Shown here in pieces: positions 1 to 38,904 of a stretch of 38,904 nucleotides of DNA. Source of the stretch: Acidimicrobiales bacterium (GTDB taxonomy: Bacteria; Actinomycetota; Acidimicrobiia; Acidimicrobiales; AC-14); assembly GCA_025463925.1 (NCBI GenBank), contig JAODBK010000075.1, positions 1 through 38,904 of the forward strand. The letters are read 5' to 3'. The position numbers and the translations under genes were made by a program. The notes beneath the pieces are model-generated. The model was not told the origin of the DNA. It ran no database searches and saw nothing but the letters and a program-made list of their open reading frames with translations. Every line of letters starts with the position of its first letter. Positions within the stretch are counted from its first letter, which is position 1.

Positions 1-632
1 CGTCGGAGCCCGGCGTCAGCGTGCCCGGCGATCCCGCCGGCCGCATCCCCGACCAGCTGCTGACCCGACCCGGTGGTGCGGCCCCCGCGGCCGCCACGGT
101 CGCGACCGCGCCGCCACCGGTCGCCACCGGTCCGGAAGGTCACACGCAGCGCCTCCTCACCGTTGTCAAGGCCGGGTCGATCCAGGACGTAAAGGCCACG
201 CCGGGCGACAAGGTCAACGTCTGGCCGCACCTCCTCGTCATCGAGTTCGTCGCGGCGTTGGCGATGACGGCGTTCCTGCTGGTGTTCTCGGCGATCGTCA
301 ATGCGCCGCTGCAGCACAACGCCAACTACAACTTCACGCCGAACCCCTCCAAGGCGCCGTGGTACTTCCTCGGCCTGCAGGAGCTGCTGACGATGTTCCA
401 CCCGATGGTCGCGGGCGTGACCATTCCGGGGATGGGCATCTTCGGCCTGATCCTGGCGCCGTACACCGACCGCAACCCGTCGAACAAGCCGGAGGACCGC
501 AAGTTCGCGATCTCGCTCTTCACGATCTTCATGATGTTCTGGGCGGTGCTCGTCGTGCTGGGCGTGTTCTTCCGCGGCCCGGGCTTCAACTTCACCTTCC
601 CGTGGCGGGACGGGATCTTCTTCGACCTGTGA
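1..632 (+). CDS. qcrB: Cytochrome b subunit of a quinol:cytochrome c reductase, C-terminal part (5' end outside window)
   Basis: This is the 3' end of a cytochrome b gene. The frame is open from base 3 with no stop, so the start lies upstream; the GTG at 21 is probably internal. The visible part begins with an Ala/Pro-rich linker, then has the layout of the b6f subunit IV / cytochrome b C-terminal domain: a membrane helix after WPHLLVIEF, the Qo-site region with the motif KAPWYFLGLQELL, and a last helix near ISLFTIFMMFW. Most cytochromes b have PEWY at the Qo site; here it is APWY, so the usual Glu is absent. The protein would oxidise quinol in the membrane and pass electrons to the Rieske protein encoded 7 bases downstream. 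Haem-ligand helices are not in the window. The family is clear; the exact subclass (bc1 or b6f-like) is not. Confidence 0.88.
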   Translation, partial: SEPGVSVPGDPAGRIPDQLLTRPGGAAPAAATVATAPPPVATGPEGHTQRLLTVVKAGSIQDVKATPGDKVNVWPHLLVIEFVAALAMTAFLLVFSAIVNAPLQHNANYNFTPNPSKAPWYFLGLQELLTMFHPMVAGVTIPGMGIFGLILAPYTDRNPSNKPEDRKFAISLFTIFMMFWAVLVVLGVFFRGPGFNFTFPWRDGIFFDL

Positions 633-639
633 GTCTCGC

Positions 640-1512
640 GTGACCGTCGCCATCGTCGTCATCGTCGTGGTCCTGCTGGCCGCGGTGCTGCTGTTCGCCA
701 ACGCGCGCCGGCGCGACCGCGACGCCGCCATCGGCTCCCTGTCCCGGGAGACCCGCGACCGCGACCGCGGCGAGGCGTCGATCGAGCAGGTGCTCGGCGA
801 CACCGACGCCGAGAAGGTGGCCACCGGCCGCGAGGTCGAGCGGGCGGCCGCGCTGGAACGCCGGCGGGTCGTGGTGCCGGCGACCGTCTCGGCGCCCAAG
901 CCGCCGGCCGTGCCGGTCGACGACGAGACCTACGGCGTGAGCCGGCGCCAGTTCCTCAACCGCGGCATCGTCACGATGATGAGCGTGAGCCTCGGCGGTT
1001 TCGGGCTCTCGATGCTCGCGTTCCTCTGGCCGTCGCTCTCGGGCGGCTTCGGCACCAAGATCCGCGCCGGCAAGGTCGACGACATCCTCAACCAGATCGC
1101 CGACAAGCGCGAGCCCTTCTACGTCGCCGAGGGCCGCTTCTACATCAACCCCTATCCGAAGGACTCGGTGCCGAAGGCCAAGCAGGTCGGCGCGTACAGC
1201 GCGCTGCTGCCCGGCTACGAGGCCGGCGTCGTCGCGCTCTACCAGAAGTGCGTGCACCTCGGCTGTCGCGTCCCGTGGTGCAAGACGTCCCAGTGGTTCG
1301 AGTGCCCCTGCCACGGTTCGCAGTACAACCGGGTCGGGGAGAAGAAGGGCGGCCCGGCGCCACGCGGCCTCGACCGCTTCATCGTCTCGATCGACAACGG
1401 CACGGTCGTCGTCGACACCAGCCCCAGTGGGCTGATCGTCGGCCCGCCCATCGGCACCAACACCACCGGCCAGGAGGCCGAGGGACCGCACTGCATCGGA
1501 AGGGCGGAGTAG
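640..1512 (+). CDS. qcrA: Rieske 2Fe-2S protein of the cytochrome bc complex
   Basis: This 290-residue Rieske subunit takes one electron from quinol at the Qo site and hands it to cytochrome c. Box 1 is C204-V-H206-L-G-C209 and box 2 is C222-P-C224-H225. By analogy with bovine Rieske, C204, H206, C222 and H225 bind the cluster, and C209 and C224 form the disulphide. There is an N-terminal membrane helix (about residues 3-21), a charged Arg/Asp/Glu-rich stretch, then SRRQFLNRG (from S101) before a second helix (about 107-131). The latter resembles a twin-arginine signal used as an anchor. The classical actinobacterial QcrA has three helices, so this two-helix form is a variant. The start is GTG at 640, 7 bases after the cytochrome b stop. 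It is in the same operon as the flanking genes. Confidence 0.95.
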   Translation: MTVAIVVIVVVLLAAVLLFANARRRDRDAAIGSLSRETRDRDRGEASIEQVLGDTDAEKVATGREVERAAALERRRVVVPATVSAPKPPAVPVDDETYGVSRRQFLNRGIVTMMSVSLGGFGLSMLAFLWPSLSGGFGTKIRAGKVDDILNQIADKREPFYVAEGRFYINPYPKDSVPKAKQVGAYSALLPGYEAGVVALYQKCVHLGCRVPWCKTSQWFECPCHGSQYNRVGEKKGGPAPRGLDRFIVSIDNGTVVVDTSPSGLIVGPPIGTNTTGQEAEGPHCIGRAE

Positions 1513-1518
1513 CGCACC

Positions 1519-2526
1519 GTGCTGGCCGCGATGACGCAGCAACAGAAGATCGGGATCGGCATCGCGATCGTCATGGTCGTGGGCGGGCTCGTCTACCTCG
1601 TCAGCTCCCTCCGCCGCGGCCCGGGGGTTGGGGCCGAGATCGAGATCGCGCCCAACCGGCGGCCGTATCTCAACGACGACCAACTCGAGGGCCCCAAGCT
1701 CGACCGGTCGCTGACGTGGGCGATGGTCATGCTCGGCATCCTGGCCGTCGGGCTGCCGGCGTACTGGCTGCGCGAGCCGCACCGGCAAGCCGGCAACGGC
1801 TTCGACCGCGGCAAGGCGTGGTTCGCGGCCAAGGCGGTCACCGACGGGCTCCGGCTGTTCCAAGCGGCGCCGGGCGTCCCGCCCACGCCGCGCGAGGCCC
1901 ACTTCGGATGCGAGACCTGCCACGGCGTGAAGGGCATCGGTGGCTCGACGACGTTCAGCATCCTCACGGATCCGGCGAATCCGAAGTCGGCCCAGCGCCA
2001 GGTGAAGTGGCAGTGCCCGCCCCTCAACACCGTGGCGTTGCGCTATCGCGACGACGAGATCAAGACGATCATCGTGTACGGCCGGCAGGGCACGCCGATG
2101 CCGCCGTGGGGCGTGGCCGGCGGCGGTCCGATGAACGACCAGCAGATCAACGATCTCATCGCGTACCTGCACTCGATCGCGCTCAGTCCGAAGGACGCGC
2201 AGGCGGCGTCGCTCAAGGACTACGGCAGCACCGACGGCAAGGCGTTGTTCGACGGGTACTGCGCCCGGTGCCACACCCAGGGGTACTCGTACGGTGAGCC
2301 CGGAGTGGAGGGCGGCGGTGGCTCGCTCGGGTTCAGCCTCGTCGACGGCGCCACCAAGCGGCGGTTCCCCGACATTGCCAGCCATGTCGAATGGGTCACC
2401 AACACTGCGGAGTTCGGGAAGGCCTACGGCATCGGGGGAATCAGCCACGGCGTGATGCCGCACTTCGGCGACCTGCTCAGCGCCGACCAGATCAAGGCCA
2501 TCGTCGACTACGAGCGGACCCTCTGA
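1519..2526 (+). CDS. Membrane-anchored dihaem cytochrome c
   Basis: This 335-residue protein has one N-terminal membrane helix (about residues 10-30), a second hydrophobic stretch near residues 69-85, and two class I cytochrome c domains. The haem motifs are C131-E-T-C134-H135 and C248-A-R-C251-H252. It probably accepts electrons from the Rieske protein on the outer face of the membrane and passes them to a terminal oxidase, as dihaem QcrC does in other Actinobacteria. The gene order here (b, Rieske, dihaem c) differs from the usual actinobacterial qcrC-qcrA-qcrB. The GTG at 1519 is the longest start; an in-frame ATG at 1531 is equally possible and loses four residues. Its stop overlaps the next ATG by one base (TGATG). 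Confidence 0.9.
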   Translation: MLAAMTQQQKIGIGIAIVMVVGGLVYLVSSLRRGPGVGAEIEIAPNRRPYLNDDQLEGPKLDRSLTWAMVMLGILAVGLPAYWLREPHRQAGNGFDRGKAWFAAKAVTDGLRLFQAAPGVPPTPREAHFGCETCHGVKGIGGSTTFSILTDPANPKSAQRQVKWQCPPLNTVALRYRDDEIKTIIVYGRQGTPMPPWGVAGGGPMNDQQINDLIAYLHSIALSPKDAQAASLKDYGSTDGKALFDGYCARCHTQGYSYGEPGVEGGGGSLGFSLVDGATKRRFPDIASHVEWVTNTAEFGKAYGIGGISHGVMPHFGDLLSADQIKAIVDYERTL

Positions 2527-3248
2527 TGGATCACGTGCTCGCCACCGTCTGGGCCTGGGACCCGTTCCTCAAAGGGATCGTCTTCGTCCTCGCGGCCGTC
2601 GTGATCCTCTGCGGGTCGGTGTACATGATCCTCTCCACCGACCTGGGCGCCCGGCTCGGGTTCCTGGTCGCGGGCGCGGCGCTGTTCGGCTGGATCTTCA
2701 TCATGGGCACCGTCTGGACGGCGTACGGCATCGGCTTCAAGGGCCGCCCACCGACGTGGAAGCCGAAGCAGGTGATCAGCGGCGACATCGGCCGGTCGGC
2801 GTCCACCGTGCTGGCCGACTTCCCGGGCCGATGGCGCAAGCTCGACGTGGCGTCGCCTGAGGTCGCGGACGCGCAAGCCGCGGCCGACGTCGTGCTCACC
2901 ACCAGCGGTCCGTTCAAGAAGACGACGGACTACAAGACGTTCGCGGCGTACGAGAAGGGGGGCGAGAAGCACGTCCTCACGCTGCTCCACAAGCCCCATT
3001 ACCTGGTGCTCCAGGTCCAGCCGCTCATCGCGGTGCCGACCGGTTCGACGGCCCAGCCCCAGCCCGATCCGACGAAGCCGGTGGTGTCGGTGGTGATGGT
3101 GCGCGACCTCGGCTCGTTGCGGCAGCCGGCGTTCGTCATCACCCTGTCCACGGGCTTGCTCTTCTTCGTCTTCTGTCTCGCGCTGCACCTGCGGGACAAG
3201 GCGATCATGGCCTTGCGGAGCGCCCCGCCGGCGCCGGCGACGGGGTAG
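2526..3248 (+). CDS. Unrecognised membrane protein between cytochrome bc and complex I genes
   Basis: This 240-residue protein belongs to no family I recognise. It has two N-terminal membrane helices (about residues 13-36 and 42-66), a soluble middle part of about 140 residues without Cys pairs, haem motifs or an obvious catalytic signature, and a C-terminal helix (about 207-228) followed by a short basic tail. The ATG at 2526 overlaps the cytochrome c stop by one base, so translation is probably coupled. nuoA starts 8 bases after its stop. The position suggests an accessory or assembly subunit of the bc complex, or a link between it and complex I; this is inference from context only. Confidence 0.8.
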
Positions 3249-3256
3249 GTCGGCGC

Positions 3257-3724
3257 GTGGCGCAGTACCTCCCGCTGCTGGCGATGCTCATCCTCGCCAC
3301 CGTGTTCGCCGGCGGGTCGTTCCTGGCGTCGGGGTTGCTCGCGCCCAAGCGGCCGACGCTGGCCAAGGCGGCGCCGTACGAGTGCGGGATCGTGCCGGAC
3401 CGCGAGCCGGCCGAGCGCTTCCCGGTGCGGTTCTATCTCGTGGCGATGATCTTCATCATCTTCGACATCGAGATCATCTTCCTCTACCCGTGGGCGGTGA
3501 TCTTCCGGCAGCTCAAGGGGTTCGGGATCTTCGAGATGGTGCTGTTCACCGTGGCGGTGTTCGTGTCACTGGTGTACCTCCTCGCCAACGGCGCGCTCGA
3601 CTGGGGCCCGGCGAAGCGGCTGATGGCGACGCCGACGGTCGACCCCGCCGGCGCGCGCGATCCCCGGCGCACCAGCTCGAGCACCGTGCGCCGCATCGGC
3701 CCCACCGGCAAGGAAGCCGCGTAG
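3257..3724 (+). CDS. nuoA: NADH-quinone oxidoreductase subunit A (nuo1)
   Basis: Small membrane subunit of complex I, 155 residues with three predicted helices. It has the conserved loop Y41-E-C43-G between helices 1 and 2 and the acidic motif [11 protein letters not shown] in helix 2. The Cys in the loop matches the ND3 Cys39 position known from mitochondria. The protein is longer than typical NuoA because of a hydrophilic tail rich in Arg, Thr and Pro after the third helix (about residues 120-155). The start is GTG. It is the first gene of the 14-gene nuo1 set, but the gap to the upstream gene is only 8 bases, so it is probably cotranscribed with the cytochrome bc genes. Confidence 0.95.
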
Positions 3725-3726
3725 CG

Positions 3727-4248
3727 ATGGGTCTCGAGGAGTTCCAGTACAACTTCCTCACCGGCCGGGTCGAGGACCTGGTGAAGTGGGCCCGGCGCAA
3801 CAGCGTGTGGCCGGCGACGTTCGGCCTGGCGTGCTGCGCCATCGAGATGATGGCCACCGGCGCCGCCCACTACGACCTGTCGCGCTTCGGCATGGAGGTC
3901 TTCCGGGCTTCGCCCCGGCAGGCCGACCTCATGATCGTCGCCGGCCGGGTGAGCCAGAAGATGGCGCCGGTGCTCCGCCAGATCTACGACCAGATGATGG
4001 AGCCCAAGTGGGTCATCTCGATGGGCGTGTGCGCGTCGAGCGGCGGGATGTTCAACAACTACGCCATCGTCCAGGGCGTCGACCAGATCGTGCCGGTCGA
4101 CGTCTACACGCCCGGCTGCCCGCCCGGTCCCGAGACGCTGATACACGGCATCCTGACCCTGCACGAGCAGATCCGTACCGGCGAGATCATCCGCCGGCGC
4201 GAGGCGACCGGCGGGGGCGCCGAGATCACGCTGCCGGCCCATGGCTGA
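3727..4248 (+). CDS. nuoB: NADH-quinone oxidoreductase subunit B (nuo1)
   Basis: Carries cluster N2, the last iron-sulphur centre before quinone. The 173-residue protein has the four ligands C36, C37, C102 and C131, with the same spacing (65 and 29) as E. coli NuoB. The motifs are [16 protein letters not shown] and PGCPPGPE. The ATG lies two bases after the nuoA stop. The end overlaps nuoC by 8 bases. NuoB sits between NuoD and the membrane subunit NuoH at the quinone site. Confidence 0.97.
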
Positions 4249-4756
4249 CGTCGAGGAAGCCGTCCACGACGCGGCTGCGCCCGGACCGGAGCTGGTGCAC
4301 GGCGCGCCGGTGTCGCTCTCGCGCGGCCAACGGTGCCTGCACCCGTCGCGCGAGCAGTACCTGGAGTTGATCAGGACGTTGCGCGACGAGGACGAGTACC
4401 GCATGTGCGTCGACCTGACGGCGTGCGACTACCTCCAGAACCCGGGGCGCGCGCTGCCCGACCGCATCGCGCCGGAGCGGTTCGAAGTGGTGGTCAACCT
4501 CTTGTCGCTGAAGCACCAGTCGCGCATCCGGGTGCGGGTGCAGGTACCAGAGTCGGACGCGGTGCTGCCGTCGCTCTACGCGAGCTATCCGGGCACCGAA
4601 GCACTGGAGCGCGAGGTCTACGACCTGTTCGGCATCGTGTTCACCGACCACCCCGACCTGTCTCGGATCCTCATGCCCGACGACTGGGAGGGCCACCCCC
4701 TCCGCAAGGACTACGGCATCGGCCGGATCCCCGTGCAGTTCAAGGAGGCGAGGTAG
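4241..4756 (+). CDS. nuoC: NADH-quinone oxidoreductase subunit C (nuo1)
   Basis: Peripheral 30-kDa-type subunit that packs against NuoD; it has no cofactor. It has 171 residues, short for the family because the N-terminal part is reduced. The family signature is present in the C-terminal half: [20 protein letters not shown] followed by [17 protein letters not shown]. The start ATG lies inside the end of nuoB (8-base overlap). The stop is directly followed by the GTG of nuoD, and AAGGAGG just before the stop (about 4742-4748) is a strong ribosome-binding site for nuoD. Confidence 0.96.
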
Positions 4757-6076
4757 GTGGCGAAGACCGTCGACCTGATCGCCGAGACCGCCGAGCCCTC
4801 GCAGGAGATGCAGCCGCGGTCGCTCACGAGCGGGGTCGAGGCGCTCCGCGAGGAAGGCGCGGTGCTCCGCATCCCGAACCTGCCCGAGGGTGTCGACGAG
4901 CTGCCCACCGAGGACGAGACGATGATCATCAACATGGGGCCGCAGCACCCCAGCACCCATGGCGTGCTGCGCCTCATGCTCGAGCTCGACGGCGAGACCG
5001 TGCTGCGGTCGAAACCCATCATCGGCTACCTCCACACGGGCATGGAGAAGACCGGCGAGGACCTCACCTACCTGCAGGGCACCACCAACACCACGCGGAT
5101 GGACTATCTCGCGCCGCTGTTCAACGAGCTGGTGTTCTCGCTGGCCGCCGAGAAGTTGCTCGACGTCGAGATCCCGGAGCGGGCGACGTGGATCCGCATG
5201 CTGATGACCGAGCTGAACCGCATCTCGTCGCACTTCACGTTCCTCGCCACCAATGGCATGGACCTCGGCGCGTCGACGATGATGATCTTCGGCTTCCGCG
5301 AGCGCGAGGCGCTCCTGGCCTTCTTCGAGAAGTGCTCCGGGCTGCGGATGAACCACAACTACATCCGCGTCGGGGGCGTCGCCGCCGACCTGCCCGATGG
5401 CTGGCGCGACGACGTGCTGTTCCTCCTCGACGACCTGCCCGAGCGGCTGATCGACTACGACACCCTCTTCACCGGGCAGACGATCTGGCAGGAGCGCAGC
5501 CAAGGGGTGGGCGTGCTCACCGCCGACGAGGCCATCGCGCTGGGCGTCACCGGCCCGATCCTCCGGGCCACCGGCGTGCCCTGGGACCTGCGCCGGACGA
5601 TGCCGTACCTGTTCTACGACCAGGTGGACTTCGACGTGGTGGTCGGCACCTACGGCGACACCTTCGACCGGTACGCGATCCGTGTCAACGAGATCCGCGA
5701 GTCCATCAGGATCGTGCGCCAGATCCTCGAGCGCCTGCCCAAGGGCGACTATCGCGTCCAGGACAAGAAGGTGACCCCGCCGCCGCGCGCCCGGATCGAC
5801 GAGTCGATGGAAGCGCTGATCCATCACTTCAAGCTCTTCACCGAGGGCCTGAAGGTGCCCGAGGGCGAGGTCTACGTGCCGATCGAGTCGCCGCGGGGTG
5901 AGCTCGGCTGCTACATGGTGAGCGACGGCACCGCCAAGCCCTACCGCATGCACATTCGCGGGCCCAGCTTCGTCAATCTCCAGGCGCTCCCGCACCTGAT
6001 GCACGGTGGCCTCGTCGCCGACGCCGTCGCGGTGATCTCGAGTTGCGACCCGGTCCTCGGCGAGGTGGACCGCTGA
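4757..6076 (+). CDS. nuoD: NADH-quinone oxidoreductase subunit D (nuo1)
   Basis: The 49-kDa subunit, 439 residues, forms most of the quinone head-group pocket. The pocket His is H68 in GPQHPSTHG and the pocket Tyr is Y117 in RMDYLAPLFNE; both are the canonical residues. At the position of mitochondrial NDUFS2 Arg85 the motif is H-T94-G, so the methylatable Arg is absent. The C-terminus ends in LGEVDR, as is usual. There is an N-terminal extension of about 50 residues before the conserved core. The start is GTG, directly after the nuoC stop, served by the AAGGAGG about 9 bases upstream. Confidence 0.97.
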   Translation: MAKTVDLIAETAEPSQEMQPRSLTSGVEALREEGAVLRIPNLPEGVDELPTEDETMIINMGPQHPSTHGVLRLMLELDGETVLRSKPIIGYLHTGMEKTGEDLTYLQGTTNTTRMDYLAPLFNELVFSLAAEKLLDVEIPERATWIRMLMTELNRISSHFTFLATNGMDLGASTMMIFGFREREALLAFFEKCSGLRMNHNYIRVGGVAADLPDGWRDDVLFLLDDLPERLIDYDTLFTGQTIWQERSQGVGVLTADEAIALGVTGPILRATGVPWDLRRTMPYLFYDQVDFDVVVGTYGDTFDRYAIRVNEIRESIRIVRQILERLPKGDYRVQDKKVTPPPRARIDESMEALIHHFKLFTEGLKVPEGEVYVPIESPRGELGCYMVSDGTAKPYRMHIRGPSFVNLQALPHLMHGGLVADAVAVISSCDPVLGEVDR

Positions 6077-6651
6077 TGGCCCGGCTGACCCAGGAGAACG
6101 TCGAGCGCGCCCGCGAGATCATCTCGCGCTACCCCGCGTCACGGTCGGCACTCCTGCCGCTGCTGTACCTCGCGCAGGAGCAGGACGGGTGGATCGACGA
6201 CTCCGCCATGGAGCACATCGGCGACCTGCTGGACCTCACGCCGGCGCAGGTGCTCGGGACCTGCAGCTTCTACACGATGTTCAAGCGGCAACCGGTCGGC
6301 CGGCACCTGGTGTCGGTGTGCACGAACATCGCGTGCTTGTTGAACGGTGGCTACGAGCTGCTCGAGCACGCCGAGGCCCGGCTCGGCGTGGTCGTCGACG
6401 AGACGACGCCCGACGGCGAGTTCACCCTCGAAGAGGTCGAGTGCCTGGCCGACTGCGACCGGGCGCCGTGCCTGCAGGTGAACTACCGCTTCTTCGGCAA
6501 CGTCACCCACGACGACTTCGACCGGCTGGTGGACGACCTCCGCGCCGGCCGCTTGGCCGAGACGGTCCCGGCGCATGGCGTGCTGAATCGCGAGCAGCCG
6601 CCGCCGGTCTCGGTGCGCCGCGCCGACGCGCCGCACGGTGCTGGGGACTGA
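6076..6651 (+). CDS. nuoE: NADH-quinone oxidoreductase subunit E (nuo1)
   Basis: The 24-kDa thioredoxin-like subunit of the NADH-oxidising module, 191 residues. It binds 2Fe-2S cluster N1a through C82, C87, C123 and C127 (motifs CTNIAC and CLADC). It works with NuoF. I chose the ATG at 6076, which overlaps the nuoD stop by one base (TGATG); a longer in-frame GTG at 6043 would run into nuoD. The final 20 residues (after about residue 170) are Pro/Arg-rich and likely disordered. The nuo2 operon has no counterpart. Confidence 0.95.
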   Translation: MARLTQENVERAREIISRYPASRSALLPLLYLAQEQDGWIDDSAMEHIGDLLDLTPAQVLGTCSFYTMFKRQPVGRHLVSVCTNIACLLNGGYELLEHAEARLGVVVDETTPDGEFTLEEVECLADCDRAPCLQVNYRFFGNVTHDDFDRLVDDLRAGRLAETVPAHGVLNREQPPPVSVRRADAPHGAGD

Positions 6652-7955
6652 TGGCCTTCCGCGACGCGCCCGACATCCTCACGAGCCGGCTGCGGTACGA
6701 GGACTCGCACACGCTGGAGCGGTTCCTCGCGACCGGCGGCTACGACGGGCTCCGGGCCGCGGTCGCCCGGCCGGCGGACGAGATCGTCGAGGAGGTGAAG
6801 ACGTCGGGGCTGCGCGGCCGCGGCGGCGCCGGCTTCGCCACCGGGCAGAAGTGGAGCTTCCTTCCGGCCGACGTGTTCCCGCGCTACCTCGTCGTCAACG
6901 GCGACGAAGGCGAGCCGGCGACGTTCAAGGACCACATGCTGATCGAGCGCGACCCGCATCAGCTCATCGAGGGGATCGCGATCGCGTCGTACGCGATCAA
7001 GTGCACCAAGGCGTTCCTGTACCTGCGCGGCGAGTTCGCTCTCGGGCACGAGCGCATGAGCCGGGCGCTGCGGGAGGCGTACACCCACGGGGCGCTGGGT
7101 CGCAACGTGTTCGGTTCGGGCTTCGACATCGACATCGTCCTGCATCCCGGCGCCGGCGCCTACATCTGCGGCGAGGAGACCGCGCTGTTGAGCAGCCTCG
7201 AGGGCTTCCGCGGCGAGCCGCGGATCCGCCCGCCCTTCCCGGCGGTGAAGGGGCTGTACCAGAAGCCCACCGTCGTCAACAACGTGGAGACGCTCGCCAA
7301 CATGGCGTGGATCGTCCTCAACGGCGGCGCGGCATACGCCGCGCTCGGGCAGGGCCGGTCAACCGGCACCCGCTTGCTGTCGCTGTCGGGCCACGTCAAC
7401 CGGCCGGGGAACTACGAGGTCGAGCTGGCGAAGTCGACCTTCCGCGACCTCTTCTACGACCCGGCGCTAGGCGGCGGCATCAAGGGCGGCCGCGAGGTGA
7501 AGGCGTTCATCCCCGGCGGCGCGTCGGCGCCGTGGTTCGGGCCCGACCAGCTCGACTGCCCGCTCGACCTGGACGAGGTCCAGCAGCGGGGCTCGATGAT
7601 GGGATCGGGATCGGTCGTGGTGATGGACGAGACCACCTGCCCGGTGCGCGCCGCGTGGCGCATCACCAAGTTCTTCGCCCACGAGAGCTGCGGGAAGTGC
7701 ACGCCGTGCCGCGAGGGCAGCGGCTGGCTCGAGAAGGTGTTGCGGCGCATCGAGCTGGGCGCCGGCCGCGAGGAGGACCTCGACCTCCTGCTCGACGTGT
7801 GCGACAACCTGGCACCCGGGCTCTCGTGGCCGCCGGGGCAGACGACGATCTGCGTGCTGGGGCCGTCGATCCCGTCGCCGATCTACACCTCGATCCGCAT
7901 GTTCCGCGACGAGTACCTGACCCACGTCAAAGAAGGCGGCTGCCCGTTCTCATGA
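6651..7955 (+). CDS. nuoF: NADH-quinone oxidoreductase subunit F, NADH- and FMN-binding (nuo1)
   Basis: The 51-kDa subunit oxidises NADH with FMN and passes electrons to cluster N3. It has 434 residues. The FMN/NADH glycine-rich motif GRGGAGFATG is near residues 54-63, the second nucleotide motif GAGAYICGEETALLSSLEG follows, and a SLBB fold lies in the middle. The N3 ligands are C347, C350 and C353 (SCGKCTPCREG) and C401 (TTICVLGPS). The last spacing is 48 residues rather than the 41 of E. coli, because of a short insertion with LSWPPGQ. The ATG overlaps the nuoE stop by one base and the end overlaps nuoG by four (ATGA). Confidence 0.97.
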   Translation: MAFRDAPDILTSRLRYEDSHTLERFLATGGYDGLRAAVARPADEIVEEVKTSGLRGRGGAGFATGQKWSFLPADVFPRYLVVNGDEGEPATFKDHMLIERDPHQLIEGIAIASYAIKCTKAFLYLRGEFALGHERMSRALREAYTHGALGRNVFGSGFDIDIVLHPGAGAYICGEETALLSSLEGFRGEPRIRPPFPAVKGLYQKPTVVNNVETLANMAWIVLNGGAAYAALGQGRSTGTRLLSLSGHVNRPGNYEVELAKSTFRDLFYDPALGGGIKGGREVKAFIPGGASAPWFGPDQLDCPLDLDEVQQRGSMMGSGSVVVMDETTCPVRAAWRITKFFAHESCGKCTPCREGSGWLEKVLRRIELGAGREEDLDLLLDVCDNLAPGLSWPPGQTTICVLGPSIPSPIYTSIRMFRDEYLTHVKEGGCPFS

Positions 7956-10621
7956 CTGAGCAGACCGAGACGAAGAAGGACACCGTCACCGTCACCGTCG
8001 ACGGGAAGACGTTCGAGGCCGCGCCGGGCGAGCTGGTGATCGCGGCCGCCGAGCGCCACGGCATCTACATCCCGCGCTTCTGCTGGCACCCGCGCATGAA
8101 GCCGGTCGGCATGTGCCGCATGTGCCTGGTGGAGATCGAGGGCGTGCGGGGGCTGCCGCCGGCCTGCACCACGCCGGTCGCCGAGGGCATGGTGGTCGAC
8201 ACCCGCACGCCGGTCGTGAAGAAGGCGCAGGACGGGGTGCTCGAGTTCCTGCTCATCAACCACCCGCTCGACTGCCCGGTGTGCGACCGCGGCGGCGAGT
8301 GCCCGCTGCAGGACCAGACGTTCTCCTTCGGGCCCGGTGAGAGCCGCTTCGTCGAGGAGAAGCGCCACTTCGAGAAGCCGATCGCCATCAGCGAGCTGGT
8401 GGCGCTCGACCGTGAGCGCTGCATCCAATGCGCCCGGTGCACCCGGTTCGCCGACGAGGTGGCCGGGGATCCGTTGATCTCCTTCGTCGACCGCGGCGAC
8501 CACACCCAGGTCCTCACCTTTCCCGACGACCCGTTCACGTCGTACTTCAGCGGCAACACCGTGCAGATCTGTCCGGTCGGTGCGCTCACCGCGTCGCCGT
8601 ACCGGTTCAAGGCTCGGCCGTGGGACCTCGATCAGGTCGAGAGCACGTGCAGCACGTGCGCGGTGGGCTGCCGGGTGAACCTCCAGTCGTCACAGAACGA
8701 TCTGGTCCGCATGCTCGGCGTCGACAGCGAGCCGGTGAACCACAGCTGGCTGTGCGACAAGGGCCGCTTCGGCTACCAGGCGGTCGAGCACGACGGGCGC
8801 GTCACCCACCCGCTGGTGCGAAAGGGCGACGAGCTGATCGAGGCCTCGTGGTCCGAGGCGTACGCAGCCGCGGCCAAGGGGCTGGCCGACGTGCGCGACC
8901 TGCACGGCGCCGGCGCGATCGCGTTCCTGGGTGGCGCGCGTGGCACCAACGAGGACGCCTACGCGTGGGCCAAGCTCGCCAAGGGCGTGCTCGCCACCGA
9001 CTCGGTCGACTGCCAGCTCGACGACGGGTTGCCGGCGGCCGCGGTGCTCGGCTTGCCGCGCGCCACGATCGACGACGCGTGCCGGGCGAAGGCGGTGCTG
9101 CTGCTCGGGCCCGACCTCAAGGAAGAGCTCCCGGTGCTGTACCTCCGGCTCCGCGAGGCGGTGGTCGACGGCGGGGTCGCGGTCGTCGAGCTCGGGCCCC
9201 AGTCCACCGGCATGACGCGGCACGCCAAGACGACGCTGCTCTACCGGCCCGGCGAAGCCGTCGAGGTGGCGCGGGCGCTGACGTCGGGCCGCGATCCGAT
9301 GCCCGACGCCGGCGGGGTGCGCGGCGAGGAGCTGGCCGCGGCGGCCGGGATCCTGGGCCGCGCCGGCGAGGGCGTCGTGGTGGTGCTCGGCCGGCCGTCG
9401 GTGGCCGAGTCCGGGCGCACGGTCGCCGAGGCGGCGGCCGTCATCGCCGCCGCGTGGCCGCAGGCTCGCTTCCTCCCGGCTTTGCGCCGCGGCAACGTGA
9501 TGGGCGCGCTCGACATGGGTCTGGCGCCCGGCGTGCTGCCGGGTCGCGTCGGGCTCGACGCCGGCCGCGAGTGGTTCAGCCAGGAGTGGGGCGTGCTGCC
9601 CGAGGAGCCCGGGCTCGATGCCGCGGGCATCGTCGGCGCCGCGGCCGAGGGCCGGGTGCAGGCGCTGGTGTTGCTGGGTGCCGACCCGATCAACGATTTC
9701 CCCGACCGCACGCTGGCCCGCCGCGCGCTGGCGGGCGCGGGCTTCGTCGTCGCCGTCGACACGTTCCTCACCGACTCGAGCCGCGAGGCCGACGTCGTGC
9801 TGCCGGCGGCCATGTACGGGGAGAAGGCCGGCACCACGACGAACATCGAAGGCCGGGTGACGCGCGTCAACCAGAAGGTGACCGCCCCCGGCACCGTCCG
9901 CAGCGACTGGATCATCGCGGCCGAGTTGGCGCAGCGGCTCGGTGGCGACCTCGGCTTCGATTCCACCGCCGCGGTGTGGGCCGAGATCGCGCGGCTGGCC
10001 CCGTCGCACGTCGGGCTCACCGCCGACGTCCTGGGCCGGCGCGAGAACCGCGACGGCGTCGTCGCGCCGTACGAGGGCGAGGGCCCACCCCGACACGAGG
10101 CGCCGGTCGAGCAGATCGAGGCCGCGGCCGCGGTCCACCAGGGCGAGACGCTTCCGTCCGAGGCCGTGGCCGGCGCGCCCGAGCACGCCGCGGTCGACGA
10201 ACCGTCCGACGACGACGATCCGGCGGGGGCCGGCCGGCCGCCACTGCTGACGTTCGCGGTCGGCGACGCCGGCAGCACCGCGGCCCCGCCCGCGGTCGAC
10301 GCGTACGCGCTCCGGCTGGTCGCGGGCCGCCGGCTCTACGACAACGGTGTGACCGTGCGGCACTCGGCCCACCTCGCCGGGCTGGCGCCCTCCCCGCGGC
10401 TGCGGGCCAACCCCTACGACCTCGACCGGCTCGGGCTCGGGACGGGCGACCGCGTGCGGGTCACGTCGTCGCGCACGACGCTCACGCTCGAAGTGGCGGC
10501 CGACACCGGCATCCCGCGAGGATCGGTGGCCTTGCCGTTCAACTTGCCGGGGGAGGGCGCCGCCGACCTGATCGACGGTACCCAGCCGGTCACCGACCTT
10601 CGCGTGGAGACCACGAACTAG
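7952..10621 (+). CDS. nuoG: NADH-quinone oxidoreductase subunit G, iron-sulphur (nuo1)
   Basis: The 75-kDa subunit, 889 residues, carries the electron wire from NuoF toward NuoI. Four clusters can be assigned: 2Fe-2S N1b at C44, C55, C58, C72; 4Fe-4S N5 at H104, C108, C111, C117; N4 at C157, C160, C163, C207; and the extra N7 at C233, C236, C240, C268, found only in some bacteria. After this comes a molybdopterin-oxidoreductase-like domain without catalytic role. An acidic, Ala/Pro/Glu-rich insertion (about residues 705-767, with a run DDDD) separates it from a C-terminal MopB-type beta domain. The ATG overlaps nuoF by four bases. Confidence 0.96.
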   Translation: MTEQTETKKDTVTVTVDGKTFEAAPGELVIAAAERHGIYIPRFCWHPRMKPVGMCRMCLVEIEGVRGLPPACTTPVAEGMVVDTRTPVVKKAQDGVLEFLLINHPLDCPVCDRGGECPLQDQTFSFGPGESRFVEEKRHFEKPIAISELVALDRERCIQCARCTRFADEVAGDPLISFVDRGDHTQVLTFPDDPFTSYFSGNTVQICPVGALTASPYRFKARPWDLDQVESTCSTCAVGCRVNLQSSQNDLVRMLGVDSEPVNHSWLCDKGRFGYQAVEHDGRVTHPLVRKGDELIEASWSEAYAAAAKGLADVRDLHGAGAIAFLGGARGTNEDAYAWAKLAKGVLATDSVDCQLDDGLPAAAVLGLPRATIDDACRAKAVLLLGPDLKEELPVLYLRLREAVVDGGVAVVELGPQSTGMTRHAKTTLLYRPGEAVEVARALTSGRDPMPDAGGVRGEELAAAAGILGRAGEGVVVVLGRPSVAESGRTVAEAAAVIAAAWPQARFLPALRRGNVMGALDMGLAPGVLPGRVGLDAGREWFSQEWGVLPEEPGLDAAGIVGAAAEGRVQALVLLGADPINDFPDRTLARRALAGAGFVVAVDTFLTDSSREADVVLPAAMYGEKAGTTTNIEGRVTRVNQKVTAPGTVRSDWIIAAELAQRLGGDLGFDSTAAVWAEIARLAPSHVGLTADVLGRRENRDGVVAPYEGEGPPRHEAPVEQIEAAAAVHQGETLPSEAVAGAPEHAAVDEPSDDDDPAGAGRPPLLTFAVGDAGSTAAPPAVDAYALRLVAGRRLYDNGVTVRHSAHLAGLAPSPRLRANPYDLDRLGLGTGDRVRVTSSRTTLTLEVAADTGIPRGSVALPFNLPGEGAADLIDGTQPVTDLRVETTN

Positions 10622-10623
10622 CC

Positions 10624-11820
10624 ATGGACCCGCTGTTCGGGCACGGGATCGATCTCACGATCGTGCTGATCGTCATCGGCAAGACGCTGGCGACGTTCGT
10701 CGTCCTGCTCCTCGGCGTGCTGCTGCTGATCTGGTACGAGCGCAAGCTGATCAGCGACATGCAGAACCGCATCGGCCCCAACCGGGCGGGCCCGTACGGC
10801 ATCCTCCAGACGCTCGCCGACGGCATCAAGCTGTTCTTCAAGGAAGACCTCCTGCCGGAGCAGGCGGACCGGCGAGTGTTCCGGCTGGCGCCGTACCTGT
10901 CGGCGGTCCCGGCGTTCGCGGCGTTCGCGGTCATCCCGCTCGGCGGCTCCGTGTCCATCGCCGGCCACCGGACGTTCCTGCAGCTGGCGGACCCGCCCGT
11001 CGGGGTGCTGTTCCTCCTCGCCATGTCGTCGATCGCGGTGTACGGCACCATGCTCGCCGGCTGGTCGTCGGGCTCGAAGTACCCGCTGCTCGGCGGCGTG
11101 CGGGCGTCGGCGCAGGCGATCTCCTACGAAGGCGCGATGAGCCTCGCCATCGCCGCCGCGGTGCTCATCGCCGGCACGCTGTCGACCCACGGCATCGTCG
11201 CCGACCAGGCCGGCAAGGGCTACCTGCGCGGGCTGCTGCCGAAGTGGAACCTCTTCACCGTCGGCGTGGTGCCGGTCGTCATCTACGTGATCGCCGCGAC
11301 CGCCGAGATCAACCGCCCGCCGTTCGACCTGGTCGAGGCCGACTCGGAGCTGGTCGGCGGCTTCCACACCGAGTACTCCTCGGTGCGCTTCGCGCTGTTC
11401 TACCTGGCCGAGTTCATGAACACCATCACGGTGTCGGCGGTGGCCATCACGCTGTTCTTCGGCGGCCCGAACGGTCCCGAGATCCTCGGCCTCGGCGGCT
11501 GGTCGGGGTTCCTGTGGTTCCTGATCAAGGAGATCCTCTTCCTGTCGGTGTACGTCTGGATCCGGGCCACGCTGCCGCGCTTCCGGTACGACCAGTTGAT
11601 GGACCTCGGCTGGAAGCGGCTCATCCCCGTCGCGCTCTACTGGCTGCTGCTGATCGCGGCCCTGCGGGTCGGGCAGGACCAGGGATGGAACGCGGCCCTC
11701 GTCATCGGCATCGGCATCGGCGCCGGCGCGCTGGCGTGGGGACTCCTCGGGCTGGCCGCGCGGACGGGCGCCGAGCAGGCGGCCGAGGACGCGCTCGGCC
11801 TCGGCGAGGTCAGGGCCTAG
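10624..11820 (+). CDS. nuoH: NADH-quinone oxidoreductase subunit H (nuo1)
   Basis: Membrane subunit (ND1 homologue), 398 residues with about eight helices, that forms the quinone entry channel. Conserved signatures are [20 protein letters not shown] near the N-terminus, the first cytoplasmic loop with [10 protein letters not shown], and the acidic quinone-channel loop E228-I-N-R-P-P-F-D235 followed by [15 protein letters not shown]. The C-terminal tail after the last helix (about residues 385-398) is hydrophilic. The ATG is two bases after the nuoG stop. Confidence 0.97.
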
Positions 11821-11827
11821 CGGACTG

Positions 11828-12481
11828 ATGGGCTACTTCGAAGGCTTCCGGGTGACGTTCGAGCAGCTGTTCCGGCCGCGCGTCACCATCCAGTACCCCG
11901 AGGAGAAGCGGCCGAAGGCGCTGCGCTTCCACGGCCGTCACGTGCTCAACAAGTACGAGGACGGGATGGAGAAGTGCATCGGGTGCGAGCTCTGTGCCGG
12001 CGTGTGCCCGGCGCGCTGCATCCACGTGCGCGGTCTCGACAACCCGCCCGATGCCCCGGTGTCGCCCGGCGAGCGCTACGGGTTCGTGTACGAGATCAAC
12101 TACCTGCGCTGCATCCACTGCGACCTCTGCGTCGAGGCCTGCCCGACCGAGGCCATCACCGAGTCGAAGCTGTTCGAGTTCTCGTTCAGCAACCGGCAGG
12201 ACGCGATCTACACCAAGGACGAGCTGCTCGTCGCCGACGACGGGCAGCCCAAGCACCTGCCGTGGGAGGACTGGCGCGAGGGCGAGGACCTCCACACCTC
12301 GGCGTGGGTGCGGGCGACCGCGCCCAACGGCGACGCCGACTACGAGGGCCGGGTGGCCTGGTCGGCCGAGCTCGGGTACGGCGTGCGCCCGCCGGAGGCC
12401 GGCCAGCTCGGCGACGACGACGCCGGCGCGCCGATCGACGACATCACCGTCGAACAGGTCGCGGAAGGCGGTCACCACTGA
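11828..12481 (+). CDS. nuoI: NADH-quinone oxidoreductase subunit I, two 4Fe-4S clusters (nuo1)
   Basis: This 217-residue ferredoxin-type subunit links NuoG to N2 in NuoB. It has two complete CxxCxxCxxxCP motifs: C50, C53, C56, C60 and C95, C98, C101, C105. The C-terminal 90 residues are a hydrophilic acidic extension not needed for cluster binding and missing in NuoI2. The stop overlaps the nuoJ ATG by one base. Confidence 0.97.
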
Positions 12482-13047
12482 TGGACTGGGCGGTCTTCGT
12501 CGTCGCCGGCATCGCGACGCTCGTCGGCGCCCTCGGCGTGGTGACGTGCCGGAACCCGGTCCACTCGGCGCTCATGCTGGTGATGACGCTGTTCGGGATC
12601 GCGGTGCTGTTCGTCGAGCAGGACGCGCACTTCCTCGCCGCGGTGCAGGTGATCGTGTACGCCGGCGCGGTCGTCGTGCTGTTCCTGTTCGTCATCATGC
12701 TGCTCGGCGTCGAGACCAACGAGGACCTGCACAAGGACCCGCTGCGGGGCCAGCGGCCGGCTGCGATCGCGCTCGGGTTGCTGATGCTCCTCGAGGTGCT
12801 GCTGCTCGTCCGCAGCAACTGGGTCACCGGCGCGCCCTCCACCGCCGGCGCGGCCCGCTCGGCCGACCAGACCAACGTCGAGGTCCTCTCCCGTTCACTC
12901 TTCACGCGCTACCTCCTGCCGTTCGAAGCCACGTCGGTCCTGCTCCTCATCGCGGTGGTCGGGGCGGTGGTCCTGGCCCGGCGCCCGACGCGTGCCGAGC
13001 TGGCCGACATCAACGAGGACGACCCGGACCTGGTGACCGCCGAATGA
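12481..13047 (+). CDS. nuoJ: NADH-quinone oxidoreductase subunit J (nuo1)
   Basis: ND6 homologue, 188 residues with five predicted helices. The conserved third helix is visible as [25 protein letters not shown], with the Tyr-Ala-Gly-Ala motif typical of the pi-bulge helix that couples quinone chemistry to the pumps. The C-terminus is hydrophilic and acidic. The start overlaps nuoI by one base and the end overlaps nuoK by four (ATGA). Confidence 0.95.
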
Positions 13048-13349
13048 GCGTCCCCGGGGCCTGGTACCTGACGCTGGCGGCGCTGCTGTTCACCATCGGC
13101 GCCGTCGGGCTGCTCGTGCGCCGCAACGTGCTGGTGATGTTCATGTGCGTCGAGCTGATGCTCAACGCCGTCAACCTCACGTTCGTCACCTACGCCCGCA
13201 TGCTCAACGACATCGGCGGCCAGGCGGTCGTGTTCTTCACCCTCGTGGTGGCCGCCGCCGAGGTCGTGGTCGGCTTGGGGATCATCGTGTCGATCTACCG
13301 ACGGCGGCCCGGCGCCACCGCCGACGACATCACCCTGCTGAAGGGCTAG
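13044..13349 (+). CDS. nuoK: NADH-quinone oxidoreductase subunit K (nuo1)
   Basis: ND4L homologue, 101 residues, three helices. The motif [15 protein letters not shown] in helix 2 carries the buried Glu used in proton translocation, and [13 protein letters not shown] in helix 3 carries the second conserved Glu. It is the usual size for the family. It starts inside the nuoJ stop (ATGA overlap). Confidence 0.96.
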
Positions 13350-13359
13350 CGAAGCGACG

Positions 13360-15255
13360 ATGCTCGACGCCACCTGGCTCATCCCCGCGCTCCCGCTCGC
13401 CGGCTTCGCCTTGCTGCTGCTCTTCGGCAAGCGGCTCGGCGAGCCGTGGTCGGGCTGGCTGGCCACGACGACGTGCTTCGCGGCGTTCGTCGCGACGGCC
13501 GTGGTGTTCGCCGGACTGGTGGGCCGCGCCGGCGACAATCGCCAGTTCGACCAGCACCTCTTCACCTGGTTCAAGGCCGGGTCCCTCAAGGTCGAGGTCG
13601 GGCTCCTGGCCGACCAGCTGTCGATCACCATGGCGCTGTTCGTCACCGGTGTCGGCGCGCTGATCCACCTGTACTCGGTCGGCTACATGCACGGCGACGA
13701 CCGCTATCCCAAGTTCTTCCTCTACCTCAACCTGTTCGTGTTCTCGATGCTGATGCTCGTCCTCGCCGACAGCTTCCTGCTGACGTTCCTCGGATGGGAG
13801 GGGGTGGGCGCCTGCTCGTACTTCCTGATCTCGTTCTGGTTCGAGCGGCCGACCGCGGCCAGCGCCGGCAAGAAGGCGTTCGTCACCAACCGGGTCGGCG
13901 ACTTCGGGTTCATGCTGGCGATGTTCCTCATCTTCGGCGCGCTGGGCACGCTGCAGTACGCCGGGCCCGGCGGGGTGCTGGCGAATGCCGGGCATCTGTC
14001 GCACACGACCGCGACCGCCATCGCGCTGCTGCTCTTCCTCGGCGCGGTCGGCAAGTCGGCGCAGCTGCCGCTGTACGTGTGGCTGCCCGACGCCATGGAG
14101 GGCCCGACGCCGGTCTCGGCACTGATCCACGCGGCGACGATGGTGACCGCCGGCGTCTACCTGCTGTGCCGGGTCAACCCGATCCTCGGCCTGACGCCCG
14201 GCGCGCTGGACGTCGTCGCATGGGTGGGCGCGATCACCGCGCTCTTCGCGGCGACGATCGCCTGCGCCCAGAACGACATCAAGCGGGTCCTGGCGTACTC
14301 GACGATCAGCCAGCTCGGCTACATGTTCCTGGCCGTCGGGTCGGGCGCCTACGTCGCCGGCATCTTCCACATGGTGACCCACGCGTTCTTCAAGGCGCTC
14401 CTGTTCCTGGCGGCCGGCGCGGTCATCCACGGGCTCCACGACGAGCAGGACATGAAACGGATGGGCGGGCTCCGCAAGTACATGCCCGTGACCTTCGGGT
14501 GCTTCATCGCCGGGTGGCTCGCCATCGCCGGCGTGCCGCCCTTCGCCGGCTTCTGGTCGAAGGACGACATCCTCGCCAACGCCTGGCAGCACAACCACGC
14601 GCTGTGGTTCATCGGCATCGTGACCGCGCTGCTCACCGCGTACTACATGAGCCGACAGGTGTTCCTGGTGTTCTGGGGTGAGGAGCGGTGGCGGGACGGC
14701 GAGGATCACGGCGAGCCGCACGAGGCGCCGTGGACGATGGCGCTCCCGCTCATCGTGCTGGCCGGGTTGTCGCTGGTGGGTGGCGGCTTGAACCTCCCGT
14801 TCAACAAGCACACCGAGTTGCTGGCCAACTGGTTGCACCCGGTGTTCGGCGACCGGCTGCACGAGCTCGGCATCAGCAGCGCGAGCAAGTGGGCGCTGGC
14901 CGGCACCGCCGTCGCCCTCGGCGTCATCGGCATCGGCTTCGCCGTCGCGGTGTTCATTCGCGGCCGGGTGGATCCGGAGCGGCTCGAGCCAGCGGTGCTC
15001 CAGCACGGCTGGTACGTCGACGACCTCTACGCCGCGATCATCGAGACCCCCGGCCGGCTGCTCGCGGCATTCAGCGCGTTCGTCGTCGACACCAAGGTCA
15101 TCGACGGCGCTGTGAACGGCGTCGCCTCGCTGGTGCGCAACGGCGGCGACCGGCTCCGCCGGGTGCAGACCGGCTACGTCCGCAACTACGCGCTCGCGGT
15201 CGCCGCGGGCGCGGTGCTCATCCTCGGCTACGTCGCCGCCCGGGCGGGTGGCTGA
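13360..15255 (+). CDS. nuoL: NADH-quinone oxidoreductase subunit L, antiporter-like (nuo1)
   Basis: Distal antiporter-like pump subunit, 631 residues with about 16 helices and the long lateral helix region near the C-terminus. Key pump residues are present: Glu in FLGWEGVGACSYF, Lys in GKSAQLPLYVWLPDAMEGP, Lys in HAFFKALLFLAAG and Lys in FAGFWSKDDIL. It starts with ATG 10 bases after nuoK. Its stop overlaps the nuoM start by one base. Confidence 0.97.
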   Translation: MLDATWLIPALPLAGFALLLLFGKRLGEPWSGWLATTTCFAAFVATAVVFAGLVGRAGDNRQFDQHLFTWFKAGSLKVEVGLLADQLSITMALFVTGVGALIHLYSVGYMHGDDRYPKFFLYLNLFVFSMLMLVLADSFLLTFLGWEGVGACSYFLISFWFERPTAASAGKKAFVTNRVGDFGFMLAMFLIFGALGTLQYAGPGGVLANAGHLSHTTATAIALLLFLGAVGKSAQLPLYVWLPDAMEGPTPVSALIHAATMVTAGVYLLCRVNPILGLTPGALDVVAWVGAITALFAATIACAQNDIKRVLAYSTISQLGYMFLAVGSGAYVAGIFHMVTHAFFKALLFLAAGAVIHGLHDEQDMKRMGGLRKYMPVTFGCFIAGWLAIAGVPPFAGFWSKDDILANAWQHNHALWFIGIVTALLTAYYMSRQVFLVFWGEERWRDGEDHGEPHEAPWTMALPLIVLAGLSLVGGGLNLPFNKHTELLANWLHPVFGDRLHELGISSASKWALAGTAVALGVIGIGFAVAVFIRGRVDPERLEPAVLQHGWYVDDLYAAIIETPGRLLAAFSAFVVDTKVIDGAVNGVASLVRNGGDRLRRVQTGYVRNYALAVAAGAVLILGYVAARAGG

Positions 15256-16784
15256 TGATCGACTTCCCGCTGCTCACGACGATCGTGCTCCTGCCAGCGG
15301 CCGGCGCGCTGCTCGTCGCGCTGGTGCCGCGCCGGCGGGCCGACCTGGCCAAGGTGCTCGGCGTCGCGGTCAGCGTGGGCACTGCGGTCCTGGCCGTCGT
15401 CGCGCTGGTCCACTTCAAGACCAACGCCGACTACCAGTTCGTCTCGCAGCACGTCTGGATCAAGGAGTGGGGCATCTCGTGGAAGCTGGGCCTCGACGGC
15501 ATCTCGCTCTTCCTCGTGCTGCTCACCGGGCTGCTCTTCCCGGTCGCCCTGCTCGGCCCCAAGGTGCACCACGACACCAAGGCGTACGTGGCATGGCTCC
15601 TGCTGCTGGAAGCCGGGTGCATGGGCGTGTTCCTCGCCCTCGACCTCTTCCTCTTCTTCATCGTGTGGGAGGTCGTGCTGGTTCCGATGTACTTCCTCAT
15701 CGGCGGCTGGGGCTACGAGAAGCGGGTGTACGCCGCCCTCAAGTTCTTCCTGTACACGATGGCCGGCTCGGGCCTCATGCTCGTCGGCATCCTGGCGCTG
15801 GCCTTCTTGCACCAGGCGCACTTCGGCCACCTCACGTTCGACCTGCAGACCTTGGCGCGGGAGCAGTCGTTCGCCCACTCCACCGGCCGGTGGCTGTTCC
15901 TCGCCTTCGCCATCAGCTTCGCCATCAAGGTGCCGGTGTTCCCGCTGCACACGTGGTTGCCCGACGCCCACACCGAGGCGCCCACCGCGGGCTCGGTGAT
16001 CCTGGCCGGCGTCCTCCTCAAGCTCGGAACGTACGGGTTCCTGCGCTTCGGGCTCGAGCTGTTCCCGATCGCGGCCCACGACCTGGCGCCGGTGCTGCTG
16101 ACGCTCGGCGTCGTCGGCATCCTCTACGGCGCGCTGGTCGCCACCGTGCAGAAGGACCTGAAGCGACTGGTCGCGTACTCGTCGGTGGCCCACCTGGGTT
16201 TCATCGTCCTCGGCACGTTCGCGTTCACCACGCAGGGCCTCGAAGGCGGCGTGCTGCAGATGGTCAACCACGGCGTCTCCACCGGTGCGCTCTTCCTCCT
16301 CGTCGGATGGATCTACGAGCGCCGCCACACCCGGGAGATCGCCGAGCTCGGTGGGCTCCAGAAGGTGGCGCCGGTGTTCGCCGGCGTGTTCATGGTCGTG
16401 ATGCTGAGCTCGATCGGGTTGCCCGGTCTCAACGGCTTCGTCGGTGAGTTCCTGGTGCTGATCGGCTCGTTCGTCTCGCGGCGCTGGTGGGCGGTGCCGG
16501 CGACGGCCGGCGTGATCCTCGCCGCGCTCTACCTCCTCTGGGCCTACCAGCGGGTGTTCCACGGCGAGCCCGAGGGCGAGAACGCCACCTTCCCGGAGAT
16601 GACCTGGAAGGAGCGAGGCGTCATGCTGCCGCTCGTCGCGGCGATCGTGTTCATGGGCGTGTACCCGCGGCCGGTGCTCGACCGGATCGAGCCAGCGGTG
16701 AAACGGCTCGTCCAGCACGTCCACGACGCCAACGGCACCCACGAGCCCGGCCCGGCAGCCGCGGCCGGCGGAGGCAACCCGTAA
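15255..16784 (+). CDS. nuoM: NADH-quinone oxidoreductase subunit M, antiporter-like (nuo1)
   Basis: Second antiporter-like pump, 509 residues, about 14 helices. Visible motifs are the helix 5 Glu in FIVWEVVLVPMYFLIGGWG, the Lys in IKVPVFPLHTWLPDAHTEAP, VQKDLKRLVAYSSVAHLGF, and the terminal Glu in LPGLNGFVGEF. The C-terminus is a short Ala/Gly/Pro tail. The ATG overlaps the nuoL stop by one base, and its TAA overlaps the nuoN ATG by one base. Confidence 0.97.
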   Translation: MIDFPLLTTIVLLPAAGALLVALVPRRRADLAKVLGVAVSVGTAVLAVVALVHFKTNADYQFVSQHVWIKEWGISWKLGLDGISLFLVLLTGLLFPVALLGPKVHHDTKAYVAWLLLLEAGCMGVFLALDLFLFFIVWEVVLVPMYFLIGGWGYEKRVYAALKFFLYTMAGSGLMLVGILALAFLHQAHFGHLTFDLQTLAREQSFAHSTGRWLFLAFAISFAIKVPVFPLHTWLPDAHTEAPTAGSVILAGVLLKLGTYGFLRFGLELFPIAAHDLAPVLLTLGVVGILYGALVATVQKDLKRLVAYSSVAHLGFIVLGTFAFTTQGLEGGVLQMVNHGVSTGALFLLVGWIYERRHTREIAELGGLQKVAPVFAGVFMVVMLSSIGLPGLNGFVGEFLVLIGSFVSRRWWAVPATAGVILAALYLLWAYQRVFHGEPEGENATFPEMTWKERGVMLPLVAAIVFMGVYPRPVLDRIEPAVKRLVQHVHDANGTHEPGPAAAAGGGNP

Positions 16785-18274
16785 TGCCGCTCGAGCTGCC
16801 CCGCGTCGAGTGGGCCACGATCCTTCCCGAGACCATCCTCGTGGTCGGCGCCATGCTGATCCTGCTCGGCGGCGCGCTGCTCCGGCGGCGGCTGCCGGCA
16901 TGGGTCTGGACCGTCGCGTCGATCATCATCGCCGCCGGCGCCATGGTGTCGGCGTGGGACCTGTGGCGGCGCGTGTCGCACAACCACCAGGGCGGCGCCC
17001 ACACCGCGATCGCCAACGCGGTGGTCGTGGACGGCTTCAGCGTCTACTTCGCGCTGCTCACGTGCGGCGCCGTCATCCTGGCTGCGCTCATGGCCGACAG
17101 CTACCTCCGGCGGGAGCGGCTCAACGCACCCGAGTTCCACGTGCTCATGCTGCTGTCGGCGTCTGGCGCGTTGCTCATGGCCGCCGCCAACGACCTGATC
17201 GTCATCTTCCTCGGGCTCGAGGTGCTGTCGATCGCGCTCTATGTCCTGGCCGGCTTCGCCCAACGCCGGGCGGTGTCGCGCGAGGCGGCGATGAAATACT
17301 TCGTGCTCGGCGCGTTCTCCTCGGCGATCTTCCTCTACGGCGTGGCGCTCGCCTACGGCGCCACCGGGTCGACCAACCTCGGCGAGATCGCGGCGTTCCT
17401 CCGGGCCAGCGTCAGCACCCACGCCGTCCTGCTCGGCGCGTTCGCCTTCCTCATCGTCGGGTTGGGGTTCAAGATCGCCGCCGTCCCGTTCCACATGTGG
17501 ACGCCCGACGTCTACCAGGGGTCGCCCACGCCGGTCACCGGCTTCATGGCCGCAGTTGCGAAGGCGGCCGGGTTCGCGGCGCTGCTCCGGATCTTCTTCT
17601 CGACCTTCGGCACCCACCGGCTCGACTGGCAGCCGCTGATCTGGGCGCTCGCGGTGCTCTCGATCCTCGTCGGCTCGGTGCTCGCGGTGGTGCAGACCGA
17701 CGTGAAGCGGATGCTGGCGTACTCGTCGATCAGCCACGCCGGCTACATCCTCATCGGGTTGCAGGCCGCCACCGTCCGCGGGCTCGCGGGATCGCTCTTC
17801 TACCTGCTCGCCTACACGTTCATGGTGCTCGGCAGCTTCGGGATCGTCACCCTGGTGGCCCGCGACGGGGACGCCCGGACCGGGCTCGACGCGTACCGGG
17901 GCCTCGGTCAGCGGCGGCCCGGGCTGGCCCTGGTCTTCACTGTCCTGCTGCTCGCTCAGGCCGGTGTGCCGCTCACGTCCGGTTTCCTGGCGAAGTTCTA
18001 TGTCATCTCGGCCGCGGTCGAGGCCCACTCGTACGCGCTGGCGATCATCGCCATGCTGGCCGCGGTGATCGCGGCGTTCTTCTACCTGCGGGTGATCGTC
18101 GTGATGTACATGGCGGGGGACGAGGCCGACACCGCCGACGCCGACCCGATCAGGGTGCCCTTCGGCGCCGGGCTCTCGCTCGCGGTCTCGGTCGTGGCGA
18201 CCGTCATCATCGGGACGATCCTGGCCGGCCCGGCCTTCGACTTCGCCCGCCACGCCTCCATCCTCCGCCTTTGA
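16784..18274 (+). CDS. nuoN: NADH-quinone oxidoreductase subunit N, antiporter-like (nuo1)
   Basis: Third antiporter-like pump, 496 residues. It has the helix 5 motif FLGLEVLSIALYVLAGF, the Lys in FKIAAVPFHMWTPDVYQGSP, the cytoplasmic motif VQTDVKRMLAYSSISHAGY, and the C-terminal Lys in TSGFLAKFYVI. It is the last gene of nuo1. A long inverted repeat begins one base after its stop. Confidence 0.97.
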   Translation: MPLELPRVEWATILPETILVVGAMLILLGGALLRRRLPAWVWTVASIIIAAGAMVSAWDLWRRVSHNHQGGAHTAIANAVVVDGFSVYFALLTCGAVILAALMADSYLRRERLNAPEFHVLMLLSASGALLMAAANDLIVIFLGLEVLSIALYVLAGFAQRRAVSREAAMKYFVLGAFSSAIFLYGVALAYGATGSTNLGEIAAFLRASVSTHAVLLGAFAFLIVGLGFKIAAVPFHMWTPDVYQGSPTPVTGFMAAVAKAAGFAALLRIFFSTFGTHRLDWQPLIWALAVLSILVGSVLAVVQTDVKRMLAYSSISHAGYILIGLQAATVRGLAGSLFYLLAYTFMVLGSFGIVTLVARDGDARTGLDAYRGLGQRRPGLALVFTVLLLAQAGVPLTSGFLAKFYVISAAVEAHSYALAIIAMLAAVIAAFFYLRVIVVMYMAGDEADTADADPIRVPFGAGLSLAVSVVATVIIGTILAGPAFDFARHASILRL

Positions 18275-18325
18275 GCTTTTCCGGTCACGGACGTGGGCCG
18301 AGCCCACGTTCGTGACCGGAAAAGC
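18275..18325 (+). terminator. Long hairpin after nuo1
   Basis: Two 24-base arms (18275-18298 and 18302-18325) are complementary except for one G-T pair, with a three-base loop (CGA). The base of the stem is four A-T pairs. No U-run follows; the next bases are G-rich. It sits directly after the nuoN1 stop and before the nuo2 promoter-like sequence, so a transcriptional terminator or 3'-end stabiliser is likely. Lack of a U-run is common for hairpin terminators in high-GC Actinobacteria. Confidence 0.75.
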
Positions 18326-18340
18326 GGGGGGCCGGACGCT

Positions 18341-18379
18341 TTGGCGGCCTGTGAACGCATTCACTACGCTCCGCACGCG
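18341..18379 (+). promoter_or_regulatory. Promoter-like sequence of the nuo2 operon, with a palindrome in the spacer
   Basis: TTGGCG (18341-18346) and TACGCT (18365-18370) are separated by 18 bases and resemble a housekeeping sigma promoter (4 of 6 and about 3-4 of 6 matches). Transcription would start about 3 bases before the nuoA2 ATG at 18380, giving an essentially leaderless mRNA. The spacer contains the near-palindrome GTGAACGCATTCAC (18351-18364; six of seven pairs), which is well placed for a repressor. This is pattern evidence only. Confidence 0.5.
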
Positions 18380-18802
18380 ATGCCGCTTGCCCTGTCCGCT
18401 GTCCTTGCCGCGTCGGCTGCCGGGACGTCCTCGGATTCGTCGGCGTTCCTCCGGCAGTACCTGACCGTCGCCATCTTCGCGGCCGCCGCGGTCGTGATGG
18501 TCGGCGCCATGCTGGGTCTCGGCCGCCTCCTGCGCCCCTCCCGCCCGCAGGAACAGAAGTCGATCGCGTACGAGTCGGGCGTGGACCCGGTCGGGCAGGG
18601 CTGGTCGCAGAGCCAGGTCCGCTACTACGTCTTCGCGCTGCTGTTCGTGATGTTCGACGTGGAGGCGGTGTTCATCTTCCCGTGGGCCACCCGGCTCGAG
18701 GCGATGGGCACGTACGGCCTGGTCGAGATGGCGATCTTCATCGGCATCCTCGTCCTCGGCCTGGTGTACGCGTGGCGAAAGGGCGTGCTCCGGTGGGTCT
18801 AG
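18380..18802 (+). CDS. nuoA: NADH-quinone oxidoreductase-type subunit A of the second complex I (nuo2)
   Basis: This 140-residue NuoA has an N-terminal segment of about 30 residues (weakly hydrophobic) and three membrane helices. The loop that reads YECG in most homologues, including NuoA1, reads Y64-E-S66-G here, so the ND3 Cys39 equivalent is Ser. Helix 2 keeps the acidic motif [13 protein letters not shown] chose the ATG at 18380 rather than upstream in-frame starts, because those fall in the hairpin and promoter. There is no ribosome-binding site upstream, as expected for a leaderless start. It overlaps nuoB2 by 10 bases. Confidence 0.93.
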
Positions 18803-19314
18803 TCGAGAGCGGCAAGATCCCGAAGCCCCTCACCTGGTTGCTCAACCGGTCGCGCACCTACTCGCTGTGGTGCTTCCAGTGGGGCCTGGCGTGCTGCGCC
18901 ATCGAGATGGGCGCGGCGTTCGCGTCGCCCCGCTACGACGTGATGCGGCTCGGCGTCATCCCGTTCCCGGCCAGCCCGCGCCAGGCCGACCTGGTCGTCA
19001 TCTCCGGCACCGTCACCGACAAGATGGCGCCGGTCATTCGCCGGCTGTACGAGCAGATGCCCGACCCGAAGTACGTCATCTCGATGGGCAGCTGCGCCAA
19101 CTGCGGCGGCCCGTACTGGGACAGCTACTCCGTGACCAAGGGCGTCGACCAGCTGATCCCCGTCGACGTGTACGTCCCGGGTTGCCCGCCGCGGCCGGAG
19201 GCCCTGCTCGAGGGCATCGTCCTGCTGCAGGAGCGCATCCGCCACGAGGACATGGCCGAGCGGTGGCGAGGTGGAGCCACCGCCGAGCGAGGTGAGCCGA
19301 TTGTCGTCGGCTGA
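18793..19314 (+). CDS. nuoB: Complex I subunit B of the second operon, cluster N2 (nuo2)
   Basis: A 173-residue NuoB with N2 ligands C34, C35, C101 and C131 (motifs [24 protein letters not shown]). Compared with NuoB1 there is one extra residue between the Cys pair and the third Cys, and one extra in the loop WDSYS before the fourth. As I recall, cyanobacterial NdhK has a similar longer loop; this needs an alignment. The GTG at 18793 lies 10 bases inside nuoA2. The C-terminus is basic and of variable character. Confidence 0.95.
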
Positions 19315-20095
19315 CACGCCCACCGCCGAGGTCGAGGCGCCGGACGAGGCACCGGTCGACACCGCCCGCCAGGCGCTGGTCGACCGGCTGGCGTCCGAGC
19401 TGGGCGACGCGCTCCTCGCGTCGGTGATCGACAAGGGCGACGTCTGGGTGCGGGTCCGCCCCGACGCGTGGCACGCCGCGGCGCGGGCCTGCCGCGACAC
19501 GCTCGGCATGGACTACTTCTGCTTCCTGTCCGGCATCGACTGGATGCCTTCGGCCGCGCCCAACCCGGAGGTCGCCGACGTCGAGGTCGAGGGCGCGGAG
19601 GGCGACGACGCCGAGGCCCCGCCCGAGCCGGAAGCCGAGCCGGAAGCCGCGCCCGAACCGGCGGCGGCGCCGGCCGTCGCCGCGGACGGCTGGACCACCG
19701 GCGTGGCCGGTGGCGACACCCGCTTCCAGGTGTTGCTGCGGCTGTACTCCACCGCCACCCATCTCGGCATCACGCTGAAGGCCGACCTGGACGACGACGA
19801 CCCCCGTGTCACGAGCATCGCCGACGTGTACGGCGGCGCCGACTGGCACGAGCGCGAGACGTGGGAGATGTTCGGCTTCGGCTTCGAGGGCCACCCCAAC
19901 CTCCTCCACCTCTACCTCCCGTCCGAGTTCGAGGGCTTCCCGTTGCGCAAGGACTTCCCGTTGCTCGCGCGTGAGGTCAAGCCGTGGCCCGGCATCGTCG
20001 ACGTCGAGCTGATCCCCGAAAGCCTCGAGGCCAAGCTCGAGGCCGCGGCCGGCGGCGGCCCCGCCGCGCCGGAGTCGTCGGAGCCGGCCGAATGA
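19301..20095 (+). CDS. nuoC: Complex I subunit C of the second operon, with an acidic insertion (nuo2)
   Basis: This NuoC has about 264 residues, against 171 for NuoC1. The conserved C-terminal part is clear: [20 protein letters not shown] followed by FPLRKDFPL. Between the N-terminal domain and this part lies a low-complexity insertion (about residues 87-130) rich in Glu, Pro and Ala, built partly on repeated Glu-Pro-Glu-Ala units. I chose TTG at 19301 because GAGGTGA (19289-19295) is a near-perfect ribosome-binding site five bases before it; GTG at 19271 or 19292 would add 10 or 3 residues. It overlaps nuoB2 by 14 bases with this start, and nuoD2 by four. Confidence 0.9.
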
Positions 20096-21264
20096 CCGCG
20101 GTCACCGACCGGCAGCGGCTGGCGTACGTCAACACCCAGGCCTCCGAGGCGCGGGTGAACGTGGAGCTCCAGACCGAGGACATGACCCTGAACCTCGGCC
20201 CGCAGCACCCGGCGACGCACGGCACGCTGCGGGTCGTCGCCAAGCTCGACGGCGAGCAGGTGGTCGACGCCGACGTGGTGTGCGGCTACATGCACCGCGG
20301 CTACGAGAAGCTCACCGAGGTCCGCACGTACCCGCAGGTCACGACCCTCATCAACCGGATCGACTGGCTGTCGAGCTTCGCCAACGAGGTGCCGTTCATC
20401 CTGGCCGCCGAGAAGCTGATGGAGATCGAGGCCCCGCCGCGCGCCCAGTACATCCGCACGCTGTTCTTCGAGATGGCCCGCATCGCCAACATCGGGCTGT
20501 TCCTCGGCGAGATGGCGCTGCAGGTCGGCGCGCTGACGCCCGCCTTCTACGCCTTCCGCGACCGCGAGTTCGTGCTCAACCAGATCGAGGCCGCGACCGG
20601 CGGGCGCTTCCACCCGAACTACGACCGCCTCGGCGGCCTCAAGGACGACCTGCCGAAGGGCTGGATCGCCGAGACCCAGGCCGTCATGAAGCGGATCCGC
20701 GAGTTCTGCGACGAGCTCGAGGGCCTGGTCGCCGGCAACATCATCTTCGAGCGGCGCTGCCGTGGCGTCGGCGTGATCCCCGCCGAGATCGGCAAGGCGT
20801 TCGGCGTGTCGGGCGCCAACATCCGGGCCAGCGGCGTCGACTGGGACCTGCGCCGCGACGAGGCCTCGCCGCTGGTGTGGAAGGACCTCGACTGGAAGGT
20901 CTGGACCCATCCCGACGGCGACTCGTTCGCGCGCTACTGGGTCCGGCTGCAGGAGGTCCGCGAGTCGACCTTCATGGTCGACCAGATGCTGGAGGGGCTG
21001 CCGGCCGGCTCCATCCAGGCCAAGGTGCCGCGCATCATCAAGGTGCCGGCGGGCGAGGCGTGGGTCCACACCGAGAACCCGCTCGGCGAGATGGGCTTCT
21101 ACATCGTGTCTCAAGGCGGCCTCGGGCCGTTCCGCTGCAAGATCCGCTCGGCCAGCTTCAACAACGTGTCGGTGCTGCCCTGGTTGCTGAAGGGCACCTA
21201 CGTGCCCGACATCATCACGATCCTGGCCAGCCTGTACTTCATCCTCGGGGACATCGACCGTTGA
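20092..21264 (+). CDS. nuoD: Complex I subunit D of the second operon, with altered quinone site (nuo2)
   Basis: A 390-residue 49-kDa-type subunit. The pocket His is conserved (H43 in GPQHPATHG). The pocket Tyr found in NuoD1 (Y117) and in mitochondria (Y108) is Trp here: W92 in [11 protein letters not shown]. The motif H68-R69-G70 has the Arg equivalent to mitochondrial NDUFS2 Arg85, which NDUFAF7 dimethylates; NuoD1 has Thr there. The C-terminus is LGDIDR, normal for the family. The rest of the fold signatures ([18 protein letters not shown]) are intact, so it looks functional. ATG at 20092 overlaps the nuoC2 stop (ATGA). Confidence 0.96.
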
Positions 21265-22283
21265 TGCTCGCCGTCAGCATGCCGTACTGGTTCGAGACGC
21301 TCATCAAGACCGTCGTCGTCCTCGGCGTGATCCCGACCATGGCGCTGATGCTCGGCTACGTGTTCCTCATGAAGATGATGTCGCACATGCAGAGCCGGCT
21401 CGGCCCGATGGATGCCGGACCGCACGGCGTGTTGCAGCTGGTCGCCGACGGTGTGAAGTTCCTGCAGAAGGAAGACCTCACGCCGGCCAACGCCGACAAG
21501 TGGGTCTTCGCGGCGGCGCCGCTGCTGGTGCTCATCTCGACGTTCCTGCTGTACGTGGTCGTGCCGGCCGGCCCGCGCCTGGTCGTGCAGGACCTCGACG
21601 TCGGCATCTTCTTCGCGCTGGCGGTGTCGTCGATCTCGGTGATCGGCGTGCTCATGGCCGGCTGGGCGTCGGCCAACAAGTACTCGTTGCTCGGCGCGCT
21701 GCGGGCTGCCGGTCAGCTCATCGCCTACGAGCTCCCGCTCGTGCTGGCGGTCATCGGCGTCGTCATCCAGGCCGGGACGATGAGCCTCCAGGGCATCGTC
21801 CGCGCCCAGCAGCACGGCGCGATCTTCGGCTTCGGCAACCTGGGCGAGCCGTTCATCCTCACCCAGGTCGTCGGCTTCTTCCTGTTCCTCATCGCCTCAC
21901 AGGCCGAGCTCACCCAGACGCCGTTCGACATGCCGGTCGCCGAGTCGGAGCTGGTCGCCGGGTACATGACCGAGTACTCGGGCTTCCGCTTCCTGTTCTT
22001 CTTCATGGGCGAGTTCGGCACCGCCGCCGCGCTGTCCGCGATCGCGGCGACCCTCTACCTCGGCGGCTGGTACATCCCCGGCGTGCACGGCCTCGCCGCC
22101 GATGTCCTCGGCCCGGTCGTCCTGATCACGAAGATGATGCTGGTGGCCTTCCTCATCTTCTGGGTCCGGTTCACCTACCCGCGGTTCCGCGAGGATCAGC
22201 TCCAGGCGTTCGCGTGGAAGTACCTGATCCCGCTGGCCCTGGCCAACATCATGGTCACCGGCATCCTCAAGGTCGCGTTCTGA
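21264..22283 (+). CDS. nuoH: Complex I subunit H of the second operon (nuo2)
   Basis: ND1-type membrane subunit, 339 residues, shorter than NuoH1 (398). It has [20 protein letters not shown] and the loop [13 protein letters not shown]. The acidic channel loop E215-L-T-Q-T-P-F-D222 continues with [17 protein letters not shown]. Compared with NuoH1, the N-terminal YERK motif is not conserved and the Asn-Arg of GPNRAGP is Met-Asp. The start overlaps the nuoD2 stop by one base; an internal ATG at 21279 is an alternative. Confidence 0.95.
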
Positions 22284-22762
22284 TGGCGCTCGACGAGGTC
22301 ACCGGGCTGTTCAAGGGCCTGGGCGTGACGTTCCGGACGATGCTCAAGGGCAACGTCACCACGCAGTACCCCCACGAGAAGGAGGCGCCGCCCACCCGGG
22401 CGCGGGGCGTCATCGCGCTCAAGGAGGAGAACTGCACGGTCTGCATGCTGTGCGCCCGCCAGTGCCCCGACTGGTGCATCTACATCGAAGGCCACAAGGA
22501 GAAGCGGCCGCCCCGCCGCGAGGGCGGCAAGCCCCGCACCGTCAACGCCCTGGACCGCTTCGACATCGACTACGCGCTGTGCATGTACTGCGGCATCTGC
22601 GTCGAGGTGTGCCCCTTCGACGCGCTGTTCTGGAGCCCGGAGTTCGAGTACTCCGAGCCGCGCATCGCCGACCTGCTCCACGACAAGGAGAAGTTGGGCG
22701 AGTGGATGGAGACGGTGCCCGACCCGCTGCCGCTCGAAGTCGGCGCCGAGAAGAAGAAGTAG
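22283..22762 (+). CDS. nuoI: Complex I subunit I of the second operon, two 4Fe-4S clusters (nuo2)
   Basis: A 159-residue ferredoxin-type subunit. Both cluster motifs are complete: C51, C54, C57, C61 and C100, C103, C106, C110. It lacks the long acidic C-terminal extension of NuoI1 and ends in a Lys-rich tail. Because nuoE, nuoF and nuoG are absent from this operon, NuoI2 is the likely entry point for electrons from an outside donor, as NdhI is in the ferredoxin-using cyanobacterial and chloroplast NDH-1. The start overlaps nuoH2 by one base. Confidence 0.95.
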
Positions 22763-22772
22763 CAATCCCGCG

Positions 22773-23276
22773 ATGATCGCCCAGCAGATCGCCTTCGGGA
22801 TCCTCGCCGCCACCATGGTGCTGGCGTCGCTCCGGCTGGTGACGACGAAGAACGTCGTCCACGCCGGTCTGCTGCTGGCCGTGGTGTTGGGCGGCGCCGC
22901 CGGGATCTTCGTGCTGCTCGCCGCCGAGTACGTCGCCGTCGTGCAGATCCTCGTCTACATCGGCGCGGTCGTCGTCATCCTGCTGTTCGGCACGATGCTC
23001 ACCCGCGCCCGAATCGGCGAGGACACCGACCTCGACAACGACCAACGCTGGCTGGCGGCCATCGTCGCCCTCTTCATGCTCGGCGTCACCGGCACCGTCT
23101 TGTGGCAGGGCTTCCGGCACGCCGGCGGCGACGGCAAGGTCCACCTCAACGGCGTGCAGCGGGCGGCGCAGGTGAGCGACCTCATCTTCGGTCCGTACGG
23201 CATCCCGTTCGAAGTCGCCTCGGTCCTCCTCCTGGCGGCGTTGGTCGGGGCGGTCGCGATCGCGAGGCGCGACTGA
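22773..23276 (+). CDS. nuoJ: Complex I subunit J of the second operon (nuo2)
   Basis: ND6 homologue, 167 residues, five helices. The conserved helix 3 reads YVAVVQILVYIGAVVVILLFG, with Ile in place of the Ala of NuoJ1 after Tyr. The last helix is FEVASVLLLAALVGAVAIA, close to NuoJ1. ATG is 10 bases after the nuoI2 stop. The end overlaps nuoK2 by one base. Confidence 0.94.
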   Translation: MIAQQIAFGILAATMVLASLRLVTTKNVVHAGLLLAVVLGGAAGIFVLLAAEYVAVVQILVYIGAVVVILLFGTMLTRARIGEDTDLDNDQRWLAAIVALFMLGVTGTVLWQGFRHAGGDGKVHLNGVQRAAQVSDLIFGPYGIPFEVASVLLLAALVGAVAIARRD

Positions 23277-23575
23277 TGTACCTCGTCGAGTACCTCCTCC
23301 TCGCCGCCGCCCTGTTCAGCATCGGCGTGTACGGCGTGCTGGCCCGCAAGAACGGCGTGCTCGTGCTGATGTCGATCGAGCTGATGCTCAACGCCGTCAA
23401 CATCAACCTCATCGCGTTCGGGGCCTTCCGGGGCAATGCCATCGGGCAGGTGTTCGCGCTGTTCGTGATCGCGGTCGCGGCCGCCGAGGTCGGTGTCGGC
23501 ATGGCGATCGTCCTTCTCATCTTCCGCAACCGGGCCAGCGTCAACCTCGACGAGGTCGACCTGATGCGCGGATGA
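23276..23575 (+). CDS. nuoK: Complex I subunit K of the second operon (nuo2)
   Basis: ND4L homologue, 99 residues, three helices. The conserved Glu of helix 2 is in [17 protein letters not shown] and that of helix 3 in AVAAAEVGVGMAIV. Size and motifs are normal. The start overlaps the nuoJ2 stop (TGATG). Confidence 0.95.
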   Translation: MYLVEYLLLAAALFSIGVYGVLARKNGVLVLMSIELMLNAVNINLIAFGAFRGNAIGQVFALFVIAVAAAEVGVGMAIVLLIFRNRASVNLDEVDLMRG

Positions 23576-23582
23576 CAAGCTG

Positions 23583-25640
23583 ATGCTCGATCACGCCTGG
23601 CTCATCCCGGCCATCCCAGCCGTCATGTTCTGGTTGATCCTCGGGTTCGGGAAGCGGCTGCCCGGCAAGGGCCACGAGCTCGGGATCGCCGGCGTGGGCG
23701 CGTCCTTCGTGCTGTCGTGCGTGGCCGCGGTGCAGTGGATCGGCCGGTCGACCGACGTGACGATCGGTGAGGGCGCGCACGTCGAGCACGTCCGCAAGGC
23801 GGTCGAGCACAGCACGACGTGGTTCGACATCGGCAACGTCCACATCCGGGTCGGCACCTACATCGACGGCCTGTCGGTGGCGCTGCTGGTCGTCGTCGGG
23901 TTGATCTCGCTGCTCGTGCACGTCTACTCGACCGCGTACATGCACGACGATCGTCGCTACACCCACTACTTCGCGGCGCTGAGCCTGTTCACCGCCGGCA
24001 TGCTCACGCTGGTCAGCGCCAGCTCGGCCCTCCAGATGCTCTTCGGCTGGGAGGCCATGGGCGTCTGCTCGTTCATGCTGATCGGGCACTGGTGGGAGGA
24101 GAAGGAGAACTCGAACGCCGCCCTCAAGGCGTTCCTCACCACCCGCACCGGCGACGTCGGCTTCCTCATCGGTCTGTCCATCCTCTTCTTCGCCAACGGT
24201 CAGACCTTCGACGTCCGGGTCTGGAACGCCAACGCGCTCGGCGGCCACGTCTCCCATCTCGTGCTGCTGATGGGCGCGATCGCGCTCATGGGCGCGGTCG
24301 TCGGCAAGAGCGCCCAGTTTCCCCTGCACACGTGGCTGCCCGACGCCATGGCCGGCCCGACGCCGGTGTCGGCGCTGATCCACGCCGCGACGATGGTCGT
24401 CGCCGGCGTGTTCCTGTTCTCCCGGCTGTACGGCGTGTTCTTCACCGGGTTCAGCATCGCCGCCCCGGGCCACGGCACGTTCACGGTGCCGGCGGTGATC
24501 GGCGGGATCACGATCATCATCGCCGCGCTGCTGGCGTTCGTGCAGGACGACATCAAGAAGGTCCTCGCCTATTCCACCGTCAGCCAGCTCGGCTACATGG
24601 TGATGGCGCTGGGCGTCGGCGCGTGGACCGGCGCCATCTTCCACCTCTTCACCCACGCGTTCTTCAAGGCGTGCCTCTTCCTCGGCGCCGGCTCGGTCAG
24701 CCACTCCGGCAGCCATCACAGCTTCGACATGAAGCGCGACATGGGTGGTCTGCGGAAGCACATGCCGATCACGTTCGCCACCTTCGGCATCGCGTCGCTG
24801 GCCCTGGCCGGCATCTTCCCGCTGGCCGGCTTCTGGTCGAAGGACGACATCCTCGTGACCGCCGGCCACAACGGTTACGAGCTGTTCATGGTGGTCGGCC
24901 TGATCGGCGCGTTCATGACCGCGGCGTACATGACCCGGTGCGTGTGGCTGACGTTCTACGGCGAGCCTCGCGGCGCCGCCGCCGAGCACCACCCGCACGA
25001 GTCGCCGGCGGCGATCACCGCGCCGCTGGTCATCCTGGCGTTCCTGTCGATCACCGCCGGGTGGCTCAACGGCTTCGGCTTCCACTACTTCGGCCACTGG
25101 ACGACGAACGAGACGCTGGTTCACGCGCTCGAACGCGTGAACCTCGTCGAGCCGAGGTTCTCGTTCCCGGCGGCGATCATCTCGCTCGCCGTCGCCGGCT
25201 CCGGCATCCTGCTCGCCTGGCTGTACTTCGAGAAGCGGGCGCTCGGCCCGCTCCAGGACCTCGCCGCGCGCAACGCGCTGGCCGCCCGGCTCAAGCTCGT
25301 CCTGGTCCGCAAGTACTACCTCGACGACCTGTACGAGAAGGTCATCGTCGCCGGCATCGCCGGCCCCATCGCTCGCGGCGCGTACTGGTTCAACCAGACC
25401 GTGATCGACGGCGTCGTCAACGGCGCCGGCGTCGGCGCCAAGGCGGCCGGCCACATCGTGTACGACATCATCGACCAGAAGGTCGTCGACGGCGCGATCA
25501 ACGGCGCCGGATTCACCGCCGAGGAGGGCGGCACCCTCCTGCGCATCATCCAGACCGGTCGGGTCCAGCAGTACGCCGCCGCGCTGTTCGGCGCCGCCGC
25601 GCTGTTCGGCCTGGCCCTCGTCTTCTTCGTCGGAACATAG
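23583..25640 (+). CDS. nuoL: Complex I subunit L of the second operon, antiporter-like (nuo2)
   Basis: A 685-residue pump subunit, 54 residues longer than NuoL1. Pump residues are kept: Glu in LFGWEAMGVCSF, Lys in GKSAQFPLHTWLPDAMAGP, Lys in HAFFKACLFLGAG and Lys in LAGFWSKDDIL. The extra length is partly in the C-terminal region, which has two related segments, VIDGVVNGAGVGA and VVDGAINGAGFTA, about 40 residues apart near residues 605-660, before a final helix. The start is ATG seven bases after the nuoK2 stop. Confidence 0.96.
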   Translation: MLDHAWLIPAIPAVMFWLILGFGKRLPGKGHELGIAGVGASFVLSCVAAVQWIGRSTDVTIGEGAHVEHVRKAVEHSTTWFDIGNVHIRVGTYIDGLSVALLVVVGLISLLVHVYSTAYMHDDRRYTHYFAALSLFTAGMLTLVSASSALQMLFGWEAMGVCSFMLIGHWWEEKENSNAALKAFLTTRTGDVGFLIGLSILFFANGQTFDVRVWNANALGGHVSHLVLLMGAIALMGAVVGKSAQFPLHTWLPDAMAGPTPVSALIHAATMVVAGVFLFSRLYGVFFTGFSIAAPGHGTFTVPAVIGGITIIIAALLAFVQDDIKKVLAYSTVSQLGYMVMALGVGAWTGAIFHLFTHAFFKACLFLGAGSVSHSGSHHSFDMKRDMGGLRKHMPITFATFGIASLALAGIFPLAGFWSKDDILVTAGHNGYELFMVVGLIGAFMTAAYMTRCVWLTFYGEPRGAAAEHHPHESPAAITAPLVILAFLSITAGWLNGFGFHYFGHWTTNETLVHALERVNLVEPRFSFPAAIISLAVAGSGILLAWLYFEKRALGPLQDLAARNALAARLKLVLVRKYYLDDLYEKVIVAGIAGPIARGAYWFNQTVIDGVVNGAGVGAKAAGHIVYDIIDQKVVDGAINGAGFTAEEGGTLLRIIQTGRVQQYAAALFGAAALFGLALVFFVGT

Positions 25641-25651
25641 GAGCTCTTGGA

Positions 25652-27232
25652 GTGAACGCCTTCGACCACTGGGCACTCAGCGGCGCCGTCTTCATCCCGA
25701 TCCTGGGTGCGGTCCTGCTCGCCTTCGTCCCGAAGCGGCTCGAGGTGGAGATCAAGGCCGTCGCGCTGCTGACGACGGTCGTGACCGCGGGCGTCGGCGT
25801 CTACCTGCTCGCCCACTTCGACTACGACAAGACCCACCAGCTGCAGTACGCCGTCGACCGGTCGTGGATCGACGTCATCAGCAGCCGCTACCACATCGGG
25901 CTCGACGGCATCTCGCTGCCAATGCTCGCGCTGTCGATGTTCATCTCGGTGCTGTGCATCGTCTACAGCTGGGACCACTTCCCCGAGCCGCACAATCCCA
26001 AAGCGTTCCTGATCCTGCTGCTCGTGCTGGAGACCGGCATGAACGGCACCTTCGTGGCCCAGGACCTGATCCTGTTCTTCGTCTTCTTCGAGCTCGTGCT
26101 GCTGCCCATGTACTTCATGATCGGCGTCTGGGGCGGGCCGAACCGACAGTACGCGTCGATCAAGTTCTTCCTGGTCACGCTGTTCGGCTCGGCGCTGATG
26201 ATCCTGAGCTTCCTCGCGCTGTACTTCAAGGTCACGCTGCCCGACGGCTCGCACACCTTCGACATCGTGAAGCTGGCATCGGTGCACGGCGCCGGCATCG
26301 CCCACGGCGCGCAACTCCTGATCTTCGGTGGGCTGTTCATCGGCTTCGCCATCAAGGTGCCGATGTTCCCGTTCCACACCTGGCTCCCCGATGCCCACAC
26401 CGAGGCCCCGACCGTGGGGTCGGTGATCCTGGCCGCGATCCTGCTGAAGCTCGGCACCTACGGCTTCATCCGCATCGCCATCCCGATCCTCCCGGAGGCG
26501 GCCAAGTCGTGGGCGCCGTGGATCGGCGTGCTCGCGGTCATCGGCATCATCTACGGCGCGCTCGGCTGCCTGGCCCAGCGCGACATGAAACGGCTCATCG
26601 CGTTCTCGTCGATCGCCCACATGGGCTTCGTCATGCTGGGCATCTCGACGCTGACGACCTACGGCATCAACGCCGCCATCTTCGGCATGGTCGCCCACGG
26701 CTTGATCACCGGGATGCTGTTCTTCCTCGCCGGCTCGATCCAGGAGCGGTTCCACACCCGCGAGCTCGACCGGCTCGGCGGCCTGCTGCTCCAGGCACCG
26801 CGCATGGGCTGGATCCTCGGGTTCTGTGCGATGGCCTCGCTCGGGCTGCCCGGCCTGGCCGGGTTCTGGGGGGAGTTCCCGGCGATCCTGTCCACCTACT
26901 CGCCCGCGGTCGGCCTCAACCTGGCGTTGTTCCGCACCTTCATGGTGATCGCGTCGATCGGCACCGTCCTGGCCGCCGGCTACCTGCTGTGGATGCTGCA
27001 GCGCGTCGCCTTCGGCACGGTGAAGGCCGAGTTCGAGCACGAGCACATCCACGACATGCACGGGCCCGAGTACCTCGCGTGGACGCCGATCCTGGTGCTG
27101 ATCGTCCTGCTCGGCGTGGTCCCGGGCATCGTGTTCCGCGTCACCGACAAGCCGGTTCAGAAGGTCACGGTCGCGCACGTGGAGCAGCGGCGCTCAGTCG
27201 TCACCGGCCAGACCGCGGTGGGGCAACCGTAG
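25652..27232 (+). CDS. nuoM: Complex I subunit M of the second operon, antiporter-like (nuo2)
   Basis: A 526-residue pump subunit. It has the helix 5 Glu in FVFFELVLLPMYFMIGVWG, the Lys in IKVPMFPFHTWLPDAHTEAP, AQRDMKRLIAFSSIAHMGF, and the terminal Glu in LPGLAGFWGEF. A His/Glu-rich loop (FEHEHIHDMHGPEY) lies before the last helix. I chose GTG at 25652, which is preceded by GGAG-type sequence within 3-12 bases and lies 11 bases after the nuoL2 stop; longer in-frame starts lie inside nuoL2. Confidence 0.95.
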   Translation: MNAFDHWALSGAVFIPILGAVLLAFVPKRLEVEIKAVALLTTVVTAGVGVYLLAHFDYDKTHQLQYAVDRSWIDVISSRYHIGLDGISLPMLALSMFISVLCIVYSWDHFPEPHNPKAFLILLLVLETGMNGTFVAQDLILFFVFFELVLLPMYFMIGVWGGPNRQYASIKFFLVTLFGSALMILSFLALYFKVTLPDGSHTFDIVKLASVHGAGIAHGAQLLIFGGLFIGFAIKVPMFPFHTWLPDAHTEAPTVGSVILAAILLKLGTYGFIRIAIPILPEAAKSWAPWIGVLAVIGIIYGALGCLAQRDMKRLIAFSSIAHMGFVMLGISTLTTYGINAAIFGMVAHGLITGMLFFLAGSIQERFHTRELDRLGGLLLQAPRMGWILGFCAMASLGLPGLAGFWGEFPAILSTYSPAVGLNLALFRTFMVIASIGTVLAAGYLLWMLQRVAFGTVKAEFEHEHIHDMHGPEYLAWTPILVLIVLLGVVPGIVFRVTDKPVQKVTVAHVEQRRSVVTGQTAVGQP

Positions 27233-28741
27233 GTGCACGCCCTGCTGGCTGTCGCGTCGTCGTTCACGGGGCCCCGCCTCGACTACCACGCGCTCGCGCC
27301 CGAGATCATCCTCACCGCCACCCTGGTGCTCGTGCTGCTGGCCGACCTCGTGCTCGAGGAGCGCAACCAGTGGCTGATCTCCAACCTGGCCGGCATCGGC
27401 GTGCTGGCGTCGGTGATCCCGATCATCACGCTGGCCGTGCAGAACCACGCCGCCCGGTCGATGGCCGGTGGCGCGTACGTGGTCGACGACTTCAGCCTGG
27501 TGCTGAAGGCGCTGTTCCTCGGCATCGGCTACGTCGTGCTGCTCATGTCGACCAACTACGTCGAGGAGGGCGACTACTACCAGGGCGAGTACTACTTCCT
27601 GTTGCTGGCATCGCTGCTCGGCATGGTGGTCATGGCCTCGGCCCGTGACCTCATCACGATCTTCGTGGCGCTCGAGACGCTGTCGATCCCGGCGTACATG
27701 CTCGCCGGGTGGCGCAAGCGCGACCTCAAGAGCAACGAGGCGGCGATCAAGTACTACCTGCTCGGCGTGCTGGCCAGCGCGGTGATGCTCTACGGGATGT
27801 CGCTGGTGTTCGGCTACACCGGTTCGACGGTGCTGACCGAGATCGGGAAGCAGGTGAACGGATCGATCACCCACAAGCCGGTGATCACCCTCGGCATCTT
27901 CTTCATCGTGATCGGGTTCGCGTTCAAGGTGTCGGCGGTGCCGTTCCACTTCTGGGCGCCCGACACCTACGAGGGCTCGCCGACGCCCGTCACCGCGTTC
28001 CTGTCGGTCGCGTCGAAGACCGCCGGGTTCGTGGCCCTGCTCGAGCTGATCTACGTCGGATTCCTCGGTCGGAACGACGTGTGGGGCCCGATGTTCTGGG
28101 TGCTGGCGGCTCTCACCATGACGGTCGGCAACCTCATCGCGTTGCGCCAGACGAACGTGGTGCGGCTGCTGGCGTACAGCTCGATCGCCCAAGCGGGCTA
28201 CGTGCTGGTGCCATTCGCGGTGGCCGGCGACAACATCGCGGCCCGCCGCAGCTCGTTCACCGCCGCGGTCGTCTACCTGATGATCTACGCCGCCATGAAC
28301 CTGGGCGCGTTCTCGGTGGTGATCGCGGTCGCCCGCAAGACCCGCTCCGGTGACATCTCGTCCTATGGCGGGCTGTTCGAGTACGCCCCCGGCCTGACGG
28401 TGGCGATGACGGTGTTCCTGTTCGCGCTGGCCGGCATCCCACCGGCCGGCGGGTGGTTCGCCAAGCTCATGGTGTTCCGCGCCGTGCTCGACTCGGGCAC
28501 GACGTGGGCGGTGGTGCTCGGCGTGATCGCCGGCGTGAACTCGGTGATCGCGCTCTATTACTACGCGGCCGTCGCGCGCGAAATGTGGATGAGCCCGGTG
28601 CCCGACGGCGACGTCACCCCGGTGCGGGTGCCGGCCCCGCTGCTCGCGTCACTCGGCCTCACCGGCCTGGTGGTCATGGCCATCGGCGTCTACCCCCAGC
28701 TGTTCGCCCACTTCGGCGATCTGGGGACGCTCGTCCGCTAG
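27233..28741 (+). CDS. nuoN: Complex I subunit N of the second operon, antiporter-like (nuo2)
   Basis: A 502-residue pump subunit, last gene of nuo2. Motifs are FVALETLSIPAYMLAGW, Lys in FKVSAVPFHFWAPDTYEGSP, RQTNVVRLLAYSSIAQAGY, and Lys in PPAGGWFAKLMVF. Note RQTNVVRL in place of the VQTDVKRM of NuoN1, so the Asp and Lys of that cytoplasmic loop are replaced. The GTG start follows the nuoM2 stop with no gap. A short hairpin lies 18 bases after its stop. Confidence 0.95.
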   Translation: MHALLAVASSFTGPRLDYHALAPEIILTATLVLVLLADLVLEERNQWLISNLAGIGVLASVIPIITLAVQNHAARSMAGGAYVVDDFSLVLKALFLGIGYVVLLMSTNYVEEGDYYQGEYYFLLLASLLGMVVMASARDLITIFVALETLSIPAYMLAGWRKRDLKSNEAAIKYYLLGVLASAVMLYGMSLVFGYTGSTVLTEIGKQVNGSITHKPVITLGIFFIVIGFAFKVSAVPFHFWAPDTYEGSPTPVTAFLSVASKTAGFVALLELIYVGFLGRNDVWGPMFWVLAALTMTVGNLIALRQTNVVRLLAYSSIAQAGYVLVPFAVAGDNIAARRSSFTAAVVYLMIYAAMNLGAFSVVIAVARKTRSGDISSYGGLFEYAPGLTVAMTVFLFALAGIPPAGGWFAKLMVFRAVLDSGTTWAVVLGVIAGVNSVIALYYYAAVAREMWMSPVPDGDVTPVRVPAPLLASLGLTGLVVMAIGVYPQLFAHFGDLGTLVR

Positions 28742-28759
28742 TCCTCCATCCGTTTTGGA

Positions 28760-28792
28760 GATCGCTGGTGTCGCATGGCGACACCAGCGATC
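28760..28792 (+). terminator. Hairpin after nuo2
   Basis: Perfect 15-base inverted repeat (28760-28774 and 28778-28792) with the three-base loop ATG, between the nuoN2 stop and the methyltransferase start at 28812. There is no U-run, so termination may be partial and the methyltransferase gene may be reached by read-through; I see no convincing promoter in the remaining 19 bases. Confidence 0.6.
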
Positions 28793-28811
28793 GTGAGAAC
28801 TCGAGAAACGC

Positions 28812-29921
28812 ATGAGCGTTCCGTCGTCGATCGCCGAGGAGATCCACCGGTTCGGGCCGATCGGGTTCGATCGATTCCTGGAGCTGGCGCTGTACGGGCC
28901 GGAGGGCTTCTACACGTCGGGTGGCGGGGCCGGGCGGGACCGCGACTTCCTCACCTCGCCGGAAGTGGGACCGCTGTTCGGTGCCGTGATCGCCCGCGCG
29001 CTCGACGAGTGGTGGGTCGAGCTGGGGCGGCCCGACCCGTTCACCGTGGTCGAGGCCGGGGCCGGGTCCGGGACGCTGGCCCGCGCCATCCTCGACGCCC
29101 GGCCGTGGTGCGCGCCGGCGCTGCGGTACGTGATGGTGGAGCGGTCCGACGCCCTGCGCGAGCTCGCCGGCGGCCGTGTCCCGGTGGAGCCGCCCCGCTT
29201 CATGCCGGGTCCGGTCGTCGTCGACGCGGACGAGGGGCCGATCCCCGAGGCGGGGACCGGGCCGGCCTTCACGACGCTCGCCGATCTCCCGGCCGAACCG
29301 TTCATCGGCGTGGTGATCGCCAACGAGCTGCTCGACAACCTCGCGTTCCAACTGTTCGAGCGCACCGCCACCGGCTGGGCCGAACTGCGGATCGGTACCG
29401 GCGACGGGGGTGAGCTGGTCGAGGTGCTCGTGACGGCGTCGACCGCGCCCGACGTCGACGCGCCGGTTGGTGCCCGCGTCCCGGTGCAACACGCGGCGCG
29501 GGATTGGGTGCGGCGCGCCCTCTCGTCGGTCGCGCGCGGCCGGGTCGTCGTGATCGACTACGCCGTCGGGACGACGGCCGAGCTCGCCGGGCGCCCGATG
29601 GCGGAGTGGGTCCGCACCTACCGCAGCCACGGCCGCGGTGGCGGCCCGCTCGACCGGCCGGGCGAGCAGGACGTGACGTGTGAGGTGTGCATCGACCAGC
29701 TGGCGCGGGTCCGCCCGCCGAGCCGCGACCGCAGCCAGGCCGACTTCCTCGCGGCCCACGGCGTCGGCAAGCTGGTCACGGCCGCGGAGGCCGCCTGGCA
29801 GGCCGCCGCTGCCGACCCCGATCTGGCGGCGCTGGCCGAGCGCGCCCGCGTCACCGAAGCGGCCGCGCTCACCGACCCGGCGGGTCTCGGGGCCTTCCGG
29901 GTCCTGGAGTGGTCTCAGTAG
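28812..29921 (+). CDS. MidA/NDUFAF7-family SAM-dependent methyltransferase
   Basis: A 369-residue protein of the DUF185/COG1565 family. The SAM-binding loop is E81-A-G-A-G-S-G87 after VV, and the family motif N171-E-L-L-D175-N follows GVVIA. The N-terminus ([19 protein letters not shown], then FYTSGGG) is typical for the family. The mitochondrial member NDUFAF7 dimethylates an Arg of NDUFS2, the NuoD homologue, and is needed for complex I assembly. Here the gene lies 70 bases after nuoN2, and NuoD2 has the corresponding Arg (R69) while NuoD1 does not. A role on NuoD2 is an inference. ATG at 28812 has only a weak purine-rich leader. It is followed after 10 bases by the acetyl-CoA synthetase gene. 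Confidence 0.9.
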
Positions 29922-29931
29922 GCTCACGCCC
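29919..29931 (+). promoter_or_regulatory. Possible -10 element for a leaderless acs transcript
   Basis: TAGGCT (29919-29924) overlaps the stop of the methyltransferase gene and lies seven bases before the acs ATG, the spacing expected for a leaderless start. No ribosome-binding site precedes acs. The -35 region (TTCCGG at 29895-29900, 18-base spacer) is poor, so this is weak evidence. Confidence 0.3.
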
Positions 29932-31890
29932 ATGGCCGCTGAACCGACGATCGAGGCGCTCTATCTCGAGGACCGCACGTTCCCGCCGCCCGAGGAGTTC
30001 CGGCGCAACGCGCTGATCGCCGACGCCAAGATCTCCGAGGAGGCCGAGGCCGACTGGGAGGGCTTCTGGGCCAAGCAGGCCCGCGAGCTCGTGTCGTGGT
30101 CCACCGACTTCGACACCGTGCTCGAGTGGAAGCTGCCGTTCGCCAAGTGGTTCGTCGGTGGCCGGCTCAACGTCTCGTACAACTGTCTCGACCGCCACGT
30201 CGAAGCCGGTCGCGGCGACCGGGTGGCGTACCACTGGGAAGGCGAACCGGGCGACACCCGCACCATCACGTACGCCGACCTGCACACCGAGGTCGGGAAG
30301 TTCGCCAACGTCTTGAAGTCGCTCGGCGTCGAGAAGGGCGATCGTGTCGCCATCTACATGCCGATGATCCCAGAGCTGCCGGTGGCGATGCTGGCGTGCG
30401 CTCGCCTCGGCGCTCCGCACTCGGTGGTGTTCGGCGGGTTCTCGTCCGACGCGCTGCGCGATCGCATCAACGACGCCGAGGCCAAGGTGCTCATCACCGC
30501 CGACGGCGGCAACCGGCGCGGATCGGTGTTCCCGTTGAAGCCACCGGCCGACCAGGCGATCGCCGAGGCACCGTCGATCGAGCACGTGATCGTGGTGGCA
30601 CGCGGCAAGAACGACGTCGAGATGGTCGAGGGCCGCGACCACTGGTACCACGAGTTGATGCGGGACGCGTCGCCCGACTGCCCGCCCGAGCCGATGGACA
30701 GCGAGGACCTGCTGTACCTCCTCTACACGTCGGGCACGACGGCGAAGCCCAAGGGCATCATGCACACGACCGGCGGCTACCTCACCCAGGTCGCGTTCAC
30801 CCACAAGTACGTCTTCGACCTGCACCCCGACACCGACGTGTACTGGTGTGCCGCCGACATCGGCTGGGTCACCGGGCACAGCTACATCGTGTACGGGCCA
30901 CTCGCCAACGGCGCCACGTCGGTGATCTACGAGGGCACGCCGGACACGCCGAATCGCGACCGGCTCTGGTCCATCGTCGAGAAGTACCGGGTCACGACCC
31001 TCTACACCGCCCCGACCGCCATCCGGACGTTCATGAAGTGGGGCCCGCAAGAGCCGGAGCAGCACGACCTGTCGAGCTTGCGACTGCTCGGCTCGGTCGG
31101 TGAGCCGATCAACCCCGAGGCCTGGGTCTGGTACTGGCAGCACATCGGCGGCGGCCGCTGCCCGGTGGTCGACACGTGGTGGCAGACCGAGACCGGCGCC
31201 ATCATGATCAGCCCGCTGCCGGGGGTCACGACGCTGAAGCCGGGGTCGGCGACGTTCCCGTTGCCGGGCATCGCCGCCGAGGTCGTCGACGAGCAGGGCA
31301 ACCGCTTCGAGAAGGGCGGCGGGTACCTGACGCTCACCCGGCCGTGGCCGTCGATGCTGCGGGGGATCTACCGGGATCCCGAGCGGTACCAGGAGACCTA
31401 CTGGAGCCGCTTCGCGGGGCGGTACTTCGCCGGCGACGGCGCCAAGGTCGACGACGACGGCTATCTCTGGCTCCTCGGCCGCGTCGACGACGTGATGAAC
31501 GTCTCGGGCCACCGGGTGTCGACCACCGAGGTCGAGTCGGCGCTGGTCGACCACCAGACGGTCGCCGAGGCGGCGGTCGTCGGCGCCAAGGACGAGACCA
31601 CCGGCCAGGCGATCATCGCCTTCGTGACGTTGAAGGGCGGCATCGAGCACGATGCCGCGCACGGCGAGATGCTGCGCGAGCACGTCGCCGCCAAGATCGG
31701 CCGCTTCGGCCGGCCCAAGACGATCATCTTCACCGACGACCTGCCCAAGACGCGAAGCGGCAAGATCATGCGCCGGCTGCTGCGCGACGTCGCCGAGGGA
31801 CGCGACCTCGGCGACACCACGACACTCGCCGACCCGGCGGTCGTCGACGAGATCCGGCGCCGCTCGCAGACCTCGCCCACCGAGGAGTGA
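29932..31890 (+). CDS. acs: Acetyl-CoA synthetase (AMP-forming)
   Basis: Converts acetate, ATP and CoA to acetyl-CoA, AMP and pyrophosphate in the cytoplasm. The 652 residues match the usual length of Acs. Motifs are the P-loop-like Y265[10 protein letters not shown]275, W416-W-Q-T-E-T-G422 in the adenylation core, [13 protein letters not shown] at the hinge, and [10 protein letters not shown] near the end. K611 in that last motif is the Lys acetylated in other Acs proteins to switch the enzyme off, so similar control is possible. The N-terminal acs-type domain with [17 protein letters not shown] is complete. Its stop overlaps the next gene (GTGA). Confidence 0.97.
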
Positions 31891-32387
31891 CGGACCGCCC
31901 GACCCCCCCGCACTGGCAGTGGCGCGAGGGTCCCGTCGTGCCGGGCCCGGCCGTCGTCTTCGACATCGATGGCGTGCTGTCCGACGCCGTCGGCCGCCAG
32001 CACTTCATCGACCGCACGCGCGGCTGGCGCGACTGGGACGCGTTCTTCGAAGCCTGCGGCGACGATCCGGTCATCGACGAGGTCGCCCGGCTGCTCGAGC
32101 TGTTGGAGGACGGTCTCGCCATCGTGCTGCTCACCGGCCGGCCGATGCGGGTGCGGCCGCAGACCCTCGCGTGGCTCGAGCGCTACAAGCTGCGCTGGGA
32201 CCTGTTGATCATGCGGCACTACGGCGACTACTCGGCCGCCCGCGAGTTCAAGCGCGACGCGGTGGACGACCTCCGGCACTACGGCTTCGACCTGCGCCTC
32301 GCCTTCGAGGACGACCGCCGCAACCGGGAGATGTTCCACCAGGAGGGCATCCCCTGCATCTACATCCACTCCGGCTACTACGACTGA
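31887..32387 (+). CDS. HAD-superfamily phosphatase, polynucleotide kinase 3'-phosphatase-like
   Basis: A 166-residue HAD protein. Motif I is D26-I-D28-G-V-L-S-D, with the nucleophile D26 and acid/base D28. Motif II is T83-G-R85. Motif III is likely K122 in REFKRDAV, and motif IV is E-D142-D143-R-R-N. The order and the TGRP and EDDR forms resemble the phosphatase domain of T4 polynucleotide kinase, which removes 3'-phosphates from nucleic acids. There is no kinase domain, so it is a stand-alone phosphatase; its substrate is unknown. The GTG overlaps the acs stop by four bases, so it is probably translated with acs, though no metabolic link is obvious. Confidence 0.82.
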
Positions 32388-32405
32388 CGGACATTCGGCC
32401 CGGCG

Positions 32406-32681
32406 GTGCGGGAGACTGTGCGGGTGTTCACCGACGCCGAGTTGACCGAGCTGGCCCTCGCGGCGGACGCCGGCCGGCCGCTCGGCGACGACGCGATGCC
32501 CATCGGCGAGTACCTGCGGGACGAGCGGCGAGCCGCGCTCCCGGACTGGTACATGCCGGTGGCGGTGCGCTTCGGCCCGAGCCGTGGTCGCCGCGCCGTC
32601 GTGTTGACGATCGTCGCCGCGTTCCTCGTGGTCAACGCCGCCGGCTTGTGCAGCACGTACGGCCAACTCGTGTTCGGCTGA
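32406..32681 (+). CDS. Small protein with one C-terminal membrane helix, function unknown
   Basis: I do not recognise this 91-residue protein. The N-terminal half is acidic and probably helical (FTDAELTELALAADAG), followed by a Pro/Arg-containing stretch (DWYMPVAVRFGPSRGRR) and one hydrophobic helix (about residues 63-82) with a single Cys. Basic residues before the helix suggest the N-terminus is cytoplasmic. The start is uncertain: GTG at 32406, 32418 and 32424 are all in frame and the longest is given. It lies 18 bases after the HAD gene and is convergent with the MgtC-like gene, with 32 bases between them. Confidence 0.6.
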   Translation: MRETVRVFTDAELTELALAADAGRPLGDDAMPIGEYLRDERRAALPDWYMPVAVRFGPSRGRRAVVLTIVAAFLVVNAAGLCSTYGQLVFG

Positions 32682-32713
32682 TCGCGGGTCCCGATGTGTG
32701 CGGTGTTCGACGT

Positions 32714-33184
32714 TCAGTCGGCGGTCGGGCGTCCGGCGGCGTCGGGCATGTCCTCCGGTGTCGACTGGCCGCGGTAGCGCCGGGCGTCGAGCAGCCGCAG
32801 CCCCGGAAGGTTGCGGACCTCGAGGTCGACGAGGATCACTGCGGTCACCAGCACGGCGAGCAGGATGTGCCCGGCGCCGGCGACGATCCCGATGCCCGCG
32901 ACGGCGAACATCGTCGCCGCCGACGTGATGCCGCGCAGCTCGCCGCTCTCCGAGCGGAACACGAAGGCGCCGCCGACGAAGCCGACGCCGGTGAGCACGC
33001 CCGCGACGGTCTGCGGCGAGGATCGGAACGCCACCGCGGTCACCGCGGCGGCGGTCACGCCGATCAGCGCGTACGTGCGATCGCCGGCGGGCGCGCCCCG
33101 GAGCTCGCGCTCGAACCCCAACGCGAACGCCAGGCCGGCTGCGGCGAGGATCCGCCAGAGCAGGAGGACGTCGGCGTGGGTCAT
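32714..33184 (-). CDS. MgtC/SapB-family membrane protein
   Basis: A 156-residue protein with about four membrane helices. The family signature is visible as LAAAGLAFALGFERELRG followed by the helix with TYALIGVTAAAVTAV, and the Gly-rich helix VAGVLTGVGFVGGAFVF. MgtC family members act in magnesium-limited growth and control of ATP synthase in some bacteria, but small stand-alone versions are mostly uncharacterised. The usual conserved acidic residues in helix 1 are present (FERE). I chose the ATG at 33184, which overlaps the stop of the upstream Clp-N gene (ATGA); the longer frame upstream is Arg/Pro-rich and shadows that gene. Confidence 0.83.
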   Translation of the reverse strand: MTHADVLLLWRILAAAGLAFALGFERELRGAPAGDRTYALIGVTAAAVTAVAFRSSPQTVAGVLTGVGFVGGAFVFRSESGELRGITSAATMFAVAGIGIVAGAGHILLAVLVTAVILVDLEVRNLPGLRLLDARRYRGQSTPEDMPDAAGRPTAD

Positions 33185-33894
33185 GGCCGGTGGCCCCACG
33201 ACGTGTGGACTTCGGCGTCGACACGGTCGGGCGTCGCGCCGAGGTCGTGGAGGATCGTGGTCGCGAGTCCTTCGCCGTGAGTGAGCGACATCACGATGTG
33301 CTCGGTGCCGAGGAACCGGCACCGCTCTCGCCGGGCGATCCGGTGCGCGTGGTGGAGCACCTTCTTCGCCGGCGGCGCGAACCAGTGCACCGCTGACGCG
33401 GGCGGTCCTTCTCCGGCCGGCCCACCCAGCCGCGACTCGACGCCGGCCACGGTCACGCCCAGGTTCGCCAGCGCGACCGCACCGGCGCTGTCGGGAACGG
33501 CGAGCACCCCGAGCAGCAGGTGCTCGGCGCCCACCCGGTCGGCGCCGAATCGCGTCGCGGCCGAGTGGGATTCCTGGACGGCGAGCTTGAAGTGGTCGGT
33601 CGCCAGCCGCATGCGGCCCTCGAACACGTCGTCACGGCGACGGGGCCGGGCGCCCCGCGCCCGATGGCCCTGGTGGGCGGCTTGCTTGGTGACGCCGATC
33701 TCGGTGCCGATGTCGGCCCATGAGGCCCCGGCGCGGCGGGCCTCGTCGACGTAGTGGCCGATCAGCCGGTCGGCCAGGCCGGCCAGGTCGGCGGCCATGG
33801 CGGCCGCCGCCGCCAGGCGGTCGAGCGGCTCGGGCGAGTCGGCGTCGGTCTCGACCTCGGCGATGAGGGCGGTGATGTCGGGGGCGGGCGGCAT
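33181..33894 (-). CDS. HTH plus Clp-N repeat protein, possible regulator
   Basis: A 237-residue protein. After an N-terminal helical segment, residues about 54-78 (GASWADIGTEIGVTKQAAHQ) have the form of a helix-turn-helix. Two Clp N-terminal repeats follow, around residues 98-155 (AEHLLLGVL is typical) and 175-230 (LGTEHIVMSLTHGEG). There is no AAA ATPase domain, so this is not a Clp chaperone. Such HTH-ClpN proteins are common in Actinobacteria with mostly unknown function. It is divergent from htpX; a regulator of stress genes that senses misfolded proteins through the Clp-N part would fit, but this is inference. It overlaps the MgtC-like gene by four bases. Confidence 0.85.
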   Translation of the reverse strand: MPPAPDITALIAEVETDADSPEPLDRLAAAAAMAADLAGLADRLIGHYVDEARRAGASWADIGTEIGVTKQAAHQGHRARGARPRRRDDVFEGRMRLATDHFKLAVQESHSAATRFGADRVGAEHLLLGVLAVPDSAGAVALANLGVTVAGVESRLGGPAGEGPPASAVHWFAPPAKKVLHHAHRIARRERCRFLGTEHIVMSLTHGEGLATTILHDLGATPDRVDAEVHTSWGHRP

Positions 33895-33920
33895 CCGTCA
33901 ACCATGCCTTGACGCCGGGC

Positions 33921-33947
33921 CCGTCGTCAAGGGAAAGTTGACGACGG
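33921..33947. promoter_or_regulatory. Palindrome between the Clp-N gene and htpX
   Basis: Perfect 10-base inverted repeat CCGTCGTCAA / TTGACGACGG around the 7-base spacer GGGAAAG. Each arm holds a TTGACG, reading outward on both strands (33938-33943 on +, 33930-33925 on -), so it could include divergent -35 boxes or be an operator. A further GTCAAGG/CCTTGAC pair (33907-33913, 33926-33932) overlaps it. The HTH protein encoded next to it is the obvious candidate ligand. Confidence 0.5.
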
Positions 33948-33971
33948 AACCGGTAGGCCACGGTCTGCGTT
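33946..33971 (+). promoter_or_regulatory. ECF-sigma-type promoter of htpX
   Basis: GGAACC (33946-33951), a 16-base spacer, and CGTT (33968-33971) match the form of promoters used by extracytoplasmic-stress sigma factors of the mycobacterial SigE/SigH type (GGAAC, 15-18 bases, CGTT). Transcription should start about 7-12 bases after CGTT, next to the ATG at 33985. The ATG at 33976 would lie upstream of, or at, the start site, which supports 33985 as the real start. Confidence 0.6.
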
Positions 33972-33984
33972 CACAATGGGAGCG

Positions 33985-34845
33985 ATGAGCAAGAACACGA
34001 TCAAGACGTTCGTCCTCCTGGCCGCCCTCGGCGGGCTCATGGTGGTCGTCGGCGGCCTCTTCGGCGGGTCCGGCGGTGCTGCCATCGGCCTCCTCATCGG
34101 GCTCGTCTTCGTGGGCGGCTCGTACTGGTTCTCGGACACCATCGCCATCAAGGCGGCCCGGGCCCAGCCGGTCACCGAGCAGGAGATGCCGGAGTACTAC
34201 CGCGTCGTCCGCGAGCTCACGACCGCGGCCAACATGCCGATGCCGAAGCTCTACGTCAGCCCGGATCAGCAGCCGAACGCGTTCGCCACCGGCCGCAACC
34301 CGCACCACGCGGCGGTCGCGGTCACGCAGGGCATCCTCCAGATCTGCGACTGGGACGAGCTGCGCGGCGTGCTCGCCCACGAGATCAGCCACGTCGGCAA
34401 CCGCGACATCCTCATCGGGTCGGTCGCGGCGGCGGTCGCGATGGGGATCACCTTCGCGGCTCGCATTGCGATGTGGGGCGCGATCTTCGGAGGGGGCGGT
34501 CGCGACCGCGAGGACAGCAGCAACCCGATCGCGCTGCTCGCGCTCGTGATCCTGGCGCCGCTGGCCGCGATGGTGCTGCAGATGGCGCTGTCGCGGAGCC
34601 GGGAGTTCGAAGCCGACCGCAGCGGGGCCCGCCTCATCCACGACGGCGAGCCGCTCGCCCGGGCGCTGGCCAAGCTGGACGCCGCGGCCCGCCGAATTCC
34701 CATGGAAGTCGACCCGGCGCAGGCGACCAAGTACATCATCAACCCGCTGTCCGGGCGGAAGATCCAGTTCGCGAAGCTCTTCACCACCCACCCGCCCACC
34801 GAGGAGCGCATCGCCCGCCTGCGTAACCGGGAGTGGGAGCGCTGA
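33985..34845 (+). CDS. htpX: HtpX-like membrane zinc metalloprotease (M48)
   Basis: Membrane quality-control protease that degrades damaged membrane proteins. It has 286 residues, normal for HtpX. The zinc motif is H132-E133-I-S-H136, and the third ligand is E207 in [10 protein letters not shown]. Two helices occupy residues about 5-47, and two more lie after the active site (about 140-168 and 176-195), consistent with an active site facing the cytoplasm. I chose ATG at 33985 over 33976 because of the ECF-type promoter position; GGGAG lies too close to act as a good ribosome-binding site. Divergent from the HTH-ClpN gene, which suggests a shared proteostasis role. Confidence 0.93.
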
Positions 34846-34895
34846 CGCCCCAGTAGGGCAGGACATCGTGGTGGCGGCGGAGAACACGGACCACC

Positions 34896-36023
34896 GTGCC
34901 CCGTCGCCGACGCGTCCTCGTCGCCGCCCTCGCGGCGGTGGCGGCCGCCGTGCTCGGTGGCTCGGCGCTGGCCGACGTCCCGCCGATCGTCACGGTGCCG
35001 GAACCCACGACCACCGGTCCGCCGACCACCACCGGCAGCCCGATCCCGACGCCGACCACGAGCCCGCGGTCGGCGCCATCGTCGACCTCGCCACCGGCGG
35101 CGACCCCCACCACGGTGGCCGGTGCGCCGCCGCCCACGGACACCGACGTCGCCGGCCAGCCCGGCGTCGTCCCGCCGGAGTACCGGGCATTGATCGCGTC
35201 GGTGGTCCGTTCGGCGCCCAACTCGACGGACGGGCTGATCAAGGATCTCGAGGCGCTGGCGCCGTTCGGCGTCACCCCGCAGCAGGCGGCGCTGATCGGC
35301 TTCGGTCACTTCCCGGTCGCGGGCCCGACGCGGTTCACCGACGACTGGTGGATGCCGCGCTTCACGCCGACGTTCCACCTGCACCAGGGCACCGACCTCT
35401 TCGCGGCGTCGGGCACACCGGTGCGAGCGCCCTTCGACGGTGTGCTGAAGTTCGGGGACGAGCCGGTGGGTGGTCTGGCGGCGTACGTGACGATGCCCGA
35501 CGGCACGTTCTTCTATGCCGCCCACCTCAGCGCGTTCGGCGCCGGATTCTCGCCCGGCGCGGCCGTCAAGCAGGGTGACGTCGTCGGCTTCGTCGGCGAC
35601 ACCGGCGACGCGGTCGGCGGCGCGCCTCATGTGCATTTCGAGATCCACCCGCAGGGCGGGCCGGCGATCGATCCCAAGCCCTTCCTCGATCAGTGGCTGG
35701 CCGACGCCCGCGCCCACGTGCCCGATCTCGTCGCGGCGTACCGGGCGACGCGTGCCACCACGGTCGCCGACGGGGGCCACCGCTTCGACGTCGCCGCCGA
35801 CTGGTTCGCGGCGCCCGCGGCGTCGTCAGGTGGACCGCTCGGTTGGGCGTCGGCGCTCAGCCCCACCGGCGCCGCGGTCCGCGTCGCGGAGGTGCAGGCG
35901 GGCGACATCGGCGCGTGGCTGTCGTGGTCGGGTATTGCCGAGGCCGCACGGCTCCGTGCCGCCGCTTCTGCCCAGGCCGCCCTCGCCCGCTTGACGCCGA
36001 CGCGCCTGCGCGGGTTCTTCTAG
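34896..36023 (+). CDS. Exported M23-family (LytM-type) peptidase
   Basis: A 375-residue secreted protein. It has a signal peptide (basic MPRRRR, hydrophobic to about residue 25, cleavage likely after GSALA), then a Thr/Pro/Ser-rich linker (about 30-90) typical of cell-wall-spanning regions, then a helical segment and the M23 domain. Zinc ligands are H163 and D167 in HQGTD and H247; H245 in HVHFEIHP is the catalytic partner. The family cuts peptidoglycan cross-bridges. The C-terminal 110 residues are an Ala-rich extension with no recognised domain. The GTG start at 34896 has no clear ribosome-binding site. It is convergent with yajQ, with only seven bases between the stops. Confidence 0.9.
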   Translation: MPRRRRVLVAALAAVAAAVLGGSALADVPPIVTVPEPTTTGPPTTTGSPIPTPTTSPRSAPSSTSPPAATPTTVAGAPPPTDTDVAGQPGVVPPEYRALIASVVRSAPNSTDGLIKDLEALAPFGVTPQQAALIGFGHFPVAGPTRFTDDWWMPRFTPTFHLHQGTDLFAASGTPVRAPFDGVLKFGDEPVGGLAAYVTMPDGTFFYAAHLSAFGAGFSPGAAVKQGDVVGFVGDTGDAVGGAPHVHFEIHPQGGPAIDPKPFLDQWLADARAHVPDLVAAYRATRATTVADGGHRFDVAADWFAAPAASSGGPLGWASALSPTGAAVRVAEVQAGDIGAWLSWSGIAEAARLRAAASAQAALARLTPTRLRGFF

Positions 36024-36030
36024 ACGGGGG

Positions 36031-36519
36031 TCAGTCGCGGAAGTTCTGGAACTGCAGCGGGATCCCGAAGTCGTGCTCCTTGATCGCCGCGATCGCGGCT
36101 TGGAGGTCGTCGCGCTTCTTGCCCTGCACCCGGATCTGCTCGCCCTGGGTCTGGCTCGACACGCCTTTGAGCCCGAGCTCCTTCAGGAACTTGTTGAGCT
36201 CGCGGGCCTTGGCATCGGCGATGCCGGCGTTGATCGTCGCCGCCTGCCGGGAGCTGCTCTTCGCCGCCTCCTCGACCTTGCCCCATTCGAGCGCCTTGAG
36301 CGAGACCTGCCGTTTCACGAGCTTCTCCTCCAGCACCTGGCGCAGGGCGCGCAGCCGGTCCTCGGTGGAGGAGTGCAGCCGGATCTCGGTGTCGGACAGC
36401 TCGATGGTCGAGTTGGTGTCCTTGAAGTCGAACCGGGTCGTGACCTCGCGCTGGGCCTGGTCGACCGCGTTGCGGAGCTCCTGCCGGTCCACCTCGGACA
36501 CGACGTCGAAGGTGGGCAT
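36031..36519 (-). CDS. yajQ: YajQ-family nucleotide-binding protein
   Basis: A 162-residue protein that matches YajQ along its full length: MPTFDVVSEVD at the start, RFDFKDT, then GISSQTQGEQIRV-type sequence (here GVSSQTQGEQIRVQGKKRDD) and a C-terminus ending LQFQNFRD. Members bind cyclic di-GMP in Xanthomonas, and tRNA or other nucleotides have been reported; the role here is unknown. ATG at 36519 lies six bases after a TAGCGT -10-like element (36531-36526 on the - strand), so it may be leaderless. Confidence 0.95.
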   Translation of the reverse strand: MPTFDVVSEVDRQELRNAVDQAQREVTTRFDFKDTNSTIELSDTEIRLHSSTEDRLRALRQVLEEKLVKRQVSLKALEWGKVEEAAKSSSRQAATINAGIADAKARELNKFLKELGLKGVSSQTQGEQIRVQGKKRDDLQAAIAAIKEHDFGIPLQFQNFRD

Positions 36520-36525
36520 CCCGTG

Positions 36526-36535
36526 ACGCTATCGT
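36526..36535. promoter_or_regulatory. Overlapping divergent -10-like elements for yajQ and tRNA-Tyr
   Basis: On the + strand TATCGT (36530-36535) lies 11 bases before the tRNA-Tyr 5' end. On the - strand TAGCGT (36531-36526) lies six bases before the yajQ ATG. They share two bases. I find no strong -35 box at good spacing for either, so both assignments are tentative. Confidence 0.35.
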
Positions 36536-36546
36536 CCCTCCACCCA

Positions 36547-36629
<83 letters not shown>

Positions 36630-36635
36630 CCGGTT

Positions 36636-36686
36636 GCTTCTCACCGGTCGAACCGGCCGTCATCGCCGGTCCGACCGGTGAGAAGC
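36636..36686. terminator. Bidirectional hairpin terminator between tRNA-Tyr and the GNAT gene
   Basis: A 22-base inverted repeat (36636-36657 and 36665-36686) with one A-C mismatch and a seven-base loop. It starts seven bases after the tRNA and lies 14 bases before the convergent GNAT stop, so it can serve both transcripts. No U-run is present on either side. Confidence 0.7.
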
Positions 36687-36700
36687 CGGCGACGTGCCGC

Positions 36701-37186
36701 CTAGAGCAGGCGCTGCATCTCGACGACGTCGAGCCACTGGCCGAGCTTGCGGCCGACCTCGCGCTCGACGCCGACCATCTCGAAGCCGCACGCGCGGTGG
36801 ACGCCGATCGACGGGCCGTTGTCGCCGACGATGCGGGCGATCATCGCGTGGAAGCCGTAGTCGGTGGCCAGCCCGACGAGGTCGGAGAGGATCGCCTTGC
36901 CGACGCCCTTGCCCTGGTGGTCGCGCCGCACGTAGACGGAGTCCTCCACCGTCGTCGCGTACGCCGCCTTGTCGCGAAAGCTGCTCAGCGACCCGAAGCC
37001 GACCACCTCGCCGTCGAGGATCGCGACGACTGCCGGGTGGGCGCCACTGTGGGCCTCGATCCACGCCAGTTGCTCGTCGAGGGTGCGCGGCACCATGTCG
37101 AACGTCACCGTCGTGTCGGTGACCGCGGGGTTGTAGATCGCGCGGATGGCCTCGGCGTCATCGGGTCCGGCGAGCCGCAACTCCAT
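36701..37186 (-). CDS. GNAT-family N-acetyltransferase, phosphinothricin acetyltransferase-like
   Basis: A 161-residue acetyltransferase. The acetyl-CoA loop is R87-R-D-H-Q-G-K-G-V-G-K-A97. The N-terminus (IRAIYNPAVTDTTVTFD, then PRTLDEQLAWI) and the region GDNGPSIGVHRACGFEMVGVE follow the pattern of the Pat/bar group, which acetylates phosphinothricin, methionine sulphoximine or related amino acids. The physiological substrate is unknown. ATG at 37186 is nine bases downstream of the stop of the ATPase gene on the same strand, so the two probably form an operon. Confidence 0.88.
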   Translation of the reverse strand: MELRLAGPDDAEAIRAIYNPAVTDTTVTFDMVPRTLDEQLAWIEAHSGAHPAVVAILDGEVVGFGSLSSFRDKAAYATTVEDSVYVRRDHQGKGVGKAILSDLVGLATDYGFHAMIARIVGDNGPSIGVHRACGFEMVGVEREVGRKLGQWLDVVEMQRLL

Positions 37187-37195
37187 CCGGAAAAG

Positions 37196-38506
37196 CTAAA
37201 CGCGGACCTCGTGCTGCTGGTCGATCAGGTCGGCATCGGGCGCGGGCTCGATCACCGACAGATGGCCGGCGATCGCTTCGAGCCGGGCCCACGCCGCGAT
37301 GTCGGGGTCCTCGGTGAGGAACACCACCTGGGGCTGTCCGGCCGATCGGGCGACCAGCTCGAGCACCCACTGCTTCACCGCGGCATCGAGCCCGGACAGC
37401 GGCTCGTCGAGGATCAGCGGCAGCCCCTCGCCGGTCGTGCCGGCGTGGCGGAGGTCGGCCAGCCGGGCGACGAGCGAGTGGGCGAGGTCGGTCGGCTCGA
37501 CCGCCTGGCGCGTCGTGACGCCGCCCGGCCGGCGCGCCGCGCCGGCCCGTCGGCGCGCTGCGGACTCGATCTCGGCGCGCATCGTCATCGCCCATTCGAC
37601 GGCGACGTCGCCGGCGATGGCGCGCCACCCGTCGACCGCGACGCGGTGCTCCTCGGCGGCGTCGGCCAGCCGCTGGCGGTTCTTGTGGCCGTCGAGCAGG
37701 CCGTTCACCCGTTGGAGGTGGAACCCGATGTAGGACTGCGCGCCTGCTTCGGCCAGCGCGTTGCGCTCGGCGACCGCGGCCCGCTCCATCCGCCGACGGA
37801 AGATGATCGAGACGATCGTCGTGATGCTGGCCACGCCGAGAAAGGCCAGCGCGACGGCGACGTTCATGAACTTGGCCGGGACGGCGCCGATGGCGCACGC
37901 GCCACCGATGAAGATCCCGTGGTGGCGCACTTGCTCGTGCCGGGCCTGCGCCGCCTCGAACTCGCGGTGGCGCCGCTCGATCTCCTCGACGATGGGCGCG
38001 TCCTCGGGCGCGGCGCCGAGCGCCTCGGCCTCCGAGCGCAGCGCCTCGTCGGCGACGAGCACCCGCTCGGCCGATGCCCAGAGCGGGCTCTGGTCCTGGT
38101 CGGCGAGCGCCCGCACGAGCGAGTCGCTCTGGCTGGCGCTGGTGACGTCGACCGACGTCAACCGGCCGCGCCGCCGCACGACGTCGCGAGTCAGGCCGTA
38201 GCGGCCGAGGAGGTCGATGGTGCCGCCGGCGCCGGTGAACTCGGCGGTGACGTCGCGCCCGGTGTCGGTCTCGAGCACCCGGTCTTGATCGCCGCCCTCG
38301 GGCCGGATGACGGCCAGCCGGCGGCCCTCGTCGTCGAGGATCTCGAGATGGGCCCCGCCGCGGCCTCCGGCGAGCGCGCCGACGAGCTCGGCGGCCAGGC
38401 TCTCGCGCTCGATGCGGCCCACTCCGGCAATGACGGTGAGCCGGGGATGGAAGCGGACGGTGACCGCGTTGGAACCGGCCTCCAGGATCAGCCGCTGGTA
38501 ACGCAC
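37196..38506 (-). CDS. Membrane-associated SMC/RecN-like ATPase with degenerate P-loop
   Basis: A 436-residue protein with a split ABC-ATPase layout. The N-terminal part starts like RecF/SMC proteins (LTVIAGVGRIERES at residues 23-36), but the Walker A motif is degenerate: the usual GxxGxGKS/T reads G28-V-G-R-I-E-R-E-S36, without the Lys. Walker B is intact near the C-terminus (LILD367-E368-P-L-S-G-L-D), and VVFLTEDP matches the switch region. The middle has charged helical segments around two membrane helices (about residues 195-237), where soluble SMC-like proteins have coiled coil. No ABC signature is obvious. GTG at 38506 is the start. Function is unknown. Confidence 0.78.
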   Translation of the reverse strand: MRYQRLILEAGSNAVTVRFHPRLTVIAGVGRIERESLAAELVGALAGGRGGAHLEILDDEGRRLAVIRPEGGDQDRVLETDTGRDVTAEFTGAGGTIDLLGRYGLTRDVVRRRGRLTSVDVTSASQSDSLVRALADQDQSPLWASAERVLVADEALRSEAEALGAAPEDAPIVEEIERRHREFEAAQARHEQVRHHGIFIGGACAIGAVPAKFMNVAVALAFLGVASITTIVSIIFRRRMERAAVAERNALAEAGAQSYIGFHLQRVNGLLDGHKNRQRLADAAEEHRVAVDGWRAIAGDVAVEWAMTMRAEIESAARRRAGAARRPGGVTTRQAVEPTDLAHSLVARLADLRHAGTTGEGLPLILDEPLSGLDAAVKQWVLELVARSAGQPQVVFLTEDPDIAAWARLEAIAGHLSVIEPAPDADLIDQQHEVRV

Positions 38507-38536
38507 ATCCTCATGTCGGAGCGTCAGGCGCCGCGC

Positions 38537-38567
38537 TTGAGGACCTGCCTGAGCGGTCAGCTAGCAT
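38537..38567 (+). promoter_or_regulatory. Promoter-like sequence of the tRNA-Thr/tRNA-Met/tuf unit
   Basis: TTGAGG (38537-38542) and TAGCAT (38562-38567) are separated by 19 bases, and the tRNA-Thr 5' end is 14 bases further on. The -10 is good, the spacer slightly long. It lies in the gap upstream of the divergent ATPase gene. Confidence 0.45.
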
Positions 38568-38581
38568 CGACCGGCTGAGTC

Positions 38582-38654
38582 GCCCCCTTAGCTCAGTCGG
38601 CAGAGCACAGCCATGGTAAGGCTGGTGTCGTCGGTTCGATTCCGACAGGGGGCT
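38582..38654 (+). tRNA. tRNA-Thr (GGT)
   Basis: 73-base cloverleaf: acceptor GCCCCCT/AGGGGGC, D arm with GCTCAGTCGGCAGAGC, anticodon stem CAGCC/GGCTG with anticodon GGT at 38615-38617, T arm GTCGG-TTCGATT-CCGAC, discriminator T. CCA is not encoded. Confidence 0.95.
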
Positions 38655-38669
38655 CGCACGAAATCCCAT

Positions 38670-38746
38670 GGCGGCGTAGCTCAGTTGGTCAGAGCACACG
38701 GCTCATAATCGTGTGGTCGTCGGTTCGAGTCCGACCGCCGCTACCA
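38670..38746 (+). tRNA. tRNA-Met (CAT), elongator type
   Basis: The cloverleaf runs from 38670 with acceptor GGCGGCG/CGCCGCT (first pair G-T), anticodon stem CACGG/TCGTG, anticodon CAT at 38704-38706, and T arm GTCGG-TTCGAGT-CCGAC. CCA is encoded (38744-38746). The first acceptor pair and the anticodon stem without three G-C pairs favour elongator Met over initiator; a CAT tRNA later modified to read Ile (AUA) cannot be fully excluded. Confidence 0.93.
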
Positions 38747-38765
38747 ATCGACAAGGACAGGCACC

Positions 38766-38904
38766 ATGGCGAAGGCCAAGTTCGAGCGCACCAAGCCCCA
38801 CGTCAACGTCGGGACGATGGGCCACATCGACCACGGCAAGACCACGCTCACCGCGGCCATCACCAAGGTGCTCCACGACAAGAACCCCAACGTGGCCTTC
38901 ACCG
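38766..38904 (+). CDS. tuf: Elongation factor Tu, N-terminal part (3' end outside window)
   Basis: The first 46 codons of EF-Tu, the GTPase that delivers aminoacyl-tRNA to the ribosome. The N-terminus [20 protein letters not shown] and the P-loop GHIDHGKT are diagnostic. AAGGA (38753-38757) lies eight bases before the ATG. It follows tRNA-Met by 19 bases and is probably cotranscribed with the two tRNAs. The gene is cut by the window edge. Confidence 0.97.

Follow-up and report, generated by a model that had tools for sequence, protein, structure and literature searches.

The window analysed here, the whole stretch of 38,904 nucleotides of contig JAODBK010000075.1 from an Acidimicrobiales bacterium, carries two genes back to back, clpC2 on the minus strand and htpX on the plus strand, separated by a gap that extends from the clpC2 start codon at 33894 to an htpX start at 33976 or 33985. 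The question raised by this locus is whether the two genes are controlled jointly from that gap or are merely neighbors. An earlier note on this DNA had read the gap as a divergent stress control region. Two separate modules, mostly made up of known circuitry, meet here in an unusual arrangement; the joint control implied by the earlier reading is at present conjectural, the nearness of the two genes having been found in this genome only.

A ClpC2-type repressor and its paired operators

The minus-strand gene (33181-33894) encodes a protein of 237 amino acids with an N-terminal helix-turn-helix (HTH), two Clp_N repeats (Pfam Clp_N, E 4e-17, over two stretches) and no ATPase, the AAA+ module being absent. 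Residues 22-68 matched residues 4-72 of Rv2667 (structure 8ADA) with phmmer (1.2e-10), which places them with the ClpC2 N-terminal domain, and a family profile of the first 78 residues (seven rows) retrieved the same Rv2667/ClpC2 structure with an E value of 5.9e-24. In the AlphaFold model (mean pLDDT 86, below 50 at residues 75-87) a ClpC-type N-domain is accompanied by helices 59-65 and 70-78, which form the HTH (residues 59-78; 33661-33720, minus strand), and the residues around 59-73 are well conserved. A Foldseek search with this model placed ClpC1 N-domains at the top and the C-terminal domain of ClpC2 at rank 32. Equivalents of the ClpC2 residues R185, R189 and F172 are present, and that of F96 is not safely alignable. 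The protein is a divergent member of its family, with 41% identity to the best of 40 relatives and a long, unsurely placed branch in the tree, and it found no relative when used as the query against the genome_contigs collection. Judged by sequence, the HTH-ClpN gene is a ClpC2 orthologue.

Mycobacterial ClpC2 represses its own gene, and this repression is relieved by cyclomarin, according to the available text of Taylor et al. 2023 (PMC10030653); the earlier note had described the repressor correctly without naming it. The same text gives the operator as CGTCAAC-n5-GTTGACG, 1-2 nt before the open reading frame and repeated upstream in many organisms, and describes for mycobacterial clpC2 a leaderless transcript with operators over the putative -35 and -10. 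It also presents ClpC1 as an antibiotic target and ClpC2 as a decoy that helps mycobacteria tolerate cyclomarin. By analogy, ClpC2 very likely autoregulates in the present organism as it does in mycobacteria. The further suggestion of the earlier note, that misfolded proteins are sensed through the Clp-N part, would draw its support from the mycobacterial ClpC2 literature, in which relief by cyclomarin, roughly twofold heat induction and casein binding are described.

The gap contains two exact copies of CGTCAA-N7-TTGACG, 29 bp apart. The gene-proximal operator, O1 (33896-33914), is separated by one base from the clpC2 ATG at 33894, and the second, O2 (33925-33943), has arms that extend to 33921-33947 and form a perfect 10-base inverted repeat (33921-33930 and 33938-33947, with a 7-base spacer). 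Both this repeat and the TTGACG reading outward on either strand (33938-33943, plus; 33930-33925, minus) had been seen before and are present as described. The single palindrome reported at that time is O2 with its longer arms, and the second exact copy, O1, had been missed. Order-1 simulations give 0.005 copies of the exact motif per window, against the two seen; across the 4.08-Mb genome, exact YGTCAA-N7-TTGACR occurs at O1 and O2 only, with one match to the reversed control pattern. Forms with one or two mismatches are common (316 genome sites against 151 for the control), so that only the exact palindrome is telling.

Searches of the order and the phylum, each contributing its 30 best loci, gave 48 clear clpC2 loci once L023, L024, L073-L075 and L149-L151 had been set aside as weak, short or of other architecture. 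Exact GTCAA-N7-TTGAC was found within 170 nt upstream in 41 of the 48, and spacers of 3-6 and 8-14 occurred in none of them. When up to one mismatch was allowed, the paired sites lay 28 bp apart in 24 loci, 29 bp in 14 and 22 bp in one (L018), and only L068, L069 and L071 had a single site. The operators usually end 1-3 nt before the clpC2 start codon and are present again at most of the clpC2 loci that were sampled in the phylum. A TAnnnT lies in the spacer of 36 of 47 gene-proximal sites (L069, which has no proximal site, is omitted), TA stands one base later in five, and six have neither; Fisher values for these proximal sites ignore relatedness. The pair spacings together with the TAnnnT indicate that the two sites sit on a -35 and a -10 separated by 17 or 18 bp. 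The putative clpC2 promoter in the window fits this scheme as TTGACG (33930-33925, minus), a proposed -35 element on sequence grounds, followed after 18 bp by CATGGT (33906-33901, minus) within O1; this -10 is weak and belongs to the six of 47 without TA in place. A scan of both strands of 33000-35000 found no consensus sigma-70 promoter, and a terminator scan of the same interval found none.

The double operator in its exact form is present in 31 of the 396 genomes of the phylum, against 0 of 396 for the reversed control. A ClpC2-type gene starts within 50 nt downstream in 26 of the 30 double-operator loci that were fetched, 19 of these 26 lying in genomes already represented among the 48. 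The clpC2 pair is the sole exact single-site match in 13 of the 26 genomes with the gene; nine others have the pair plus one to four further exact sites, three have a single exact match at clpC2, joined in one genome by another elsewhere, and the R-type genome G003 has none. Double TTGAC operators also precede genes other than clpC2 at L205 (G263:C23:519113-519158), L191, L210 and L190; read from their sequences, the products are a protein resembling the mobile domain of PEP-utilising enzymes, two membrane proteins of small size and a short protein that has an HTH only, with QAAH, and wider regulons are possible. At the HTH-ClpN-like locus L024 (945-990) the spacer is 6 bases long, not 7, in both of the paired palindromes.

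The sites could in principle belong to another heat-shock regulator, as the stress-gene context would allow. HspR recognizes HAIR, CTTGAGT-N7-ACTCAAG, and HrcA recognizes CIRCE, TTAGCACTC-N9-GAGTGCTAA. By inspection both differ from O1 and O2 in half-sites and in their order, and the sites follow clpC2 throughout the phylum; HspR and HrcA were rejected as owners of the palindromes on these grounds, and this attribution is considered extremely improbable. The binding of the palindrome by the HTH-ClpN protein, proposed in the earlier note, is by contrast strongly supported at the sequence level: the published ClpC2 operator is nearly identical, and the pair follows the gene across the phylum. 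The earlier reading is corrected in one respect, in that the palindromes belong in the first place to the promoter of clpC2 itself, as its operators.

Residue 74 and the operator class

Three of the 48 loci (L020, L136 and L138) have operators of the CGACAA/TTGTCG type, in the same geometry. An arginine follows KQAA in the ClpC2 proteins of exactly these three loci and L153, and the other 44 have glutamine (40) or histidine (4) at this position. Half-sites were TTGAC in 16 of 16 cases at H-type loci; at Q-type loci 140 of 154 were TTGAC, six TTGTC and eight neither, and at R-type loci 14 of 16 were TTGTC and two were not. Column 74 is the sole alignment column that predicts the operator class without error, in 68 of 68 usable rows (L051, an operator tie, is left out of this test); the runner-up column scored 0.90, rising to 0.94 when the set was reduced to 51 rows. 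In this match Q74 or H74 goes with TTGAC and R74 with TTGTC, and the window has H74 (codon 33673-33675, minus strand), at a recognition-helix position.

The genome_contigs collection (84,980 species) was then scanned for TTGTC double operators, and 25 stretches were obtained. In 21 of these a gene of the ClpC2 HTH family lies just downstream, and all 21 encode arginine at the position in question; one of them, L167, does not differ from L136 in the set of 48, and L161 has a frame of only 129 codons. No such HTH frame was found in the remaining four (two Lachnospiraceae, one Streptomyces and one Acidovorax). Pfam detected Clp_N in all five of the 21 genes that were scanned. The genes behind TTGAC double operators comprise 25 with glutamine, one with histidine (the window) and none with arginine. 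On the tree, residue and operator class each change three times, and the starred branches force two changes for the residue, so the independent evidence amounts to two or three joint switches and not dozens; a test on independent pairs accordingly had two to three pairs, too few to reach significance.

Several HTH-ClpN proteins carry a C-terminal ClpX-type C4 zinc finger (L157:1193-2065, L168:4302-5183, L173:3961-4830 and others). PF06689 was found in all three zinc-finger proteins scanned by Pfam. Of the 21 R-type proteins, 13 have a CxxC..CxxC motif, as does L153. Such a repressor combines the substrate-binding parts of ClpC and ClpX. The L167 sequence (PKRH01000025.1) is filed as Thermoanaerobacterales, and its ClpC2 is identical to that of G367, from the order to which the window belongs; the assembly is probably misnamed.

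In print, the C-terminal domain has been placed as the DNA reader, based on an R185A/R189A mutant of M. tuberculosis ClpC2 that binds DNA less well, as the available text of Taylor et al. reports (PMC10030653). On that account a C-terminal (Clp_N) helix carrying R185 and R189 reads the operator and the N-terminal domain only dimerises. The window protein has equivalents of both arginines, and R or K stands at each of the two positions in 33 of the 48 proteins, the window's included. The other 15 lack one or both and keep operators of the same family, and the operator class tracks the N-terminal residue 74 without exception. Structure 8ADA covers residues 4-72 and ends just before the recognition helix, and the C-terminal helix may have been proposed because the N-terminal structure lacked it. 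An HTH domain region in ClpC2 is also mentioned in the accessible part of a 2026 paper. Reading by the C-terminal helix is therefore judged improbable. Because residue 74 tracks the operator class, the sequences point to the N-terminal HTH, rather than the C-terminal helix, as the operator reader; the R185 and R189 positions may add affinity. No link between a ClpC2 residue and its operator was found in the published open-licence literature.

The htpX promoter and the abutting operator

The plus-strand gene, htpX (33976-34845), encodes an M48 membrane protease (Peptidase_M48, E 2e-35; NCBIfam HtpX models with E values down to 3.6e-99, at scores under their cut-offs). The ECF-type promoter GGAACC-16-CGTT pointed out earlier ahead of htpX was confirmed at 33946-33971, with GGAACC at 33946-33951 and CGTT at 33968-33971. 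An ATG at 33976, four bases after CGTT, shares its frame with the usual start of htpX at 33985, and htpX probably starts there without a leader, in which case the protein may have a three-residue N-terminal extension.

By itself the promoter string is within chance, since GGAAC-N16-18-CGTT is expected 0.66 times in the window by simulation and was seen once; it is convincing only because it is conserved upstream of htpX. Among 30 htpX loci from the window's order, 16, the window included, have GGAAC-N17/18-CGTT (equivalent to GGAACC-16/17-CGTT) in the 100 nt upstream, and the exact pattern is missing in 14. The N16/17 form was present in 11 of the 30, and other spacers (8-16 and 19-27) in one locus in total. 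Shuffled upstream stretches gave a mean of 0.03 and a maximum of one, and the antisense, reversed and coding controls gave 0, 0 and 0 of 240 stretches. This phylogenetic footprint (16 of 30 loci against 0.03) supports the earlier proposal that an ECF sigma factor drives htpX, and ECF-driven transcription of the gene is, from sequence conservation, very likely. A genome search for GGAAC..CGTT near stress genes, which had been put forward as a check, was run and was uninformative: GGAAC-N16/17-GCGTT gave 9 sites against 10 for the control, with no enrichment. One of the nine runs into the beginning of a groEL-like coding frame. All nine, among them the htpX site, fall within frames of 603-1773 nt that contain no stop, and in this GC-rich DNA a check by reading frame is therefore uninformative.

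Between O2 and the ECF -35 lie 2 bp, and the longer arms of O2 reach that element. If htpX is transcribed from near 33976, O2 covers about -51 to -33 of its promoter; if, in addition, clpC2 starts at its ATG, the two -35 boxes lie 15 bp apart. With this geometry there should be no room for both polymerases at once, nor for ClpC2 alongside the polymerase of htpX. The explanation that best accounts for the whole, and that is held with considerable confidence, combines ClpC2 autorepression at O1 and O2, ECF-driven htpX and a possible mutual hindrance at O2. ClpC2 would be a repressor that acts as a dimer, with an HTH at its N-terminus followed by a copy of the substrate- or peptide-binding N-domain of ClpC. 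At rest it would occupy both operators, thereby covering the -10 and -35 of the leaderless clpC2 promoter, and would keep clpC2 and probably also mgtC silent. Occupation of Clp_N by unfolded protein or a ClpC-binding peptide would cause ClpC2 to release the DNA and to accumulate. Read in the opposite direction from the conserved ECF (SigE-like) promoter, htpX would be transcribed by a polymerase that probably excludes, and is excluded by, ClpC2 at O2 or the clpC2 polymerase; such exclusion would place repression by ClpC2 on top of the control of htpX by its sigma factor.

How the two genes came together bears on whether that added input matters. The clpC2 gene lies beside htpX in none of the 55 other loci examined (the remaining loci of the 48 plus weaker ones, with flanks up to 1.5 kb), and selection for joint control is thus not supported by comparison. 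The exact operator was found upstream of htpX in the window only among the 30 htpX loci, so the ECF promoter does not depend on clpC2. A HAD phosphatase gene ends 47-153 nt before the htpX match in 13 of the 30, and in a fourteenth at 1132 nt. In the window, the C-terminal part of a HAD (PNKP-like) phosphatase (31911-32387, plus; Pfam HAD_PNKP, E 1.5e-11) is separated from htpX by about 1.6 kb containing a 91-codon frame, an MgtC-family membrane protein gene (32714-33184, minus; Pfam MgtC, E 2.8e-22) and clpC2. The simplest history would be a rearrangement that put clpC2-mgtC between phosphatase and htpX. The clpC2 stop overlaps the mgtC-like start in an ATGA (33181-33184), which suggests translational coupling of the two genes; they are probably cotranscribed.

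It follows a similar line to suppose that clpC2 and its operators simply landed here by rearrangement, O2 serving clpC2 and htpX answering to its ECF factor alone. The 55 loci without htpX, the 29 other htpX upstream regions without an exact operator and the 13 of 26 searched genomes with no exact site beyond the clpC2 pair all agree with such independence; the 2-bp distance of O2 from the ECF -35, the contact made by its longer arms and the overlap expected between the footprints of two polymerases do not. The chances of independence appear evenly balanced. Alternatively, ClpC2 at O2 represses htpX, and full expression requires both a free ECF factor and the titration of ClpC2 by unfolded protein. 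A site at -51 to -33 is a usual repressor position, the htpX product is itself a quality-control protease, and a few genomes have double operators before genes other than clpC2; against this dual input, no second genome with the arrangement appeared among the loci examined. Its prospects are put slightly below even, and repression of htpX by ClpC2 is likewise plausible without being probable. Somewhat more tentative is the combined proposal that a relocated clpC2 took htpX into its regulon as a two-input switch, with ClpC2 titrated by unfolded protein or by a peptide that targets ClpC, and that a one-residue HTH code has changed on two or three occasions, one of them in a separate class of repressors with, for the most part, a ClpX-type zinc finger. 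No htpX-ClpC2 link was found in the published open-licence literature.

Relation to known systems

With self-repression already published, the match between residue and operator is the one new result, and it is the part that a specialist would want to test. The recurrence of the same self-repression module across the phylum, together with a simple residue-to-base match, makes DNA recognition directly testable. If functional, the htpX arrangement would link a membrane protease to stress sensing of the ClpC type in the cytosol.

The antitoxin RelI (9SDC), partner of RelS, shares the N-terminal HTH family (profile E 1.8e-9) and, unlike ClpC2, has no Clp_N part; the available text on RelI reports no evidence of DNA binding (PMC13284704). 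In Mycobacterium tuberculosis htpX is a SigE target, as the accessible portions of two papers state (PMC10100808, PMC2851646). An ECF-type -35/-10 before htpX is common to that system and the window, and the motif is kept in many relatives of the window genome; the window promoter differs in having a ClpC2 operator 2 bp upstream. Compared with the mycobacterial ClpC2 circuit (Rv2667 and the M. smegmatis protein), the protein architecture, the operator sequence, the tandem operators, here over a proposed -35 and -10, and a start codon 1-2 nt after the proximal operator are alike. The differences are that each window operator departs by one inner base from the published 14-base consensus CGTCAAC-n5-GTTGACG, that the protein is a divergent member, that in the window an mgtC-like gene overlaps clpC2 downstream, and that clpC2 is divergent to htpX, with O2 abutting the ECF promoter.
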